Source of the DNA: a virus
Virus record (IMG/VR): IMGVR_UViG_3300021406_000012
Location: 1-64,000 of that record
Direction: 5' to 3' (one strand)
DNA length: 64,000 bases
Made by a program: the position numbers and the translations under genes. Each line of letters opens with the position of its first letter. The stretch's first letter is position 1. Below are positions 1 to 64,000 of the stretch, piece after piece. The notes under the pieces are model-generated. The model was not told the DNA's origin. It saw only the letters and a program-made list of their open reading frames with translations, and made no database searches.

Positions 1-243
1 CTCGACGCCGAGATCCATCGCGCGACGCTCCAGCGGACTGACCCGCGCGTACATATTGAACTTGGGCGGCGTTTCCTCTTGGGTCTCCCAATATTCGCGC
101 AGCTCGGACAGCGTGCGCTCGACACCAATCAGGGCGTGCCCTAGCCCCTTCCAGTCGTCCTGCGTCAGGTGACGCACGGCGTTCACAGAAAACCCCGCCA
201 GCGCCTTCGCGCGCGCGATGGCGTCGCTTTTCGTTATTGTCAT
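1..243 (-). CDS. Hypothetical protein, cut by window edge
   Basis: An open frame runs leftward from ATG at 243 to the window edge with no stop (81 codons seen). The product begins MTITKSDAIARAKALAGF and is mostly helical, with a WKGLGHALIGVERTL segment and no motif I recognise. The start follows a GGAGAGTCGAGACG leader, a variant of the GGAGTCGA ribosome site used by other leftward genes here. It is the next gene after the SNF2-type helicase in the same leftward operon. Function unknown; the C-terminus is missing. Confidence 0.7.
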   Translation of the reverse strand, partial: MTITKSDAIARAKALAGFSVNAVRHLTQDDWKGLGHALIGVERTLSELREYWETQEETPPKFNMYARVSPLERRAMDLGVE

Positions 244-313
244 CGTCTCGACTCTCCACCGGGCGGATTGCCCGCGACCGCGCCCCGAAACGTCGAGGCG
301 CGCGCGCTGGCAG

Positions 314-2320
314 TCACGCAGCGGATTTGATAATCGCTAGGAGATCAGCCGGAAGTTGGCGATGGTACTTGAGGACGATCCGGCGACCGAGTACCGCCTG
401 CTTGGCGGTGAGCCGGGGGGACGTGGCCAGCGATTTGCCGACATGCGTATCCATCCGGTTGAAGCCCATGTCATCCAAGCTGGCGGCGCCGTCGCAGATG
501 CCCGCCAGCGCGCGCAGAGCCGCGTGGACGGCCAGGACGGCCTCTGGGCTAATCTTCACCGCCTCCTCGGCTACTTGCGCCTGGGTGACCGCCCTAGTGG
601 CCGGAGGCCCCGCCCTATCGGCCGGGGGAACGTCAACCGGCTCGACGTCTGGGAGCCGTTCCTTGTCGTCGAGGGCCGCGTCGAGGTTGCGCTGCTTCTC
701 GACGAGGATCTCCGCCGCTCTCTGCTCGTAGCTCCCGTCAAGCACAAGATGCTGGATCAGCACTGACTGGTCCTGACCCCTCCTGTGCGCGCGGTCCTCG
801 GCTTGGGTCATATTGCCGGGGACGACATCAAGCTCCCCGAAAACGACGAGCGAGGCGGCAGTCAGCGTGATCGCCACGCCGGCCGCTTTGATCGAGCCGA
901 TAAACAGCGTCTTGGCCGGGTTCGTCTGGAACGCATCCACCTCGGCCATGCGGTCCCGCTGCGCCGTCTCGCCGGTCACCATCACGGAGGCCGCGCCGAA
1001 ATGCGCCTTGAGCGCGTTCGCCACGTCGTGGTGCCAAATCATCACGATCGTCTTGCCCTGGTTCTCAATGCACTCTTCGAGGTGCGTGATCAGCTGGGGA
1101 ATCTTGGCGACCGCGACCTCATGACGAACACGGCTGATCTCGGCGAAGTCCACCGCTGCGGCCTCACGCAGGGCCGCCACGGCGTTCCGATAGTCGGCTG
1201 GGTCCTCTGACGCCTTGGACAGCTCGACGGCCAGCCGTAGGGCTTCCAGGCGCTTCTCGGACGCTGCCTCGGCGGCGCTCTCCCGCGCCAGCGCTTTCTT
1301 GGCGGCGGCGCCCTCGGGGGCGATAACCACGATCTGGCGCCGCTTCGCCGGCAGTTCCTTGAGGACATCGCGCTTAAGGCGGCGAATCATGATCGACGCG
1401 CGAAGCTTCGCCTGTAGCTCATCGAGGTTCGACGCGCCGGACACGTCCCAGCCATAGGAGCCGTGATAGCCCGCGCAGTAGCGCGTCACGAAGCTCTTCC
1501 AATTGGCACCCAGGCCTTTCTTGTCGAGCGCCTGGACGATCGGCCAAAGCTCGATGGGCCGATTGAGGAACGGCGTTCCGCTCAGAAACACCCGGCGCCG
1601 CGCCTTGAGCGGCTCGATCTCCCAGGCGCGCGCCTTCGCGTCCCACTTGCCGAAAACCAGCGAGGTGCGCTGCGCCTTCTTATTTTTCAGGTAGTGAAAT
1701 TCATCCGAGACAAGGATGTCCCACTGGCGCGCACGCAACGCATCGTGATGCTTGCTCAACATTTCATAGTTGATGATCACGACATCTGTCGCCGGAAACG
1801 CGCCATTGGCCACGCCGACAGACATGTCGCGGACCAGCCATTTCTTGGCCTCGCGCTTCCAATTGAGCTTGGGCGTGGCTGGGCAAATGATCAGCACGCT
1901 CTTGATGCTCGGATCGGCGTTGATGATGCCCAGAGCCTCGATCGTTTTGCCGAGTCCCATTTCGTCGCCGATCAGAACGCTCGGGCGATCCATCGCGTAA
2001 GCGACCGCCGCGCGCTGGTACGCGTCAAACTTGCAGCCCTCGGGGGCCGGGATATCAACGTCTGCATCGGCCGCGCGGGAGGCCTCGATCGCCGCTGCAT
2101 CGCGATCGTGCTTGGCTTGGCGTTGCGCGGTGAGGTTCGCCGCTAGCTCGCCGGGGTCCTTCCCTAGCTGGGCCGCGATCTCGGCGCGATCGGTCCACCA
2201 GTGTTTGCGCACCGGATCGAACCGGAATCCGGCGGCCTTAACGAGGTCTTTCGTCGCGTAGTCAAAGGGAAACCGGGCGATGAATTTGCCGCCCTCTTGC
2301 GTGACTGTGATTGCTGACAT
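314..2320 (-). CDS. SNF2-family DEAD/DEAH-type helicase/translocase
   Basis: 668-residue ATPase of the SNF2/SMARCAL1 type that probably moves along or remodels DNA during phage replication or recombination. Visible motifs: I DEMGLGKT (about 119-126), II DEFH (206-209, in place of DEAH), III SGTP (247-250), and the C-terminal RecA lobe ending in RAHRRGQ (about 510-516). The N-terminus ([17 protein letters not shown]) resembles the short DNA-annealing-like segment often fused to such proteins. I place the start at ATG 2320, 5 nt after the stop of the upstream coiled-coil gene, because a longer frame would overlap that gene. It belongs to the leftward early operon. Confidence 0.9.
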
Positions 2321-2325
2321 TTCGG

Positions 2326-2598
2326 TCACCCGTGCCAAAAATGAGTGATGATCGAGGTAATGATCGAGGCTAAGAGCGCCGCTAGAACGCTGCTCGACAG
2401 CAATTGCAGCCAAGGGAACCAGTGGTTCTCGCGATCCAGCTTTCGTAACTCAGCCGCGTACTTGTCAGACTCTTGTTGCAGCTTTCGTGACTCAGCGCGG
2501 TACTTGTCGGACTCTTCCTGCAATTTGCCGGTTTCAGCGATCGCCTTGTAGATCCGAGTCAATTGCTCGGGAATATCAAACGGGGAAGGATCGGCCAT
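2326..2598 (-). CDS. Coiled-coil protein with C-terminal membrane anchor
   Basis: 90 residues. Residues about 25-58 form a heptad-like coiled coil with repeated EESDKYRAE / QESDKYAAE units, so the segment looks internally duplicated. Residues about 67-86 ([20 protein letters not shown]) are a single membrane helix near the C-terminus. This is the layout of a tail-anchored inner-membrane protein. The start ATG follows a strong GGAGTCGAAATCC leader, with its own promoter and hairpin upstream. The gene sits directly before the SNF2-type helicase (5-nt gap), so the two are probably co-translated. Function unknown. Confidence 0.75.
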
Positions 2599-2611
2599 GG
2601 ATTTCGACTCC

Positions 2612-2678
2612 AGAAAGGGAAAACCGGGCGGTAGGCGCCGCCCGGTCCTGATATGGCACTAAACGCAAAAACCGTCAA
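2612..2678 (-). promoter_or_regulatory. Promoter and leader hairpin of the 2598 gene
   Basis: On the minus strand a TTGACG (-35, 2673-2678) is followed after 17 nt by CATATC (-10, 2650-2655). Downstream is a hairpin with arms CGGGCGG / CCGCCCG and a loop holding CCTA, then a pyrimidine-rich stretch and the GGAGTCGA ribosome site at 2604-2611. The same promoter, hairpin with CCTA loop and GGAGTCGA order recurs before the genes starting at 4800, 6669 and 14552. Confidence 0.65.
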
Positions 2679-3013
2679 CCTTGCGACAGTTTTTTCTGCG
2701 CCTCATCCTCAATATATCCCCTCGCGTAGGCCTTGCGCGCGTAACTCAGGGCGCACCGCAGCGTGCAAAACGGCTCGTAAGGCGCGCTCCACGATACGCC
2801 GTCCCAAATATCGCGGCCGGTGACGAGCATGGGCGTGGTCGCGTTTGGCGTCGTCCGATAAGGCGTCGCGGTATTGGTGACGATCCCGTCGCCCTCGTGG
2901 GCGGGCATGGGCTCGCCCTCGGGCCAGCGCACTTGCTCGTACGTGGTGATCCGTTGCCCGTATTTGGCGCCGCAATGGACGCAAACCGGGCGCGGCTTAG
3001 TCGCGGCCTTCAT
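2675..3013 (-). CDS. Small Cys-containing protein, possible zinc site
   Basis: 112 residues. The N-terminus holds CVHCGAKYG and the C-terminal half has CTLRCALSYARKAYARGY, giving two CxxC/CxxxC pairs that could bind zinc (treble-clef-like). The start ATG at 3013 overlaps the stop of the preceding gene (ATGA), which indicates translational coupling. The stop overlaps the -35 element of the promoter for the next gene. I do not recognise the family; small Cys-pair proteins of this kind are common in phage early regions. Confidence 0.7.
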   Translation of the reverse strand: MKAATKPRPVCVHCGAKYGQRITTYEQVRWPEGEPMPAHEGDGIVTNTATPYRTTPNATTPMLVTGRDIWDGVSWSAPYEPFCTLRCALSYARKAYARGYIEDEAQKKLSQG

Positions 3014-3303
3014 CGGATCGATCCCGCCGGGAACTTGAAGCGAACCAGCCAGGACGGGCCGCGCGAGTTGCGCAAGTACGCAAGCGGCTGGATGTGCCGA
3101 TCGGCGACGCCCATGTACTCATGGCGCTCCCACGCGGTTCCTAGAGCGGCCCGCCAGCGGCGTCCGTACACCTTGCGCCACGCCACCATCGCCTCTAGCT
3201 CGACGTCGGTCAGCGGGCGCGTGATGCGCCCCGCCTTGTAGCCGGCCATGTCATCCCAGCGCACGCGGTACGTCAGGCGCGAGGGCGTTCCTTCGTCGCT
3301 CAT
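3010..3303 (-). CDS. Hypothetical protein
   Basis: 97 residues, basic, rich in Trp and Arg (for example RWDDMAGYKAGRITRPL and WRKVYGRRWRAALG). No motif recognised. Its start overlaps the stop of the gene at 3300-3593 and its stop overlaps the next start, so it lies in a tightly coupled leftward run of four small genes behind the ArdC-like gene. Codon use is GC-rich at third positions, which supports real coding. Confidence 0.7.
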   Translation of the reverse strand: MSDEGTPSRLTYRVRWDDMAGYKAGRITRPLTDVELEAMVAWRKVYGRRWRAALGTAWERHEYMGVADRHIQPLAYLRNSRGPSWLVRFKFPAGSIR

Positions 3304-3593
3304 GACAGCGCCTCGTTGCTGACCCAGCTATCGCGCGGCGCCGCCCACTTGGGGTTGCCATGCTGCTCGACAATGCGCTCGATCTTGCGCTGATTCAGCT
3401 CCTCATATTCGGTCTTCGCGATCTCGACCGCCGGATTCGGATAGACGCTCGGGCTGGCGGGTTTCATGCTGAACCCGTAGCTCGTCACGCGGTGCGCGTC
3501 GCACTGAATCCACGCGCTGAGATAGACCCGGCTCTCGCTCCCGCGAAACACCGTGAAGCGACCGTTCGTCGCCTTGAAATAGCGGAGCGGCAT
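3300..3593 (-). CDS. Hypothetical protein
   Basis: 97 residues starting MPLRYFKATNGRFTVFRG, with an N-terminal half that looks beta-rich and a helical tail (EIAKTEYEELNQRKIERIVEQ). I chose ATG 3593 because it overlaps the stop of the upstream gene (TGATG) and because the upstream extension of the frame reads as low-complexity shadow. Function unknown. Confidence 0.7.
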   Translation of the reverse strand: MPLRYFKATNGRFTVFRGSESRVYLSAWIQCDAHRVTSYGFSMKPASPSVYPNPAVEIAKTEYEELNQRKIERIVEQHGNPKWAAPRDSWVSNEALS

Positions 3594-3793
3594 CAGATCA
3601 ACTCCGCATCGGGCGAGCCGCAGGCGGTCCGCGCCTCTTCCAGCGTGGGGTAAATCTCGCCCAGCTGGGGGACATTTCGGCGCAAAAAGCGGATCGGCTG
3701 GAAGCCGTAGGTCTGCGGCACCATCGAGCGCGCAGCCACAGAACCGGGCTGCACATCCCGCACTTGCTGGATGTACCAAACATTCAATTTCAT
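3593..3793 (-). CDS. Hypothetical protein downstream of hammerhead ribozyme
   Basis: 66 residues, MKLNVWYIQQVRDVQPG onward, ending LEEARTACGSPDAELI. The sequence reads like a small alpha/beta protein of unknown function. The ATG at 3793 follows a GGAGTCGAAT leader, and 15 nt further upstream lies a complete hammerhead ribozyme (3809-3869). If the ribozyme cuts, the mRNA for this gene and the three coupled genes after it would begin at 3836. Confidence 0.75.
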   Translation of the reverse strand: MKLNVWYIQQVRDVQPGSVAARSMVPQTYGFQPIRFLRRNVPQLGEIYPTLEEARTACGSPDAELI

Positions 3794-3808
3794 ATTCGAC
3801 TCCTTCGT

Positions 3809-3869
3809 AGGCTCATCAGGCGGCGCATCACGCCGCGAGACGGCGGGACATGCCCGCCGCCTTTCGCCT
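3809..3869 (-). ncRNA. Type II hammerhead ribozyme (copy C)
   Basis: All catalytic-core positions are present on the minus strand. Order of transcription: AGGC (3866-3869), GAAA (3862-3865), stem III of 10 bp (3853-3862 with 3838-3847, 5-nt loop), U then cleavage-site C at 3837, stem I of 6 bp (3831-3836 with 3820-3825, loop 3826-3830), CTGATGA (3813-3819), GCCT (3809-3812) pairing with AGGC as open stem II. Predicted cut is between 3837 and 3836. It starts 4 nt after the stop codon of the ArdC-like gene and ends 15 nt before the next ATG. Confidence 0.93.
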
Positions 3870-3873
3870 TGGT

Positions 3874-4800
3874 TCACGCTGCTAGAAGCGCTGGCGCGCC
3901 CGTGGACGCCTCTTCGTCCGCGTCCGCCTCCTCGGCCGCCGCCGCGCCTCGGAGCCAGTCTACAGCCTTGCTGGCCGCGCTGGCGGCGGTGATGATCGCC
4001 GTTTCCCGCTCTTCGAGCAGCGATACCCAAGTCTCGATGTACGAGGCCGGAGCCTCGCCTAGATCAATGCCCCATTCCGCGCAAATGAACGCGCTGGTTA
4101 GCTCCGCGATCAATTCCTCGGCCGCATAGGTGCGGTCGCCAAACTTGGCCCCATAGGTCCGATTGAGGCGCGAGGGATGCCCGGTGCCGTGGCCAAGCTC
4201 ATGGAACAGCGTGGCATAGTAGGGATGGGCGCCCTTGAACGCCTCAAACGCCGGCATCGCGATGCGGTCGAGCGCGGGCGAATAGCAGGCCCGCGAACCC
4301 TCCTCGACCACGCGAATCTCGGTCGCCTGGACGAAGGCGTCGAGGTCAGCATCGCGCCCGTCCGGATTGACCGGCGCATGCTGGCGCGGCGCGCCAATGC
4401 CCAGGACTGAGTCCGGCAGCCCGTCGCACTGCGCGACGTTGAAAACCGGGTACGCCTTGAGGAAACCAATGCTCTTGTGCTTGTCGGGGTCCTGCCGATC
4501 GCGCACGACCATTTTCTTGACGAAGATCACGGTGAGGCTCTTCTCGCCCGCGCGAACCGTCCCGCCGGCCGCCTTCGCTTGCTTGAACGTGAGCCACCTC
4601 GGACCCCAGCCGTTCGCCTCGGCATGCGACCAGAGCAGGATGACGTTGGCGCCGCTGTAGGCGTGTCCGGTGACCGCGTTGCGCGGCATCACGCTACCAT
4701 GAGCTTGGACGCGCTCGGACCATGGCTTGCGCCACGGCGCAACGCCGGTCTTGAGCATGGCGAGGATTTTGTCAGTGATTTCGCGGTGCATGTCGCGCAT
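3874..4800 (-). CDS. ArdC-like antirestriction / zincin-domain protein
   Basis: 308 residues matching the ArdC layout. The N-terminal single-stranded-DNA-binding domain begins HREITDKILAMLKTGVAPWRKPW and contains the typical GHAYSGANVILLW. A C-terminal metallopeptidase-like domain carries HELGHGTGH (HExxH plus a third His) followed by AAEELIAELTSAFI. ArdC proteins are known from conjugative plasmids and phages, where they help incoming DNA escape restriction. ATG 4800 is chosen because it sits right behind a GGAGTCGAACCCA leader. The Ala/Glu-rich tail is low complexity. A hammerhead ribozyme starts 4 nt after its stop. Confidence 0.9.
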   Translation of the reverse strand: MRDMHREITDKILAMLKTGVAPWRKPWSERVQAHGSVMPRNAVTGHAYSGANVILLWSHAEANGWGPRWLTFKQAKAAGGTVRAGEKSLTVIFVKKMVVRDRQDPDKHKSIGFLKAYPVFNVAQCDGLPDSVLGIGAPRQHAPVNPDGRDADLDAFVQATEIRVVEEGSRACYSPALDRIAMPAFEAFKGAHPYYATLFHELGHGTGHPSRLNRTYGAKFGDRTYAAEELIAELTSAFICAEWGIDLGEAPASYIETWVSLLEERETAIITAASAASKAVDWLRGAAAAEEADADEEASTGAPALLAA

Positions 4801-4879
4801 TGGGTTCGACTCCAAAAAGAAAAAAAGGGCGGGTTAGGCGCCCGCCCTGCTGAGATAGCACGTTTTGCAAAACGGTCAA
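4801..4879 (-). promoter_or_regulatory. Promoter, operator and hairpin leader of the ArdC-like gene
   Basis: Minus strand: TTGACC (4874-4879) and a -10-like TATCTC (4852-4857) 16 nt away. Between them lies TTGCAAAACGTGCTA (4856-4870), a one-mismatch copy of the TTGCA-N5-TGCAA operator. Downstream is a hairpin with arms GGGCGGG / CCCGCCC and a CCTAA-containing loop, followed by a T-rich run that resembles an intrinsic terminator, then the GGAGTCGA ribosome site. A repressor bound here would cover the promoter core. Confidence 0.65.
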
Positions 4880-4899
4880 GATCATAACCGTTTTTATTT

Positions 4900-4968
4900 T
4901 CAGATGCGCCCGCTCGCCATCATGAACAGCGCGAAAGCAAGCGACAGGCCGGTGCAAAGTTCAGCCAC
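4900..4968 (-). CDS. Possible 22-residue membrane peptide
   Basis: A tiny frame starts at GTG 4968, 6 nt after a GGAGG, and overlaps the end of the preceding gene (GTGGCTGA). It encodes MAELCTGLSLAFALFMMASG-RI, which is essentially one hydrophobic helix. The strong ribosome site and coupled start support translation, but the length is too short for certainty. It lies just upstream of the promoter for the ArdC-like gene. Confidence 0.45.
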   Translation of the reverse strand: MAELCTGLSLAFALFMMASGRI

Positions 4969-5245
4969 GGCGCACCTCCGTTAGCCGGATGGCGACTGTC
5001 CCGCCGCGCACAACGCCCTGCCCCGCCTCGCAGCGGTAGACGCCAATTGCAGCCTGGAACGCGCACGGCGCGCACTGCATCAGGAACGAGGATTCGGCCG
5101 CGTCGCCATAGCGGCGGCGCGCGGCAAGGTTGGCGACATGGCGCGCAACCGTGAACGCATCGCCCTCAATCGCCACGGTGCAGAATCGGTCGCTCTCGCG
5201 CGGGTCAGCGGCGAGGTGGACGACATCGGCGGTGAAGCGGGTCAT
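4961..5245 (-). CDS. Hypothetical protein
   Basis: 94 residues starting MTRFTADVVHLAADPRESDRF. It contains SFLMQCAPCAFQAAIG (a CxxC) and a distal Cys, but no family I can name. The start at 5245 leaves 1 nt to the stop of the gene at 5247, so it is part of the coupled run 5863 to 4900. GC-rich third positions support coding. Confidence 0.65.
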   Translation of the reverse strand: MTRFTADVVHLAADPRESDRFCTVAIEGDAFTVARHVANLAARRRYGDAAESSFLMQCAPCAFQAAIGVYRCEAGQGVVRGGTVAIRLTEVRRG

Positions 5246-5246
5246 T

Positions 5247-5465
5247 TTAGCCCACCTCCCCGGCGACGACGATTCCAAGCTCGGCGAGCGACGTCTCGAC
5301 CTGTAGCCGGCAGGCGGCCCGCTCGGCCGATTTGCGCGCGGTGAACGTTTTACCCTCGCGCATCTCGATCTCGCGCCCGTCGCGCAGGAAGAGCGCATAG
5401 CGGCGCTCGCCTTTCGAGGGGTAGCGCGGGTTCAGGTCCGCGTAGACCTTGAGGCGGCACGTCAC
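5247..5465 (-). CDS. Hypothetical protein, GTG start
   Basis: 72 residues, VTCRLKVYADLNPRYPSKGE onward, probably a small beta-rich protein. I chose GTG 5465 because it overlaps the upstream stop (GTGA), the usual junction type in this genome; the longer frame start has no ribosome site. No recognised domain. Confidence 0.65.
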   Translation of the reverse strand: MTCRLKVYADLNPRYPSKGERRYALFLRDGREIEMREGKTFTARKSAERAACRLQVETSLAELGIVVAGEVG

Positions 5466-5863
5466 GAGCGCACCGCCCGCTCGATGTTGCCCCACGGCGC
5501 CTGGGCGTAATCAACGCCCTCGTGCGGCAGGCGCACCTCAAGGTGACCAATCACCCGGCGCGCCTCGGAGGCCTCCCAGGCGTCATGCTCGCAGGCTTGG
5601 TAGGCGTAGCAATCGACGATCTTGCCGGCGGCGCCAGCGGCCAGCGTGAGCGGCTCGAAGCGATAGGCCTCGACGTCCGCCACATAGCGCGCATGCTCTT
5701 CCGCGTGACGCTTGGGCATGGCGTAGCGGTAGGCTACGCTCTTGACGTTCTCTTCCCAGAGCAGGCGCCCCAAAAGGTTCGCCGGCCGGGTTGAGACGCC
5801 CAACTCCAGGGCGATGGTGACGATGGCGTCAATATCGCGCTTGGACACAACAAAAGCAGACAT
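5462..5863 (-). CDS. Conserved small mobile-element protein of unknown function
   Basis: 133 residues. The segment ANLLGRLLWEENVKSVAYRY resembles a motif I associate with hypothetical proteins of phages and plasmids, but I cannot name a function. The start ATG 5863 follows GGAGTCGAATCC. Upstream is a hammerhead ribozyme (5895-5960), so after cleavage this gene would lead an mRNA beginning at 5922. The three following small genes are coupled to it. Confidence 0.75.
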   Translation of the reverse strand: MSAFVVSKRDIDAIVTIALELGVSTRPANLLGRLLWEENVKSVAYRYAMPKRHAEEHARYVADVEAYRFEPLTLAAGAAGKIVDCYAYQACEHDAWEASEARRVIGHLEVRLPHEGVDYAQAPWGNIERAVRS

Positions 5864-5894
5864 GGATTCGACTCCTTCAGATTGGCTGACGGTT

Positions 5895-5960
5895 AGGCTC
5901 ATCAGGCAGCGCCAAACGCTGCGACACAGAGGCCCGCTGGCAGGCCTCCGCGTTTCGCCT
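5895..5960 (-). ncRNA. Type II hammerhead ribozyme (copy B)
   Basis: Minus-strand order: AGGC (5957-5960), GAAA (5953-5956), stem III of 11 bp with two G-U pairs (5943-5953 with 5924-5934, 8-nt loop), U then cleavage-site C at 5923, stem I of 6 bp (5917-5922 with 5906-5911, loop TTTGG), CTGATGA (5899-5905), GCCT (5895-5898) pairing with AGGC. Stem sequences differ from the other two copies but stay complementary. It starts 4 nt after the preceding stop codon. Predicted cut between 5923 and 5922. Confidence 0.94.
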
Positions 5961-5964
5961 TGGG

Positions 5965-6159
5965 TCAGGGGTTCTTGATCAGCTTGCCAGCCGCCAGGAC
6001 GCGCCCATCAGCGAGCACTGTGAATATCGGCGCGTCAGTGTCGCGATCCGGGGTCCACGCCTTGTCGTCGGTGATCCGCCAGTCGGCGAACATGCGCGAG
6101 TAATAGACGAACGCCCCGCCGCGATCGGCGGCCAGCTTGGCGGCTTGCTTTAGTGTCAT
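5965..6159 (-). CDS. Hypothetical protein between two ribozymes
   Basis: 64 residues, MTLKQAAKLAADRGGAFVYY onward, ending LADGRVLAAGKLIKNP. Function unknown. It is the only gene between ribozymes A (6179-6241) and B (5895-5960), so if both cut it would be released as a monocistronic mRNA of about 284 nt with a hairpin at each end. ATG 6159 follows a GGAGTCGAAACG leader, 19 nt after the ribozyme. Confidence 0.75.
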   Translation of the reverse strand: MTLKQAAKLAADRGGAFVYYSRMFADWRITDDKAWTPDRDTDAPIFTVLADGRVLAAGKLIKNP

Positions 6160-6178
6160 CGTTTCGACTCCAGTTGGT

Positions 6179-6241
6179 AGGCTCATCAGTGGCGGCCAAA
6201 CCGCCAGACAGGCGCCGATTCGCTCGGCGCCCGTTTCGCCT
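6179..6241 (-). ncRNA. Type II hammerhead ribozyme (copy A)
   Basis: Minus-strand order: AGGC (6238-6241), GAAA (6234-6237), stem III of 11 bp with one G-U pair (6224-6234 with 6208-6218, loop GCGAA), U then cleavage-site C at 6207, stem I of 6 bp TGGCGG/CCGCCA (6201-6206 with 6190-6195, loop TTTGG), CTGATGA (6183-6189), GCCT (6179-6182) closing open stem II. Every invariant hammerhead core base is present. It begins 3 nt after the preceding stop codon. Predicted cut between 6207 and 6206. Confidence 0.95.
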
Positions 6242-6244
6242 TGG

Positions 6245-6433
6245 TCACTGCCGCTCAAAAGCCAGATAGGCCTGCTTGTGGCTGATGTGCGGGTGCGTCT
6301 TGATGAACTCAGACGCGGCCCACAATTTGCGGTCATAGCGGGACTGGCGCTCGACCGGCCGGTCCGCCAGCGCTACGCGCGCCAGATGGAACAGGTTGGA
6401 CAGTTCCGCCATCTCAGCGTGAGTCAGCATCAC
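6245..6433 (-). CDS. Hypothetical protein
   Basis: 62 residues, MMLTHAEMAELSNLFHLARV onward, helical and basic at the end. The start overlaps the stop of the previous gene by 4 nt. No motif recognised. Its stop lies 3 nt before hammerhead ribozyme A, which would leave its mRNA ending in the 11-bp stem III hairpin after cleavage. Confidence 0.65.
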   Translation of the reverse strand: MMLTHAEMAELSNLFHLARVALADRPVERQSRYDRKLWAASEFIKTHPHISHKQAYLAFERQ

Positions 6434-6669
6434 GCCCTCCCGCGCAGGAGGGCATGAATCCGGCGAGCCTCGGCGTTCGATACGCGAGACGAACGGCGCG
6501 CGCTGGCGATAGCCTTGTCGATCGCAATCTCTTGCTCGCGACGGGCGATGAACCGCTCGGCCGCATTGGACCCAGCGAATCCAGCGACCATCACGCCGCG
6601 ATCAAAAACAAGCCAATCGTGCTCGGCGTGCTCGCTCCACTCGTTAAACTTCATCTCAAAACGGGACAT
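6430..6669 (-). CDS. Hypothetical protein, first gene of the leftward early run
   Basis: 79 residues starting MSRFEMKFNEWSEHAEHDW, with an N-terminal alpha/beta part and a basic helical C-terminus (ASARRSSRVSNAEARRIHALL). Function unknown. The ATG follows GGAGTCGAGATC and is preceded by its own promoter and hairpin. The frame open further upstream is not used because it crosses that promoter. Confidence 0.7.
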   Translation of the reverse strand: MSRFEMKFNEWSEHAEHDWLVFDRGVMVAGFAGSNAAERFIARREQEIAIDKAIASARRSSRVSNAEARRIHALLRGRA

Positions 6670-6744
6670 GATCTCGACTCCTTTTTCGGGCGCCGTAGGC
6701 CAGCGCCTGTCCTCCAAATAGTGGGTTGGGATACACGCTGTCAA
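6670..6744 (-). promoter_or_regulatory. Early leftward promoter and leader hairpin
   Basis: Consensus -35 TTGACA (6739-6744) and -10 TATTTG (6715-6720), 18-nt spacer, minus strand. A hairpin with arms GGCGC / GCGCC and a CCTAC-containing loop follows, then an A-rich stretch and GGAGTCGAGATC before ATG 6669. This is the best -35 match in the early region, so it probably drives the run 6669 to at least 4900. Confidence 0.65.
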
Positions 6745-6886
6745 GCTTTTTCGGTCGCCATCGTGACGATATTTTGCGGCCGCTCTCGACTCCTTATTAC
6801 ATTGTCCCCAGCCAGTGTCCCGATGACCCCCCATAAACCGCGCCTTTGCGGCGACCATGTCCCGCTAAGTGTCCCGCGTTTGTCCC

Positions 6887-6915
6887 AAGCGTGTCATGCA
6901 GTCTCGGACACGCTT
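6887..6915. repeat. 9-bp inverted repeat
   Basis: AAGCGTGTC (6887-6895) and its perfect complement GACACGCTT (6907-6915) are separated by 11 nt. It lies inside the TGTCCC-rich non-coding stretch. It could be a protein-binding site or a hairpin; there is no T-run to make it a terminator. Confidence 0.7.
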
Positions 6916-7044
6916 AAATAGGCGGGACTGAGGCGGGACAAGCCAGGGACAAACGCTCCAAAGCCACAAAACTCGGTAGGCGTTTAAATCAATTTGGAGG
7001 CCCACTGGCTGGGGTCTATGAAAATCGGCCGTAGGACACTGGCG

Positions 7045-7059
7045 TTGCACGTTTTGCAA
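7045..7059. promoter_or_regulatory. Operator TTGCACGTTTTGCAA
   Basis: Exact copy of the TTGCA-N5-TGCAA palindrome in non-coding DNA. Its right half and spacer nearly match the copy at 4856-4870. No clear promoter is visible directly beside it, so the controlled gene is uncertain. Confidence 0.65.
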
Positions 7060-7161
7060 GTCCACGGTGCGTCCAATCGATTCTAGGGGTCGTTTCCGAA
7101 ATTGGTCAATTTTCAGAATTTCATGGCATGAAAAGCAGAAGGCGGTGAGAAAGACAGAAGT

Positions 7162-7890
7162 TTACACCCTGCGGACCTCTGCTAAGTCATTGATATTTGA
7201 ATTTTGCGGCAAGTCGGATGTCGGCTTATCGCTGGAATATCCGAAACGCATCTCGAAGAACGCTTGCGATTCCAGTAACTTACGGTGCGTGCGCCTTTGG
7301 CGAGCGAGTTCATAGCGGAAAGCTTGCCGAGTGAGGGGGAAAAGTAGCGGCCCTATCACGACCGGCATCTGCCAACGCTCTCGCACGCAAGGCGCTCGCC
7401 AGCGCTTTGCCCCGCGCAGCCAGTGCCGCCATTGCGACTCGATCACGCATGGTTTGCGCCAGACCGGCCGGACAGAAACGATTGGCTGGAATCTGCGTCC
7501 GTGACCCAATGTCGCCAGATAGGCGACAGCGCTCCACCTGACCCGCTCGCGAGCAATCAATCGCGCATGCGCCAGCGGCTCGATGCTGTCGGCAAGGCCT
7601 CGACCAAGCTCTCGCAACTCAGCCGGCGACCATGGCGTCGAATCGAGGACATGGCGCCACCGCGAGATCAGCGCCCGGTTCACATAGGCCGCTCGCGCCT
7701 CGAAGTCGTATGGATGCCGGTCGCCAGCGATCCCGTTGCACTCGCCGCAGGAAGGCAGCAGCCAACCGCGCACGCGATCCACCGCGTAAGGCGGGAAATG
7801 ATCCCAACAGGTGGCGCGCTCGCCGCAATAGACGCATCGCTCGCCGATCACTCGGATGCGCTCGCCCACCTCGTTTTGCCGGTTTGCCAT
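7162..7890 (-). CDS. HNH-like endonuclease
   Basis: 242 residues. The N-terminal 60 residues hold CVYCGERATCWDHFPPYAV followed by CGECN, the CxxC-DH-CxxC pattern of HNH/zinc-finger nucleases. The long basic, Arg/Trp-rich remainder has no motif I recognise and could bind DNA. An exact operator palindrome sits only 3 nt upstream of the ATG, so expression is probably repressed tightly. The ribosome site is weak (AAGG next to the ATG). It stands alone between the early run and the non-coding region. Confidence 0.75.
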   Translation of the reverse strand: MANRQNEVGERIRVIGERCVYCGERATCWDHFPPYAVDRVRGWLLPSCGECNGIAGDRHPYDFEARAAYVNRALISRWRHVLDSTPWSPAELRELGRGLADSIEPLAHARLIARERVRWSAVAYLATLGHGRRFQPIVSVRPVWRKPCVIESQWRHWLRGAKRWRAPCVRERWQMPVVIGPLLFPLTRQAFRYELARQRRTHRKLLESQAFFEMRFGYSSDKPTSDLPQNSNINDLAEVRRV

Positions 7891-7892
7891 CC

Positions 7893-7925
7893 TTGCAGAT
7901 CATGCAAACAAGCCGCAACAGTCAA
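7893..7925 (-). promoter_or_regulatory. Operator and probable promoter of the HNH gene
   Basis: TTGCAGATCATGCAA (7893-7907) is an exact TTGCA-N5-TGCAA copy directly upstream of ATG 7890. A TTGACT that could serve as -35 lies at 7920-7925 on the minus strand; with 16-17 nt spacing the -10 would fall inside the palindrome. Confidence 0.6.
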
Positions 7926-8683
7926 TCCCCCCCAAGACGCCTTCGCCAAGCCTCAGAGCCGGTCGCTGGCAGGCCTCGATCGCACCGAAACGGCTCATTG
8001 CCCCAAAACCGTCAAGCCCCAGGCCTCGCCCAAGCCAATGAGATGCCAGGGTTATAAAAAGTGATTTGCGCCACGACACTGTTTTGGCACTGTCCCCGCG
8101 CCTCCCCTCGCGCGCGCGCGGTCGCCTACTTTCCACCGCCTGAAGCCTTGGGGACGGAGCAGGCGTCCCAAAGGGCGCCGTCCGCGAGGTCCACACACAC
8201 CATGCAGACGTCTCAGCACTCCATCCACGCGCGCGTACCCGCGAACAATGGCCCTCTTTGTCCCCAAAATGTCCCCTTCCTCCGCTCGGGACAAGCCGCT
8301 CCGCTCGCTCTCTTCGTTCGCGCTTGTCCCTCCCTACGGAATACCGTCGACAACGCTCCAAAAGGCAGCGGCCAGTGATCAGCCGCTCGATCCATTCCTC
8401 GCTGGTTCCCTCTCCGGAAGCGAAGATTGATTGTCGGCGCGCGGCGCGCTGGCGTCCCTCGAAGCGTCTCGCTTTTCAACCTATGAGGATATTCAACCGT
8501 GCCCACAACCGCTCTGAAGTGGCTTGTTGATTGGAGGCGACGACAGTTCCGCCTTCGCGTCATTCGCGCGCGGAAAGCCCAGCAATTGCGGGCGTCTCCG
8601 AGGATCGCTGTGCTTGTATCTCCGGATTGTGAGACACGCGTCAAATGCATGGCCAAATGCGTGTTAGATCAATAGGTTAGCGT
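7908..8683. other. Non-coding region between early and late genes
   Basis: Open frames here are on both strands, lack ribosome sites and read as low-complexity shadows, so I call no gene. The stretch contains further TGTCC/GGACA copies, an alternating GC run near 8110-8120, a 9-bp inverted repeat (8288-8330) and two CAAATGC copies 12 nt apart (8642-8660) that run into the GTGCC array. Confidence 0.5.
8288..8330. repeat. Inverted repeat GGGACAAGC / GCTTGTCCC
   Basis: Perfect 9-bp arms (8288-8296, 8322-8330) with a 25-nt spacer. GGGACAAGC also occurs near 6933 in the other TGTCCC-rich stretch, so the arms may be protein-binding sites rather than a hairpin. Confidence 0.6.
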
Positions 8684-8734
8684 GTGCCATATCAGTGCCA
8701 GCGGCTGTGCCGATATAGTGCCGTAAATGGTGCC
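8684..8734. repeat. Five phased GTGCC repeats
   Basis: GTGCC occurs at 8684, 8695, 8707, 8718 and 8730, so spacing alternates 11, 12, 11, 12 nt, about one helical turn. A 3-nt longer match (GTGCCATATCA / GTGCCGATATA) links copies. The array lies about 400 bp upstream of the small terminase gene. Phased short repeats near terS are a typical form of packaging-start or initiator site. Confidence 0.7.
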
Positions 8735-8837
8735 AGGAGGGTGGGGGGGGAGACCCTGTTCGCTTCAGTTTAAGCTTAAGGCCCGAGTAAAAAATATGGT
8801 GGTTTGGCTGTGGGTTCATCTTAAGTGATGTGTGTAT

Positions 8838-8875
8838 TGTCCATTTGGACAGAAAGGACGGAATGGACAGAAAGG
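8838..8875. repeat. Palindrome and direct repeats before the packaging operon
   Basis: TGTCCA-TT-TGGACA (8838-8851) is a perfect palindrome. TGGACAGAAAGG occurs at 8846-8857 and again at 8864-8875, 18 nt apart. The surrounding DNA is AT-richer than the rest of the window. This may be the operator or promoter zone for the rightward packaging genes. Confidence 0.6.
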
Positions 8876-8927
8876 CGAGTTTTTGGGATATTGCGTTAGA
8901 GTGTTTGTGTGGCTTACAGTTGGTTTT

Positions 8928-9137
8928 ATGACAATGACCGAGGCAGAGGCGATAGTTGCTAGAGTGCCAGCGATTGAGTTGGCTGAGTTAGGGCTGATAG
9001 CGGAGAGATGGCCTATAGAGGATATAAGTCCGAAGCGCGTATTGGAGCTTGCGGAGCAGATGCGCCCATCGGAATTATTGGCGTGGCTTGAGGAGGGTCG
9101 ACGGAAGGTCGGTCGACAGCGCCGGCCGCGAGGGTGA
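8928..9137 (+). CDS. Small helical protein upstream of terminase
   Basis: 69 residues from ATG 8928 (MTMTEAEAIVARVPAIELAE). It is mostly helical with a short basic tail (EEGRRKVGRQRRPRG) that could touch DNA. I prefer this start to the longer frame because the upstream part reads across the repeats at 8838-8875. It ends 3 nt before terS. Function unknown; a packaging accessory role would fit the position. Confidence 0.6.
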   Translation: MTMTEAEAIVARVPAIELAELGLIAERWPIEDISPKRVLELAEQMRPSELLAWLEEGRRKVGRQRRPRG

Positions 9138-9140
9138 GTT

Positions 9141-9725
9141 ATGGCAGGGGACACGGGGAAGGGACCGAGGGCGCGCTCGAAGAAGGATCGGAGCGCGGAC
9201 GAGATTGCGGAGGCTGCGAAGGGGGCACGGGAGCTTGAGGAAGCGATTGAGCGGATGTCGGCGAATGGACTGACGCCGCAGGAGATCAGTTTGCTGACTG
9301 GGTTGCGACCGGACCGGCTTTATCGGCGTTACAAGGATTGTATGCTCAAGGGGGGTGCGCGGCGGACCAACGAGGTTGCGGAGGCGGCGTTCAACATGGC
9401 GGTAGGGGGGCCTGACCGGAACTGGCGTCAGGCTGATGCGTCGATGAACAAATTTTGGCTTGAGCGGCGGGGTGGGCCGATTTGGGCGCCACCGAAGCCG
9501 GACGATGAGCGCGGTCCGGACTTGTCACGGCTGAGTGTTCCGCAGCTAATTGAACTTGAGAGGGCGTTGCGGCCCTTGGCCAGGAACCCGGTTTTGATTG
9601 ATGCCGAGGTCGAACCTACCGAGCCACGAGGCGATCGTGGCCGAGTTGATGAGACGGGAACTGGGGATCAGCTCGATGGAGGCGTCGGCGAGCGTGTCGA
9701 CGGTTCGGGAGCGGTGCCGGAATAG
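9141..9725 (+). CDS. terS: Terminase small subunit
   Basis: 194 residues. Residues about 39-68 (MSANGLTPQEISLLTGLRPD then RLYRRYKDCM) form a helix-turn-helix, followed by a helical core with a FWLERRGG motif seen in small terminase subunits that choose the DNA to package. It stands directly before terL, as usual. The acidic, Gly-rich C-terminus overlaps the first 125 bp of terL in another frame. The phased GTGCC array upstream is a possible binding site. Confidence 0.8.
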   Translation: MAGDTGKGPRARSKKDRSADEIAEAAKGARELEEAIERMSANGLTPQEISLLTGLRPDRLYRRYKDCMLKGGARRTNEVAEAAFNMAVGGPDRNWRQADASMNKFWLERRGGPIWAPPKPDDERGPDLSRLSVPQLIELERALRPLARNPVLIDAEVEPTEPRGDRGRVDETGTGDQLDGGVGERVDGSGAVPE

Positions 9726-11259
9726 TTTGGTGAATTTCGTGGAGGAGGCGTGGCCGATCTTGGAGCCGCGCATGCCGTTTGTGAAGGGACCGCTGGTCGA
9801 GGCGATTTGCGAGCACCTCGAAGCGGTGACGGCGGGGATGATCACGCGGTTGCTGATCAATGTTCCGCCTGGGAGCGCGAAGAGCCTGCTTGTGTCGGTG
9901 CTGTGGCCGGCGTGGGAGTGGGGGCCCCGGGGTCTGACCAGCTATCGGTACATCAGTTCGAGCTTTGCGGAGAGCGCGTGCGTTCGCGATGTGCGGAAGA
10001 TGCGGCTCCTCGTCACCAGCGATTGGTATGTTCGGCATTGGCCGCACGTTGAGCTGACCCGGGGCGGCGAATTAAGTTTTGAGAACACATTGACCGGGAC
10101 GCGGGACGGGGTTGCGTTCAGCTCGCTGACCTCGCGGCGCGGCGATCGGCTGATCCTCGACGACCCGCACAGTGTTGAGAAGGCGGAAAGCCCGAACGAC
10201 CGGGAGAAGGCGACGCGGCGGTTTCGGGAGAGCGCGGTGAATCGTCTGAACGATCAGGCGAAGAGCGCGATCGTTGTGGTGATGCAACGGCTGCACGAGG
10301 CGGACATCAGCGGGGTCATCCAGGAGTTTATGCCCGACTACGTCCAGCTGGTGCTGCCGATGGAGTACGAGAGCGGGCGCCATTGCGAGACGGAGATCGG
10401 TTTTTCGGATTGGCGGCGGAGCGAGGGCGAGCTGCTCTTTCCGCAGCGCTGGGGGCGCCAGGAGGTTGAGAACCTCAAACGCGACATGGACAAATGGGCT
10501 TACGCCGGCCAGTACCAGCAAAGGCCCGCGCCGCGAGGGGGCGGGCTGTTCCCCTACACCGGCTGGGAGCTTTGGCATCGCGGGGTTGCGCTGACCTATG
10601 GGCGCAACGAGTCGCAATATCCGGACTTCGACATGATCGTGGGCTCGCTGGATTCGGCCTACGGGACGAAGCAGGAGAACGACTATTCGGCGTTCATCGT
10701 TTTAGGGATTTGGACCAACCATTTCGGGGTTCAACAGGCCATGCTGATGGCTTGCTGGCAAAAGCGGCTGGCGTTGAACGAGCTGGTCGAGGAAGTGATC
10801 AAGAAGTGCCGCACATTGAAGGTCGATCGGCTGCTGATCGAGCTGAAGGCGAGCGGGATCTCGGTGGCGCAGGAAATTCAGCGGCTGACGCGGGACGAGG
10901 AGTTCGCGATCCAGCGGATCGATCCGGGCAACATGGACAAGGTGAGTCGGGGGCACGCGCTGTCGCATCTGTGGGGCGAGGAGCAGGCCGACGGCTCGTT
11001 TCGCAAGGGGGTGGTTTGGGCGCCTGGGCAGACCCAGCCGAACGGGGCGGTTTGGCCTCGCGACTGGGCTGAGCTGTGCATGTCGCAGTGCGCGTCGTTT
11101 CCGAAGGGGAAGCACGACGACATCGTGGATGCGCTGTGTCAGGCGCTGAAGTTTTGCCGGGAGCGCGGGTTGCTGAAGAAGTCGGCCGAGGTCCAGGCCG
11201 AGGAGTACGCGGAGCTGCTACAGTCGCCTTTGCCGCCTATGCCGTTGTACCCGGTCTGA
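9601..11259 (+). CDS. terL: Terminase large subunit (ATPase-nuclease)
   Basis: 552 residues. The packaging motor shows Walker A NVPPGSAKSLL (about 87-97), Walker B RLILDDP (about 183-189) and an RNase H-like nuclease with GSLDSAYGTK and HDDIVDAL. Together these identify a phage terminase that pumps DNA into the prohead and cuts it. Start: TTG 9598 or ATG 9601 are both possible, as is MEASASV at 9676; all overlap terS. I use ATG 9601 because LPSHEAIVAELMRREL looks like genuine protein. Confidence 0.95.
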   Translation: MPRSNLPSHEAIVAELMRRELGISSMEASASVSTVRERCRNSLVNFVEEAWPILEPRMPFVKGPLVEAICEHLEAVTAGMITRLLINVPPGSAKSLLVSVLWPAWEWGPRGLTSYRYISSSFAESACVRDVRKMRLLVTSDWYVRHWPHVELTRGGELSFENTLTGTRDGVAFSSLTSRRGDRLILDDPHSVEKAESPNDREKATRRFRESAVNRLNDQAKSAIVVVMQRLHEADISGVIQEFMPDYVQLVLPMEYESGRHCETEIGFSDWRRSEGELLFPQRWGRQEVENLKRDMDKWAYAGQYQQRPAPRGGGLFPYTGWELWHRGVALTYGRNESQYPDFDMIVGSLDSAYGTKQENDYSAFIVLGIWTNHFGVQQAMLMACWQKRLALNELVEEVIKKCRTLKVDRLLIELKASGISVAQEIQRLTRDEEFAIQRIDPGNMDKVSRGHALSHLWGEEQADGSFRKGVVWAPGQTQPNGAVWPRDWAELCMSQCASFPKGKHDDIVDALCQALKFCRERGLLKKSAEVQAEEYAELLQSPLPPMPLYPV

Positions 11260-11284
11260 AGGTCCGCCGCCCCAGCACTGAATC

Positions 11285-11343
11285 ACTGGGCATCAAGAGT
11301 TCATTGGCCGAGACGGCGGACCGACAATTTGCACCAACTGCAA
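11285..11343 (+). promoter_or_regulatory. Composite element A: ACTGGGCATCA plus operator
   Basis: ACTGGGCATCA (11285-11295), then TTCATTGGCCG, then the exact operator TTGCACCAACTGCAA (11329-11343). The same order recurs at 24863-24909 and 31499-31550. A GGAGTCAAGAG ribosome site and the start of the 11358 gene follow the operator directly, so the element probably controls that gene. Confidence 0.6.
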
Positions 11344-11357
11344 GACGGAGTCAAGAG

Positions 11358-11627
11358 ATGGGTAAAGGCTGGCGCGTCCTCTCCGATCCGCGCGAGGTCG
11401 TCCCCGTTGATGATCTGATGACGCACGGGGGCGGCCTCGATTGCCTCTGCAAGCCGCGCCTGGACGGCGCCGTGATCGTCCACCATGCTTTCGATCAGCG
11501 GGAGGACAATGAACGTGGGGCTCTGGGCGCTGATCCGGATGGGGTGGCAGAGGCGCCAGCGGCGGCTCGACATGGAGGTGCTTTGGCCGGCCTGCCTGGA
11601 GGTGTCGCCGGATCTCGATCGCGCTAA
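11358..11627 (+). CDS. Small conserved phage-type protein
   Basis: 89 residues. The N-terminal 55 residues (GKGWRVLSDPREVVPVDDL, then CLCKPR, then VIVHHAFDQRE) follow a pattern I associate with a widespread small protein of prophages: a Pro-Val-Asn/Asp-Asp-Leu start, CxC-type pair and a VxHxxxDxRE end. Function unknown. The remaining Ala/Gly-rich tail overlaps the next gene in another frame and may not be important. The start follows GGAGTCAAGAG, a relative of the GGAGTCGA leader, right after an operator. Confidence 0.65.
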   Translation: MGKGWRVLSDPREVVPVDDLMTHGGGLDCLCKPRLDGAVIVHHAFDQREDNERGALGADPDGVAEAPAAARHGGALAGLPGGVAGSRSR

Positions 11628-11727
11628 GGCGGTGTTTGCGGCGCACTGTCTCCACGACCCGGCCTGGACGTCGTTGGGCGAGGACGCGCTGTTCGCGTTC
11701 ATTGATCAGCTGGAGGCGTATGACTAG
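11509..11727 (+). CDS. Small phage protein overlapping the previous gene
   Basis: 72 residues from ATG 11509, four nt after GGAGG. The sequence MEVLWPACLEVSPDLDRAKA followed by FAAHCLHDPAW is a helical unit I have seen in small prophage proteins of unknown function. It overlaps the 11358 gene by 119 nt in a different frame; its ribosome site and codon pattern favour real translation. Confidence 0.65.
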   Translation: MNVGLWALIRMGWQRRQRRLDMEVLWPACLEVSPDLDRAKAVFAAHCLHDPAWTSLGEDALFAFIDQLEAYD

Positions 11728-11990
11728 AGCGGATCGATATCGATGCTGTTCGCCTGCATGAGCCAGATGTCGATCTTCTGGCGGTCGTCCAGCTCGTCGA
11801 CCATGCGGCGCAGTCGTTCGAGCACGCGCGCCTCGGCGCCTGGAGCGGCCTGCCAGGGTCCGTCGATCCACTGGCGAAGGTAGGCCCTGATCGCGGCGAT
11901 CTCGGCCGGCGTCAGTTCGTCCCGCTGGAGGTAGGCCTCGATTGCGGGCTTGAGGACGCCGCTCGTCTCGAACATCCAGTAACCCGGCAT
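11724..11990 (-). CDS. Hypothetical protein, leftward accessory gene
   Basis: 88 residues, MPGYWMFETSGVLKPAIEAY onward, helical (LTPAEIAAIRAYLRQWIDGPW). The start overlaps the stop of the gene at 11990-12844 (TGATG), so the two form an operon. It ends 4 nt inside the converging 11509 gene. No family recognised. Confidence 0.65.
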   Translation of the reverse strand: MPGYWMFETSGVLKPAIEAYLQRDELTPAEIAAIRAYLRQWIDGPWQAAPGAEARVLERLRRMVDELDDRQKIDIWLMQANSIDIDPL

Positions 11991-12844
11991 CACGGGTGCC
12001 GCTTTGGCTTTGGTCGGAGATCCATTTCGCTGAGCGGGACGTCATAGCCGTGGGCGATGAACCACATCGCCAGACCCGACCGGAGGACCGCCTGCATCGT
12101 CATGCGCTGGTCGAAGGCAGCCTGCCGCAAGGCCTCGTGGATCTGATCCTTGATGAGGAAAACGATCTCACGCATGCGCTCGCGGTCGCGCCGGTCGAGT
12201 GTGACGCCGACCTCGCTGACCGCTTCCTCGTGCGCTGCCATAAGCGCCACGATGGTTTTGTGTTCTCTCTCCGCCGCTGCGGCTTCCGCTGCGGCTTTGG
12301 CTTTTTGTTCCGCAGTCCGCTGGGCGTCTTCCTCTCGCCAACGCTTGTTGCGTTGCTCCTGCTGCTTCAGTTCCTCTTGTCCCTCCGGGGACGCCGCCCA
12401 TCGCTCCCGCTGCAAGCGCTCGTAGGCGAACATGATGGAGTAGATCGACCCATGGTCTTCCACATTGCGCTCGAAGAAATCGGCAGGAAGAGAGGCGACG
12501 CGGAGCGCTTCGCGCATGGCGCTGTCTGACATTTCATCTACGGCGGCGACGCCTTGGAATACTGACCTGATCTTGCGGTAGCGCGCGGTGAGGGTCTCGC
12601 AGTCGGAACAGTCGATTTCGTTCAGCAGCTCGCCGATTCGTCGCCATGCGCGAAGCTTGATCTGGAGGAATTTCCTGACGCTTTCGTCGTCTTTGATCTG
12701 CTTGTGGTAGGCGGCGATTGCGGCGGCTTGCTCGGCGATCGCCTTGCAGTCATCGAGTGAGTGGCAGGCTGCGATCGCCGTCTGCATCCTCTCGTAGAGC
12801 CGAGCTGCTTTGGGGCTTTCGTCGATAAGGGCGAGTTCGTTCAT
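11990..12844 (-). CDS. Helical accessory protein, possible DNA-binding C-terminus
   Basis: 284 residues. The N-terminal 80 residues (ARLYERMQTAIAACHSLDDC, AIAEQAAAIAAYHKQIKDDE, LRAWRRIGELL) follow a helical pattern seen in proteins linked to ParB-like or methyltransferase modules of mobile elements. The middle is a long charged Ala/Glu/Lys coiled coil. The end (QRMTMQAVLRSGLAMWF) looks like a ribbon-helix-helix-type segment. Function is not known; a regulatory or partition-like role would be a guess. Start ATG 12844 follows GGGAGAAAGGC, with an operator 41 nt upstream. Confidence 0.7.
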   Translation of the reverse strand: MNELALIDESPKAARLYERMQTAIAACHSLDDCKAIAEQAAAIAAYHKQIKDDESVRKFLQIKLRAWRRIGELLNEIDCSDCETLTARYRKIRSVFQGVAAVDEMSDSAMREALRVASLPADFFERNVEDHGSIYSIMFAYERLQRERWAASPEGQEELKQQEQRNKRWREEDAQRTAEQKAKAAAEAAAAEREHKTIVALMAAHEEAVSEVGVTLDRRDRERMREIVFLIKDQIHEALRQAAFDQRMTMQAVLRSGLAMWFIAHGYDVPLSEMDLRPKPKRHP

Positions 12845-12884
12845 GCCTTTCTCCCGGTCTTAAAGCCGCCAGCTTGACCCAATC

Positions 12885-12899
12885 TTGCAGTTCGTGCAA
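12885..12899. promoter_or_regulatory. Operator between divergent genes
   Basis: TTGCAGTTCGTGCAA is an exact TTGCA-N5-TGCAA copy in the 102-bp gap between the leftward 12844 and rightward 12947 genes. TTGACC at 12874-12879 may be a rightward -35. One bound repressor could silence both directions. Confidence 0.65.
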
Positions 12900-12946
12900 A
12901 TTGTCGCGTTGGCGACTGTTTTGCTGGTCGCCGAAGAGTCGAACTC

Positions 12947-13666
12947 ATGTCGGCCCGGGCAAGCAATGGCGGTTCGCACACCGACGCGGAATGGCGCGCG
13001 CAGCTGCGGCGCCAGTTCCATCGCTGCAACAACCCTTACTGCATGTGCGATCTGCGGGCCGACGGCATCGTCGTCCACCGCGATCACTTCGTCCCGGTGA
13101 CCAGCGGCGGCAAAGACGACATCGCGAACATAAGGGCGATGTGTGCGCCCTGTAATTTGCGCAAAGGCGCGAAGGCGTGGCGCGTGTTCCTGGCCGAGGA
13201 GCGCGCCCGTCAAGATGGCCATTTCAAAGTTTGGTCTGCCCACCCCGTCTGGCCGATCGGCTCCGTCGTGCTGTTCACCGTTGGCCTGATCAAAGGCCTC
13301 GCATTCGGTCCGCTGGCGATTGTGTTCCTCGGCTTCGCCTGCTTGGCCTTATTCGGCCTTGGTTGGGTCTCCAGGCTGCTCAATGGTCTCTTAAGCCTCT
13401 GCCTCGTGCCGCTGATCAGGTGGGCGTTGCGCGGCCCCCACATCCAGCGCGTCGGCGTCGCGCTCGGCGCTTTGGTTATGGTGGTGCTGATGACCGGGGG
13501 AGACGCGCGGGTGAACGACACTGGCCATGGCATGCGCCCCAAGCCGAGGCTTGAGGCGGGGCCGATCGCGATTTGGCGCGCGCCCGCGCTGCCGGCGAAA
13601 ATACCGTGGCCGCCTAAGCGACCGTGGTATCTCGATCGACCATTCGGGACACGACCGACCGGGTGA
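12947..13666 (+). CDS. HNH endonuclease-like domain fused to membrane segments
   Basis: 239 residues. Residues about 20-70 carry an HNH site: CNNPYCMCDLR, then HRDHFVPVTSGGKDDIANIR and CAPCNLRKG. Residues about 98-185 contain three hydrophobic stretches (SVVLFTVGLIKGLAFGPLAI, LLNGLLSLCLVPLIRW, VGVALGALVMVVLM), so the protein is probably anchored in the inner membrane with a Pro-rich tail. A membrane-tethered nuclease is unusual and could act on incoming DNA. The ATG follows AGAGTCGAACTC, a variant of the shared leader. Its 3' end overlaps the converging recombinase gene by 53 bp. Confidence 0.75.
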   Translation: MSARASNGGSHTDAEWRAQLRRQFHRCNNPYCMCDLRADGIVVHRDHFVPVTSGGKDDIANIRAMCAPCNLRKGAKAWRVFLAEERARQDGHFKVWSAHPVWPIGSVVLFTVGLIKGLAFGPLAIVFLGFACLALFGLGWVSRLLNGLLSLCLVPLIRWALRGPHIQRVGVALGALVMVVLMTGGDARVNDTGHGMRPKPRLEAGPIAIWRAPALPAKIPWPPKRPWYLDRPFGTRPTG

Positions 13667-14279
13667 ACGGCGTGCCGGTCGAGCTGACATAGCCCAGGTT
13701 CGCCAGCGCCACCCGCACCCCGTTCAGCGACTTGCCAGACTGGCGCAGTTCGCGCGCCATCGCGACCATCGCCGGGTCCATTTCGGTCCAGCTCTTGCGC
13801 CCCTCGCATTTGCCGGTCGAGGCCTTCTTGCGCGCCCGCGCCGCCTTGAGCTTGGCGACGATCATCGCCTTGTCGAACTGACTAACGGCGCCCAGGATCT
13901 GCCGGATCAGGACCGCCGTCGGCGTGTCTTCGATGAAGCTCGACGGCGAATCGACGGCGATCAGCTCGACGCCCAAATCTTGGAGCCGCCGAAACCCGAT
14001 TTCTTGCACCATCAGATCGCGGGCGAACCGGCTGGCGTTCTCGACTAAGATCGTGCGAACGCCGTTGCTGGCGATGCGCTGGAGGAGGAGCCCGAAGCCC
14101 TCGCGCTCGTCCAGGGCGTCGGCGCCGCTCACCGCCGCGTCGTAATATTCGCCGACGATGTCGATGTCGTTGCGCGCCGCGAAGGCGCGGACGGCGCTCT
14201 CCTGGCGAGCGAGTGAGTCCTTGTCCTGGCCGACGTTGGTGGCGCTGGATGTACGGAAGTAGGCGACGGCGTGTTTCAT
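13614..14279 (-). CDS. Serine recombinase (resolvase/invertase family)
   Basis: 221 residues. The catalytic N-terminal domain shows the resolvase layout: AYFRTSSATNVGQDKDSLARQE with the catalytic Ser in the first strand-loop, ISVDAL-like VSGADALDEREGF, and VENASRFARD (the conserved Arg-rich motif). The long helix (LIRQILGAVSQFDKAMIVAK) and a C-terminal DNA-binding HTH follow. It could integrate or excise the phage or resolve dimers; its small size favours a resolvase. ATG 14279 follows CAGGAGTCTACC. No attachment site was found near it. Confidence 0.88.
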   Translation of the reverse strand: MKHAVAYFRTSSATNVGQDKDSLARQESAVRAFAARNDIDIVGEYYDAAVSGADALDEREGFGLLLQRIASNGVRTILVENASRFARDLMVQEIGFRRLQDLGVELIAVDSPSSFIEDTPTAVLIRQILGAVSQFDKAMIVAKLKAARARKKASTGKCEGRKSWTEMDPAMVAMARELRQSGKSLNGVRVALANLGYVSSTGTPFTRSVVSRMVDRDTTVA

Positions 14280-14328
14280 GGTAGACTCCTGTTGGGACCT
14301 CACGGTCCCTTCCTGTTGGCGATAGGTG

Positions 14329-14361
14329 GGCCGCCGCGCCTCCGCAGCGCGGCGGCCTTTT
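14329..14361 (+). terminator. Possible rightward terminator
   Basis: Arms GGCCGCCGCGC (14329-14339) and GCGCGGCGGCC (14347-14357) form a perfect 11-bp stem followed by TTTT. It lies in the leader of the leftward recombinase gene; on the plus strand it could stop transcription coming from the HNH gene. A second hairpin GGGACC/GGTCCC lies just beside it, flanked by two copies of CCAACAGGA on the minus strand. Confidence 0.45.
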
Positions 14362-14363
14362 CG

Positions 14364-14552
14364 TTAGGTCGTCCTGCGCACGCTGACGCGGATTTTGCCG
14401 TCGGCGAACCTCGACTTGCCGGACTTGTTGAGGAAGGCCTTGCGGCCGAGGATCTCGGCGAGGCTGCGAACGTCGATCTCGACATCGACGTCGAACTCGA
14501 CCAGCTCACCCTTGCGGGTGCGCCCTCGGATACCCTTTACAATCGTGTTCAT
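14364..14552 (-). CDS. Small basic protein
   Basis: 62 residues, MNTIVKGIRGRTRKGELVEF onward, with an acidic beta strand (DVDVEIDVRSLAEIL) and a basic end (SGKSRFADGKIRVSVRRTT). Unknown function. The start at 14552 follows GGAGTCGAAC and the promoter-hairpin leader described for early genes, so it belongs to the same regulated set although it sits in the late region. It is followed by the recombinase gene. Confidence 0.7.
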   Translation of the reverse strand: MNTIVKGIRGRTRKGELVEFDVDVEIDVRSLAEILGRKAFLNKSGKSRFADGKIRVSVRRTT

Positions 14553-14629
14553 GTTCGACTCCTTGATTCGGGCGGTAGGTCGCCCGTCCTTCATATAGCA
14601 CATACCGAGACAGGTTGCAAGATCTGCAA
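14553..14629 (-). promoter_or_regulatory. Promoter with operator over the -35, and hairpin leader
   Basis: Minus strand: -35 TTGCAA (14615-14620), 17 nt, -10 TATATG (14592-14597) with a TGTG extension. The exact operator TTGCAGATCTTGCAA (14615-14629) covers the -35. Downstream is a hairpin CGGGCG-ACCTAC-CGCCCG and then GGAGTCGA. This is the clearest case of operator and promoter overlap. Confidence 0.7.
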
Positions 14630-14693
14630 ATCGCGGTATCGTGCAATCGGCTGGCCGTTTCGACCAAATCCGGACCAGCCCGGGCGGCTCTCT

Positions 14694-14743
14694 AAGCGGC
14701 TTCGCCCCCCGACGCATCGCGGATGGGGGCCGCCCGCTTTTTT
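14694..14743 (+). terminator. Intrinsic terminator before the head operon
   Basis: Nested stem: AAGCGG (14694-14699) with CCGCTT (14734-14739), and GCCCCC (14704-14709) with GGGGGC (14725-14730), followed by a T-run to 14743. The ribosome site GGAGGAAAC of the 14753 gene comes directly after. Position suggests read-through or antitermination control of the head operon. Confidence 0.6.
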
Positions 14744-14752
14744 GGAGGAAAC

Positions 14753-15028
14753 ATGGCTGAACTTGACGAAGTTGCAGAACGGCTCACCCGCATGGCGCGG
14801 ACGATCGGCCGGGTTGTGGGGATCGATGTCGAGGTGGTGAAAAACGGCAATCGGCTGATCTTCGTCGACGTCAACGGCGAGCCGGTCTCGAATGACGGGG
14901 ACGAAGTTATCGCGACGACCTTGGAGGAGATCACGGCGGGCAAATTTCTTGATGACTTTGCCGCCCGGGCGTTCCGGGCGGGTATGGTCCTCCGGTATCA
15001 GCAGATCGAGCGAGACAGGACTCCATGA
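14753..15028 (+). CDS. Hypothetical protein, first gene of head operon
   Basis: 91 residues from ATG 14753 after GGAGGAAAC. Sequence (VVGIDVEVVKNGNRLIFVDV, then EVIATTLEEITAGKFLDDF) suggests a small alpha/beta protein. It shares a layout with the next gene product (a strand-loop-strand, then an EEI-TGEFL-like helix), so the two may be distant paralogs. The pair is coupled by ATGA. Function unknown. Confidence 0.7.
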   Translation: MAELDEVAERLTRMARTIGRVVGIDVEVVKNGNRLIFVDVNGEPVSNDGDEVIATTLEEITAGKFLDDFAARAFRAGMVLRYQQIERDRTP

Positions 15029-15345
15029 GCGAGCACCAGCTCCGTCAGCAAAGCAAGGTCCGCAGCTCGTTCGAGGTGCGGCCGATCCTCGACGCGGTCG
15101 CCGCTGAGATCGGCAAGCTGCACGGCGTTGTGCTCGGCGTCTCGCACACGGCTGAGGGATTGTTTTTCATCAACGGCATTGGCGCGATCGTGCAGGACGG
15201 CCCGGTCCACATTCTCGCTTGCAGCGACGAGGAGATCGCGACCGGCGAGTTCTTGAAGTACTTCACGCCGAGATGCTTCTTCGCCGCGCTGTGCGAGCGG
15301 TTCGCGCAAGAGTACGTCCGTCAGAGGATGGGCGGCGTCAATTGA
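15025..15345 (+). CDS. Hypothetical protein
   Basis: 106 residues. VVLGVSHTAEGLFFINGIGA and SDEEIATGEFLKYFTP echo the preceding protein (GIDVEVV..RLIFVDVNG and TTLEEITAGKFLDDF), which suggests an old duplication. It overlaps both neighbours by 4 nt. No known domain. Confidence 0.7.
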   Translation: MSEHQLRQQSKVRSSFEVRPILDAVAAEIGKLHGVVLGVSHTAEGLFFINGIGAIVQDGPVHILACSDEEIATGEFLKYFTPRCFFAALCERFAQEYVRQRMGGVN

Positions 15346-15623
15346 GCGACGATTCCAGGGATCAAGCGCTTGAGGCGCAACGCCTCGTCGAATCGATCCG
15401 GCCGCTTCTCGCCGGGAAAGGTCAGGCCGTGCAAAGCGCGGCGCTCGTGGATTTGGTCAGCATGTGGCTGGCCGGAATGTTTGTCGTTGGCAATGCCGAG
15501 GCGACCGACGCGATGCGCGAGGAGCATTTGTACCTGTTCATGAGGACGGTGGTGGACCTGATTCCGCTCAACGAGGAAATGATCACCAAGCCGATGCTCG
15601 AACGGAAGCTGAAGCGGCAATGA
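15342..15623 (+). CDS. Conserved hypothetical protein, TTG start
   Basis: 93 residues, LSDDSRDQALEAQRLVESIR onward. The core IRPLLAGKGQAVQSAALVDL, then VSMWLAG, is a helical pattern I associate with a small family found in phages and phage-like plasmids. TTG 15342 is preferred because it overlaps the upstream stop and no ATG is suitably placed. Function unknown. Confidence 0.65.
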   Translation: MSDDSRDQALEAQRLVESIRPLLAGKGQAVQSAALVDLVSMWLAGMFVVGNAEATDAMREEHLYLFMRTVVDLIPLNEEMITKPMLERKLKRQ

Positions 15624-15883
15624 CCGGCAATTGGCAGAAGCTGGCGCAGACCAAGGTCGCCGATCTGCCCCGGCTATGTTGGAGCTGTGAGTTTTGGCTT
15701 CCTGAAATTAATTGGGACGTTGACCCTCCGGAAGAAAAGCAGACTGGAAGGTGTCACAGGTTTCCGCCGACGAGGGCAACGCTATTGGCTGGCGGCGAAT
15801 CAGCGTTCCCGCGCACTTGGGAAGGGGACGGTTGCGGCGAATGGCGCGTTGGGCTGCCCCAGGCGCGGGCGGCGCAGAAGTGA
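15620..15883 (+). CDS. Small Cys-rich protein
   Basis: 87 residues with LCWSCEFWLPEIN, then GRCHRFPPTR and GDGCGEWR: four Cys and nearby His that could bind a metal. Coupled by ATGA to the gene before and by GTGA to the one after. Function unknown. Confidence 0.7.
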   Translation: MTGNWQKLAQTKVADLPRLCWSCEFWLPEINWDVDPPEEKQTGRCHRFPPTRATLLAGGESAFPRTWEGDGCGEWRVGLPQARAAQK

Positions 15884-16155
15884 AGCTGCCCAAGCTCGGC
15901 CCGACCGGCGACTTCCCGCACGGCAAGCCCAGCCCGGACGACGAGGGCGGCCTGCTCCTCGCCGTCGGCGCCGACGAGCATGGGAATGTGAAGATCAAGT
16001 TCGGCAAAAAGATCGCCTGGATCGGATTGAACAGCGAGCAAGCGATTCAGTTCGCGATGATGATCTTGAAGAAGGCTGGATTTACGGGTTCTGTCATCAT
16101 CGGCCCTGGAGGGAACGATGCCGGCCATCCTAGAGAAGGCGGTCAAAGCAATTAA
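15880..16155 (+). CDS. Hypothetical protein, GTG start
   Basis: 91 residues from GTG 15880 (VKLPKLGPTGDFPHGKPSPD). Central strands GLLLAVGADEHGNVKIKFG and the helix NSEQAIQFAMMILKKAGF suggest a small alpha/beta fold. I chose the GTG that overlaps the previous stop. Overlaps the next gene by 38 nt. Confidence 0.65.
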   Translation: MKLPKLGPTGDFPHGKPSPDDEGGLLLAVGADEHGNVKIKFGKKIAWIGLNSEQAIQFAMMILKKAGFTGSVIIGPGGNDAGHPREGGQSN

Positions 16156-16360
16156 GAAATCGAGCCCCGGCGTGAACCCGTGGGCCGTGGCGACGAGCAC
16201 ACTCCAAAAGGCGGGTGAGCTGAAGAAGGGCACGAATCAGCCGACCAAGCTCGGGGTGAAGCGCGGCAAAATGTCGCGCAAGGAGAGACACGCGAAGCCG
16301 CTGGCGATCGGCGGCGCGGCGAAAGGGCCGTCACTCGGGAGAGCTGCGCGCCCCTCTTGA
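16118..16360 (+). CDS. Small basic phage protein
   Basis: 80 residues. The N-terminal half KSSPGVNPWAVATSTLQKAG is a pattern I have seen in small phage and prophage proteins encoded near head genes. The tail is basic with a PLAIGGAAKGPSLGRAARPS end, which matches a short segment (GGAAKAPSLGRAGR) of the 22942 protein. Start follows GGAGGGAACG. Function unknown. Confidence 0.7.
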   Translation: MPAILEKAVKAIKKSSPGVNPWAVATSTLQKAGELKKGTNQPTKLGVKRGKMSRKERHAKPLAIGGAAKGPSLGRAARPS

Positions 16361-16499
16361 CGTCAACTGCCATCCCTGCGCGAACTCCGCCACCGAGATG
16401 GCGGACTTCTGACGGCGGACCGGCAGCAAGCGAGCCATGGGAGGGGCACCGCCCGGTCCGTCTCTTGGCGTCCCCTCCCGCCCAACCGGGAGAAAGCCC

Positions 16500-16874
16500 A
16501 TGGCCCAAGCCCCCCACCGCCCAGCATCCTCACAGTCGCAGAGTCAGCAACGCTCCCACCCCGCCGCAGCGCCGCCCCCGCGCCACCCGGCGCAGCCGCC
16601 GGCCGCCCGTCCTGGCGTTCCCCAGCGCGATCAGCAGCCGCGCCCGGAAGCCGAGGACGAAGCGCCCCCCGAGAAGATTCTCGAAAAGAGCGACGCCCTG
16701 GCGCTCTTCCGCGCCGGCCACCGGCTGAAGAAAGCGGGCGACCCGCCGGAGAAATGGATCGCGGCGTCGCGGATACACGGCGTGATGGTCTTGTGCTACC
16801 CAATGGACGAAGAGATCGAGAAGGGCATCATGGACCAAGAGTTGGTCCTCGCGGATGATCTTCCACAATCTTGA
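16500..16874 (+). CDS. Hypothetical protein with Pro/Gln-rich N-terminus
   Basis: 124 residues. Residues 1-60 are Pro, Gln and Ser rich and probably disordered. The folded end (KSDALALFRAGHRLKKAGDP, then EKWIAASRIHGVMVLCYPMD) is helical. The start ATG 16500 follows GGAGAAAGCCC. It precedes the portal gene. The 139-bp gap before it holds a small hairpin (TCCGCCA/TGGCGGA, 16386-16405) and no gene. Confidence 0.65.
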   Translation: MAQAPHRPASSQSQSQQRSHPAAAPPPRHPAQPPAARPGVPQRDQQPRPEAEDEAPPEKILEKSDALALFRAGHRLKKAGDPPEKWIAASRIHGVMVLCYPMDEEIEKGIMDQELVLADDLPQS

Positions 16875-16891
16875 TCTGAACGGGGTCGGCG

Positions 16892-19648
16892 ATGGCCGGG
16901 TTTGGCGGATTGGGCGCAATCAGGCTGCCGCCATCCCCAATCGATGGCAGCGTAGACGACCCCGGCGACCTCTCGACCCGCTTCGCGCCGAAAGAGATTA
17001 ACCTCGACGCTGACGACGGCGACATCGACTACGACAAGGCGACCAAGATCGAGACCGAAGACGGTGGCGTCATCGTCTATGTCGGCCCCAGGCGCATCCC
17101 GAAAGAGGATACCGAGTTCGGCGACAACCTTGCCGAGGTGCTCGGCGACTCTGAGCTGAACGGGATCGCCGACGATCTCCTGCGGCTGATCGAACAAGAC
17201 AACGAATCCCGCCGCGAGTGGCTCGACACGCGCGCTCGCGGCATGGAGCTGATGGGCCTTCGCATCGAGTCCATGCGCTCCAGCGGTTCCGATGGCTCCG
17301 CGCCGCTCGAAGGCCAGTCCCAGGTCCGGGCCACGCTACTGGCGGAAGCGGTAATCCGTTTCGGCGCCAACGCCTTCGCCGAGCTGTGCCCCACCGACGG
17401 GCCAGCCAAAGTTTCCGAGGACACGTCGGGCTCGACTGAAGATCTCGACACGCTCTCCGATGCGCTTGAGCACGATCTCAATCACTACTTGACCACCGTC
17501 GACAAGCCGTGGGTTCCTGACACAGACGCAATGCTCCTCCGTGTGGGCTTGGATGGTTGTACCTTCAAGAAAGTCTACCATGACCCGATCCTCCGGCGGC
17601 CGATCTCACGCGCGGTGTTCGGCGACGACCTGATCGTCAACAATAGCGCGACTTCGATCTACGACGCAGGCCGCATCACGCACCGCTCATTCATGCGCCC
17701 GTCGATGATCCGCCGCATGCAGCTCGTCGGGGCCTATCGCGATGTCCCGCTCAACGACACCGGCTTCATCGAGAAGGGACCGATGGAGCTTCAGGCCGAG
17801 CAGATCTCCGGCGTTCGCCGCTTCGACAGCTGGGAGAAGGACGACCGCGATCACGAGATCTTGGAGTGCTACTGCGAGCTGGATCTGCCGGGGTTCGAGC
17901 ACGAGACGGATGGCGAGCCGGACGGCCTCGCGGTTCCCTACAAGGTGGCGATCCACAAGGAGACAAGAACAGTCCTCGAACTGAGAAGGAATTGGAACGA
18001 AGACGACGAGATGTGTTTGCCGAAAACGTATTTCGTACAGTATCCATTCATCCGTGGGTTCGGATTTTATGCTATTGGCCTAAGTCATCTGCTGGGAAAT
18101 ATTACAAACGGCATCACGGCTGCTTGGCGAGAGATAGTAGACGCCGGCATGTTCGCCAATTTTCCAGGCTTATTAGTTGCGAAAGGGGCCGCTAGACAGA
18201 ATAACAACATATTCAGGGTTCCGCCAGGGGGTTCGGCCGAAGTCGAGACCGGCGGCCTGCCGATCCAGCAAGTGGCGATGGGTCTGCCTTACCGATCGCC
18301 AGACTCGGTCTGGGTGGGCTTCGTTCAGCAGCTGAATCAGGAAGGGAAGAGCCTCGGCGGCACGGCCGAGATCATGGTCGGCGAAGGCCGCCAAGACGCG
18401 CCGGTCGGGACGACCCTCGCTCTCATCGAGCAAGCCATCAAACCGCTTATGGCGACGCACAAGAGGCTGTGTGCGGCGCAGAGCGACGAGCTTCAGCTCC
18501 TGTGCGAGCGCTTCCGCGAAGACCCGGAGGCGTTTTGGCGAGCGAACAAGCGCTCCGCCTACGATTGGGATGAGCAAGCCTTCCAGCAGGCGCTGAACAC
18601 GAGTGAAATTGTCACGCGCGCGGACCCGAATACGGCCTCGCATCTCCAGCGAATGCTGCGCAACGCGGCCTTGTATCAGATGGCCAAAGACGAACCGAGC
18701 GCTTTCAATGTCGCTACGATTCGTAAACTCTGCATTCGAGGAATCGGCTTCGCGAATCCTGATCAATTTTTAAATCCGATGCCGTCCGGCCCGCCGCCGG
18801 ACCCGAAGGCCCAGGCCGCGATGCTAACCGGGCAGGCGGCGATGATGGATGCGCAGACACGGGCCGGTCAGCTCCAGCTCGACATGCGCGACAAGCCGCT
18901 CGACGACCAGCAGCACCAAGTCGATGCGCAAGTGAAGATGGCGACGTCGAAGATGGCGCTGCAAAAGCAGCAGCTCGCCACCCATACCGCTGGTTTCCAG
19001 GCCCAGAACGAGGCCCGCAAGCCGCAAATGGAGGCGCAGAAGCAGCAGCATGAGGCCCAACAGAGCCAGCTCGACCGCGCGCACGACACCGCGACGCAAA
19101 TGCGCGAGCAAGCGCACGAATTGAACCTCGAAAGAGGTGGTTGGGCGCATGAAGACCAGCTGCATGCGCGCGATCAGCAGCATGAGCAGCAGATGGGCGT
19201 GCGCGAGCAGATGCACGACCGCGTCATGGGCGCGCAACAGCAGCAATTCGACGCCGCGAGGGACATGCAGGGGCGGCAATTCGATGCCGCGAACGCTCAG
19301 CAGGACCGCGCGCACGAAGACCAGATGGGTCAGCGCGAACAAGCCGTCGAATCGCAGCGCGAAGAGCGCGGCCGCGCTCACGAAGAGCAGATGAGCGAGC
19401 GCTCGCAGCAGCACGAACGTGTCATGGGCCAGCAACAGGCCAGGGCGAAGATCCAAGAGGTGAAAGCGAGGCCTGCGCCGCAGCGCACGAACGGTTCGGG
19501 CTCAGATCGGCAAAAGCGGGCGAGCGGCGGCTCGGTCCATCATCAAATTGAGACGCCCTACGGCACGGCGAGGCGCGCTCCCGACGGTGAATTTTACGTC
19601 CAGCATCCAAAGACCGGCCAATATTTCCGAATCCGGAGGCGATCATGA
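16892..19648 (+). CDS. Portal protein with long Gln-rich C-terminal extension
   Basis: 918 residues. The first 620 residues follow large phage portal proteins, with a conserved crown/stem region around TAEIMVGEGRQDAPVGTTLA that I know from podovirus-type portals. The portal is the dodecameric ring through which DNA enters and leaves the capsid. Residues about 650-850 are an unusually long Gln/His/Met-rich helical stretch made of repeats such as DRAHEDQMGQREQ and EQMHDRVMGAQQQQ, probably a coiled-coil barrel that extends the portal inward. A basic GGSVHHQIETPYG end follows. It lies between terminase and capsid genes as expected. Confidence 0.88.
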   Translation: MAGFGGLGAIRLPPSPIDGSVDDPGDLSTRFAPKEINLDADDGDIDYDKATKIETEDGGVIVYVGPRRIPKEDTEFGDNLAEVLGDSELNGIADDLLRLIEQDNESRREWLDTRARGMELMGLRIESMRSSGSDGSAPLEGQSQVRATLLAEAVIRFGANAFAELCPTDGPAKVSEDTSGSTEDLDTLSDALEHDLNHYLTTVDKPWVPDTDAMLLRVGLDGCTFKKVYHDPILRRPISRAVFGDDLIVNNSATSIYDAGRITHRSFMRPSMIRRMQLVGAYRDVPLNDTGFIEKGPMELQAEQISGVRRFDSWEKDDRDHEILECYCELDLPGFEHETDGEPDGLAVPYKVAIHKETRTVLELRRNWNEDDEMCLPKTYFVQYPFIRGFGFYAIGLSHLLGNITNGITAAWREIVDAGMFANFPGLLVAKGAARQNNNIFRVPPGGSAEVETGGLPIQQVAMGLPYRSPDSVWVGFVQQLNQEGKSLGGTAEIMVGEGRQDAPVGTTLALIEQAIKPLMATHKRLCAAQSDELQLLCERFREDPEAFWRANKRSAYDWDEQAFQQALNTSEIVTRADPNTASHLQRMLRNAALYQMAKDEPSAFNVATIRKLCIRGIGFANPDQFLNPMPSGPPPDPKAQAAMLTGQAAMMDAQTRAGQLQLDMRDKPLDDQQHQVDAQVKMATSKMALQKQQLATHTAGFQAQNEARKPQMEAQKQQHEAQQSQLDRAHDTATQMREQAHELNLERGGWAHEDQLHARDQQHEQQMGVREQMHDRVMGAQQQQFDAARDMQGRQFDAANAQQDRAHEDQMGQREQAVESQREERGRAHEEQMSERSQQHERVMGQQQARAKIQEVKARPAPQRTNGSGSDRQKRASGGSVHHQIETPYGTARRAPDGEFYVQHPKTGQYFRIRRRS

Positions 19649-19893
19649 GCGAACCACTCGATCCCCAAGAAGCGGCCACCCTTTTTTACTCTGGCTCGCC
19701 AATGGCGTTCGTCGCGGTTCCCACCGAGAGCTTCGTCTGCGGCCAATGGATGGGCCAGCGCGCCCTGGTCATGCCGATTCCGTTCGATGACGCTGTCGCC
19801 TACTTCACCGAGCACCCCGTCATGCTTTACGACCCGAACGCGCCGCTAATGACGGCAACAATCACGGCTGGAACCCCCTACACCCCAGCTTGA
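19645..19893 (+). CDS. Hypothetical protein
   Basis: 82 residues, MSEPLDPQEAATLFYSGSPM onward, beta-rich, with an acidic first helix and PFDDAVAYFTEHPVMLYDPN near the end. It overlaps the portal gene by 4 nt. A small head-operon protein; function unknown. Confidence 0.7.
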   Translation: MSEPLDPQEAATLFYSGSPMAFVAVPTESFVCGQWMGQRALVMPIPFDDAVAYFTEHPVMLYDPNAPLMTATITAGTPYTPA

Positions 19894-19907
19894 TAAGGAG
19901 AGGAAAC

Positions 19908-20366
19908 ATGGTCTCGCTCGCTCATGGACAATCTGTCGATCTGACCGTCGCCTACACCGATTCTCAGGGCGCACCAGCCCATCCGCCAGGGCCGGTCAAC
20001 TGGACCTCGTCTGACACCTCGATCGCCACCGTCTCGGCCGGGACCGAAGACACCCAGGCGACCGTGACGTCGGTCGCGGCAGGAGCTGCGACCATCACCG
20101 CCGCATCGGAAGGGATCACTTGCGGCATCGACCTGATCGTTGATGCCGGCGAGGTCGGGGCGAGTGAGGGGGAAATCACGGCTGGCGAGCCCTACGACAC
20201 GACGGGATCACCGGGACAGGGTCTGCCGGATCAGGGTCTTCCGCGTCCAGGTCTGCCGGGTCGTCAGCCGGGTCAGCTGCCGGGTCAGCAGCAGCGCCCG
20301 CAGGCTCCGGTGCGGCCGGGTCAGCCGGGTCAACCAGTCGTGCGGACAACGACGATCCGTAGGTAA
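19908..20366 (+). CDS. Ig-like (BIG2-type) protein, candidate capsid decoration
   Basis: 152 residues. Residues 1-85 form one bacterial Ig-like domain: QSVDLTVAYTDSQG, VNWTSSDTSIATVSAG, ATVTSVAAGAATITAASEG. The rest is a Pro/Gly/Gln repeat tail (PGQGLPDQGLPRPGLPGRQP). Ig-like domains commonly decorate phage heads or tails and may bind surface sugars. Start ATG 19908 follows AAGGAGAGGAAAC. The PDQGLPGG motif recurs in the Pro-rich protein at 55935, an odd link between distant genes. Confidence 0.75.
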   Translation: MVSLAHGQSVDLTVAYTDSQGAPAHPPGPVNWTSSDTSIATVSAGTEDTQATVTSVAAGAATITAASEGITCGIDLIVDAGEVGASEGEITAGEPYDTTGSPGQGLPDQGLPRPGLPGRQPGQLPGQQQRPQAPVRPGQPGQPVVRTTTIRR

Positions 20367-22708
20367 TGGTCGACGATCTCGGCGACTACGACGTCGACCC
20401 GGTCGAGGGAAATCCCTTTGGCTCGATGGCGTCGTCGCCGAACGATTTCGACGTCGCGCCGGTCGATCACGATCCTTTCGCTGGCGCTGGCGGAACCCCG
20501 GCGCCAGACCAGTTCGAGCTAGCGTCGAGGCAGCCCGAAGCCACGCCGTCGAGCGCTGGCGGTCCGCCCTTGGACCCTGGCGATCGGCAAGACCTGATCC
20601 GGACTGTCTACGGCGAAGCGGCCGGCGAGCCCGCGCTCGGCCAAGCGGCAATCGCCCACGCCATCCTCAACCGCGTCCGAGCTGGTGGCTACGGCCAGGG
20701 CATTGCTGGCGTCGTCCACGCCCCGGCTGCGGGCGTGAACCCGAAGTTCGGCTATCATGAGTTCAGCCCCTGGAACACGGGGCGCGCCACCGAGGGCAAT
20801 CCCGTCGCGCAGAACCTCTCGCCGAAGAACCCGGCTTATGCGCAGATCGGCGACATCGTCGACAAGTCCTATTCGGGTCTCATACCCGATCCGACGCACG
20901 GCGCGACGCACTATTACGGGCGGATGCCGCACCCGCCGTCATGGGCGCCGCCGCTCGCCGCGCTGAACAAGGTCAGGATCGGCGGCCAGACCTTCGTCGG
21001 CGGCGCGGAAGGCCCAGGTCGAGCGCCGATCCAGACTGCCGGCGGCTACGCGGGCGGCGGCCCTGTGCAGATGAACGCGGACTTACAGCGGCGTCTTGCG
21101 ATGATAACGCGGCCTCGACACGGGTTCGCCGATGGCGGCGCGCCGGACGATGATCCGCTTGGCTCCAGCGTCACCATGGCGCCTGATCAGAGCCAAAACA
21201 CGATGCCGACGTTCGCCGATACCGGGCCACGGCAAGATGATCCCTTGTTTGCCGCTCCGGCGAGGCAGCCGGGAGACGACGAGACGCTGGCCCACTACGC
21301 GGGGAATCCGGCGCATTCGATGCCGATGCGGGTTGGCGCTGCGATCGGCGAAGAGGCCAAGCGCATGGGGCAGGGGCTGTGGAGCGCCGCCACGGCTCCG
21401 GGCGATGTCCTTACCGGCAAGGCCTCGATGGCGGACCCAGAAACGCAGCAACGGGTCACGAGCCTCGCCGCGTCGTTGCCCGGAGGAGGGCCGGAGGCCG
21501 CGCTTGGCGCGCGCGGGCCGGTGGGCGCCGCAGCGAAGGCGCTCAAAGGCGCCCCTGCGGAGCGCGAGCTTAACGTTTGGAACCCGACGACTGGCCAGTG
21601 GGAAGGCCCGAAGCCGACGCTGAATCCGCCAGCTGGCACGCAGTTCGATCCGCTGTTCAACTTCGATCCGGCCGTGATGAACAAGGTGCCGGACGTGCCG
21701 CAATTTGAATTGCAGCGCTATGACCCGCCTCGCGGCGTCTCGGATCGCATGCGCGATCTGGTGACCAACTCGGATGTCCGCGCGAAGATGATCGATATCG
21801 TCAAGAACGGCATGCAGACCGTTGGGCTGAGCTGGTACAACACCGGCCAGCTGCGCGGGATGTTCCTGAAAGAACTCGGCGACGAGCAAGGGCAGCAAGC
21901 GTTCGAGAAGTACATGAACCTCGTGTCAGCCACGAGCCCGGAGAACAAAATCCCGCAGAACATCAGGACGGCGAGCTATTTCTATGAGCGCGATGCGCAA
22001 GGCAATCCGGTGCCGGAAAGAGGTGATCCGATTGCGCAGCCCTACGGCTCCAAGGCGCAGAAGCTTCACCAGCAAAACGTGAACAGCGTACTGACCGATG
22101 GCTACGACGTCCTCAAGAACCCGAAGCCGCCGTCCTTCGTTCAGAACCTGATGGGCAATTATGCCCCCGGCACGATGGACCGGCACGCCTTCAAGTTGCC
22201 GGCGATCCTGTCGCGTGATCCGCGTTTCTTGGAGACGTCGTTCACGCCTGAAAAAGGCGCCGACATCGTGCGTCCGCAACAGATGTACCAGAATGGTCAG
22301 CTGACGATGGAGGATGCGGTCAATCAGCCGACGATGTGGGCCGGGATGCCGAACAAGAACGAGTATGCCGCGCTTGAGGGCTGGTATAAGTCGATCGGTG
22401 ATGAGCTGGGGATCACGCCAGCCCAGGTGCAGGCGTCGGCCTGGGTTGGCGGAGGGCATATCACCGGCCTCGCCTCGGCCGCCGACGAGACATTCCTGCA
22501 CTCGTTCCAGGGGCGCGCATTCAACACCGCCTACCACACCGGGCAAACGCCCTCAGAAGTGGTGAAGAAGATGATCAGGGGCGAGCAGCCCCTGCTTTCC
22601 GGCGGGCCGGGGTTGGCTCCGACAGCAGCTCAAACTTCGACGGCCGGGGCGGGAGATTCGCCTCCGCCACCATCTGATCAAGCAGAGCCCGGACATCCGT
22701 TTTATTGA
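20366..22708 (+). CDS. Virion protein with SleB/CwlJ-type cell-wall hydrolase domain
   Basis: 780 residues. Residues about 72-215 match the SleB/CwlJ hydrolase fold: DLIRTVYGEAAGEPALGQAA with the catalytic Glu, then IAHAILNRVRAGGYGQGIAG and a Tyr/Gly-rich end. The N-terminus repeats a DYDVDPVEGNPFG / DFDVAPVDHDPFAG unit. Residues about 450-720 hold a second domain (NGMQTVGLSWYNTGQLRGMF) like those of large phage polyvalent or ejection proteins. It probably travels in the particle and opens peptidoglycan at entry. The last 134 bp overlap a leftward gene. Confidence 0.75.
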   Translation: MVDDLGDYDVDPVEGNPFGSMASSPNDFDVAPVDHDPFAGAGGTPAPDQFELASRQPEATPSSAGGPPLDPGDRQDLIRTVYGEAAGEPALGQAAIAHAILNRVRAGGYGQGIAGVVHAPAAGVNPKFGYHEFSPWNTGRATEGNPVAQNLSPKNPAYAQIGDIVDKSYSGLIPDPTHGATHYYGRMPHPPSWAPPLAALNKVRIGGQTFVGGAEGPGRAPIQTAGGYAGGGPVQMNADLQRRLAMITRPRHGFADGGAPDDDPLGSSVTMAPDQSQNTMPTFADTGPRQDDPLFAAPARQPGDDETLAHYAGNPAHSMPMRVGAAIGEEAKRMGQGLWSAATAPGDVLTGKASMADPETQQRVTSLAASLPGGGPEAALGARGPVGAAAKALKGAPAERELNVWNPTTGQWEGPKPTLNPPAGTQFDPLFNFDPAVMNKVPDVPQFELQRYDPPRGVSDRMRDLVTNSDVRAKMIDIVKNGMQTVGLSWYNTGQLRGMFLKELGDEQGQQAFEKYMNLVSATSPENKIPQNIRTASYFYERDAQGNPVPERGDPIAQPYGSKAQKLHQQNVNSVLTDGYDVLKNPKPPSFVQNLMGNYAPGTMDRHAFKLPAILSRDPRFLETSFTPEKGADIVRPQQMYQNGQLTMEDAVNQPTMWAGMPNKNEYAALEGWYKSIGDELGITPAQVQASAWVGGGHITGLASAADETFLHSFQGRAFNTAYHTGQTPSEVVKKMIRGEQPLLSGGPGLAPTAAQTSTAGAGDSPPPPSDQAEPGHPFY

Positions 22709-22832
22709 GAAGTTCGTTGAGCGGCACCCGCTCAAGCACGGTCCCGCCGTCCTCGCCGAAGATTTCCAGCTCCCAGCGGCCACCTAAGCTGCCGCGCTCC
22801 CGCCAGAGCGGCCAAGCCTTGTAAGTGCTCAT
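22575..22832 (-). CDS. Antisense accessory gene in the head operon
   Basis: 85 residues, MSTYKAWPLWRERGSLGGRW onward, with a core like ELEIFGEDGGTVLERVPLNE and a disordered end. It is the only leftward gene among rightward head genes from 14.7 to 53.9 kb, and it has its own promoter, operator and GGAGTCGAACG ribosome site, like early genes. This is the layout of a moron, expressed when late genes are off. Its end overlaps the converging hydrolase gene by 134 bp. Function unknown. Confidence 0.7.
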   Translation of the reverse strand: MSTYKAWPLWRERGSLGGRWELEIFGEDGGTVLERVPLNELLNKTDVRALLDQMVAEANLPPRPSKFELLSEPTPARRKAGAARP

Positions 22833-22845
22833 CGTTCGACTCCAT

Positions 22846-22888
22846 TTGCACGTAATGCAAATATAGAAACCCTTTCGCCCAATTGCAA
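22846..22888 (-). promoter_or_regulatory. Promoter and operator of the antisense gene
   Basis: Minus strand: -35 TTGCAA (22883-22888), 17 nt, -10 TATATT (22860-22865), then the exact operator TTGCATTACGTGCAA (22846-22860) overlapping the -10 and start site. GGAGTCGA follows at once. Good spacing and the palindrome together make this a convincing repressible promoter. Confidence 0.75.
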
Positions 22889-22941
22889 TCGGCGCCATAA
22901 ATCCGCGCGTTGAAAGGCTGGACCCGAATGAGGGTCAAGCC

Positions 22942-23991
22942 ATGGGCGAACACAGCGCAAAGGCCTTTACGACCGACAAACTGAAAAAGTTTGCGATCAG
23001 TGGCAATAACAACGGCTCCGGCGGCGACAAAGCTGCGGCGGCGGACGATTACGGGCGGAAAGCCGCCAAAACGAGCGATTCTTCGGCCTTCGCCCAAGGC
23101 GGAGCCGCGAAGGCGCCATCGCTTGGTCGCGCCGGCAGAGCTGGCGGCGGCCGGGTTGCGCGCGCCGAGGGCGGCAGGACCCGCGACATCAGCAAGCTCA
23201 CCGACGGCGGCCCGGAGTCCTATGGCGACCGGCCTCTCATTCGCGCCAAGGGCGGCCGAATCGGGAAGCAGCTCGGCGGCGCTCTGCCACAAGGGACGCC
23301 CCCTGGCTTGGCCGCGCCGCCCCCGGCGGGCCAGATCCCTGGCCTGCCTGGGCTGGGGCGCAAGAAGGGCGGCCGGGTCGGGCGCTGGAAGGGCGGCCCG
23401 TCGTATGACCGGCTCGGCCAGAAAGACGCTATGGCCTCGGACGCCCCCGGTTACGGGGAGGACATCCCTGGTGGCCGAGAATACTACGACTTCATTCGCG
23501 GTGGTCTCGGCACCTCGAAGATCGGAGCGCCGCGAGGCCAAGGCGGCATTGGCTCCGATGAGACCGCTGAGCCAACGGACCAGCGTCGCGGCGGCCGGGT
23601 CGGCCGCGCGCATGGCGGACGCACCAAGGGCAAGGGCAAGACCGTCGTCAACGTCATCGTCGGCGGCCACGGCGATCAGCAGCAGCCCCCGCCGCCGCCC
23701 GTCATGCCGCATCCAGCGATGCCGCCGCCTCCACCTCCGCCGCAGGCCGCGCCACCGAAGCCGCCGATGCCGATGGGCATGCCGATGATGCCTCCCGGCG
23801 CCATGGGCGGCGCTCCGCCGATGGGCATGCCGCCCCCAGGAGGCGGAGGCATGCCTCCTGGGATGCCGCCTCCCGGCATGGGCCGCGCTCACGGTGGCCG
23901 GATCAACGAGAGATTCGGCGCGGCGTCCGGCCAGGGCCGGATGGAGAAGGCGCGTCGCGAGAACGATGGAAAGGTGAAGTTGGCCGAATGA
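22942..23991 (+). CDS. Low-complexity Gly/Pro/Met-rich virion protein with GGR motifs
   Basis: 349 residues. Repeats of R-A-x-G-G-R (RAEGGRT, RAKGGRIG, RAHGGRT, RAHGGRIN) are scattered through the chain, with a VVNVIVGGHGD strand and a Pro/Met/Gly-rich stretch (residues about 248-310). No enzyme domain is seen. Similar x-G-G-x-V/I motifs recur in the proteins at 20366, 29439, 44417 and 45713. It may be a disordered structural protein. Start ATG 22942. Confidence 0.65.
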   Translation: MGEHSAKAFTTDKLKKFAISGNNNGSGGDKAAAADDYGRKAAKTSDSSAFAQGGAAKAPSLGRAGRAGGGRVARAEGGRTRDISKLTDGGPESYGDRPLIRAKGGRIGKQLGGALPQGTPPGLAAPPPAGQIPGLPGLGRKKGGRVGRWKGGPSYDRLGQKDAMASDAPGYGEDIPGGREYYDFIRGGLGTSKIGAPRGQGGIGSDETAEPTDQRRGGRVGRAHGGRTKGKGKTVVNVIVGGHGDQQQPPPPPVMPHPAMPPPPPPPQAAPPKPPMPMGMPMMPPGAMGGAPPMGMPPPGGGGMPPGMPPPGMGRAHGGRINERFGAASGQGRMEKARRENDGKVKLAE

Positions 23992-24221
23992 GCATGTTCG
24001 TGAACAGCGAATCGGACGATCGCACCATCAACAACGACGTCAGGCATCAGTATCGCGTTCTGACTGATGCCGAGAAGACGATCATGGTCCGCATCAAGGA
24101 TGAGGGCGCGCTGTTTCTGGCGATGATTGATTCCGTCATCCCGCAAGGCCGTGAGAACTCGCTCGCCAAGACCAAGATTGAGGAGGCCGTCATGTGGGCC
24201 GTCAAGGGGCTCACGAAATAA
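23988..24221 (+). CDS. acb2-like: Acb2/Tad1-hairpin-like anti-CBASS protein
   Basis: 77 residues. The pattern HQYRVLTDAEKTIMVRIKDE, then RENSLAKTKIEEAVMWAVKG, matches the small two-helix Acb2-type family of phages: a helix with E..x..IK..G, a short loop, then SRE-like REN-S-AKTKIEEA-MWA-K-T. Acb2 hexamers are known to sequester cyclic oligonucleotide messengers of CBASS and so block abortive infection. The assignment is by sequence pattern only; binding residues were not checked against a structure. It lies in the head operon, coupled to both neighbours. Confidence 0.75.
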   Translation: MSMFVNSESDDRTINNDVRHQYRVLTDAEKTIMVRIKDEGALFLAMIDSVIPQGRENSLAKTKIEEAVMWAVKGLTK

Positions 24222-24446
24222 ATGGACGCGACATCCATCTACCTCGCCAACAAACTGGTCGAGATGATCGAGGAGAAGCAGCAAGAGATGCTGCGCCCGC
24301 TGATCCAGGGCGCCGCCGCCGACTTCCCCGACTACCAGAAGCGCGCCGGCTACCTCCGGGCGCTTGGCGACGTCATCAGCTGGATTGGCGAAATCAGCGC
24401 CGAAGAAGACAGCGAAGGAAGAGGACCAATTGCCCGCGCATCATAG
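24222..24446 (+). CDS. Small helical protein
   Basis: 74 residues, MDATSIYLANKLVEMIEEKQ onward, one predicted helical hairpin (FPDYQKRAGYLRALGDVISW). It starts directly after the stop of the Acb2-like gene (TAAATG) and overlaps the GroES-like gene by 17 nt. Function unknown; it may act with either neighbour. Confidence 0.7.
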   Translation: MDATSIYLANKLVEMIEEKQQEMLRPLIQGAAADFPDYQKRAGYLRALGDVISWIGEISAEEDSEGRGPIARAS

Positions 24447-24837
24447 AATCGTAACCCTCCATCTGGAGGACCCGCGAGACACTATCTGGAACGGTTGCGG
24501 CGAGGATCTCGGCAAGGTCGAGCCGTTCAACCAGCAAGTCTTAGTCGCGACCTATATCCGCCCCGCCACGCGCACCGCGAGCGGCCTGGAGATCGCCGAA
24601 GAGGCGGTCGACGAGGATCGCTATCAGGGCAAGATCGGCATGGTCTTGAAAAAGGGGCCGCGCGCCTTCGTCGATGACGGTCCGGTCCAGTTTTATGGCC
24701 AGAATGTTGAGCCCGGAGATTGGGTGGTCTTCCGGGGTTCTGACGGCCTCAAGAGCATGATCGGCTCCCGCGAGGTCCGGTTCATTCCCGACGTTTTCAT
24801 CAAGGCGAAAATCGAGCATCCGGACGCGGTGTTCTAG
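24430..24837 (+). CDS. GroES-like (cpn10 fold) phage protein, TTG start
   Basis: 135 residues from TTG 24430, which follows GGAAGAGGACCAA. The core VLVATYIRPATRTASGLEIA, then YQGKIGMVLKKGP, GDWVVFRGSDG and REVRFIPDVFIKAKI follows the chaperonin-10 barrel. Phages of alphaproteobacteria often carry such a gene beside the scaffold and capsid genes, where it may help the host GroEL fold the capsid protein. A longer frame from 24364 also starts with TTG but lacks a ribosome site. Confidence 0.75.
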   Translation: MPAHHRIVTLHLEDPRDTIWNGCGEDLGKVEPFNQQVLVATYIRPATRTASGLEIAEEAVDEDRYQGKIGMVLKKGPRAFVDDGPVQFYGQNVEPGDWVVFRGSDGLKSMIGSREVRFIPDVFIKAKIEHPDAVF

Positions 24838-24862
24838 CGTGCAAGCCCCCCAGCAAGGCTCG

Positions 24863-24909
24863 ACTGGGCATCACGGGGACTGTGGCCGGGTGACTTGCAC
24901 GAACTGCAA
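24863..24909 (+). promoter_or_regulatory. Composite element B: ACTGGGCATCA plus operator
   Basis: ACTGGGCATCA (24863-24873), a TGTGGCCGGG similar to the other copies, then exact operator TTGCACGAACTGCAA (24895-24909), directly before the scaffold gene. The operator core CACGAACTGCAA is identical to that of copy C. Confidence 0.6.
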
Positions 24910-24916
24910 ATAAACG

Positions 24917-25987
24917 ATGGCGCGGAGCATGGCAAGAGAAACTGACGACCCCGAGCAGGCGACGCATTTCGGCGCGCTCATCGACGAACCGGACGACGAT
25001 CTCTCGCCGGAGGAGCGACTGGAGCCGAAGACGGTCGTCGTCGGCGGCGCGCCGGTCCGCAAGGGCGACAAAAAGCCCACGCCGGCCGAGGTAGACTCGC
25101 CGATGCGCGCCTCGCCGGAGCCCCCGCCGGAGGATGAGGGCGTCCTTGAGCTGAAGCGCCAGCTCGCCAACCAGCAAAGTATGACGGCGCGCGCGGCCCA
25201 AGTGGCCCAGGCCGAGCACCAGCGGCGCATCCAGGCCGAACGCGGCCTAACCCAGTCGAATGTGCAGATGGTCGACGCCGCGATCGAGGCGGCGAAGCGC
25301 GATTCCGAACAGGCGCGAGCCTACTTCCAGGGCGCGCTCGATCGCGGCGACCACAAGGGCGCGTCCGAGGCCCAGGTCCTGCTCTCCGACGCCCGAGCGA
25401 ACCTTCTGCGGCTGATGGAGATGCGAGAGGGCGTCGTCGCCGAGGCGCAGCAGCAGCCACAGCAGCAGCCGCAGCCGAGGCAGGCGCCGCAACCGCAGCG
25501 CCAGTACGCGGACCCTGCGCAATTGATGCAGGCCAACGTCCAAAACCTCTCCGGCCACCTCGACCGAACCGGCTTCCCGAAGAGCGCCGCGTGGATCAGA
25601 AGCCACCCAGAAATGGTCAAAGATCAAACGGCGATCAACGCGGTCGACGGAGCGCACAGCTTTGCCGTCAACACGCTCAAATTGATCCCCGAAACGGACG
25701 CCTACTTCGACAAAATCGAGGAACTGCTTGGCGCAGGAGAAGACCGACAGATGACACAGACCCGCCAGGGCCAGCGCCAGATGGGCCAATTGCAGCGCAA
25801 CATGGCCGCGCCAGCCCGCGCCGAAGCGCCAAGCTTGCGCACCGGCCGCACGCGCGGCACGGCGGTCGCGCTCACCGCTCGCCAGCGTGAGCATGCCCGC
25901 GACGTCCTCGGCATGAGCGACGACGAATACGCGGCCGAGCTGCTCGACGCTCAGTCGCGCGGGAAAATGTTGGGAGCGCGATCATGA
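24917..25987 (+). CDS. Capsid scaffolding protein
   Basis: 356 residues with the features of a scaffold: acidic N-terminus, Glu/Asp and Pro-rich linker, long helices (QVAQAEHQRRIQAERGLTQS), a Gln/Pro stretch (about 177-196) and a helical end near LTARQREHARDVLGMSDDEY. Scaffolds guide assembly of the prohead and leave before or during packaging. Its position, two genes before the capsid gene and right after a GroES-like gene, supports the call. Two ATGs (24917, 24929) are possible starts. Confidence 0.7.
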   Translation: MARSMARETDDPEQATHFGALIDEPDDDLSPEERLEPKTVVVGGAPVRKGDKKPTPAEVDSPMRASPEPPPEDEGVLELKRQLANQQSMTARAAQVAQAEHQRRIQAERGLTQSNVQMVDAAIEAAKRDSEQARAYFQGALDRGDHKGASEAQVLLSDARANLLRLMEMREGVVAEAQQQPQQQPQPRQAPQPQRQYADPAQLMQANVQNLSGHLDRTGFPKSAAWIRSHPEMVKDQTAINAVDGAHSFAVNTLKLIPETDAYFDKIEELLGAGEDRQMTQTRQGQRQMGQLQRNMAAPARAEAPSLRTGRTRGTAVALTARQREHARDVLGMSDDEYAAELLDAQSRGKMLGARS

Positions 25988-26553
25988 CCCTTCGTACCAA
26001 CGGCGACGAGGAGCCGGCCGGCTTCATGGGTGCTAGGCGTCCAGGCATCCGAACTGAAGAAGAAGCCCGCCCTGGCTACGTCGACCACGCCGAGCGTGCG
26101 CGGCTTAGGATCTCCGAGCTGCGCGCCCAGTACGGCGATCTCGATGACGAGGGCGATGGCGATCTCTACCTCGACCGCTTCTATGCCGAAGCGCCTCCCG
26201 GCTGGAGTTACGAGTGGAAAACCCACACGGTCTTCAATAAGACGTTCCCCCATTACACAAATCAACTGCTTAGGAGTGGTTGGTCGCCGGTCCCGGCGAA
26301 CCGGCACCGTGAGCTTCTCTTCCCGGAATATACTGACGAAAGCATCATCCTCGACGGTCTCATGCTCATGGAGCGGCCCAAGGAGTTGACAGATCGGCGC
26401 AGAATGCGCGAACGTATAAAGGCCACCGAACAGGTGCGTACTTCCGAGGCGAAGTTAGTTGAGGCGCCACCCGGGACGGCGCCGCGCGATCAGCACCGGA
26501 AAACGCATCCACGGGTGGGGTCCACCGTCGGTCCCATAGGCATTCCCGACTAA
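25984..26553 (+). CDS. Hypothetical head-operon protein
   Basis: 189 residues, MTLRTNGDEEPAGFMGARRP onward. The centre contains FNKTFPHYTNQLLRSGWSPV, then HRELLFPEYTDESIILDGLM, a pattern I associate with a small phage protein encoded just before the capsid gene. It is coupled to the scaffold gene by ATGA. No enzymatic motif. Possibly a minor head or assembly protein. Confidence 0.65.
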   Translation: MTLRTNGDEEPAGFMGARRPGIRTEEEARPGYVDHAERARLRISELRAQYGDLDDEGDGDLYLDRFYAEAPPGWSYEWKTHTVFNKTFPHYTNQLLRSGWSPVPANRHRELLFPEYTDESIILDGLMLMERPKELTDRRRMRERIKATEQVRTSEAKLVEAPPGTAPRDQHRKTHPRVGSTVGPIGIPD

Positions 26554-26664
26554 GGGCGGTAGGTGAGGGTGCGGCGCTCGTGCCCTCGCTTGAAAGAGCT
26601 GCAAGTCACGTCCGGCGCTCGGTGTGACGAACCCTAAATCCCCGCAATCGCGGAAGGGATCGTC

Positions 26665-27294
26665 ATGAACCCAAATGCGCCATTCGGCTTCGCTGACTCG
26701 CACCGCCTCGGCGCCGCCGTCAATTATCAAATGTCGCGGCGCTGGATCGCCGCCACCAATCCCACGCAAATCTTCTCGGGCGACCCCGTCGTCTCGCTCC
26801 CGACCGGCTACATCAATCAAGCCGCCGCTAACCCCGGCCCTGGCGGCCAGCAGATTACCGGCATCTTCATCGGCTGCGAGTACATGTCGATCTCGCAGAA
26901 GAAGTGGATCGCCTCGCCATGGTGGCCGGGTAACGATGCGGTCCTCTCCGGCACCGGCTTCGACGTCCACGCCAAGATCATCGACGACCCGCTGACCGTC
27001 TTCAGAGTGCAGGGCAACGGCCAGATCACGCTCGCGATGGTCGGCATGAACGCCGTGTATGCGTTCCCCCCCGGCGGCGCGGGCAATACGATGACCGGCC
27101 GCTCTGGCGCGACGCTCGACGTCGTCGTCACCCCGCCGGCTGCGGGCGCCCCTGGGTCGCAGCCCTTCCCGTTCCGGATCGTCGACCTGATTCGCGACCC
27201 GCCGGGGAGCATCGGGACCGATACGACGAGCCCCTTCAACTGGGCTTACGTCACCTTCAACAATCAAGATTACAAGTCCCTGACGGGCATCTGA
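26665..27294 (+). CDS. Probable head decoration or stabilisation protein
   Basis: 209 residues, all-beta in appearance (FDVHAKIIDDPLTVFRVQGN, ITLAMVGMNAVYAFPPGG). It lies immediately before the capsid gene with a good GGAAGGGATCGTC ribosome site, the usual place for a capsid cement protein. No named family recognised. The 111-bp gap before it holds a half-operator-like CTGCAAG and no gene. Confidence 0.6.
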   Translation: MNPNAPFGFADSHRLGAAVNYQMSRRWIAATNPTQIFSGDPVVSLPTGYINQAAANPGPGGQQITGIFIGCEYMSISQKKWIASPWWPGNDAVLSGTGFDVHAKIIDDPLTVFRVQGNGQITLAMVGMNAVYAFPPGGAGNTMTGRSGATLDVVVTPPAAGAPGSQPFPFRIVDLIRDPPGSIGTDTTSPFNWAYVTFNNQDYKSLTGI

Positions 27295-27306
27295 GGAGGA
27301 TCTGAC

Positions 27307-28221
27307 ATGGCCGTCTCAGTCGCCCAGGCTTATGACCTCCTGTTTCCCGGCCTCCGAAAGGTGGCTGGGCAATACAAAGACATCGACCGGATTTACCCAA
27401 AAATCTATAAGGTCGATAAGTCGAACATGTCGGTCGAGCGCACCGCCTCGATGCGCTACCTCGGTCTTGCTGCCCTGAAGAACGAGGGCGGCCCGACCAC
27501 CTTCGATAATCAGGCCGGCGAGAGGTATGTTTATAATCAATACCACAAGGAAATCGGCCTCGGGTACGCCTTCACTCGAAAGATGATCGACGACAACCTG
27601 TACAAGAGGCAATGGCAGCCATCGAACCTCGGGCTGCAAAAGTCTTTCAATCAGACCAAGGAAATCTACGGGGCCTATCCCCTCAACAACGCGACGGTTT
27701 ACGACCCCACGATCCTGGGGGATCAGCAGCCGCTCTGCTCGCTCAACCATCCAATCGACACGGGCGTCGTTCCCAATCGCTTCCCCGTCGATATGGACTT
27801 GAACGAGGCCTCGCTCCTCAACGCCCAGGCTTCGATCCGTGGGGTCTTCCGCGACAATGCCGGACTGCGCATGCAGGCCCGCGCCCGCAAGCTGGTGGTG
27901 CCGATCGCGCTCGAACCGATCGCCATCCGGTTGCTCCGCACCGTCTTGCGGCCGGGGACGAACGACAACGACGTCAACGCAATTCCGGAGACGTCTGGCG
28001 GCATCCCCGATGGTCACCTCGTCCACGACTACCTGACATCGCCGACCGCATGGTTCGTCATGACCGATCAGGAGGGCTTGCTGTACCTCCAGCGCGTGTC
28101 CTTCGAGCTGGATATGCAAGTGGACTTCACGTCGGACAACTTGCTGGTCAAGGGCTACGAGCGCTACAGCTTCGGCTATTACGACTTCCGGGCCATCTGG
28201 GGCTCGTTCCCGACCCAGTGA
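27307..28221 (+). CDS. Major capsid protein, gpT-like
   Basis: 304 residues. The N-terminus (YDLLFPGLRKVAGQYKDIDR) and the segments YNQYHKEIGLGYAFTRKMID and NAQASIRGVFRDNAGLRMQA, ending VKGYERYSFGYYDFRAIWGS, fit the Mu gpT-type major head subunit with an HK97 fold. It follows scaffold and decoration genes, with GGAGGATCTGAC before the ATG. High expression is expected; no dedicated promoter is obvious, so it probably depends on the operon. Confidence 0.85.
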   Translation: MAVSVAQAYDLLFPGLRKVAGQYKDIDRIYPKIYKVDKSNMSVERTASMRYLGLAALKNEGGPTTFDNQAGERYVYNQYHKEIGLGYAFTRKMIDDNLYKRQWQPSNLGLQKSFNQTKEIYGAYPLNNATVYDPTILGDQQPLCSLNHPIDTGVVPNRFPVDMDLNEASLLNAQASIRGVFRDNAGLRMQARARKLVVPIALEPIAIRLLRTVLRPGTNDNDVNAIPETSGGIPDGHLVHDYLTSPTAWFVMTDQEGLLYLQRVSFELDMQVDFTSDNLLVKGYERYSFGYYDFRAIWGSFPTQ

Positions 28222-28228
28222 GGGCACC

Positions 28229-29425
28229 ATGGCGCAAGCCGCTTCCACCGGCCCTCTGATCTCGCTTGGCGGGTTCGCTGGCGCGCCTAATGGCGGCCCG
28301 CCTGCCGAATACTCGAACGAGATCGGCCCGTCGATCTTCTGGCAGGGCTCTGGCCTGCTCTCCATGGCCGGGAGCGGCTCGAAGGACAAGAAGGGCGCGG
28401 GCGGTTTCCCGGCCCTGTTCATGTCCGACAGCATCCTGGCGCTCAATCAGGTCATTCAGCCAGCTGGCGTCGCTTTAACTGTGGCCGCGAACGCTGCGTC
28501 GGGCGTGCCCCTTCCGCTCGCCACGGCCTATGCGCCCGGTGTGGCGCCGGGTACGCCGGTTCCAAGCGGCGCGTTCGGCGTCGGCATCGAGACCGGCTTC
28601 GCGGTCGGCGCGACGGCGGCCGGCGTCGCCACCGTCAACATCACCGCCAACGACAAGTGGCGTTTCTCGCCGAATCTGTTCCTGTCGATCGCGGGTGCCG
28701 GTCTGAACGGCGCGATGCTGTTCACCAAGGTCACGGCGATCGGCGGTCCCGGCGTTAACAGCATTACCGTCTCGCCCCCTCCGCAGGCCACGCAGGCCGC
28801 CGCCGCGATCGGCACCTATTTCGGCGACCCCAGCGCCTACGGGTTCGCGGTGCCCCGGGCCTATTCGGCCTTCATGAATGGCGGCGCTGGCCGCTTCCTG
28901 ATGCCCGATTGCGGCTGCGCGCGTGGCGTGGGCGTGGTCGGCGTCGCGGGCGGCGCGGCGGGCAATATCCTGATCCAAGGCCTCGACACCTATATGCGCT
29001 TGCAGAGCGAGATGGTCGCTGTCCCGGCCGGCGCGGCTACCACCTATGGCCGAAAGACGTACAAGGTCTTCCTTGCGGCCATTCCGCAATTCACCTCCGC
29101 CAACAATTACACCGTGGTCACTTCCGATCTAATCGGCCTACCTCTTTCGGTCCTGCCCAACCAGCCGCAGCCGACCGTCACCGAGGCTGGCGCGGCTTAT
29201 GCCGGGGCCGGCGTGCAGTTCGCCGACCTGACCAACCCGGCGACGCAGGCGACCGGCGATCCGCGCGGCGGCTTCCAACTGTCCGCCGCAGGCCCCCTCG
29301 CGGGCGTGGTTGGAACGGGGCCGAGCGGCGGCGCCTTCGTCATTGTGATGCCGCTCAATCCGGCGCAAGTTCTGTCCGCGAACCAGTTCAACCCGGGGCC
29401 GCTCTTCGGCGTGCCCCCGGTCTAA
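28229..29425 (+). CDS. Structural protein downstream of capsid gene
   Basis: 398 residues, rich in Ala/Gly/Val/Pro, all-beta in appearance with no signal peptide. It contains a CGCARGVGVVGVAGG segment and a Gly-rich first quarter. It is the next gene after the major capsid protein (8-nt gap). A second head surface protein is likely; no family recognised. Confidence 0.65.
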   Translation: MAQAASTGPLISLGGFAGAPNGGPPAEYSNEIGPSIFWQGSGLLSMAGSGSKDKKGAGGFPALFMSDSILALNQVIQPAGVALTVAANAASGVPLPLATAYAPGVAPGTPVPSGAFGVGIETGFAVGATAAGVATVNITANDKWRFSPNLFLSIAGAGLNGAMLFTKVTAIGGPGVNSITVSPPPQATQAAAAIGTYFGDPSAYGFAVPRAYSAFMNGGAGRFLMPDCGCARGVGVVGVAGGAAGNILIQGLDTYMRLQSEMVAVPAGAATTYGRKTYKVFLAAIPQFTSANNYTVVTSDLIGLPLSVLPNQPQPTVTEAGAAYAGAGVQFADLTNPATQATGDPRGGFQLSAAGPLAGVVGTGPSGGAFVIVMPLNPAQVLSANQFNPGPLFGVPPV

Positions 29426-29438
29426 CGGAGATAGCCCC

Positions 29439-29825
29439 ATGCGAGGCGAGAGTGATCGCGAATGCAGGGCCAGCGGCGGCGCCCTGAAGCGGCAAGCCAG
29501 GAAGAACGTCGAGCGCGAGGCGCGCGGCGCTCACCCGAAGAATACGCCTGACGCTGCGCTCTCGCGCGGCGAGGGTCCGATCTTCAAGGCGGAAGGCGGC
29601 GCCGTCGATCGCGCAGACGGCGGCATCGTGGCTCGGCTCAAAGGTGGACGGGTCAAGAAAGCCTTCGGCGGGACGATCGGCGGCGGCGGCAAAAAGCCCT
29701 CGATGGGGCGAGCTGGCCGCAAGGGCGGCGGTGGCGTCGGCGCTGATCTCCACCCGAAAACGCACGATGCCGGCAGCGGCCCGAAGGGCAGGAAGATCAT
29801 GAGCGAATCGGAGAAGATCCCGTAA
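29439..29825 (+). CDS. Basic protein with repeated GG motifs
   Basis: 128 residues with KAEGGAVDRADGGIVARLKG, then GRVKKAFGGTIGGGGKKPSM: four x-G-G-x-V/I units in a row. The same motif type appears in at least four other virion proteins here. Strongly basic. No domain recognised. Last gene of the capsid block before a strong terminator. Confidence 0.65.
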   Translation: MRGESDRECRASGGALKRQARKNVEREARGAHPKNTPDAALSRGEGPIFKAEGGAVDRADGGIVARLKGGRVKKAFGGTIGGGGKKPSMGRAGRKGGGGVGADLHPKTHDAGSGPKGRKIMSESEKIP

Positions 29826-29902
29826 TTCGGAGAGACGCCCACGTCGCGACAATCTTGTCGAACCGGCAGCCCAGCCTTCTCAACAGGGGCGTCTTATCCG
29901 AT

Positions 29903-29928
29903 AGCCGCCGCAAGGCGGCTTCTTTTTT
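29903..29928 (+). terminator. Intrinsic terminator after capsid block
   Basis: Perfect stem AGCCGCC-GCAA-GGCGGCT (29903-29920) followed by TCTTTTTT. The ribosome site AGGAGGG of the next gene overlaps its end, so some read-through or antitermination is needed for the following genes. Confidence 0.85.
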
Positions 29929-29939
29929 AGGAGGGTTGA

Positions 29940-30284
29940 ATGCGCCCGATCTCAGTCACTGGAGGCCCCGCCGCTGGCCCGTCGAACATGATCCGGCTCG
30001 ACGAATGGGCCGACGCGCCCCTCGGTATTCAGGTCTCCGTCCAAGGCGCGGTCATCTTCACGGTGCAGCATTCGTTCGATGATCCGAATGACTTGATCAA
30101 TCCGGTCCCGGTCGCCTCGATGTTTTGGGACGACAGCCTTGTTCCCCAGGCCACCGCCGTCGGCGCGACCGCTGGAACGACCTTCAGCATGGCGACCGCG
30201 CCGCTTTGGATGCGGCTCCTGATGGGCGCGGGCACGGGCACGGCCAAGATGACCGTCACACAATACAATGTTGTAGAAGGATGA
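29940..30284 (+). CDS. Small virion protein, paralog 1
   Basis: 114 residues, all-beta. VQHSFDDPNDLINPVPVASM followed by FWDDSLVP aligns well with the next gene product (LDYSFDDPCDLVSPVPVAQM, AWDRTLLP). The two are tandem paralogs coupled by ATGA. Position after the capsid block suggests a head or connector accessory protein. Confidence 0.7.
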   Translation: MRPISVTGGPAAGPSNMIRLDEWADAPLGIQVSVQGAVIFTVQHSFDDPNDLINPVPVASMFWDDSLVPQATAVGATAGTTFSMATAPLWMRLLMGAGTGTAKMTVTQYNVVEG

Positions 30285-30727
30285 GGGCGATCACCGCCAC
30301 CGCGACCCCGGCCAACAACACGGTTCTCGTCCGCATGGACAATTATGCCACCGCCGTGGTCGGCGGGGCAATCGTCGTCTCGGGCGGCGGCCAGTTCCTT
30401 CTCGACTACAGCTTCGACGACCCCTGCGATCTCGTGAGCCCGGTCCCAGTCGCGCAGATGGCCTGGGATCGCACGCTTCTGCCTCCCGCCGCGCAAATGG
30501 GAACGGCGAATGTCAGTTTTCAGATGATGGCGTGCCCGCTGTATTTCCGGCTGACCCTGGGGACGGGCGTCGGCTCGGTGCGGGGGACGTTTCTTCAGGT
30601 CGGCGAGCACAGCCACTCGAACATCACGCAGGGGCCGTTCGCGCCGCCCTTCATGGCCGCCGCCGCGCCGACGGAGGGCTCGAACTCCGCCGCGATGTCG
30701 GCGCCGCGATGGCTGGCGCCGAAATGA
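30281..30727 (+). CDS. Small virion protein, paralog 2
   Basis: 148 residues, sharing the SFDDPxDLxxPVPVAxMxWD core and the downstream layout (FRLTLGTGVGSVRGTFLQVG) with the preceding protein, plus a 30-residue Pro/Ala-rich extension. Start overlaps the previous stop and its own stop overlaps the next start. Function unknown. Confidence 0.7.
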   Translation: MRAITATATPANNTVLVRMDNYATAVVGGAIVVSGGGQFLLDYSFDDPCDLVSPVPVAQMAWDRTLLPPAAQMGTANVSFQMMACPLYFRLTLGTGVGSVRGTFLQVGEHSHSNITQGPFAPPFMAAAAPTEGSNSAAMSAPRWLAPK

Positions 30728-31419
30728 GCGAGCCCCGCAATACCAGCGGGACGCTCAACTTCTTCCCGTCGCTGGGCGAGGTGACGCTCAACGCGCTCTC
30801 GCGCATCCGGATTCGCGGCCCGATGGTGCTCGCCGAGCACCTCCATCAGGCGTGGATGGAGGCCAACCTTCTTCAGGTCGAATGGTCGAACAAAGGACCC
30901 AACCTCTGGAAGGTCACCGAACAGGTCATCGAGACGGTTCCTGGCGTGCCGACCTATCCGATCCCCTCGACCACGATCATGGTGCTCAACGTCACCATCG
31001 GCACCGGAGACCCGCCGAACGAGACCGAGCTGACCATCACGCCAATGACGCGGCAGGAGTACACGATGCAACCGAATAAGTTGCATCAGGCAAGACCGAC
31101 GACGTTCTGGTTCGACCGCACGATCTCGCCGACCATCACCCTCTGGCCGTGCCCGGAAACAGTCTACAACATGCATATTTGGAGCTTCGGGCAGCAGATG
31201 GATGCGGTGCAGCGCGGGGCGATGCAGCTCGACATCCCCTATCGCTGGCTCGACGCGGCGGCGTCCGGCCTCGCGTACCGGATGGCGATGCACTACGCGC
31301 CGGATCTCGAAGCGCAGCGCAAGGATCAGGCCGATGAGGCCTATCGGGTCGCGAGCACCCAGGACACTGAGACCGGATCGATCTACGTTTTGCCCATGAT
31401 CCAGGGCTACTATGATTGA
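30724..31419 (+). CDS. Head-tail adaptor protein
   Basis: 231 residues. The order EVTLNALSRIRIRGPMVLAE, LHQAWMEANLLQVEWSNKGP, VETVPGVPTYPIP-like turn, and a late IPYRWLDAAASGLAYRMAMH fits the adaptor that joins portal to tail in short-tailed phages. A second candidate adaptor lies at 40224. It ends before a large hairpin (31426-31481). Confidence 0.7.
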   Translation: MSEPRNTSGTLNFFPSLGEVTLNALSRIRIRGPMVLAEHLHQAWMEANLLQVEWSNKGPNLWKVTEQVIETVPGVPTYPIPSTTIMVLNVTIGTGDPPNETELTITPMTRQEYTMQPNKLHQARPTTFWFDRTISPTITLWPCPETVYNMHIWSFGQQMDAVQRGAMQLDIPYRWLDAAASGLAYRMAMHYAPDLEAQRKDQADEAYRVASTQDTETGSIYVLPMIQGYYD

Positions 31420-31425
31420 GAGGGT

Positions 31426-31481
31426 GGCCGCCGCAGGCATGTACTCTTTGGGCATCAACGATGCAGTGGCCTGCGGCGGCC
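31426..31481. repeat. 13-bp inverted repeat with 30-nt loop
   Basis: GGCCGCCGCAGGC (31426-31438) and GCCTGCGGCGGCC (31469-31481) are perfectly complementary. There is no T-run, so it is not a normal intrinsic terminator. It starts 7 nt after the adaptor stop codon and is followed by composite element C. It may protect the 3' end of the head mRNA. Confidence 0.75.
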
Positions 31482-31498
31482 TCTCCCGGCAGCGGTTC

Positions 31499-31550
31499 AC
31501 TGGGCATCACTTGTTCATTGGCCGGGGATGTTCTCTAGCACGAACTGCAA
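31499..31550 (+). promoter_or_regulatory. Composite element C: ACTGGGCATCA plus near-operator
   Basis: ACTGGGCATCA (31499-31509), TTCATTGGCCGGG, then TAGCACGAACTGCAA (31536-31550), an operator copy with one mismatch. It precedes the tail operon, as copies A and B precede the accessory and scaffold genes. Confidence 0.6.
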
Positions 31551-31573
31551 GGTTGTCAATTAGCGGGTGAACC

Positions 31574-31948
31574 ATGGGCTACGCGAGCCAATCCGGCCGA
31601 GCCATCACCAACCCCGGAGCGCCGCGCGCCTTCGGCGTCTGCGATCGTTGCTCAATTTGGTATAATCTACACAAGCTGACGTACCAATACGAATGGCAAG
31701 GCACCCAGCTCATCAATACGCGCATGCGCGTCTGCTACCTCTGCAAGGATCGGCCGAACCCTCAAATGAAGGCGAAGGTTGCGCCGCCTGATCCGGTGCC
31801 GGTGTACGATCCGCGCCCCGAGAATTTCATCCCCTCGCGCTTCGATCCGACGCCGATCGTGGGCAACCCGGTCGCGACCCAAGAGCGGCCTCCGCCACGG
31901 TTCCGGCCGATCGCGACGGAAGGCAGCGACCCGATAGCGATCGAGTGA
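31574..31948 (+). CDS. Small zinc-ribbon-like phage protein
   Basis: 124 residues. CDRCSIWYNLHKLTYQYEWQ, then RMRVCYLCKDRPNPQ, gives two CxxC pairs about 30 residues apart, a zinc-ribbon pattern. The rest is Pro-rich and disordered. It stands directly before the tail-fibre genes and may be a minor tail or assembly protein. Confidence 0.75.
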   Translation: MGYASQSGRAITNPGAPRAFGVCDRCSIWYNLHKLTYQYEWQGTQLINTRMRVCYLCKDRPNPQMKAKVAPPDPVPVYDPRPENFIPSRFDPTPIVGNPVATQERPPPRFRPIATEGSDPIAIE

Positions 31949-31954
31949 GGCTCC

Positions 31955-34900
31955 ATGAACAAGCCCATCCGTTTCCCTGATCCGTCGCAGCCGTCGTCGC
32001 CGATCCCCGGCGTGCCGGGGCCTGCCGAATGGGCGCCGAGCCAAGTCCCGATCAACCTCACGCCGATTACCGACTTGCCGCAGGGCAGCCCGCCCCTCGG
32101 CCCAGAGTGGATGCCGGCGGTTCAGGGCGGGATCACGGTCAAGCTGCCGCTCAGCCAAGTCTCTGGCTTCGCGGCGCCGCCGAACCCGCTGCCGGTCAAC
32201 ATGGGCGGGACCGGCAAGCCCTTCGCCATCCCCGGCGCGATCCAGCTTGGGGGCCTCACTCAGACTACCGATCTGCCGCTCGGTATGTTCGGGCAGATCC
32301 TCGTCGGCCAAACCAACGCCTCGCCCAAGTGGCTGGCCCCTGGCATGTCGGGGCAGCTGCTTGCCACGGCCGGCGCGGCGGACGATCCGGTTTGGGTCGA
32401 CCCGGCCTTGCTCCAGGGGCAGCCCGGGCCTCCCGGTCCGATTGGCCCGCAGGGGCCACAGGGAAGGACAGGGGCCATAGGGTTTCAGGGCGCGCAGGGG
32501 TTCACCGGCCCGAGCGGGTTGCCGGGGCCAGCGGGGCCTCCTGCTCAATTTGAGAACCTGTTGGGGTCCTTCTCGAACCAGCCGACCAGCGCGCTGCCGA
32601 CCAACGGCTATATCCCAGCCAACTGGGACGGGCAGAACAACCCGCTGAGCCCGATCCAGTTCTATCCCGGCCAAGCGCTGCTCGACACGCGCACCAAGCA
32701 CATCTGGGGCTATGTCAGCACCCGCTGGAACGCGGTCGCCTGGGTGGACATGGGCGCGGGCGGCGGCCCTCCGGGTCCGCAAGGGCCGATCGGCCCTCCG
32801 GGGCCGCAGGGGGCGATTGGGCGCACCGCGATCGTCGTCGGGTCGTTCTCGGTCCAGCCGCCTTCGGCGCTACCGCCTGACGGCTTCATTCCCGCCGACT
32901 GGGACACTCCCGGCAATCCGGCCTTCGATTACCAGATGATCGAGGGCGAGGCGCTCGTCGACACGAACACCGAGGACGTTTGGCTGTTCTGCGGCGTCAC
33001 CATCGACGCGGCCGGCTGGGTCAATCTCGGTCAGGTTCAAGGGCCACCTGGGGCGCAAGGCGCACAGGGCGTCGAGGGGCCGGTCGGGCCAGCTCCGCCT
33101 CCGACGGTTTCGCTGTTCTATCTCGCGAGCTTCCTCGGCCAGACCGATTTCTTCACGACCCAGCTCGACCTGTTCGGCAATGACTGGACCCTGGCCGTGG
33201 GCGAAGAGGTGGTGGCCGTCTTTCTCAATGGCGTGAAGCTGACGCCGAGCGGCGCCGGGTTCGTCGGCGACTATTCGGTCGATTTCACAAACTCGCGCGT
33301 TACCCTGGCGCAAGCGGCGCCGAACCAGTCGGTGGTGGAGATCGACGTCCAGCCGCTGGCGGAGGTGCTTCTCCCGGCCCAGGTGTACATCACCAAGCTC
33401 CGGCCGATCGCGCCGGACGGCGTCACGACCCAGTTTCCGCTGATCGACTCTACCGGAGCACCGGTTTCGCTGACTAATCCCAATCAGCTCTTCATCGTGT
33501 TCGACGGCGTGCAGCAAGAGCCAGGGGTCGATTTCGTCCTCGGCTCTGACGCCCGGTCGGTCGTCTTCCCGACCCCGCCCGCCGCCGATGTGCATTCGTT
33601 CACCGTGTTCGTCGGCAACTCCATGGTCGCGGGCAATGTGGTCATCCATGACACTTCGCTGTTCGGCGACGGCACGGTCAGCAATCCGCTCGGCGTGTTT
33701 ATTGCCACCGAGACTGCGCCGGGGATCGTCATCGTGCCGCCGACCGGCTTGGCTGGCACCAACAATGCAATCAACTTGGCCCCTGACGGCTCGATCAGCG
33801 TCGAGGTCGATACGACTACCGGGCTTGTGGTTTCGCCGGGAGCGCCGAATCCGCGCACTGGTATGGCGACGGGCAGTGTGATCGCCGTCAACCTTGATGG
33901 GGGAAGCGCGCACGACTTCACGGGCGCGGGGGAACTGACCCTCAACGTCGCCACCCCGGCGCAAGTCGCCGCCGGCACGGACAACGTCAACCCGGTCACG
34001 TCGTTCACCATGCGGCAAGGCGGCGACGATCGCTATGTGCAGCTGACCGGCAGCACCATGACTGGCAACCTGACGCTCCCTGCCGTCATCTTCGACAACG
34101 GCGGTCCGATTTGGGCCATGGGCACTGTCGGGCAGGACTTCGTTGTAACGCGAAGCACGCTTGGCGGCGTCTATGTCGACACGCCATTGACCGTCGCCAA
34201 TCCGCAGCCAACCGTCGCTGGCGAGGCGGAATTTCAATTTGCCGGCCCGGTCCTTCTCGACCGCGAGCCGACCGTGGCCAGTCAGGCGACGACGAAGCAG
34301 TACGTCGATCTCTTGGTGACGGGGGCGCAGCAATTCATCGGTTCGTTCAACGCCTCGACCGGGCAGGCGATCTTCACCGCAGCGTCCGGGCTGACGAATG
34401 GCCCGCTGCCGCCCGGGTTGCAGATCGGCTCCAACTGCTACGTGATTGTCGAGGTTTCGGGAACGCCGCCGGTTGGGCCGCCAGAGACGCTCGTTCAGGT
34501 CGAGGTCGGCGATTGGTGGATTTCGGACGGCGCGGCTTGGAGCTTGCTCGCGGTCGGCTCGCCTTCCGCCGTGCTCGCCTCGAACGTGGGCCTCGCGCCG
34601 TCGGCGTTCGGCGCTTCCGAGGTGCAGACGGCGCTGAACAACGCCGAAACGATAACGAGCGGTTTGGAGACCAACAAAGTCGCCAAGGCTGGCGATGTCA
34701 TGATCGGGCCGCTGGGCTTTAACTTCAACGGGCCTGGAAGCGCGATCATATTTAGCGGTGGCGCGGAGATTTATAACACGAACCCCTCAACGATCACTTT
34801 GCGGAGGGGAGCGGACGACAGTCAGCCGCAGATCGTGAGCCATGACGGGACGGTCGCCAACGACATCGTCGACACCCAGACCGGGGATGCGCGTTACGTC

Positions 34901-36313
34901 AATCTGACTGGCGATATGATGGGCGGGAGTTTGAGCTTCCCGTCGATGGTTCCCGTTATTTGGGCCGGGAATCGTATTTACTCCAACGGCAATGTGCTCT
35001 CCCTGCAAAAGGGGCCGGGAGATCCGCAGCCGCAGATCATCAACAACGCTGGCACGACCGCCTACGACATCGTCGACACCAACCTTGGCGATGCGCGTTA
35101 CGTCAATCTGGCCGGCGACACCATGACCGGCCAGCTGGTCCTTGAGAACGGGCTTCTCCTCAACCCAAACAGTCCGCCGCTCGCGCCGGCCGGCCTCATA
35201 ATAAACGGCGGCACCATTGCCATGGTCGGCGGGCCGATCATTGGGCTGGGCGATCCAGTGAATCCGCAAGACGCCGCGACCAAAAACTACGTCGATAACA
35301 CCGCGCTCGGGAACAAGGTCAACCGGACGGGCGACACGATGACCGGCGGCCTGGGCTTCGGCAGCGTCGCGCAGGGGAATGCACAAGATACTTCGCGGCA
35401 TATCACGCTGTGGGGGACCACTGGCGCGACCTCGGGGACGTTCGGCTTTGGAGTCACCAGCGGGCGGCTGAACTACAACGTCAACAGCACCGCCAATTTC
35501 CACAGTTTTCTCACTGGCGGCGTCGAGAAATTCAATATCACTGGCAATGTCGTCAACTCCTTCGTCAATATAAATTTCCCTAATCTAAATCAGGGCCTGA
35601 CCATGCCGGGTAGCATCGCCCTGTACGCGCCATCGAATGGCAATCTGAATGTTAATGCTGGGACGTTCACGGTTAACGGCAATGAAACAGTGAATGGCAA
35701 TGTGATAGTCAACAATGGTTCAGTGCGAAACACAAACAATGCTGGCATTTACGCCGATGGCAATTCTAATACGAGCGCCAGTAATGGCTTTGTAGTGCGG
35801 GGCTCGAACGGTTCTGAGTTTTGTCGGTGGTATGGCGATGCTGTCGGCTATAACGGCCCAGCGGAAGCCCGCGCTCACTGCGCGACTTGGAATGGCGGCT
35901 GGTCCTATCAGGATTGCTGGTACACCGTGGTCAACTCGCCGCCGACTTTGTACGTCAACGGCAACGTCTCCTGCGGCAGCCTAACCAACCGATGCCTGCG
36001 CGAGATGAAGGCTGAAACGACAATCCGCGACGCGCGTAGGGATGAGCATCGGGCGGCATGGGATGCGCTGAAAGTTCGGAAGTTCAAGCTGCGCGACGAC
36101 CAGTTCTTCGACTGGGGTCGCGAGCGCTGGGGCTTCGTCGCCGAGGAACTGCCGGAAGAGATCGCTGCTTACGCCGCGCCAGGAACGAGCGTCCCGGCCA
36201 AGATGGTCAAGAAAGTCGAAGGCCTCGACGTCGGCCAAGCGCTGGCGCTGTGCGTCGCGAAAATCAAAGAGCTTGAGGCCGAGATCGCGGCCCTCAAGGC
36301 GAGGCCTCAATGA
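31955..36313 (+). CDS. Tail fibre with collagen-like repeats and S74-type C-terminal chaperone
   Basis: 1452 residues. Collagen-type Gly-x-y runs occur at about 154-196, 268-290 and 362-380, for example [19 protein letters not shown]. The distal half has the fibre repeat [15 protein letters not shown] several times. Residues about 1342-1452 form a peptidase S74-like intramolecular chaperone ([32 protein letters not shown], then a coiled coil), which normally trimerises the fibre and cuts itself off. Here the usual SDxRLK start reads SLTNRCLR, so self-cleavage is uncertain. Host binding is the likely role. Confidence 0.88.
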
Positions 36314-36549
36314 GCACGCAAGCGCTCGACTTCGCCTTATGGATGCCGCCCATCGGCGGCGTGGCGGTCGGCGACGGCATTCAGGTGGCCTCGGTCAATC
36401 CGACCATCACGCAATGGGCCCAGGTCGGGGCCGGAGGCGGCGGCGGCATCCCCGACGCGCCGAGCACGGGCGTCACCTTCGGCCGAGTGAACGCGAGCTG
36501 GCAGCCGGTGCTGACGGCCAACTCGGTGGTCGACGCGGGAACTTTCTAA
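36310..36549 (+). CDS. Short fibre-tip-like protein
   Basis: 79 residues ending [20 protein letters not shown]...VVDAGTF. This end matches the last 35 residues of the next gene product (GIADAPSDGNAYLRSNAAWS...VIDAGTF), so it is a freestanding copy of a fibre C-terminal module. Overlaps the long fibre gene by 4 nt. It could be a chaperone, a capping unit or a decayed fibre. Confidence 0.65.
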
Positions 36550-36561
36550 GAGGGCTGAGCC

Positions 36562-37803
36562 ATGCCGAACCAGATCCAGATCCTGCGCAGTTCGACGGCC
36601 GGCGCGCGCCCCGCCGGCAAGCAGCCGGGTGAGCCCTACATCAACTTCGCCGATGCGCAGTTCGGCGTGTTCAATGCGGCGCCCGTCGATCTGATCGCGG
36701 TCCGATACTTCAGCACCCTCTCCGCCTACGCCGCTGGCGACCATGTGATCCAGGCCGGCATCCTTTACGTCGCCAATGCTGCGACTGGCCCTGGCCCGTT
36801 TCTCCCCGCCTTTTGGGACACGGTGAGCGCAGGCACGGGCGGGCCGTTCCTGCCGCTAAGCGGCGGCATCATGAGCGGCGCGATCACCACCCTCCCGCCG
36901 GTCGCCGCGACCGACGCCGCCAACAAGAACTACGTCGACACGATGGTCGCCAATCTCCACCTGTTCCTGGGGACGTGGTCGGTCGCGGCGAACAATCCCA
37001 ACATCAGCGGCACGCCTCCCGGGATACAGACCGGCGACTATTACATGGCGACCACTGTCGTCCCGGCCACCCCAGAGACGGCGCCGGGAGGCGTCCTCGG
37101 CATCGGCGGCACGCAAGTCAATAACGGCGATCTGGTGATCTGGAATGGCGCGCTGTTCCAACGAGTGCAGGGCTCGGGCCTGACCGTGGTCGAAGGCGAC
37201 GCGCGCTACGTGATGCTGGCCGGTGGGATCATGACCGGCCCGTTGGTCCTCGACGCCGACCCGACCGCCGCGCTGGGCGCTGCGACCAAGCAATATGTCG
37301 ACGACTTGGACGCGCTGATCGCTCAGTATCTGCCTCTCGTCGGTGGAACACTGACAGGTACGCTGAATATTTCTCCACCCACCGTCAGTGCCCGTCTGAA
37401 TTTAAATTCAACAGGTTTAAATGCTCTTTTGCAGCTTAATTCTGTAAACGGCCTTTCTGATATTACAATGGGAAAGGCGTCCAGTGGTGGTTATTCGTCT
37501 ACTATTACAGGCGTTGTTGGCGCAACGCAGGACACCCGCTGGCGGATTGATTTAGTTGATGCGACCGCCGAAACTGGGGGTAATACTGGCTCTAATTTTG
37601 GTATAGTCGCATTTAGCGATGACAATTCGACGACTATCACGCCGCTTTCGATTGCCCGCGCGACTGGTGTTGTCAATTTTTCTACTACCCCCACCGTTGT
37701 TGGGGTTCCAATTGGCGGCATTGCCGACGCACCGAGCGATGGCAACGCTTACCTACGCTCGAATGCAGCATGGTCGACGGTGATCGACGCCGGAACATTC
37801 TAG
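36562..37803 (+). CDS. Tail fibre/appendage protein 2
   Basis: 413 residues. The first 95 residues (MPNQIQILRSSTAGARPAGK, YINFADAQFGV, AVRYFSTLSAYAAGDHVIQA) are paralogous to the start of the 37853 protein and probably attach to the tail. The middle has PLSGGIMSGAITTLPPVAAT and EGDARYVMLAGGIMTGPLVL fibre repeats. Codons 37380-37680 are AT-richer than the rest, which hints at a recently acquired receptor-binding part. The C-terminus is the DAPSDG...VIDAGTF module. Confidence 0.8.
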   Translation: MPNQIQILRSSTAGARPAGKQPGEPYINFADAQFGVFNAAPVDLIAVRYFSTLSAYAAGDHVIQAGILYVANAATGPGPFLPAFWDTVSAGTGGPFLPLSGGIMSGAITTLPPVAATDAANKNYVDTMVANLHLFLGTWSVAANNPNISGTPPGIQTGDYYMATTVVPATPETAPGGVLGIGGTQVNNGDLVIWNGALFQRVQGSGLTVVEGDARYVMLAGGIMTGPLVLDADPTAALGAATKQYVDDLDALIAQYLPLVGGTLTGTLNISPPTVSARLNLNSTGLNALLQLNSVNGLSDITMGKASSGGYSSTITGVVGATQDTRWRIDLVDATAETGGNTGSNFGIVAFSDDNSTTITPLSIARATGVVNFSTTPTVVGVPIGGIADAPSDGNAYLRSNAAWSTVIDAGTF

Positions 37804-37852
37804 GAACTAAGGCCCATACGGGCGGCTCCACGGAGCATGAGGCTAGATAGCC

Positions 37853-40015
37853 ATGGTAAATAGGGTCCAGACGCTTCGCTCGGCGGTGCCGGGTTCCGTT
37901 CCTCCTCCCGGCACCCGCCAGCCCGGAGAACTCTGGATCAACTTCGCCGATCTCTCGCTCGGCCTCATCGACACCACCCAGACGGCGCAGGCGCTGGTGG
38001 CGGTGCGCTTTTTCTCCACCTTGGCCACCTACGCCGCTGGCGATTATGTGGTCGCGGCTGGGGCGCTGTACGTCGCCAACTCCGCCACCGGCCCGGGCGC
38101 ATTTGTTCCTGCCGATTGGGATGCGGTGAGCGGAGGCGGCGGCCCGGGCGGCGGCCCGTATTTGCCGTTGGCTGGTGGAACACTGACCGGGCCACTGACG
38201 CTCGCGGGTCCGCCGGTCAATCCGAATGACGCCGCGACCATGGCTTTTGTTGCCGCCTCTGTCGCCGGCTATCTGCCGCTGAGCGGGGGCACGCTAACTG
38301 GCGTGGTTCGGTTCCCCAGCAACAACAGCTTCGTGATCAACGGGGCGGCCGGAACCCAAAGAGCGATCCTCACTCAGACGGCTGGCGCTAATCGTTGGCA
38401 GATGATGCTCGGCGACGTCACCGCCGAGTCGGGCCTCAACGCCGGGTCGAATTTTTCGCTCACCGCGCTCAGTGACGCAGGCGCGGTTCTCAGCATACCT
38501 CTGTCGATCAACCGGGCGACCGGCGCGGTCACCATCGCTTCGACCACTGGCCCCGGCTCCGCTTCGCCGACGCTCGCCCTCAATGAGTCCGGCACTGCTT
38601 CTGGCAACCTCATTCTGGGGCAGCGCAACGGGCTCGCGCGCTGGCAAGTGTCGCTCGGCGATTACCTCGGCGAGTCGACCGGCAACGCGGGCTCGAACTT
38701 CCGCCTCGACCGCTACAGCGACGCCGGGGCGCAGCTTACGCCTTCGCCGCTGGTGATCGCCCGCAATACCGGGGTGGCGACCTTCAGCGCGATCCCGAGC
38801 TTCCCGGGCGGCGCGGCGGGCAACGCCTTGACGACCGACGGGGCGGGCGATCTGTCGTTTGTGCCGATGCCAGCGCCTTCGACTACGCTGCCGTTGGCGG
38901 ATAGTGGGACGGGGGCGATCGGCTCCTTGGCCACCTCTTTCGCGCTGGCCGACCATGTGCATCCGGCGTCATCAGGAAGCGCGCTGGATATCACTTATTT
39001 TGGCGACGGTTCGGACGGCGCGGTGACCATCACGACGACCGTCGCGCTGACCCGCGACATGTACTATTCCAACTTGACGATCAGTGGCGCTGGCATCCTG
39101 CAAACAGTGGGCTGGCGGGTATTCGTGTCTGGCATACTCGATCTTTCGGCGGCGGGCCCTGGTGCGATTGCCCCTACGAGCTTACCGTCGACCGTTGGAG
39201 GCAATGGCGGAAGCCCGACAGGGGGGACCGCCGCGTTGGCTAGGTCCGGACAATGGTTCGTGGGTTCGGCGGGCGGTGTGGGCGGCGCAGGTTCCAGCAC
39301 CGCTAACGGCAATGGTGCTGCTGGAGGGACGGTTACCAACCCAAATGGCAGTACGGGTTGTCTCGGCGGCAATGGTGGCGTTGGCGGCGTTGGCGGAACT
39401 CCTGGGATCGGGGGGGTTCCAGGGAACGGTGGCACCAATAACTATGTTTTGGGTCGCCTTCGTTTTCCAATGGTTATCCCCATTTATCCTCCCACTGGCA
39501 GTACCCCTATGTATTGTGGCGGCCTTGCCGGTTCGGGCGGCGGCGGAGGCGGCAGCGCCGCGAACGCAAACAACAATGGCGGCGGCGGCGGCGGTGGTGG
39601 CGCAGGCGGCGTTCTCTTCATCTGGGCGCGCACCATCAATCGCGGCGTAGGGACGGCGGCGGGAGTGATCAATCTGTCGGGCTTCAACGGCGGCAACGGC
39701 GGCATTGCTAGCAGTTCCGGCGGAGGTGGAGGCGGCGGCGGAGGCGGTGGCGGGGTCTATCTTGTTTTCAAGTTTCTGACCGGGACGCCTGTAGCCAATG
39801 CGATCAACCTGTCAGGCGGCAATGGCGGCAACGCCGGCACCGGGACTGCTGCCCTACAAGGGCAAGGCGGCGCGGGCGGCAGCGCAGGGACTTTGACGAT
39901 GTGCGACCTCACCGCTGACACGGTTACAGCGCAAATCGGGCCGCCGGGTAATCCGCCAACCGGCACCGGCAATGTGACCGGCGGCTTGGGCGGCGTAGGC
40001 TTGTTCACCCTATGA
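37853..40015 (+). CDS. Tail fibre/adhesin 3 with polyglycine tip
   Basis: 720 residues. The N-terminal 100 residues are paralogous to the preceding fibre (WINFADLSLGL, AVRFFSTLATYAAGDYVVAA). Fibre repeats follow (YLPLSGGTLTGVVRF). From about residue 380 there is a GDGSDGAVTITTTVALTRDM beta unit, then a Gly-dominated tip (about 440-690) with runs such as GGGGGGGGAGG separated by hydrophobic strands. Such Gly-rich arrays fold as polyglycine-II bundles in phage adhesins of the gp38 type. Receptor binding is likely. Confidence 0.8.
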   Translation: MVNRVQTLRSAVPGSVPPPGTRQPGELWINFADLSLGLIDTTQTAQALVAVRFFSTLATYAAGDYVVAAGALYVANSATGPGAFVPADWDAVSGGGGPGGGPYLPLAGGTLTGPLTLAGPPVNPNDAATMAFVAASVAGYLPLSGGTLTGVVRFPSNNSFVINGAAGTQRAILTQTAGANRWQMMLGDVTAESGLNAGSNFSLTALSDAGAVLSIPLSINRATGAVTIASTTGPGSASPTLALNESGTASGNLILGQRNGLARWQVSLGDYLGESTGNAGSNFRLDRYSDAGAQLTPSPLVIARNTGVATFSAIPSFPGGAAGNALTTDGAGDLSFVPMPAPSTTLPLADSGTGAIGSLATSFALADHVHPASSGSALDITYFGDGSDGAVTITTTVALTRDMYYSNLTISGAGILQTVGWRVFVSGILDLSAAGPGAIAPTSLPSTVGGNGGSPTGGTAALARSGQWFVGSAGGVGGAGSSTANGNGAAGGTVTNPNGSTGCLGGNGGVGGVGGTPGIGGVPGNGGTNNYVLGRLRFPMVIPIYPPTGSTPMYCGGLAGSGGGGGGSAANANNNGGGGGGGGAGGVLFIWARTINRGVGTAAGVINLSGFNGGNGGIASSSGGGGGGGGGGGGVYLVFKFLTGTPVANAINLSGGNGGNAGTGTAALQGQGGAGGSAGTLTMCDLTADTVTAQIGPPGNPPTGTGNVTGGLGGVGLFTL

Positions 40016-40227
40016 GCACGATCATCGACAAATATGGCCGGGAGATCACCGTCCGAACGGGCGTTGTGACTCAAGGTGCTCCTGGGGCGGAGGACGTCTA
40101 TTCATTTGACGGCGTCGATGTCTGGCTCCCGACCGGGACGCCTGAATATCTCGCCTTAGCGACGATTGAGGCGATGGCCCCGGATTGGTGGACGACGCCA
40201 GAGCCGGATCAAGGGCCGCCGTCGTGA
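40012..40227 (+). CDS. Hypothetical protein after fibre genes
   Basis: 71 residues, MSTIIDKYGREITVRTGVVT onward, beta-rich with an acidic Pro-rich end. ATGA overlap with the fibre gene and GTGA overlap with the next. A fibre chaperone or connector is conceivable, but nothing in the sequence proves it. Confidence 0.65.
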   Translation: MSTIIDKYGREITVRTGVVTQGAPGAEDVYSFDGVDVWLPTGTPEYLALATIEAMAPDWWTTPEPDQGPPS

Positions 40228-41024
40228 GCTACACCTACGCCAGCTTCCAGAAGGCGCTCGCGCTGGAGATGATCATCCCCAACGCCAACGTGAGCGATCC
40301 GAACTTCGTCGCCATCCTGCCGACCATCGTCGATTACGCCGAGCAGCGCATCTATCGCGAACTCGACCTCCTGGCCACCCAGGTGGTGCAATGGTTCGCC
40401 ATGACCCCGAACTCGCGCGCGCAGAGCTTCGCGGCTAGCAGCTCCGTCTACGCCAATCATACCCCGGCGCAGCAAATCCTCGTCGTTGAGCGGGTCCGGG
40501 TGATGCCTCCCACCGCGACCCCTGGCGGCGGCTTCAATCAGGGCGGCGAGCCGCTTACTCCGAGCAGCATGGATTATCTCGACGCCGTCTACAGCGGCGT
40601 CTTCCCGGCCCCAGGCCCGACCGGGCGGCCTGTAAAGTTTTCGCAGCGCGACGATCAGACGATCGTCTTCGGCCCCACGCCGGATCAGGCCTATTTCTTC
40701 GACATCCAGGGTGAAGCGCGCCCGGTGCCGCTCTATAGCGCCGCGCCTGGAGACGGCTCGCAGACGACGTTCCTGACGACGGTCCTGCCCGATCTCTTCC
40801 TCGCAGGCGCGATGATCGCGGCGTCCGGCTATCGTCACAACTTCGGCGCTCAGTCCGACGATCCGCGCATGGCGCTGAGCTGGGAGAGCCAGTACATGGA
40901 GCTGCTCCTTTCCGCGAAGACGGAAGAGGTGCGCAAGCGGTTCCTCGGCTGGCAGCAAATGTCATCGCGCAGCGGACCGGCGAGTGCAGGCGGAGCCGCG
41001 CCCCCGGCGCCAGCTGGGGGATGA
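40224..41024 (+). CDS. Phage adaptor / tail connector protein, GTG start
   Basis: 266 residues from GTG 40224 (VSYTYASFQKALALEMIIPN). The segment LPTIVDYAEQRIYRELDLLA is typical of phage adaptor proteins that bind under the portal. The middle is beta-rich and the end helical, followed by a Pro/Ala tail. Together with the 30724 protein it would form the neck of a short tail. Confidence 0.72.
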   Translation: MSYTYASFQKALALEMIIPNANVSDPNFVAILPTIVDYAEQRIYRELDLLATQVVQWFAMTPNSRAQSFAASSSVYANHTPAQQILVVERVRVMPPTATPGGGFNQGGEPLTPSSMDYLDAVYSGVFPAPGPTGRPVKFSQRDDQTIVFGPTPDQAYFFDIQGEARPVPLYSAAPGDGSQTTFLTTVLPDLFLAGAMIAASGYRHNFGAQSDDPRMALSWESQYMELLLSAKTEEVRKRFLGWQQMSSRSGPASAGGAAPPAPAGG

Positions 41025-41027
41025 GCT

Positions 41028-44000
41028 TTGCCCTTCTTGACCGTCAAGATTCAGCCTGGGGTCAAGACCATCGCGACCCCGACGCTGCTCAACGCGAACA
41101 TCGTCGCCTCAAACTTGATCCGCTGGCGCGGCGGCCTGCCCGAGAAGTACGGCGGCTGGATGAATTTCTTCACCAACCTGGGCACGGGCGGCGGCCCGGG
41201 CGCCGCCACCCTTCCGGGTATCGTCCGCGACATGTGCGCCTGGGCGGACCTCGACACCATCAACCACCTCGCGCTTGGCGGAACCAATGGCTTGACAGCC
41301 CTGACGCCAAACGCGGCGGGAGGGCCGCCGACGGTGGGCGATATCGCGCCGCGCTACGTGCTGACCACGAGCACGACTGCGATCACGACCGATGGGTCGA
41401 CCTTTTCGTCGCTCGCTCTAGACGCATCACCGCCAGGAAGCATGACTATCACCCTTGCTGGCAACGTAGCCGCGTCGGTGCAAGTCGGATGGCGCGTTCG
41501 CTGCTTTGGCTCCAGCTCAGCGTACGTCATTGGCCCCACGTTCGCGATCCCGCAGGGGACAGTCGTCACCGCGATAGCCGTGGCGCCTCCGCCCGGAGGC
41601 GGCGGCAACGTGACGACAATCACTTTAAGCCAGCCAGTTGCGCCAGGATTTCCTGGGACAGCGGGTGCTCCTGGGCCAGGGGTGCAGCAAGCCGCTCAGA
41701 TTGTTTTCGACAGCCCCGCGACAATCATCACGTTCACCGACCCCAGCATGCCATCGGGGTTCAACACCCACTGCTCGATCCAGGTTCTGAACCACGTCTG
41801 GCTCGGCGACGGGCAGATCCTGTTGGGGACATATCCGGTACAAACCGTCACGGGGGGTTCGAGCGGGGTCTTCACGATCGCCGCGCCGCCGGGGTGGTTT
41901 TACTGTGCCACGCCGGCCGTGCTGAGTCTCCAACTAACTAACGGCGTCACCGGCGTCGCCGGCCCACCAGAGGGGATAGGCACCTTCCCCTACACAATGA
42001 ACATTGGCGGTAGCAGCGGCTTGACCTTCCCAACGGTCGGCATAGTGCCATATCAGGCGGGCGGCACGCTCGCTATCGCAGCGCCGACGACCTTTGGCGG
42101 GGTCAATTTTGAGGGGCAGTTTTACGCGATCACGGCGCTCGACGTGGGGCAAAACACTCCAATGAACACCGGGCGAAGTTTCGCCTTCAGCCTACCCAAT
42201 CCCCCCAGTGCGAACGGCAACGTGAACGAGGGCAATCTCGTCAGCCCGCAAGTCGCGGAGATTATTTACTGGCTTTCGGAGCCGCCCGTAGGCACGGCGC
42301 ACAACCCGCGCGGCGCGCTCGGCGGGAATCCTTACCCGCCTCTCTACGGCAGTGCGGACTATGGAGCGCGCTGGGTCGGCGGTGTCACCAGTGACGACTG
42401 GTCGCTCGCCAACTTCGGCTCGACGCTCCTATCGAGCCCGCTCAATGGGCCACTGTTCCAGTGGGACCCGACGGCGGGCGTTCCGAACTCGGCCGCGATC
42501 GGCGGCGCGCCCACCACTTGCGCGGGCTTTTTTGTCGGCATGCCCGAGCAGCAGATCATTGTTTATGGGGCAAGCTACGATCAGGTGCAGGACCCGCTGC
42601 TCGTCGCGTGGTGCGACAACGCCAACTACAACGTTTGGATTGCCAATACCGACAATCAGGCTGGGACGTTTCGGCTGTCGCGCGGAAGCAAGATTGTCGG
42701 CGGCATCCAGGGGCCGCAGCAGGCGATGCTGTGGACCGATGTCGGTCTCTGGGTGATGAGTTACATCGGATATCCGGATGTGTTCGGGTTCAATGAGGTG
42801 GCGCAGGGATGCGGGCTGATCGGCAAGCACGCCGTCGCGGTCTACGGCCCCCAGGTGTTCTGGATGGGGCGCGACGCCTTCTGGGTTTACGCTAACGGCG
42901 CGGCGCAGCGGCTCCCGTGCGATGTGTGGGACGTCATCGTCAAGAACCTCAACAACACGCGAAACAGCAACGGGGATTACATCTACTGGGGCCACATTCG
43001 CGGAGCCGCGAACTCGGACTATGACGAAGTCGCGTGGCACTTCCCCTCACAGGCCGCGACGGACGGTGAGAACGACAGCTTCGTCAAATTCAATACGGTC
43101 ACCGGGGAATGGGACTATTCGATCTCGACCCCGCAACAAGGCATGGTCGGCAATACGCCGGTCCGGATAACCGAGTGGACCGATCATAATATTTTCGGTC
43201 ACCCGCTCTCGGTGATGCTTGGCCACACCGTCATAACCGGGGTGGCCTCCGCCGGAGCCGCCGCAGGCGCAACCACTTTCTCGCTCGTTGGGGGGCTGCC
43301 CGCAGGCGTTCTCGTCGGGATGACTATCGCCGACCTCACCAACCCGGCTGCGATTACGGCTGGGACCCAGTTGTCCATCGTCACGACCCAAGTGACTTTG
43401 AGCCTACCTTTGACGGCAAACGTGCCTGTCGGGAGTTTGATTACCTTTGTGGCGCCAAGCGGCTATCCGTCCATGACCGTGGCCACGAGCGCGGCGAGTG
43501 CTTCTGGATCATCCGTTCTGAGCTTCACTACCAATCTGGCGGGGCTCGCTGTCGGCTGGGAGGTCTTTGCTTTCGCTGGCGCGATAGCAAGCGCGACCAC
43601 GGTAAGCAGCTTCATCGCCTCGCAGATCACGGTGAGCGAGCCTTTGGCGGCGAATGTCTCGGCTGGCGACCAGATCCAGTTCACCGGCTGGAACTCCTCG
43701 GTGATGCAGCATGAAATGGGAATGGACGCCAACGGCTCGCCCATCAATTGGATGATCCAGACCGGCTTCTTCATGCTCAGCGATGGCGAGGACAAGGTCT
43801 TCGTCGACTACATGCTGCCCGACTTCGTGTGGCGGCGGTGGCAACAGCCGCAGTCCGTCAGCGCTACGGTCGAGATCACGCTCTACACCGCCGATGAGCC
43901 TGACGACCCGAACAACCCGTGGGTCGCCTACGGGCCTTTTGTGGTGACCAACGCCTCCGGGGGCGTTGAGCCCCGGTGCCGAGGGCGATACTTCTTCGCG

Positions 44001-44081
44001 CAGATCCAGGGCAATGACCTCGGATCGTTCGTCCGACTGGGGGGCATCAAATTTCGCTGTGCACCTGACGGGCGCAATTAG
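41028..44081 (+). CDS. Large tail hub/nozzle protein, TTG start
   Basis: 1017 residues from TTG 41028 (MPFLTVKIQPGVKTIATPTL). The beginning NLIRWRGGLPEKYGGWMNFF matches the start of large tail-hub proteins of short-tailed phages, and the body looks like a beta-propeller (repeated WVG/GT and FWMGRDAFWVYANG-type strands). Residues about 720-880 hold two Ig-like or beta insertions ([20 protein letters not shown]). The competing frame from 41021 reads as Arg-rich shadow. It follows the adaptor gene, as in podovirus tails. Confidence 0.75.
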   Translation: MPFLTVKIQPGVKTIATPTLLNANIVASNLIRWRGGLPEKYGGWMNFFTNLGTGGGPGAATLPGIVRDMCAWADLDTINHLALGGTNGLTALTPNAAGGPPTVGDIAPRYVLTTSTTAITTDGSTFSSLALDASPPGSMTITLAGNVAASVQVGWRVRCFGSSSAYVIGPTFAIPQGTVVTAIAVAPPPGGGGNVTTITLSQPVAPGFPGTAGAPGPGVQQAAQIVFDSPATIITFTDPSMPSGFNTHCSIQVLNHVWLGDGQILLGTYPVQTVTGGSSGVFTIAAPPGWFYCATPAVLSLQLTNGVTGVAGPPEGIGTFPYTMNIGGSSGLTFPTVGIVPYQAGGTLAIAAPTTFGGVNFEGQFYAITALDVGQNTPMNTGRSFAFSLPNPPSANGNVNEGNLVSPQVAEIIYWLSEPPVGTAHNPRGALGGNPYPPLYGSADYGARWVGGVTSDDWSLANFGSTLLSSPLNGPLFQWDPTAGVPNSAAIGGAPTTCAGFFVGMPEQQIIVYGASYDQVQDPLLVAWCDNANYNVWIANTDNQAGTFRLSRGSKIVGGIQGPQQAMLWTDVGLWVMSYIGYPDVFGFNEVAQGCGLIGKHAVAVYGPQVFWMGRDAFWVYANGAAQRLPCDVWDVIVKNLNNTRNSNGDYIYWGHIRGAANSDYDEVAWHFPSQAATDGENDSFVKFNTVTGEWDYSISTPQQGMVGNTPVRITEWTDHNIFGHPLSVMLGHTVITGVASAGAAAGATTFSLVGGLPAGVLVGMTIADLTNPAAITAGTQLSIVTTQVTLSLPLTANVPVGSLITFVAPSGYPSMTVATSAASASGSSVLSFTTNLAGLAVGWEVFAFAGAIASATTVSSFIASQITVSEPLAANVSAGDQIQFTGWNSSVMQHEMGMDANGSPINWMIQTGFFMLSDGEDKVFVDYMLPDFVWRRWQQPQSVSATVEITLYTADEPDDPNNPWVAYGPFVVTNASGGVEPRCRGRYFFAQIQGNDLGSFVRLGGIKFRCAPDGRN

Positions 44082-44093
44082 GGAGAAGAGCTA

Positions 44094-44411
44094 ATGGCCG
44101 ATATCGGCGCGGGCGACCTCCAGACGCTGATCTCGACGTTGCAGAACAGCAACAAGCAGTCCGGCCATATCATCAAAGCCATCGAAGGGGTCGGCAGTTC
44201 GTTGGCCAGCTCTTTGAGCGGTAGTATCGGTACGACCGTCGCCCTCGCCGTCTCTCAAGCCCTCGCCTCGACGAGCACGAGGGCGACGGCCGAGCCATCG
44301 TTCGGAGCCACGACAGAGGGCGGGCCTCTCCCGGCTGAGCCGGACGGCTACATCACCATCACCATTCCTGGCGTCGGGGATCGCTTCATCCCCTATTACT
44401 CGGCGGGGTAG
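44094..44411 (+). CDS. Hypothetical tail-operon protein
   Basis: 105 residues. The N-terminus LQTLISTLQNSNKQSGHIIK is a helix, then a Ser/Ala-rich helix without a clear membrane segment, and a strand GYITITIPGVGDRFIPYYSA at the end. Function unknown. Start follows GGGAGAAGAGCTA. Confidence 0.65.
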   Translation: MADIGAGDLQTLISTLQNSNKQSGHIIKAIEGVGSSLASSLSGSIGTTVALAVSQALASTSTRATAEPSFGATTEGGPLPAEPDGYITITIPGVGDRFIPYYSAG

Positions 44412-44416
44412 GCCTC

Positions 44417-45130
44417 ATGCCCGGTTACAATCCATCGTCAATTAGAATCCAGCGCATGCTTGGCGCGACGGCGCCCATCCGCCCGCCGAAGATGCCGAAA
44501 CCGATGTCGACGCCGAAGTTCGGCCCCGGGATCAGCGATCGGATGCTGATGCGGCCAGGGCGCGCCGACGGCGGCGGCATCACCGACAGTCCCGCCTCAC
44601 CCTTCGCGGGCGGCATCATGTCGACCGGCGCCGGCCGCGCCGACGACGTCCCGATGCATGTCCCGAACGGGGCCTATGTCATGCCAGCCTGGGCGGTCAG
44701 CCATCTCGGCGAGGGGAACACCATCAACGGCATGAGCCAATTGAAGATGATGTTCGGCAGCCCGTGGGGCGCGCCAAAGACGCCGTTCGGCGCTCCGAGC
44801 CCAGCGCTTTCGGTCGGCAAGGGCGTCCCCATGCCGCATCCGAAGCCTCCGCCCATGCACTTCCAACCGCCGAATTTCTACCCACAGGGCATGTCGGCGG
44901 AGAACCCGGCGCTGAGCGACAAGCAGAAGCACGGCGGTGCGGCGGTCGGCGGTGGGGGAGCGATCCCGATCAACGCGAGCGGCGGCGAGTTCGTGATCGA
45001 CCCGGACGAGGTTGCGAGAATCGGGGACGGCAACGTCAATAAGGGACACAAGGTCCTCGACTTGTGGGTCATGAAGTTGAAGAAAGAGGCAGCCGACACG
45101 CTCAAGAAGCTCCCCGGTCCGGCGAAATAG
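44417..45130 (+). CDS. GG-motif virion protein
   Basis: 237 residues. Contains RADGGGITDSPASPFAGGIM, then VPNGAYVMPAWAVSHLGEGN and INASGGEFVIDPDEVARIGD: repeated GG-x units followed by short strands ending in Val-x-Pro, as in other proteins here with x-G-G-x-V/I motifs. The tail is basic. These features resemble proteins that carry processed tags in phage particles, but no function is known. Confidence 0.65.
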   Translation: MPGYNPSSIRIQRMLGATAPIRPPKMPKPMSTPKFGPGISDRMLMRPGRADGGGITDSPASPFAGGIMSTGAGRADDVPMHVPNGAYVMPAWAVSHLGEGNTINGMSQLKMMFGSPWGAPKTPFGAPSPALSVGKGVPMPHPKPPPMHFQPPNFYPQGMSAENPALSDKQKHGGAAVGGGGAIPINASGGEFVIDPDEVARIGDGNVNKGHKVLDLWVMKLKKEAADTLKKLPGPAK

Positions 45131-45140
45131 GAGGCGAGGC

Positions 45141-45707
45141 GTGAAAGAGTTCTCGCGCGAGCACGAAGCCGAGCTGCGGGACACGCCACCGCGCACCCCG
45201 ATCCGCTTAGCCGATGACGACGACGAGCTGGGCATCCTCGACATGTGTCGGCTGATGCACCGAGAGCAGCCCTATCACCCGCTCAACGTCGGCAAGGTGG
45301 CGGCGATGATCAGGCTCGCCATCCATCAGGGGCCGGAGCGGCGTGGCATCCTCGGCGTGATCGGCGAGCGCGACCATCTCCGGGGCGCGATCTTCCTGCT
45401 GATCGAACCAATCTGGTACTCGGACGACTGGCAGCTGCTTGAGTTTTTCAATTACGTGCGGCCGGAATATCGGCGCGAGGGCTACGCCCAAGATCTCATA
45501 GCCTACGCCAAGCGGTGCAGCGATCAGATCGGCATCGACCTAACCATCGGCGTGTTCTCGAACATCCGGACCGCCGCGAAGATCCGCCTCTATCGCCGCT
45601 GGGTCCCGCAGTTCGGCGCGTTCTTCTGTTACGCGCCCCCGAACCGGAAACCGTTTATCGATCGCCTCGCTGAAATGACGCCCGTGAACAAAGTCGCGGC
45701 GGAGTAG
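45141..45707 (+). CDS. GNAT-type acetyltransferase-like protein, GTG start
   Basis: 188 residues. The central RGAIFLLIEPIWYSDDWQLL, then YVRPEYRREGYAQDLIAYAK, fits the GNAT fold, with RREGYA as the acetyl-CoA loop (R/Q-x-x-G-x-A). The C-terminal IRLYRRWVPQFGAFF is the late strand of that fold. Such genes are often found beside ejection-protein genes in podoviruses; the substrate is unknown. Start GTG 45141 follows AGGAGGCGAGGC. Confidence 0.75.
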   Translation: MKEFSREHEAELRDTPPRTPIRLADDDDELGILDMCRLMHREQPYHPLNVGKVAAMIRLAIHQGPERRGILGVIGERDHLRGAIFLLIEPIWYSDDWQLLEFFNYVRPEYRREGYAQDLIAYAKRCSDQIGIDLTIGVFSNIRTAAKIRLYRRWVPQFGAFFCYAPPNRKPFIDRLAEMTPVNKVAAE

Positions 45708-45712
45708 CAACC

Positions 45713-48700
45713 ATGGGCTCGAAGGGCGGCACCACTCAGCAGACATCGACGCAATCCTCGTCGGGTCCCCCGCCCCAGGTCCTGGCCGAGTATCAAGGTC
45801 TCGTCGACCGCGCGACCAACGTCGCGAACCAACCCTATCAGCCCTACCAGGGCGAACAGGTCGCCCCGCTGGCGTCCCAAACGCTTCAGGGGCTTGGCCA
45901 GATCGGGCAGTACGCCAACGCGGCCCAACTTCCCTTATTTGGAGCGAGCGCGGGCACCTCCCAGGCAATGCAATCGGCGACGGACGAAGCTCTGGGCTCG
46001 GCTGGCGCAGCATCGGGCATGACTGGGAATGTGGCGAACGCGGCCATGGGCATGACCGAAGCCGCCGCCGCGCCCGTCAACGCGCAGCAATTCCAGGGCC
46101 AAAGTTCGCTCCAGCCTTTTATGAACCCGTACACGTCCGATGTTGTCCAGGCGACCCAGAACGAGTTCAATAATCAGAACCAACAGCAGGCACAGTTTCT
46201 CAACAGCGCGAACATAAGTTCAGGCGCGTTCGGCGGCGACAGGGCGGGCGTCAGCCAAGGGATTCTGGCCAATCAGCAGCAGCTCGCCGAAGCGCCGACG
46301 ATCGCCGGCTTGAACCAAGCCAACTTCACCCAGGCCATGCAGGACTGGCAGCAGCAGCAAGGGGTGAACCTCGGGGCAGCGCAAGCGAATCGCAGCGCCT
46401 TGATGGGCGCCGCGAACCAGTACGGAAACCTCGGCCTGACTGCCGCCAACCAGATTGGGAACCTCGGCCTAAACGCCGCGCAAGAAGTCGGGAATGTCGG
46501 CCTAGCCGGGTCGAACCAGATGGGGCAGATCGGCCTGTCTGAGCAGCAAGCAGGGCTCCAGGGCGGCCAAGCGCAGATCCAAGCCGGCACGATCCCGCAG
46601 ACCGAACAGCAGGCGATCGATACCGCCGCCCAGAACATGTACCAGACTGGGCAATCCTATCCGTTCACCACCACCGGGTGGCTCGGCAACATCATCGAGG
46701 GAACCGGGAGCCTCTCCGGCGGCCAGGGCTCAAGCACCACGACCTCTCCTGGGCCGAACGCGATCACTCAGGGGCTCGGCGCGGCCACGCAAGGCGTTGG
46801 GCTCCTGGGCAGCATAATGTCGCTCTCCGACGAGCGCGCGAAGGAGAACATCGAGCCGATCGGCGAGACCTACGACAATCAGAAAATCTACAGGTACAAC
46901 TTCAAGGGTGACCCGCGCACCCAGATCGGCTTGCTGGCGCAGGAAGAGGCGTATCACCATCCAGGCACCGTCCAGCGGATCGGCATGGGCGATCTGCTTG
47001 GCATCGACTACGGCGGCGCGACCGAAGACGCGGCCGATCGCGGTCACTTTGCCTCTGGCGGCGCGCCGCCGGCGAGCATGGCGGGGCTGGGCGCCATGGG
47101 CGGGATGGGCGGCGGCGGCGCGATGTCTCCGGGCTCGGACCTCATGTTTAGCGGCGATCCTGGCGCGCGGATGGGCATGGGCACGTTCGCTCTCATGGGC
47201 GGCTCCAATGTCCGTCCGGAACCGACTACGGCCATGTCGCGTCCGCCTGGGTGGGAGCCTCCATATCAGCCTGCGCCGCAGGCGCCTCCGCCGCAGCAGA
47301 ATTTGCCACAGTCTTCGTTTCGCCAGTTGCCGCAGTATGGTCTTGGCGGAGGCGAGACCCGCCCGAGCTTCCAAGGCGGCGGCACGGCCATCACTACCCC
47401 AGAGGAAGCCATTCCGATCGGCACAAGCGGCCAATCCAGCTACACCCAAGGCTGGCAGCCGGGGGATCTCCTGAACCCTGCCGCTGGTGTATCCGAGGCG
47501 CTGTTCGGCGAGGCGACGGCAGGGTCGAAGACCCCCTACTACGGGCTCGACCTTGACCAGCTGAACGCGATCGGCGGCGGGCAATGGATGCCGCCGGACA
47601 CCAACGCGCCGCAGCCGGACTATGGGAACCTCCAGAACTCGCCGCAGTTCGGCGCGGCCGAGAAGTCGCTTTCGGGCCTGTTCGGCCCCGGCTACACGCC
47701 GGGATCGACCGGCGCTCCGCCTGCGACATCTCCGGTGGCCGCCGCCGCCGCCAAGCCCGCCGCGCAACAGCAACCAGCGGGGCATTGGCAATCAGTTGGC
47801 GGGACGACCACTGGCGGCGCAGCCGGGGGCGAAAACCTGGGCATGGGCGCTCAGATCGGAAACGTCTTTCAAAATGAATGGGTGCCCGACCCGGCCGTGT
47901 CGACCGTAGCGGCCACCGCCGCGCCGGGGCTCGCGACGGGAAAAGCAGACGGCGGAGGAGTGAGCATGAGATCCGGCTTCCAGCGCGGCGGCTTCCCGCA
48001 ATTCACCACCTACCAGCCGACCGCGAACCCGGCGCGCACCCCGCCGACCTATACCGCGCTCGATCTCTCGCACATGTTCGGCGGCGGGCAGCAGCCGCAG
48101 CAAGCGCCGCGCGCCATCCAGATCCAGCGCCAACTCGGGCAGGCGCGCGCCCAGGCGGCGGCCCAGCGTGGCATCGTGCGGCCTCGCGTCATCGCCCCGG
48201 ACCCGGTGACCGGCCAGCATCACGACATCACCCCGCCCGACCATCCTTCGACCGCGCGCTATCCCGGCTGGCCGACTCCTGGCCCAGGCGGGTCGAGCGC
48301 CGCGCCGCAAGGGGGGCCGATGCCGATGGTCCGTTCGCCGCCACTCCAACAGCCCGGTGCGCCCGGACAGGGGTTCGCATCGCGCGGCCCTGGCATGGGC
48401 TATCCGGCCAGGGGCGTCGTCCCGGCCGAGGCGCAAGGAACACCTGAAGCGGGGACGCTGACGAATGCGGCGTTCCGTTACCCCATGCCGAAGGTGACGG
48501 TGCCGACGACATCCGCGCCTCTTACTCAGGGCGGGCGCGGCATGACGACGGTCGCGCCGCCGCTTGAGGGCACGCAGGAATGGAACAAGCCTTCGGCCGA
48601 GGTCGAGAGCCCCCGCGAGAGCGCCGAATTTTCAGAGGCGGGGCGACCGCTGATGGCGCCCAGGCTCATTGGCGCCGATCCTGGCGGGCAGCACACTTTG

Positions 48701-51700
48701 CTAGGGCCGCACTCGATGCAGGCGCTCCCGCCGCCGTCCGGCGACGAAGCGCCCATGCACAGTGGCTGGGACGTCGACCTCCCGGGCGTCTTCCGAGGCG
48801 GTGGCCAAGGGATCGCCGCCGAGGCGCGCGGCGGGCGGGTTCCTCGCTACTACGGAGGCCGGATCGGCCGCGATGACGGCGGCTCGATCCCGATCGGCGG
48901 TGGCGCGGGCAACGTCATGGAGGCACCCACTGGCACCCCTGCCTCGCCCGATCTCAGCGATGTCGATTGGAACTCGATCTTCGGCGGGGACCCAGGCCAG
49001 GGAGCGGTTAGGACGCCGGACTTCTCCGCGCTTCCCGATGATATTTTCAACCTCGGCGGCGGCTCTCCGCAGCGCGCCCAGATCGATCCGCGTGCTGTCG
49101 CCCAAGCGCCTAGCTTCCAGGGCGCAGGCGGTGGCGGAGGCGGCGGCCCTCACTTTACCCAGGTCTCCAACATGGGCGGGCCGCCGATCTCCGCGCTCGA
49201 TCTCTCGGGCCACTACACGCCGACCACCGGCAACGCGCGCGGCGCAACCTATGTCCCGGGGGCCGGCGGCGGAGCTGGCGCAGGCATCAGCCCGAACGCG
49301 CGCGCTCAAGCGCCGGAGCACCCGGCGATCAAGGTGGCTCGGCACATCTACGCGGCGGGCCATGCGGCGGGAAGGGCGGCGGCGCCGTCCAAAGTCGACC
49401 CGAACATGGGGCCGATTTGGAGAGCGTCCGACACATCCTATGGGCCGCAGCTCCCCAGCGAATATGACGAGTACGGCTACGGCATTGGAGTGAAGCCTTC
49501 TCACGGCGGGGCATCGGGCAGCTTCCAGGGCGGCGGCGGCGTCATGGGCTCCTCGCCCGTCATGAACGCGGGCGCCTACACCCCGCAGGGCGAGGGCGTG
49601 ACAGGCCAGACCTCGCAGGGTCGAGGCATGGGCTTCGGAGATCTGTTCGGCGGCGGCGACCGCGCTGGCTTCCAAACCGGCGGAGAGGCCGGGGTCGATC
49701 CGTTCCTGGCGGCGATCGACGCCGCCGTGACGCAGGGGCCGAGAGGACAAGGCCCGCCCCAGGCGCCCCAGGCGCCCAAGCCGCCGGAGCCGCCGGGGCA
49801 GGGGCAGCAACCGGGAGGCGACCTCGGCAAGAACATCCAGAGCCTTACCAGCGGTATCAAAGGCCTCGGCGGCCAATCGCAAGGCGGGGGCGGGGGCGGG
49901 GACGGCTCATCGGGCCTGACCGGCGGCGACCCGAGTGACCTCTCCGGAGGCTGGGGCGACATGGCGGGCACGCCGAACATGGACGACGCCTCGCTCGGTC
50001 TGTCCATGGGCGATGATTTCGGCTTTGCGACGGGAGGTGGCGTGGGGCTTGGCTCCCTGCGCGGTGGCTTTTCCGATGGCGGGACGCCGGACCTCGATGC
50101 GCTCGATGCCGAGGTTGCAGGGGCTCCGCCCCCTGGCCAAGTAGCGGCCGCTCCCGCGACGGGCGCAGGCAAAGGAGGCGGAGGCGGGAACGTCTCTGAC
50201 CTCATCAATCAGAATTTCGGCAATCGAGCGGGATACGCCTCGACGATCTCCTCGCTCGAAAGCGGCATGGGCAAGAACTATGTCGGCGACGGCGGCTCGT
50301 CGTTCGGGCCGTACCAGCTGCATTACGGCGGCGTCAACAAAGCCATGCCGCACCCCGGCCTGGGCGATGAGTTCACCAAAGAGACCGGCCTCGATGCGCG
50401 CGATCCTTCGACCGTGCCGCAACAGATCAAATTCGTTGCGGATTACACCGCCACGCACGGCTGGCACGATTGGTCGACGAAGGCCCAAGCCGACAAGCTA
50501 ACGGGCGGCGCGCCGACTGCGGTGGCCGGAGCTGATGTCCCGTCTGCGGCAGCTCAGCCCGCGAAGGCGAGCACGGAAGCCTACGGCGGCGGCTTCCAGA
50601 TTCCTCCTGGCCTGGGCAGTCCGCCTCCTGGGCAGCTGAACCGGGCCAATCTTCAGGCGCCCACCATGGGCGACGAGATCCGGCACGATCCGTTCGGCTA
50701 CATGATGACGGTTGGCGCGGGGATGATGGCCTCGCGCTCGCCGTGGCTCGGCGTGGGGATCGGCGAAGGCTTCGAGGCCGGGAACAAATACCTCCAGTCG
50801 CAGAAAGAGCTGGAGAAGAGCTGGGGCGAGACGCAGGCGAACATCAACAACATGTCCCAGGAAGCGCGCGACCGTGGTGCGGACGCGGATCTGAAGGCCC
50901 AGCAACTCCAGATCAACGCGATGCAGAACAAGATATACATCGAGATGCTGCGCAACAAGGGTTTGATCGGCGGCGGTGCGGCGCCCACGCCAGCGGCCTC
51001 GCCAGCGCCCACAGGAGGCCCAGGACAGGGTCTCCAGCCTACCCAGCCCCTTCCGGCCCTCGGCGGCGGATCGGGCTCCAGCGCGGCTCCTAGCGGCCCC
51101 AGCGCGCCGTCTGGAGGCGGACCAACTGCGGCGGCTCCTGCTCCTGCCGGCGCACCGTCAGGCGCAGCCTCGGCGGGCAGTGTCCCCGTCCTCAACGACG
51201 ACCCGGCCTATAAGGCGGGCACTGACCTGATCGCGCGTGGCAATCTCCAAAACCTCGCCCATCCGGGGCTCGGCGATGATCTCATCACGCAAGGCAAGGC
51301 CCAGCAGGAAGCCGCGAAAGAAAATTGGCAGAAGCAGGCTGAGATCTCGGCCAAGGGGCAAGAGGCGGTAACGTCGGCGACGACCGAGGCGCAGAAGCCG
51401 GCGCTTCAGGAATACATCACCAACAGGCAGAAGTTCGAGCAGAACTATGACCAGACTCGGAGCGAAATCTCCGAGCTGTCGAACATCTACCAGCACTTCC
51501 AGGCCGGTCGATCAACCGAGGCGCAGGCCGAGCTAGCGAGCTGGGCCAACGCCTTCGGCATCAAGCTGCCGCAAGCGGCTGGCTTCGACGCCGGGATGAA
51601 GTCGGCGATTCAGCAAGCGTTCGCGGCGGTCGCCAACTCGGGACTCCAGAAAGCGCCGCGCGCCGGACTGCGCGAGGCCACGATGATGGTCGCCTCGCCA

Positions 51701-52048
51701 TCGCGCGATCCCGCCGCGCTGCGCAAGATCCTCACCGACCAGCTCGCGACGCTCGATTACAACCATGATCTCTACCAGAGCATCCCGGGCCACAATCTGA
51801 ACGTCGGCGACGACATCGAGGGCTTCACCAAGAAGGCGAAATACGAGGACTATCTTGGCAAGGCGCGGAAGGAGATCCCGATGTTCAAGGGGATCACGCC
51901 CGAGACGCTGAAGACGGCGACCGGCGAGGATTGGCCCGCGCCGGCCCTGCCGAGCGGCCTTCCGGCGGGGACGCGATATAGCCCGTCGCAGCAGAAGTGG
52001 TTCGACCCATCAGGGAGGGCTTACGATCAGAACGGGAAGCCGCTCTAA
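45713..52048 (+). CDS. Giant internal virion / DNA ejection protein with transglycosylase domain
   Basis: 2111 residues. Residues 1-370 are Gln/Ala/Asn-rich with repeats (AANQYGNLGLTAANQIGNLG) typical of podovirus ejection proteins. At about 372-420 comes an S74-like motif (SLSDERAKENIEPIGETYDN, then QIGLLAQEEAYHHPG) in an unusual internal place. A long low-complexity part with many GG-x motifs follows. Residues about 1500-1600 form a lysozyme-like transglycosylase domain (ISSLESGMGKNYVGDGGSSF, GPYQLHYGG). The end is a coiled coil. It probably leaves the particle to build a channel through the cell wall. Confidence 0.75.
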   Translation: MGSKGGTTQQTSTQSSSGPPPQVLAEYQGLVDRATNVANQPYQPYQGEQVAPLASQTLQGLGQIGQYANAAQLPLFGASAGTSQAMQSATDEALGSAGAASGMTGNVANAAMGMTEAAAAPVNAQQFQGQSSLQPFMNPYTSDVVQATQNEFNNQNQQQAQFLNSANISSGAFGGDRAGVSQGILANQQQLAEAPTIAGLNQANFTQAMQDWQQQQGVNLGAAQANRSALMGAANQYGNLGLTAANQIGNLGLNAAQEVGNVGLAGSNQMGQIGLSEQQAGLQGGQAQIQAGTIPQTEQQAIDTAAQNMYQTGQSYPFTTTGWLGNIIEGTGSLSGGQGSSTTTSPGPNAITQGLGAATQGVGLLGSIMSLSDERAKENIEPIGETYDNQKIYRYNFKGDPRTQIGLLAQEEAYHHPGTVQRIGMGDLLGIDYGGATEDAADRGHFASGGAPPASMAGLGAMGGMGGGGAMSPGSDLMFSGDPGARMGMGTFALMGGSNVRPEPTTAMSRPPGWEPPYQPAPQAPPPQQNLPQSSFRQLPQYGLGGGETRPSFQGGGTAITTPEEAIPIGTSGQSSYTQGWQPGDLLNPAAGVSEALFGEATAGSKTPYYGLDLDQLNAIGGGQWMPPDTNAPQPDYGNLQNSPQFGAAEKSLSGLFGPGYTPGSTGAPPATSPVAAAAAKPAAQQQPAGHWQSVGGTTTGGAAGGENLGMGAQIGNVFQNEWVPDPAVSTVAATAAPGLATGKADGGGVSMRSGFQRGGFPQFTTYQPTANPARTPPTYTALDLSHMFGGGQQPQQAPRAIQIQRQLGQARAQAAAQRGIVRPRVIAPDPVTGQHHDITPPDHPSTARYPGWPTPGPGGSSAAPQGGPMPMVRSPPLQQPGAPGQGFASRGPGMGYPARGVVPAEAQGTPEAGTLTNAAFRYPMPKVTVPTTSAPLTQGGRGMTTVAPPLEGTQEWNKPSAEVESPRESAEFSEAGRPLMAPRLIGADPGGQHTLLGPHSMQALPPPSGDEAPMHSGWDVDLPGVFRGGGQGIAAEARGGRVPRYYGGRIGRDDGGSIPIGGGAGNVMEAPTGTPASPDLSDVDWNSIFGGDPGQGAVRTPDFSALPDDIFNLGGGSPQRAQIDPRAVAQAPSFQGAGGGGGGGPHFTQVSNMGGPPISALDLSGHYTPTTGNARGATYVPGAGGGAGAGISPNARAQAPEHPAIKVARHIYAAGHAAGRAAAPSKVDPNMGPIWRASDTSYGPQLPSEYDEYGYGIGVKPSHGGASGSFQGGGGVMGSSPVMNAGAYTPQGEGVTGQTSQGRGMGFGDLFGGGDRAGFQTGGEAGVDPFLAAIDAAVTQGPRGQGPPQAPQAPKPPEPPGQGQQPGGDLGKNIQSLTSGIKGLGGQSQGGGGGGDGSSGLTGGDPSDLSGGWGDMAGTPNMDDASLGLSMGDDFGFATGGGVGLGSLRGGFSDGGTPDLDALDAEVAGAPPPGQVAAAPATGAGKGGGGGNVSDLINQNFGNRAGYASTISSLESGMGKNYVGDGGSSFGPYQLHYGGVNKAMPHPGLGDEFTKETGLDARDPSTVPQQIKFVADYTATHGWHDWSTKAQADKLTGGAPTAVAGADVPSAAAQPAKASTEAYGGGFQIPPGLGSPPPGQLNRANLQAPTMGDEIRHDPFGYMMTVGAGMMASRSPWLGVGIGEGFEAGNKYLQSQKELEKSWGETQANINNMSQEARDRGADADLKAQQLQINAMQNKIYIEMLRNKGLIGGGAAPTPAASPAPTGGPGQGLQPTQPLPALGGGSGSSAAPSGPSAPSGGGPTAAAPAPAGAPSGAASAGSVPVLNDDPAYKAGTDLIARGNLQNLAHPGLGDDLITQGKAQQEAAKENWQKQAEISAKGQEAVTSATTEAQKPALQEYITNRQKFEQNYDQTRSEISELSNIYQHFQAGRSTEAQAELASWANAFGIKLPQAAGFDAGMKSAIQQAFAAVANSGLQKAPRAGLREATMMVASPSRDPAALRKILTDQLATLDYNHDLYQSIPGHNLNVGDDIEGFTKKAKYEDYLGKARKEIPMFKGITPETLKTATGEDWPAPALPSGLPAGTRYSPSQQKWFDPSGRAYDQNGKPL

Positions 52049-53968
52049 ATGGCCGCGCTCCCCGACGATCTGATCGACCCAGCCCCGCCGCCTGCCGCGA
52101 GTGCGCCTCCTGGGGGTTCGTCGCTCCCTAACGATCTGATTGATCCGGCGGGGTCGGCTCCTACTACTGGGGGCGACGCCGACAGCCGCGCGGGGGCCTT
52201 TGGCTATGGCGTGATCAAGGGCGTCCCTTTCGGATCGCAGATCGCCTCGGCTGGAAACGTCGCCGTCGGGGCGCTCGGCCGCAAGCTAGACGAATGGGGC
52301 CTTCTCAACGAAGACCAGAAGAAAGCTATCGGGGGGCTGCCGCAGGATTATTCCTCGGCAAGCGAGGCGCTGGCCGCAAAGGGCGGACAGGCGGCGGCTG
52401 AGCATCCCTGGCTGGAAGCAGCGGGAACGATGGTCCCTGGAGTCGTCTCTGGGGTTGGCACGTCGGCCAAAGGGGCGGCGCTGCTTGGCGGAACAACTGG
52501 GCTCGGCGAGGGCCTGAACGAAGGCGACAGCCCGCTCACCGTGGCGGGTAAGACGGCCCTTGGCACAGGGCTCGGATATGGGGCCGCCAAGCTCGCCAGC
52601 GCACTGCCGATCGCTGGGGATAAGACCCGCCAAGCCGTCCTCGACGCCGCAAATCGGCTTGGCGTCAAGATGCCGCGCTATTCGGTTTCGACGAGCCCGC
52701 TCATCAAGCGCGCGGGCATGATTGGGCAGAGCGTTCCCGGCATGTCGACGCCGCTTGAACACGCCACCCAGGAATCGACGGAGGGAATGGGCGAGGCCGC
52801 CGCATACTTGGCTGGCCCCGCAACACAGCAAAGCGCTGGCGCGGCAGCGAGCACAGGCCTCAAGAATTGGATCGGCACGACCTCAAAAAACGACCTCGAC
52901 GCCGCTTACAACCGCGTTGCCCAGTCGATGAACCCAAGCACCACAACGCCGCTGTCCGCGACCCGGTCTATCGCCAGTCAGATCTTCCAACGCCGACAAG
53001 CCGCCGGTCTGTCGGGCACGGGAGGTGCTATCGATCACGTCTTGGACGCGCTCCAGCGCCCAGGCGGGCTGACGTACAGCGGCATTAAAGATTTGCGGTC
53101 GAGCGTCGGCGAAATGATGGATCAGAGCATCCTTCCGCAGGGCATGTCGGGGGCTGAGCTGAAGCAAATCTACGGCGGCTTGAGCAGCGACCTTGATAGC
53201 TCAGCGCTCAACGCGGGCGGCCAATCAGGGCTCCAGGAGCACCAAGCCGCGAACGCTCTCGCGAAAAACATCAGTGATCGGCGCGCGCAGCTCACCCAGC
53301 TCCTGGGCGGCCCGAAGGGGGACGCCTCTGATGAAGCGGTGTTCGGGGCGATCCAGCGCGCAGCTGGCTCGAAAAGCTCGGCGGACATCGATCTCTTGCG
53401 GCAGGCGCAGGGAGCCGTCACGCCGCAAAGCTGGAAGGAACTGTCTCAAGGGTTCATTTCGCGCCTCGGGCGCGACGCTGATGGCAATTTTAGCCCGCAG
53501 CGGTTCATCACCGACTACGGGAAAATCTCTGACGCCGCTAAGCCGGTCCTGTTCGGCGGCGGCATGCAACAGCCTCTGGAAGATCTCGCGAACGTGTCGA
53601 GGCAGTGGAAGAGCCTCTACAAATACGCCAATCCATCAGGAACGGCGGGGCACGGCGCCGGAATCGGCATGGCGATCGAGGGCTGGCGCCACCCGCTCAA
53701 AACGCTCGCGGCGTACATGACGGGAGGCGCGCTCGGGAAATTCCTGGCGACCCCTGCGGGCGCTGGAGCTTCCTCAAATTGGGTGCAGGCGGTGGGCTCG
53801 GGAAATCTCAATACGATCCGCAACGCGGCGCAGCGGATCTCTGGGACCGCAGGCGCGCAGCTCGGCGCGCGGATCGATCCGATGGCCCTAGCCGCAGCAG
53901 CGATGACGCGGGAAGAAGAGGGGGAAGGGCACGGCGGTGATGATTCAGGCGGGGCGCAGCCTCAATGA
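52049..53968 (+). CDS. Internal virion / ejection protein 2
   Basis: 639 residues. The N-terminus repeats LPDDLIDPAPPP / LPNDLIDPAGSA. Hydrophobic Gly/Ala helices follow (AKGAALLGGTTGLGEGLNEG, TALGTGLGYGAAKLASALPI), then long helices to the end. This is the usual make-up of a pore-forming ejection protein. It begins directly after the stop of the giant protein. The acidic, Gly-rich end overlaps the converging gene by 7 nt. Confidence 0.7.
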   Translation: MAALPDDLIDPAPPPAASAPPGGSSLPNDLIDPAGSAPTTGGDADSRAGAFGYGVIKGVPFGSQIASAGNVAVGALGRKLDEWGLLNEDQKKAIGGLPQDYSSASEALAAKGGQAAAEHPWLEAAGTMVPGVVSGVGTSAKGAALLGGTTGLGEGLNEGDSPLTVAGKTALGTGLGYGAAKLASALPIAGDKTRQAVLDAANRLGVKMPRYSVSTSPLIKRAGMIGQSVPGMSTPLEHATQESTEGMGEAAAYLAGPATQQSAGAAASTGLKNWIGTTSKNDLDAAYNRVAQSMNPSTTTPLSATRSIASQIFQRRQAAGLSGTGGAIDHVLDALQRPGGLTYSGIKDLRSSVGEMMDQSILPQGMSGAELKQIYGGLSSDLDSSALNAGGQSGLQEHQAANALAKNISDRRAQLTQLLGGPKGDASDEAVFGAIQRAAGSKSSADIDLLRQAQGAVTPQSWKELSQGFISRLGRDADGNFSPQRFITDYGKISDAAKPVLFGGGMQQPLEDLANVSRQWKSLYKYANPSGTAGHGAGIGMAIEGWRHPLKTLAAYMTGGALGKFLATPAGAGASSNWVQAVGSGNLNTIRNAAQRISGTAGAQLGARIDPMALAAAAMTREEEGEGHGGDDSGGAQPQ

Positions 53969-54171
53969 GGGCGGCCGAAGGCCTGACGAATGCGCTCCCG
54001 GCGCTCTTCAATCTCTTCTGGGCGAGGGCGAGAGGAAATGCGCGGCGGCTTAAAGACCGTCGTAGCTGCGCTGGCCGCGCCGAAAACGAGCCATAGGGCG
54101 AGTATCAACCATCCGAGAGGCCCAGCAAATATCGCGATTATGACGAACAAGCCGTCGAAATCATCACTCAT
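53962..54171 (-). CDS. Small membrane protein
   Basis: 69 residues with one or two hydrophobic helices at about 9-36 (LFVIIAIFAGPLGWLILALW) and a basic, charged tail (EEIEERRERIRQAF). Start ATG 54171 follows GGGGAGATAGGGCG, a leader repeated almost exactly before the 55035 gene. A holin-like or superinfection role is possible but unproven. Confidence 0.7.
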   Translation of the reverse strand: MSDDFDGLFVIIAIFAGPLGWLILALWLVFGAASAATTVFKPPRISSRPRPEEIEERRERIRQAFGRPH

Positions 54172-54175
54172 CGCC

Positions 54176-54259
54176 CTATCTCCCCGGCTTCTCGTTGGGT
54201 AAGGTGATGATGATCGGCTGCGGAGCGGGTTGATGGGCGTTCAAGAAGGTCACGACCAC
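54176..54259 (-). CDS. Possible 27-residue peptide
   Basis: Frame from GTG 54259: VVVTFLNAHQPAPQPIIITL, then PNEKPGR, ending in the TAG that lies inside the repeated GGGGAGATAG leader. Third positions are GC-rich, as in real genes here, but the start has no clear ribosome site. It may be read by re-initiation after the 54275 gene. Confidence 0.35.
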   Translation of the reverse strand: MVVTFLNAHQPAPQPIIITLPNEKPGR

Positions 54260-54274
54260 GCCGCCAATGAATGA

Positions 54275-54526
54275 TCATGCTCGTTCCTCGCCGAGCAAGC
54301 CGGGGATAATCGGCTGCGGCGCCAGTTTGGGCTTAGGCAGCTTCCGCCGGATTTTTGCCTGAACCTGTAGCGCCACCCGCGAGATGGTAAGCTCTCGGCG
54401 TCTGGCGCGAGCAATTTTCGGATATGCTCCCTGCGCGATCAAGGTGTGGTTGATCGGCTTGCCCGCTGCGATGGCGTCAGCCACCATGCGGTTTAACAAT
54501 TCATTTGATGCTGGATCGCGTTGCAT
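54275..54526 (-). CDS. Small basic protein, possible DNA-binding
   Basis: 83 residues from ATG 54526 (MQRDPASNELLNRMVADAIA). The central part AAGKPINHTLIAQGAYPKIA resembles a short helix-turn-helix unit, followed by very basic helices (RARRRELTISRVALQVQAKI). Diverges from the winged-helix gene at 54599 across a promoter-like region, so it may regulate it. The upstream frame extension crosses that promoter and is rejected. Confidence 0.55.
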   Translation of the reverse strand: MQRDPASNELLNRMVADAIAAGKPINHTLIAQGAYPKIARARRRELTISRVALQVQAKIRRKLPKPKLAPQPIIPGLLGEERA

Positions 54527-54559
54527 CGAATCACCATTCACTGCTTCCGCGATCTGCTC

Positions 54560-54565
54560 TATAAT
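54560..54565 (+). promoter_or_regulatory. TATAAT -10 element
   Basis: A consensus TATAAT between the divergent genes at 54526 (leftward) and 54599 (rightward), in DNA that is AT-richer than its surroundings. No good -35 is visible, so an activator may be needed. It is correctly placed for the rightward gene, whose ribosome site is weak. Confidence 0.5.
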
Positions 54566-54598
54566 AAATGATCGCTGAATGCAATTGGATAGATATAA

Positions 54599-54865
54599 AT
54601 GGAACGCGGTCAGGGAAAGATTCAAAAGGCTGTCATCGTCGCGCTCGGAGAAGGTCCGAAATCGGTCCGTGAGCTAATGCAGGGCATCTACCACAGTGAT
54701 CTGCACAAGCATGGCGTCGGCATTCGGCAGGCCTTGCGCCAATTGGCCGAAGCAGGAACCGTCAAAGTGAGCGACATCTACGCCAGTGAGGACGGCTCGC
54801 GGTGTTGGGTGCTCGCGGACGCACGGATGCGCAGTCCGCAGCCGCATCTAAGGCAAATCAAATGA
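54599..54865 (+). CDS. Winged-helix-like regulator
   Basis: 88 residues. IQKAVIVALGEGPKSVRELM, then GIRQALRQLAEAGTVKVSDI, fits a winged helix: helix, HTH and a beta wing carrying SRCWVLADA. The 55543 protein has the same layout, so the two may be related regulators. Its ATG lies in the divergent AT-rich region described above. Confidence 0.7.
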   Translation: MERGQGKIQKAVIVALGEGPKSVRELMQGIYHSDLHKHGVGIRQALRQLAEAGTVKVSDIYASEDGSRCWVLADARMRSPQPHLRQIK

Positions 54866-54879
54866 TGATCTGGTGAGGT

Positions 54880-55035
54880 TCAGTGAAGAAGGCCGAGCCA
54901 GTGGAAGAACTCGGCCGACTCGCCGAGGACGGCAAGGGCGACGATCGGAATCCAAAACCCTTTCGGCGGCTGCTGGGCGGGCGGCTTCTCCCTCGACGAG
55001 AAACTGAACGGGTGCGGGAAAATGATGAACCACAT
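54880..55035 (-). CDS. Small membrane protein
   Basis: 51 residues, MWFIIFPHPFSFSSREKPPA onward, with a membrane helix near the end (FWIPIVALAVLGESAEFFHW). Start ATG 55035 follows the same GGGGAGATAGGGCG leader as the 54171 gene and is coupled to the stop of the 55040 gene. Function unknown. Confidence 0.65.
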   Translation of the reverse strand: MWFIIFPHPFSFSSREKPPAQQPPKGFWIPIVALAVLGESAEFFHWLGLLH

Positions 55036-55039
55036 CGCC

Positions 55040-55468
55040 CTATCTCCCCAGCTTCTCTTTGACGGCGGACTCCAAGCTGGCGAACGCATCGATCAGGATG
55101 TCGAACTTGGCGTCCAGCACGTCCAATTTCGCGCGGAGTTCTTTGCCGCTCAGTACGTCTGGAAACGGCACGCGCGTCGGGCGCGATCGGCGCAAGGCGG
55201 CCATATCGGCGCGCCATGCCTCGCTTTCGTGCGCGCCTTTCTCAAGCTCGGCCACGAGTTCCGGCGGCACGTACATGCGCCGTTCAAGATCGGTCAGGCG
55301 GGCCTCGATGGCGGCCAGACGGGCTTCTTCTGCTTCTATGATCTGGCAGATGAACTCGTTGAGCGCGTCCTGACCATAATCATGAACCAGTTTGGCTACG
55401 ATCGCCCTCGCATCGTTGGCTCCGCCCAAATCGCTTCGCGCCTGGAAAATGTCAGATCGACTGATCAT
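55040..55468 (-). CDS. Coiled-coil protein
   Basis: 142 residues. Helical: VHDYGQDALNEFICQIIEAE, ARLAAIEARLTDLERRMYVP, KLDVLDAKFDILIDAFASLE. Its stop codon lies within the ribosome site of the downstream gene. It diverges from the winged-helix gene at 55543. No enzyme motif. Confidence 0.65.
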   Translation of the reverse strand: MISRSDIFQARSDLGGANDARAIVAKLVHDYGQDALNEFICQIIEAEEARLAAIEARLTDLERRMYVPPELVAELEKGAHESEAWRADMAALRRSRPTRVPFPDVLSGKELRAKLDVLDAKFDILIDAFASLESAVKEKLGR

Positions 55469-55473
55469 TTTTA

Positions 55474-55536
55474 TGCGTCCTTTTAAGCCACGATCTGTGG
55501 CATAACCCCTTGTGGATGAGGACGCAATAGGACGTA
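55474..55536. promoter_or_regulatory. Repeated AGGACGYA boxes between divergent genes
   Basis: AGGACGCA (55519-55526), AGGACGTA (55529-55536) and the complement TGCGTCCT (55474-55481) lie in the 74-bp gap between the leftward 55468 and rightward 55543 genes. They may be operators for the winged-helix product, but each also overlaps a possible AGGA ribosome site, so the call is tentative. Confidence 0.45.
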
Positions 55537-55542
55537 TAGAAA

Positions 55543-55833
55543 ATGGGGCGTGGACTGGGCGACTACCAACTTAAGGCTCTCGATTGGCTTCGACAGGTGC
55601 CTGACCGGACGCTGCTTGAGATCACCACGGCGGTCTTGGGCAAGTCGGATCTAACGCCTAACGAAGTGCGGACTTTGCGGCGGGCTGTGAGCGCGTTAGA
55701 AAAACGCAAGCTGATTAAACGCAATGGCCTAAATAAACGTGGCCAGGAATGTTGGACGATAACCTCACGCGCGCGACTGCGATCAGCAAAGCCGCTTAGA
55801 CCGGCTCTCTTCACGCCGACTGTCGTCAAATGA
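55543..55833 (+). CDS. Winged-helix-like regulator
   Basis: 96 residues. LKALDWLRQVPDRTLLEITT, then NEVRTLRRAVSALEKRKLIK, is a winged-helix pattern, followed by WTITSRARLR as the wing. It starts 10 nt after an AGGACGTA box. It overlaps no other gene until the Pro-rich block. Likely a local transcription regulator. Confidence 0.7.
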   Translation: MGRGLGDYQLKALDWLRQVPDRTLLEITTAVLGKSDLTPNEVRTLRRAVSALEKRKLIKRNGLNKRGQECWTITSRARLRSAKPLRPALFTPTVVK

Positions 55834-55934
55834 GGGGATCGGTGACTTCGCGCGTTGACGGTAGCCCGGGCGTCATCGAATCGTGCTACTCGCAAGGCGC
55901 TGAAAGGGAAGAAACCCCCCAAAGGAGAAACGTA

Positions 55935-56624
55935 ATGGCAAGAGGACGACAGCTAGTCTGGATCACTCCAGTGCATTTTGATCATCAGGGACGTCCGGTC
56001 GACCCGGACTATGGCATTGATGAGGGCGGGCATCCCGACCAGGGGCTTCCCGGCGGATTCCCCGGCTTCCCCGACCGCCCGGGGCATCTTCCCTCGCGTC
56101 CTGGGCGTCCGATCGATCCTGGCTTTGGCTGGGGCGGCGGCGAGCATCCCGGCAATCGGCCTCCGGGTTCGTGGGGCGGTCGCCCTGTCGACCCCGGCTA
56201 CGGCGTCGAGGGCGGCGGCGAGGCGGGTCACCTCCCTGTCTTCCCGGTCGATCCCGAGCACCCTGAAGTGATGCCCCCGATGGTGCCCCCGGGCATTCCG
56301 GAGCTGCCCCCGGGCTCGATCTGGCCGCCGTTGCCGCCCAGCATTCCTCCCGGCAAGGCGGTTGTGGCGATCTATATTTCCGGCGTCGGCTCGCGCTGGG
56401 CGGTGGTCGATATTCCGGAGCGACCAGAGGGTCCGGAAGTCGAACCGCCGGAGGGCGGCGAGTATCCCGACCAAGGGTTGCCCGGTGGCGGACGGCCTAC
56501 TCGGCCGCCCGCTCGGCCCCCGACCGCCGGCCAGCCCCTGCCCCCGACCCGGCCTGGGATTCCGCCGCGTCCAGGCCAGGGCTTGCCTCCGACCCCGCCT
56601 CAGAGGCCGGAGCCAAAGCGGTAA
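55935..56624 (+). CDS. Pro/Gly-rich repeat protein
   Basis: 229 residues. Tandem units of the kind GRPVDPDYGIDEGGHPDQGL / GRPIDPGFGWGGGEHPGNRP / GRPVDPGYGVEGGGEAGHLP build the first half. A VVAIYISGVGSRWAVVDIPE strand pair follows, then a Pro-rich tail. No signal peptide. PDQGLPGG also occurs in the Ig-like head protein at 19908, which hints that this is a virion protein too. Start ATG 55935 follows AAAGGAGAAACGTA. Confidence 0.65.
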   Translation: MARGRQLVWITPVHFDHQGRPVDPDYGIDEGGHPDQGLPGGFPGFPDRPGHLPSRPGRPIDPGFGWGGGEHPGNRPPGSWGGRPVDPGYGVEGGGEAGHLPVFPVDPEHPEVMPPMVPPGIPELPPGSIWPPLPPSIPPGKAVVAIYISGVGSRWAVVDIPERPEGPEVEPPEGGEYPDQGLPGGGRPTRPPARPPTAGQPLPPTRPGIPPRPGQGLPPTPPQRPEPKR

Positions 56625-56827
56625 AAGACGCCGAATCGCTGAGGTCTCTCGCGCAGAGGCGGTAGGCGATTAAAGCGGCGGCGGCGCGTTCCTCCCACGG
56701 CGCCGTCGCTGCCGACTTTTTTTCGTCGAAATTGCGACGGATTTGGCGCCCCGTGCGAGTGAGTGTTATCAAACTGTGTTTGTAGAGTTGTAGGGGGGAC
56801 CTACAGCTCAAAACATGGGATGATGTA
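56625..56827. other. Intergenic region before secreted-protein block
   Basis: No gene. It has a weak hairpin plus T-run near 56705-56723 (GTCG-CTGC-CGAC then TTTTTTT), a second small hairpin (CGTCG/CGACG) and an AT-rich stretch with TTATCA and a TGTAG/CTACA pair just before the PEP-CTERM gene. A terminator followed by a new promoter is the likely content. Confidence 0.45.
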
Positions 56828-57484
56828 ATGCACAAGCTTCTTTTGTCCGCCGCGATGCTCGCTGCGATCGGCGTTTCGCCCGCTCATGCGACGCTGCAAA
56901 TCGAGATCTTCGATAATGGGACGCTGATCGACAACGTCACGGGGATCACCACGGGCGCGGCGAGCCTCACCACCAACGACGCCAACTTCGCCAACATCAC
57001 CATCAACGCGCAGGGCTCACCCATCCTGCCCAATGCGGACCTGTCCAGCGTCACGCTCGACGCCACCGCCTCGGCCGGCTTCACGGGTTCGCACGAACTG
57101 ACGTTCGATGTCATTCAAAGCGCCGTGGCTGGGACCGGGAACACGCAATCGACCTTCACGGTCAACGGGCTGGTCAACGATCCTGGCCCGACGACCGAAT
57201 CGACCTTCGCCAATGGAGCGCTGCTCGCTACGCACACGTTCCCTGTCGGGCTGCTTGACGGCTCTTTTGGGCCGGTCTCGGCAGCGACTGGTGCATTCAC
57301 CGAGGATGAAATCCAATTCGCCGTCGACTTCACGGCAGCGCGGCAATCGTTCGGCGGTTCGGCCCAGCTAACGACTAGCATTCCAGAGACGAAGACCTGG
57401 GCGATGATGCTGCTCGGCTTCGGCCTGATGGCGTTCCTTGGTGTCAGGAAGTCCCGCAAGGACAGGTTGGCCGCATTCGCATAG
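56828..57484 (+). CDS. PEP-CTERM exported protein
   Basis: 218 residues. Signal peptide at 1-21 (HKLLLSAAMLAAIGVSPAHA), a beta-rich body (LQIEIFDNGTLIDNVTGITT), and a C-terminal sorting signal IPETKTWAMMLLGFGLMAF (about 185-203) followed by Arg/Lys. PEP-CTERM proteins are cut and anchored or released by an exosortase of the host, often with exopolysaccharide production. No exosortase gene is in the window, so host machinery would be used. Such a gene in a phage genome is unusual. Confidence 0.88.
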   Translation: MHKLLLSAAMLAAIGVSPAHATLQIEIFDNGTLIDNVTGITTGAASLTTNDANFANITINAQGSPILPNADLSSVTLDATASAGFTGSHELTFDVIQSAVAGTGNTQSTFTVNGLVNDPGPTTESTFANGALLATHTFPVGLLDGSFGPVSAATGAFTEDEIQFAVDFTAARQSFGGSAQLTTSIPETKTWAMMLLGFGLMAFLGVRKSRKDRLAAFA

Positions 57485-57595
57485 GGGCGGGCGTAGGGCT
57501 GGGGCTTTTTCAACGAAATTTATCAATTCCGGACGCTCTATTTGCGTCCGGATTCCGGGGCGACGGCTTCGCCCATTAAAGGCATGGGTGACAAT

Positions 57596-57886
57596 ATGAA
57601 GCGCATTTTGTTTGCTACGGTTGCTTTCTTGGCTCTCGGCGCATCGGCTTATGCCGGTTCGGCAGCGGTCGGCGCGGCCACGTCCACGTCGAGCGTCGTC
57701 ACGGTCGGCCGTGGCGCCGGTTCGGCCTCGAACGCCTCGATCGGCGCAGGCCTTGGTATCTCCACCCCGCACGTCAGCGTTGGCGTCGGCGCAGCGACCA
57801 CCAACTCGGCGGGCGCGAGCGTTGGCCATGCCGCTACGTTCACCAGCGGTTCGGCGCTCGGCACGGGCCTCGCGGGCACGTTCTGA
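57596..57886 (+). CDS. Secreted Gly/Ala/Ser-rich small protein 1
   Basis: 96 residues: signal peptide 1-24 (KRILFATVAFLALGASAYAG), then a low-complexity Gly/Ala/Ser/Thr/Val chain with short alternating strands (ASIGAGLGISTPHVSVGVGA). No Cys. It shares layout with the next two genes. Possibly a fibrous or amyloid-like surface protein; function unknown. A clear ribosome site is missing. Confidence 0.7.
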   Translation: MKRILFATVAFLALGASAYAGSAAVGAATSTSSVVTVGRGAGSASNASIGAGLGISTPHVSVGVGAATTNSAGASVGHAATFTSGSALGTGLAGTF

Positions 57887-57957
57887 TCATCTGAGGTTTG
57901 CAACCCCCGCTCCAACGACAGGGGCGGGGGTTCTTCTCTTTTTCGGAGGAAGCTCAC

Positions 57958-58311
57958 ATGAAGCGCGCGACCGCATTTCTCATTTCGACGGTGCTCGCGT
58001 CAGCAGCTTACGCTGGCACGACGCTGCCTAAGCCTCCCACCGCGCCCACGGCTGCGGGGATGGGCGTCACGACCAGCATCGGCGGCGGCACTGCCGTCAG
58101 TCACAACAAGGGCGCGTCCATCTCCACCTCGGCGGGCGCCGGCAACCCATCGGCGACAGCGGCTGGGTCTTCGGCGGCGGGCACCCCTGGCTATGGGACG
58201 AGCCACGCAGCCGCAGCGGCGCTGACGGCGGCAACGGGCACAGACGGCAGCGGCGCAGCCGCAGCGGTTGGGGCTGGCAACGTCAGCAACCAAGCGGTGA
58301 CCAACCCTTAA
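57958..58311 (+). CDS. Secreted Gly/Ala/Ser-rich small protein 2
   Basis: 117 residues: signal peptide 1-19 ending in AYAG, then a Thr/Pro piece and Ala/Gly/Ser-rich chain (GAGNPSATAAGSSAAGTPGY). Start ATG 57958 follows GGAGGAAGCTCAC. It shares the MKR start and AYAG cleavage region with the preceding gene. Function unknown. Confidence 0.7.
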   Translation: MKRATAFLISTVLASAAYAGTTLPKPPTAPTAAGMGVTTSIGGGTAVSHNKGASISTSAGAGNPSATAAGSSAAGTPGYGTSHAAAAALTAATGTDGSGAAAAVGAGNVSNQAVTNP

Positions 58312-58322
58312 GGGAGGCGACA

Positions 58323-58676
58323 ATGAAGCTTTTCATTTTGCCAGCTGTCGCCGTCCTGCTCGCGACCAGCGCTTATGCGCAGGACAAATCCATCGTCCTG
58401 CCTGACGGCAGCACTCTCAGCATCGACAAATCGCCGGGAGAGATCACCGTGTCGAAAGAAGGCGAGCATCTGTCGTGGTCGCACACTGTGAGCCACAACG
58501 GCTCAGTGTCGGCCGCCGCTAACGCATCGGCGACCGGCACGAATTTCGCCTATGCGCGGGCCAGCGCGACTACCAGCGCGAAGGAAAACGCCAACGGAAA
58601 GTCCATCGACATCGCCCGCGCCCGTGCGGTGGCGATTGGCAATTTGACATCGTCGACCTCGGCGACGACCAAGTAG
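58323..58676 (+). CDS. Secreted small protein 3
   Basis: 117 residues: signal peptide 1-19 (KLFILPAVAVLLATSAYAQ), then SIVLPDGSTLSIDKSPGEIT and a second half of alternating Ala/Ser/Asn (SAAANASATGTNFAYARASA) that could form a repetitive beta structure. Part of the three-gene secreted set. GGGAGGCGACA precedes the ATG. Confidence 0.7.
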   Translation: MKLFILPAVAVLLATSAYAQDKSIVLPDGSTLSIDKSPGEITVSKEGEHLSWSHTVSHNGSVSAAANASATGTNFAYARASATTSAKENANGKSIDIARARAVAIGNLTSSTSATTK

Positions 58677-58696
58677 TTCTATGACGGGGGAAAGCC

Positions 58697-59443
58697 ATGC
58701 ATACGGCGGCCCGGTATTCTCTAGCGTTGGCAGGGCCGATGCTGGTGATGCTGTGGTTCGTCGAAACGCTGGCTGACCCCGTCCCTGGCCGCATCCACCG
58801 GATCGCCGAAGACGCTGACTATTTCGTTTCATCGGTCACTGAGGCGGTTAAAGCGATTTACGGCATGCCTTGGCCGCCGGGTAAGAAGCCGCCACATCGT
58901 CCTGTCTCGAAGAAGGTGCGCGAAGTGCGCCGTCCGCTGAACTTGGGCGGGCCGATCAACCAGACGAGCACCGACGAGTTCCACAAGGTCGGACCTGATT
59001 CGATCATCAATCCCTGCTACGCCTGCAACACCACCGAGCCGCCGCTGCCGTCGTTCTTTTCCGTCTCGGGAGGCGGCGGTGGCTCATCAGGCGGCGGCGG
59101 AACGCAGGACCCGACCACGCCTTGCATGACGGCGCTAGCGGGGGATGGTTCGTGCCCGACGCCGTGCGAGCCGAACGATCTGCTGTGCGACCAGAATAAG
59201 GAAGACACCGCAGCTGGCGCTCTGTCGCCGTCGCTGGAGAAGCTCCTCGATCATGGCGCCCCGGGCGTCGGCGACCCGCCCCACATTGGCGGGTTCTCGG
59301 GAGGCGGCGGAGGCGGCGGCGCAGGAGGCAGCGGCACTATCCCCGAGCCGTCCACATGGGTGATGCTGATCTTTGGCTTTGGGCTGATGGCATGGATGAG
59401 TCGACGCTCCATCGCGCGGCGGGCTTCTTCGTCAATGGACTGA
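58697..59443 (+). CDS. PEP-CTERM exported protein with Cys-rich middle
   Basis: 248 residues. An N-terminal hydrophobic segment (SLALAGPMLVMLWFVETLA) acts as signal or anchor. The middle has CYACNTTEPP and CPTPCEPNDLLCDQNK with Gly-rich linkers. The end IPEPSTWVMLIFGFGLMAWM followed by SRRSIARR is a canonical PEP-CTERM signal. It is the second such protein here, with a different body. Likely exported and sorted by a host exosortase. The end overlaps the next small gene. Confidence 0.88.
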   Translation: MHTAARYSLALAGPMLVMLWFVETLADPVPGRIHRIAEDADYFVSSVTEAVKAIYGMPWPPGKKPPHRPVSKKVREVRRPLNLGGPINQTSTDEFHKVGPDSIINPCYACNTTEPPLPSFFSVSGGGGGSSGGGGTQDPTTPCMTALAGDGSCPTPCEPNDLLCDQNKEDTAAGALSPSLEKLLDHGAPGVGDPPHIGGFSGGGGGGGAGGSGTIPEPSTWVMLIFGFGLMAWMSRRSIARRASSSMD

Positions 59444-59562
59444 TCGCGCTCGCGCTCAGCATGCTGATCTGGAGATTGACCGGCAACGTCTTGGGCTGGG
59501 CCGTGCTGTTCGGCCCAGGCACCGCGCTCGTGATCCGGGGCATTGTCTTGCTGGTTCTCTGA
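59392..59562 (+). CDS. Small membrane protein, possible holin
   Basis: 56 residues from ATG 59392 with two hydrophobic helices (AGFFVNGLIALALSMLIW; VLGWAVLFGPGTALVIRGIV) and a short loop. It overlaps the PEP-CTERM gene by 52 nt in another frame and is followed by the endolysin gene. Size and place fit a class II holin, but the 60298 gene is an equal candidate. Confidence 0.6.
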   Translation: MDESTLHRAAGFFVNGLIALALSMLIWRLTGNVLGWAVLFGPGTALVIRGIVLLVL

Positions 59563-59579
59563 TCGTTCTCGAAGAACGA
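59563..59579. repeat. Perfect palindrome TCGTTCT-CGA-AGAACGA
   Basis: 7-bp arms with a 3-nt loop between the small membrane gene and the endolysin gene. It may be a short mRNA hairpin or a binding site. Spacing does not fit the alphaproteobacterial SOS box. Confidence 0.6.
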
Positions 59580-59644
59580 ATCGCGACCGTCATCGGACTA
59601 TGGCATAAGTGAGTTGGGCTAGCCGTTCGGCAATGGGGGAACCC

Positions 59645-60301
59645 ATGCCGTATGATCGTAAGCACTTCTTCGACACTGTCCGAAAGGATCTCTTTCGCGG
59701 CAACCTGACCCAGTCTCAGGTAGATGGCCAAAATTTTTTATTGGAGGTGTGGGAGAAGCACTTCGAGGCGGCCAATCCCCGCGACGGCACCAACTGGCTG
59801 GCCTACGCGCTGGCGACTTTCTTTCACGAAACGGCTGAGACAATGCAGCCGATCGAGGAATACGGCAAAGGCTCCGGCAAGAGCTACGGCCAGCCGGCGG
59901 GGCCGCATGGCCAGCGATATTACGGGCGCGGCCATGTGCAGCTCACCTGGGAAGAGAACTACAAGAACGGCCAGAAATTCCTCAAGGACCGCTACGGCGT
60001 CCACGCCAATATCCATCCCGAAGCGCACCTGATGCTCCACTCCCAGACCTCGGCCCTGGTCAGCTTCGATGGCATGGTGAATGGCTGGTTCACCGGCGTC
60101 GGCTTGCCGAAGTATTTCAACGCCTCGACTGAAGATCCGCAGCAAGCGCGCCGGATCGTCAACGGCACGGACAAGATGGACCTGATTGCCGGCTATTACT
60201 GGAAGTTCAAGAAGGCGCTGAAACAGGTGCCTGCGACGACAATGGTCGAGGCGGAATTGCCTGGGCTCCCCGAGGCTCCGCCGATGCCAGAGCCGACATG
60301 A
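59645..60301 (+). CDS. GH19-type chitinase-like endolysin
   Basis: 218 residues. WLAYALATFFHETAETMQPI carries the catalytic Glu (HET, about residue 62), then KSYGQPAGPHGQRYYGRGHV and QLTWEENY match GH19 lysozyme-like enzymes that cut peptidoglycan. No signal peptide, so it needs a holin. Start ATG 59645 follows GGGGGAACCC. Two small membrane genes flank it, forming a lysis module. Confidence 0.88.
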   Translation: MPYDRKHFFDTVRKDLFRGNLTQSQVDGQNFLLEVWEKHFEAANPRDGTNWLAYALATFFHETAETMQPIEEYGKGSGKSYGQPAGPHGQRYYGRGHVQLTWEENYKNGQKFLKDRYGVHANIHPEAHLMLHSQTSALVSFDGMVNGWFTGVGLPKYFNASTEDPQQARRIVNGTDKMDLIAGYYWKFKKALKQVPATTMVEAELPGLPEAPPMPEPT

Positions 60302-60606
60302 CCCCCAGCGACGTCGTCCAAGCGCCTCCAATCCCGAAGCTGGTCCCCTATCCTGGGGCGATCAGCATTGCGCTGCTCATCGTTTTTTCGACGGCCTTGA
60401 TCTTTGTCATCGGCAAGTACGATCCGACCGGCGGGCCGCTCTCGATCTCGATTCTGGTCGTGCTCTCATTTATCGGGGTGGCGGTTTTTTGCTTGTTCTT
60501 CACCATCCCGAACGATGAGATTACGAGCGGCGTGATTGGCGGCCTGATCGCATCATTCGGCGCGGTGGTCGCCCACTGGCTGGGGAGAAAGGACAGCCCC
60601 AAATGA
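60298..60606 (+). CDS. Holin-like membrane protein
   Basis: 102 residues with three hydrophobic helices (about 22-40, 50-68, 77-94) and a charged end HWLGRKDSPK. Coupled by ATGA to the endolysin gene and to the next gene. Number of helices and position fit a holin that lets the endolysin reach the wall. Confidence 0.75.
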   Translation: MTPSDVVQAPPIPKLVPYPGAISIALLIVFSTALIFVIGKYDPTGGPLSISILVVLSFIGVAVFCLFFTIPNDEITSGVIGGLIASFGAVVAHWLGRKDSPK

Positions 60607-60785
60607 GCCTCGGAACCATCCTCATCATCATCCTGATCGTGATTCTGATTGGAGGCGTCGGCCCGCGCTTCTACTCCGGCGCGCCCTGGCAACCGGGCTA
60701 CGGCTTCGGCAACGGCGGCATCGGCCTCGTCGGCGTCCTGCTGATCATCGTCGTCGTCTTGCTGCTGACAGGCAGGCTAGGCTAG
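60603..60785 (+). CDS. DUF3309-like small membrane protein
   Basis: 60 residues: helix (LGTILIIILIVILIGGVGP), Gly/Trp-rich turn (PWQPGYGFGNGG), helix (GLVGVLLIIVVVLLLTGRLG). This fits the DUF3309 family of small bacterial membrane proteins. In this place it may assist lysis; a role is not proven. Confidence 0.75.
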   Translation: MSLGTILIIILIVILIGGVGPRFYSGAPWQPGYGFGNGGIGLVGVLLIIVVVLLLTGRLG

Positions 60786-60795
60786 TTTCGATCCA

Positions 60796-60823
60796 CGCCC
60801 CTTCTGCGGGGCGACTCGGTTTT
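60796..60823 (+). terminator. Terminator of the late operon
   Basis: Stem CGCCCC (60796-60801) / GGGGCG (60808-60813) with a 6-nt loop, followed after 6 nt by TTTT. Placed 11 nt after the last rightward gene. Short stem and T-run make it moderate in strength. Confidence 0.55.
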
Positions 60824-60829
60824 AAAAGA

Positions 60830-60932
60830 GGGAGACCGCGCTTCCGTAGGAGGTAAAAATCTATTGAAGGCGGTCTCCCGAAGTGCCCCCAGGCGAGGCG
60901 GCGCCGGGGGCAAACCGGGTTGTGGGACCCGG
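60830..60932. repeat. Cluster of three hairpins in convergent intergenic region
   Basis: GGGAGACCGC (60830-60839) with GCGGTCTCCC (60870-60879) encloses 30 nt; TGCCCCC (60884-60890) with GGGGGCA (60906-60912); CCGGGT (60915-60920) with ACCCGG (60927-60932). No T-runs follow. They separate rightward late genes from leftward genes and may be a structured RNA or a double barrier to transcription. Degenerate operator-like sequences follow near 60937-60975. Confidence 0.65.
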
Positions 60933-61004
60933 CTCAATTCGCGTGTAACGCAAATTTGAACAATTTGCACGTTCTGTTTTCGCGTTAGGCCTGGGGAAAT
61001 TTAC

Positions 61005-61367
61005 CTACGACAGCTCGATCAACTGCTCAGCGATGGCGTAGGCCGTGTCCGCGTCCTTCGTCGACCAGTCGCTGATCGGGCTCTCGCCCCGCCGATGGAT
61101 CGCCAGCGCGACCATGAGAATGGCGTCGCGCCGCGCCTCGGAGCGCTTCTTGGCGTTGCCGTTGGCGGCGGCGGCGATGCCGTGGTCTGCGTCGCCCAGG
61201 ATCTCCTTTTCGCTCGGCGGGATGGCGCCGAGCATGCGCTTGAAGGCGGGGATCTCGCGCGTGGGCTCGCGCGTCGGGGTCGCGGGGATGCCGACGCCGG
61301 CGCCGGCGCGAACCTCGGCTTGTCCTTCGATGGTGGGTCGCCACGTCTGGTTCAACTCGTCATTCAT
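61005..61367 (-). CDS. Hypothetical protein
   Basis: 120 residues, MNDELNQTWRPTIEGQAEVR onward, with a C-terminal helical part (KRSEARRDAILMVALAIHRR, then DADTAYAIAEQLIELS). Its start overlaps the stop of the 61364 gene. Last gene of the leftward set from the right edge. No family recognised. Confidence 0.65.
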   Translation of the reverse strand: MNDELNQTWRPTIEGQAEVRAGAGVGIPATPTREPTREIPAFKRMLGAIPPSEKEILGDADHGIAAAANGNAKKRSEARRDAILMVALAIHRRGESPISDWSTKDADTAYAIAEQLIELS

Positions 61368-61639
61368 TTCAGTTGCTCCTTTAGCTTGTTGAGGCCCCTG
61401 GCCCGGTCAGGGTCTTCGGCGGGCGGCTCGTCATCGAGCTTCCAAGTCGGCGGCAGCTTGACGATCTCGACCTTCCAGTCGTGGTCTTGCTCCTCGGCCC
61501 GATGGACGAGGGGCTGCGGCGCATAGGCGGTGAAGCAGCGTTGCGGAAAAGGGTAGTGCCAGATGCTGTGCATGCGACATGCGGCGGCCGGGTCCGTCGC
61601 CAGTGTGATGGCGATCACAGCCAGGGCCGCGCGCCTCAT
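61364..61639 (-). CDS. Small exported protein
   Basis: 91 residues from ATG 61639 after GGTGGAGC. Signal peptide at 1-20 (RRAALAVIAITLATDPAAA), then CRMHSIWHYPFPQRCFTAYA and a helical basic end. Two Cys in the mature part could form a disulfide. It may be a periplasmic phage accessory. The longer frame upstream reads as the shadow of the next gene. Confidence 0.7.
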   Translation of the reverse strand: MRRAALAVIAITLATDPAAACRMHSIWHYPFPQRCFTAYAPQPLVHRAEEQDHDWKVEIVKLPPTWKLDDEPPAEDPDRARGLNKLKEQLK

Positions 61640-62166
61640 GCTCCACCTAGAACTTCGAGAACCTGGGCGAACGAATGATTCCCCTCTTGCACATTGCCGT
61701 GCGTCTTCTCCAGCCACTCGCCCGTGTCCATCATGTACGGGGGGATCAGCACGAGGTCGCTGCCGTCGTTCTTGACGCGGACGAGGCCGACGAATCCGGT
61801 GCGCCGGATCAGCCACGCCCGCAGCGCGGGATCGCGATGGGCGTCAGGAAATTTCGGATCAACCCAGATCTGGACGGCGGGGATTTTGATCTCGCCGAGC
61901 TTGGGGTCCTGTGCCGTGACGAAGTCGGGCATGACATCGATTACATAGCCGGATCGATCCGGGCGGCGCAGATCGCCCGTGTCTTCGCCTTGCAGCCAAA
62001 TGCAATTCCATAGGCCGCACTCCCACGGAAACCCTTTCTCGGGCTTGTGATAGACTTGGCAGCCTGAGTGGCGCTGGAATTTGCAGCGCGTGTTCGCTGG
62101 CTTGTTGACGCCCTTTACGGGCAACAATCGACAGCACAACGAACATGATCCGCATGTTCTGTTCAT
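61636..62166 (-). CDS. Cys-rich YkgJ-like protein
   Basis: 176 residues. CGSCSLCCRLLPVKG, then RCKFQRHSGCQVYHKPEKGF and ECGLWNC, gives seven or more Cys in the first 60 residues, as in the YkgJ-type metal-chelate family. The rest is beta-rich. The family is frequent in prophages and its role is unknown. ATG 62166 follows AAGGATGAGTCG. Confidence 0.7.
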   Translation of the reverse strand: MNRTCGSCSLCCRLLPVKGVNKPANTRCKFQRHSGCQVYHKPEKGFPWECGLWNCIWLQGEDTGDLRRPDRSGYVIDVMPDFVTAQDPKLGEIKIPAVQIWVDPKFPDAHRDPALRAWLIRRTGFVGLVRVKNDGSDLVLIPPYMMDTGEWLEKTHGNVQEGNHSFAQVLEVLGGA

Positions 62167-62206
62167 CGACTCATCCTTCTTGAGGGCTAGGCGCGCCCCC
62201 GGTAGC

Positions 62207-62731
62207 TCACTCGCTGATATCGCCGAGCATGACGCCGCGAAAGGCGTCGTGGCGCGCTGGGACGCAATTGCAGAAGTCGAGCATCGGCATGATCTGCTGA
62301 GCCTCCATCATAGCCTGCGGCGCCTGCGAGTTCAGCGCGTTCATCAATCGCCGCTGCGTCGCCTCATCCATCTGTCTGGCGACCAGAGGCCTACCCACGC
62401 CCACCGTCAGAGGCCCGCCGGCCCCGCCGCCAGTGACCATGATCTGCGGCGGCATTTCGGTGATGTACCGCCGCGCCAAGAGATCGCGCTCCAGGCGATG
62501 GCGCATCTCCTGCGCATGAATCTGGGCTTGAAGCCGCCTGTTCTCGTCGAGCAGCTCATCGACCCGGCGTTCCTCGTCGAGTAGCTCATCGACTCGGCGT
62601 TCCAGCGCATCGATCCTCGCATCGTACTCGGCGAGACTGAGCGTCGGCTCTGGCTCCGGGTCCGGTCTCGGCCCCTCAAACCGGGCGAGTATCGCGGTCG
62701 AAACGAACGCGAGCATGTCTGTGAGTGTCAT
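62207..62731 (-). CDS. Coiled-coil protein with duplicated heptad
   Basis: 174 residues. An acidic coiled coil at about 35-85 contains RRVDELLDEERRVDELLDEN, an exact 9-residue repeat that is also visible in the DNA. The rest is Ala/Gln/Met-rich with a CNC near the end. The start overlaps the upstream stop (TAATG). Function unknown. Confidence 0.65.
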   Translation of the reverse strand: MTLTDMLAFVSTAILARFEGPRPDPEPEPTLSLAEYDARIDALERRVDELLDEERRVDELLDENRRLQAQIHAQEMRHRLERDLLARRYITEMPPQIMVTGGGAGGPLTVGVGRPLVARQMDEATQRRLMNALNSQAPQAMMEAQQIMPMLDFCNCVPARHDAFRGVMLGDISE

Positions 62732-62988
62732 TAGGCCTCTCCCTCTTCAAACAGATCCATCGTCTGCGGGACGACGAACTTCGACTTCACGCCTAGCGCA
62801 TCGAACTCGTTCCATTCCAGGCGCATGAAGGCATCTCCGGCAGGCTCGCCTCGCGCCTTGGGGATCGTGCAATAGGCCTGAATCCCCCAGCTCTTCACCG
62901 TATTGACCACGAGGATACAGCGGAACCAGTGCGCCGGTCCGTCCTCGTTAACTTGAATCAGGTCACCTTCCGAAACCTCTTTGCGCAT
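62731..62988 (-). CDS. Hypothetical phage protein
   Basis: 85 residues, MRKEVSEGDLIQVNEDGPAH onward: WFRCILVVNTVKSWGIQAYC, then MRLEWNEFDALG. A small beta barrel is likely, and I recall similar proteins from phage genomes without known role. Its start lies 26 nt inside the preceding frame. Confidence 0.65.
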   Translation of the reverse strand: MRKEVSEGDLIQVNEDGPAHWFRCILVVNTVKSWGIQAYCTIPKARGEPAGDAFMRLEWNEFDALGVKSKFVVPQTMDLFEEGEA

Positions 62989-63190
62989 TGGGCGCGTCCT
63001 TCAGCTGTCGTTCCTCCAGCGCGTCGAGCCGCGCTATCAGCCATCCAATCTCCCGGCGATATTCCCGGATCGCGTTCAGCGTTAGGGTGACGTTCTTCTT
63101 CGTCTTGAGCGCGTACCAAGCGCCGAGCCCTACGGCGATCAGGATCACGATCTGCATCACGGCAGTGGCGAGTTGGAGCCACGCGATCAT
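62963..63190 (-). CDS. Membrane-anchored small protein
   Basis: 75 residues from ATG 63190 (MIAWLQLATAVMQIVILIAV), with one N-terminal membrane helix and a charged coiled-coil tail (IREYRREIGWLIARLDALEE). I chose this start because it overlaps the upstream stop (ATGA). The layout resembles i-spanin-like or small phage membrane proteins, but it is far from the endolysin gene. Confidence 0.65.
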   Translation of the reverse strand: MIAWLQLATAVMQIVILIAVGLGAWYALKTKKNVTLTLNAIREYRREIGWLIARLDALEERQLKDAPNAQRGFGR

Positions 63191-63399
63191 TGGATCGACT
63201 CGATCCATCGGATGACCGCAGGCGAATCATCGCTCATGGCGTGCATTGTACCGGCCAAGATCTGAGCGTGGTGGACCTTCATGTCCTGCCGGCGGTTGAC
63301 CTCGATGCCGATCAGGCTGACCGCGTGCTGGAGATCCCCGGCGCGCGCCAGCTCCAAGGCGCGCCTCTTCAGATCGGCGAGCCACTCCTCCTTGGTCAC
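63187..63399 (-). CDS. Hypothetical protein, GTG start
   Basis: 70 residues from GTG 63399 (VTKEEWLADLKRRALELARA), helical with INRRQ-like and HHAQILAGTMHAM segments. GTG overlaps the previous stop (GTGA). Unknown function. Confidence 0.65.
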   Translation of the reverse strand: MTKEEWLADLKRRALELARAGDLQHAVSLIGIEVNRRQDMKVHHAQILAGTMHAMSDDSPAVIRWIESIQ

Positions 63400-64000
63400 C
63401 GCGCGCCCACCTTGTCGGCGACGTTGCGCCATGCCTTGAGCTGGGCCAGGGAGATCCGCGCCATTTCATCTGGGGGTAATTCGTTTACCCACCGCTCCAG
63501 CTCGGGACGGCCTTTCTTGGCCATGTCCGCGCCGCGCTCTTCGACCGGCGGCGTCAGGAGATCGGGGGCGGAACCACCGGGAGCCGGCGCGGGGGTTTGC
63601 GATGCTCCCGGTGGCGCCTGTGAGCCGGGAGAGTGGCGCCCTTCCGGCTCTGGCGGCGCGCGGTGCGAAGGCGCGCCATCCGGGGCGGGGGGGATCTCCG
63701 CCCTGGATTCGAGAGGTTGCGCGGCCCCCTCGTCTCCGGCGCCTACTCCGGAGATGTCATGGGGGGCCGCGCGTTCCTGCGACAGGGGAGTCGACACCCG
63801 GTCAGCAGAACCAAATTCACCAGTCTCGGGATCGACTCCGACGAGAAGCTCTAGGCGGTCATCGAGTACGCTCGGCGCTTGAATACGGTCGGCGCGATCT
63901 CGCTCGACATTATATAGCTCATCGTCGCGCGATAACAAACCCATGATGTCGCTGGACATCGGCAGCTGCTTGGCGTGCCTCCTCGCGATCGTCTTTTTCG
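63396..64000 (-). CDS. Pro/Ala-rich hypothetical protein, probably cut by window edge
   Basis: The frame from ATG 63959 gives 187 residues, but it stays open to the window edge with a natural-looking helical sequence, so the true start is probably outside. A Pro/Ala/Glu-rich linker fills the middle; the folded end (KKGRPELERWVNELPPDEMA, RISLAQLKAWRNVADKVG) is helical. No family recognised. Confidence 0.6.
   Translation of the reverse strand, partial: KKTIARRHAKQLPMSSDIMGLLSRDDELYNVERDRADRIQAPSVLDDRLELLVGVDPETGEFGSADRVSTPLSQERAAPHDISGVGAGDEGAAQPLESRAEIPPAPDGAPSHRAPPEPEGRHSPGSQAPPGASQTPAPAPGGSAPDLLTPPVEERGADMAKKGRPELERWVNELPPDEMARISLAQLKAWRNVADKVGAR

Follow-up and report, generated by a model that had tools for sequence, protein, structure and literature searches.

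In the early-gene gaps of phage T7, hairpin sites for RNase III divide the polycistronic mRNA into fragments that end in hairpins, and RiboJ, a synthetic insulator, combines the sTRSV hammerhead with a hairpin. The products of hammerhead cleavage carry a 2',3'-cyclic phosphate and a 5'-OH, and the topology of types I and III does not leave an intact hairpin on each of the two new ends. In 2011 Perreault et al. (PMC3088659) published multiple hammerheads flanking prophage genes; members of such arrays cleave in vitro, a triple flanking ardA cleaves both in vitro and in E. coli, and the authors suggested that long phage transcripts are processed into operon- or gene-length mRNAs (PMC3088659).

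Here we describe three elements from an uncultured phage, found in a 64,000-nt stretch of DNA (positions 1–64,000 of the 77,961-bp IMG/VR record IMGVR_UViG_3300021406_000012), hereafter the window. Judged by sequence, they are genuine type II hammerheads and, because multi-copy prophage arrangements including the active ardA triple were published in 2011, a new set inside an already known kind. They share with RF02276 and the hammerheads of Perreault et al. (PMC3088659) the circular permutation, the open stem II, the core CUGAUGA/GAAA and the U-C site, and with the RF02276 prophage examples (PMC3088659) the closed stems I and III and the arrangement of several copies flanking small phage genes; the anti-restriction neighbour is ardA in that work (PMC3088659) and ardC here. 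The phage group to which they belong differs from known type II hammerheads in its near-invariant 4-bp stem II (AGGC or GGGC with GCCT), a stem I nearly always capped by G-U-NNN-G-C, a long stem III (median 26 nt), the lack of enrichment of a pseudoknot between loop I and the 3' tail, and the position of most copies under the Rfam gathering cut-off.

Three elements in the gaps between phage genes

The elements and the features around them are as follows, in 5' to 3' order on the minus strand.

6245–6430, minus: 61-aa ORF without family match; TGA stop at 6247–6245, 3 nt ahead of copy 1
6179–6241, minus: type II hammerhead copy 1 (RF02276 33.2 bits; held-out covariance model 58.9 bits, E 1.1e-16); stem II AGGC/GCCT, 6241–6238 with 6182–6179; GAA 6237–6235; stem III 6234–6208; C17 6207; stem I 6206–6190; CTGATGA 6189–6183
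6163–6171, minus: GGAGTCGAA ribosome-binding motif after copy 1; start codon 6159
5965–6159, minus: 64-aa ORF between copies 1 and 2, without family match; TGA at 5967–5965, 4 nt ahead of copy 2
5895–5960, minus: type II hammerhead copy 2 (RF02276 21.8 bits; held-out model 59.4 bits, E 7.7e-17); stem III of 14 contiguous pairs; C17 5923; stem I 5922–5906; CTGATGA 5905–5899
5867–5875, minus: GGAGTCGAA ribosome-binding motif after copy 2; start codon 5863
5462–5863, minus: 133-aa ORF after copy 2, without family match; kept in relatives L220, L221 and L226
4826–4887, minus: putative promoter-like site (TTGACC...) and leader hairpin upstream of ardC
3874–4800, minus: ardC-like anti-restriction gene; stop at 3876–3874, 4 nt ahead of copy 3
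3809–3869, minus: type II hammerhead copy 3, directly 3' of ardC (RF02276 23.0 bits; held-out model 62.6 bits, E 6.8e-18); stem III of 10 bp; C17 3837; stem I 3836–3820; CTGATGA 3819–3813
3795–3803, minus: GGAGTCGAA ribosome-binding motif after copy 3; start codon 3793
3593–3793, minus: 66-aa ORF after copy 3, without family match

Re-reading of the sequence agrees with the earlier note, which had placed three motifs at these coordinates on the minus strand, with C17 at 6207, 5923 and 3837; U16.1 precedes each, in keeping with the CUGANGA ... GAAA core and U16.1-H17 site (H not G) of hammerheads in general. In all three the order is AGGC-GAAA-stem III-C-stem I-CTGATGA-GCCT, with stem II open and stems I and III closed by loops, and the core claimed to be invariant (CTGATGA, GAAA, U16.1 and C17) is complete in 3/3 window copies, as is stem II AGGC/GCCT; the cleavage site of copy 3 reads CUC in place of GUC. 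Across the phage group the core is invariant and the stems are intact in 26/26 copies. The lengths given for the stems need some adjustment: a stem III of 10–11 bp describes copies 1 (11) and 3 (10) but not copy 2 (14 contiguous pairs), and the 6-bp stem I stands as six Watson–Crick pairs, which can be read with an additional U·G pair or equally as 6 bp with a 5-nt UNNNG loop.

The window ribozymes begin 3–4 nt past a stop codon and end 15–31 nt ahead of a start codon preceded by GGAGTCGA. A stop just upstream and a ribosome-binding site and start just downstream, on the coding strand, accompany 23/23 copies of the phage group, and the same placement is seen for 73% of 204 copies from all sources compared with 9% of random positions. 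The neighbourhood holds small ORFs without family, the ardC-like anti-restriction gene and a SNF2-type helicase, and it is from this gene content (ArdC anti-restriction, SNF2 helicase) that we infer the label 'early operon'. The ardC-like gene matches ArdcN (Pfam PF08401, E 2e-34), MPTase-PolyVal (PF18818, E 7e-41) and phrog_7245 (anti-restriction), and the leader hairpin upstream of it presents GCCTA in its loop and is followed by a T run, a layout common to relatives at that slot. Searched at the DNA level against named phages, the region returns only weak ardC matches. The terminase large subunit lies on the opposite strand, from about 9.6 kb.

Family assignment and covariation

An Rfam search of the window at the gathering threshold gives no matches, and the three copies emerge only under an E-value threshold. 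The covariance-model check proposed in the earlier note thus has a divided outcome, in that RF02276 matches all three copies but none reaches the gathering score of 37 bits (33.2, 23.0 and 21.8 bits), which is a curated cut-off and no defining structural feature. The corresponding E-values (3e-4 to 0.29) include a factor for all 4227 families, and are therefore small for this one family. A copy in the relative L229 scores above gathering (39.3 bits), most group copies below. With a held-out covariance model, built from 33 other sequences from which the window copies and a near-identical twin were excluded, the three score 58.9–62.6 bits (E 1.1e-16 to 6.8e-18, with rough calibration) and the next-best window match 11.2 bits, which excludes background-level scores, the result that had been named as speaking against the assignment. 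The pattern AGGCGAAA-N(30-60)-CTGATGAGCCT occurs three times in the window against 0.00 expected, a descriptor requiring core and stems finds exactly three matches in the 64 kb, namely the reported ones, and the same descriptor at its strict setting finds 0 matches in 60 simulated windows. The remainder of the 77,961-bp record contains no further hammerhead copy.

Covariation had originally been argued from the three copies. For a wider comparison, 26 distinct copies of the phage group were gathered by the core sequence and the ribosome-binding motif alone, with no requirement placed on the stems, and all 26/26 fold. In the alignment of the 24 copies whose stem I has the same length, among them the three of the window (18 pairs, 432 cells), 98.6% of the stem cells are paired, compared with 79.2% in shuffled and at most 49.0% in slid alignments; compensatory, two-sided changes are present in 11/18 pairs, and covariation scores 0.512 in the alignment, 0.137 after shuffling and no more than 0.101 with slid partners. 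When stem halves are exchanged between sequences, pairing in stems I and III falls from 98.2% to 73%. The argument from three copies is therefore sound and now extends far beyond them. For stem II, covariation is seen only when the set is widened, with rows chosen by pairing. For 22/25 elements folded in isolation, the minimum-energy prediction is the hammerhead. Complete core and stems, the clear scores of the held-out model and covariation in more sequences bear out the identity as type II hammerheads (RF02276).

Proposed cutting between genes and its speed

We consider it likely that the three hammerheads cut a polycistronic transcript between genes, and that the resulting hairpin-capped ends set how stable and how strongly expressed each gene's mRNA is. 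What is observed is the sequence, structure, covariation, position, strand and recurrence of the elements; that they cleave, and that stabilisation is the benefit, we infer. The phage transcript would cut itself while being transcribed, with no protein needed, after C6207, C5923 and C3837, and since each cut would fall between a stop codon and the ribosome-binding site of the next gene, the genes would be separated without damage to coding sequence. The stem III hairpin and a 2',3'-cyclic phosphate would terminate the upstream mRNA; the downstream mRNA would open with the stem I hairpin, its 5'-OH about 40–60 nt ahead of the start codon; both new ends would carry hairpins because the type II stems I and III are closed and lie on opposite sides of the cut. 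The hairpins on both ends, strong here as predicted (group means −18.7 kcal/mol for stem III and −10.6 kcal/mol for stem I), favour the reading as capped mRNAs. This hairpin-capping argument is our own and goes beyond the published suggestion of transcript processing. Simple unmasking of the ribosome-binding site by cleavage is unsupported, because its predicted accessibility changes inconsistently (mean 0.37 uncut versus 0.43 cut).

Under the capped-mRNA reading, stability and expression would be set separately for each gene, as with T7 RNase III sites and RiboJ. The likeness to the T7 sites lies in hairpin elements placed in early-operon gaps, provided that the present operon is early as its gene content suggests; the T7 sites require host RNase III and leave 5'-phosphate ends, whereas hammerheads cut themselves and leave a 5'-OH and a 2',3'-cyclic phosphate. 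With RiboJ the elements have in common a hammerhead just upstream of the ribosome-binding site and a defined leader on the cleaved mRNA, but RiboJ is engineered and of another permutation, whereas the present elements are natural and of type II.

A pseudoknot between loop I and the 3' tail, typical of a majority of type II hammerheads and not required for membership, speeds cleavage in other members of the type. Pairings of at least 4 bp are available in 50% of other type II copies versus 19% of swapped controls; in the phage group the figures are 12% versus 13%, and the pseudoknot was rejected at group level as the tertiary contact. Copy 1, alone among the window copies, could form a UUGG/CCAA pairing of this kind. 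As the pseudoknot is unenriched in the group, cleavage at cellular magnesium may be slow. The stem I cap G-U-NNN-G-C is present in 24/24 aligned copies and an A invariably follows stem II, and we speculate that, given these constant features, another contact may take the place of the pseudoknot.

The 3' tails raise the question of regulation. Real hammerheads could serve a conditional role if the tail paired with the core (CUGAUG with CGUCAG or CAUCAG) and switched the ribozyme off, a role that we regard as rather unlikely here. In about half of the group copies, copy 2 included, a fold in which the tail pairs with the core is predicted to be 1–4 kcal/mol better than the hammerhead; the copy 2 tail CGUCAG can sequester the core with a predicted advantage of 1.2 kcal/mol. 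Tails complementary to the core over at least 5 bp occur in 12% of all copies versus 1.6% of shuffled tails, and TCAG is found between ribozyme and ribosome-binding site in 7/25 copies versus 0/53 non-ribozyme GGAGTCGA sites, figures that include shared descent of the tails. Window copies 1 and 3, however, have no such tail fold, and transcription reaches the tail later than the core, so that cleavage can come first and the pairing may arise only in the product. With the pseudoknot unenriched and tails that compete for the core, the speed of cleavage at cellular magnesium is the main uncertainty in the proposed cutting between genes.

Gain, loss and exchange among relatives

Relatives that bear ardC carry 1–5 hammerheads, all of them coding-strand copies confined to one shared region of a few kilobases, and by pattern the hammerhead is absent in 2/10 of the relative records checked. 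Outside the phage group the pattern is common in IMG/VR (at least 119 stretches), and among the matches listed 95/126 fold, compared with 5% of shuffled bodies. Two or more copies were found at 31 IMG/VR loci, on a single strand in 31/31, and one 45-kb contig has 12 copies within 5.6 kb, most of them separated by one or two genes. Three copies are therefore not exceptional, and the description of three in one operon as striking is weakened by these 31 loci and by the prophage precedent of 2011. Pattern matches in genome_contigs fold in 18/100 cases, and most were set aside as probable chance matches. Among close relatives the presence of hammerheads is patchy, some having a single copy.

The slot after ardC is occupied among relatives by a hammerhead, by a conserved 60-nt element that we call E, or by neither. 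In L220, E cleanly replaces copy 3 while the flanking genes on both sides are nearly identical; some of the pairwise alignments misplace distant blocks, and for this window–L220 exchange only the post-ardC slot, with both flanks aligned, was used. Element E is almost invariant in seven contigs, where it stands between differing gene pairs and always ahead of GGAGTCGA; searches of Rfam and INPHARED return no match to it, and it is absent from the window's own record. Relatives L224, L225 and L229 have the initial 15 nt of E joined directly to a hammerhead, a fusion that, from its sequence, looks like a replacement scar. The homology between the window and L220 ends precisely where the copy 2 core lies (5905). 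Since copies come and go among relatives, no single copy is essential. Tentatively, and with the odds against it, the gap between stop and ribosome-binding site might be a general socket for interchangeable RNA-processing elements, comprising the hammerheads and the undescribed E, which might itself be a site of processing or else a self-cleaving ribozyme of a new kind.

The abrupt end of homology at the copy 2 core, the exchange of copy 3 for E between the same gene pair and the fused 15-nt start of E in three relatives would also fit elements that act mainly as DNA, whose conserved ends AGGCGAAAC, CTGATGAGCCT and GGAGTCGA serve as short homologies for the shuffling of gene cassettes, ribozyme activity being incidental. 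DNA homology, however, would not need stems I and III to stay paired despite sequence change, and the stems diverge where a recombination site ought to be conserved; we find this explanation quite improbable. Still less probable are passive selfish or decaying motifs of no benefit to the phage: they would account for the patchy presence among close relatives, and self-cleaving ribozymes are common in selfish elements according to Perreault et al. (PMC3088659), but the core is invariant and the stems intact in 26/26 group copies, and position and strand are strict. That cleavage is followed by ligation into a circular or spliced RNA of the gene between two copies is scarcely credible, for although copies 1 and 2 flank one small gene in a manner that suits a circle, Perreault et al. 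sought such products and found none (PMC3088659), and some relatives have a single hammerhead.

This compact group makes the role of phage hammerheads testable. Defined slots, gain and loss between near-identical genomes, and the swap for E provide natural pairs with and without a hammerhead, which could show an effect of the cuts on mRNA stability, on gene dosage, or on nothing; the value of the locus lies in these with/without and swap pairs, together with element E. To judge by arrays with as many as 12 copies, some phages may depend on self-cleavage across most of an operon's genes.

Element E and hammerhead slots

Element E (AACGCGAGCGGGACGGCGTCGAGCRATCGTCGCCGCCTCGCGGGCGCTCTTGCCCG) is a sequence of ~60 nt that is near-invariant across seven viral contigs, with a stop codon upstream and the ribosome-binding motif GGAGTCGA downstream, while the gene pairs around it differ among the seven. 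A search of Rfam gave no match, and the element was not found in INPHARED phages. In L220, a relative of the window, element E stands where the window has hammerhead copy 3, and in three other relatives its first 15 nt run directly into a hammerhead flank; this fusion looks like a scar from a swap of one element for the other.

L220 4537-4596: element E
L021, L026, L043/L221, L223/L280, L227/L279, L228/L281: element E, other carriers
L225 5461-5550, likewise L229 and L224: E-hammerhead fusion

Hammerhead arrays and 3' tails

Twelve type II hammerheads lie on a single strand within 5.6 kb of contig L101 (IMGVR_UViG_3300047317_000073, 1651-7239), where they occupy most gene gaps of one operon, and seven each are present in L114, L096, L085, L044 and L004. 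In about half of the phage group's hammerheads, among them the window copy whose tail lies at 5892-5887, the CUGAUG core can pair with a 3' tail (CGUCAG or CAUCAG), a fold predicted to be 1-4 kcal/mol better than that of the hammerhead. Tail-core pairing may act as an off-switch or a product trap.

Conserved hairpins ahead of genes

Two further conserved hairpins precede GGAGTCGA, the first of which shows compensatory change in its stem.

L222 6916-6979; L225 and L229 7411-7469: hairpin GGCCATGCKCGTC...CGMGCATGACCGGACGATCG
L225 ~10215-10270; L226, L229, L230: hairpin TGCCAGCGYGCGCGCCTC...GCGGGCA, which follows the helicase gene
Window 4848-4826, ~2640, ~6700, ~14580, minus strand: promoter-like site, then short hairpin with GCCTA in the loop

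The promoter-like sites and GCCTA-loop hairpins recur at the same slots in L220-L230; these hairpins, too, precede GGAGTCGA, some with an attenuator-like T run. GCCTA also forms the end of hammerheads in this phage group, and is possibly a recognition motif common to leader hairpins and hammerheads.
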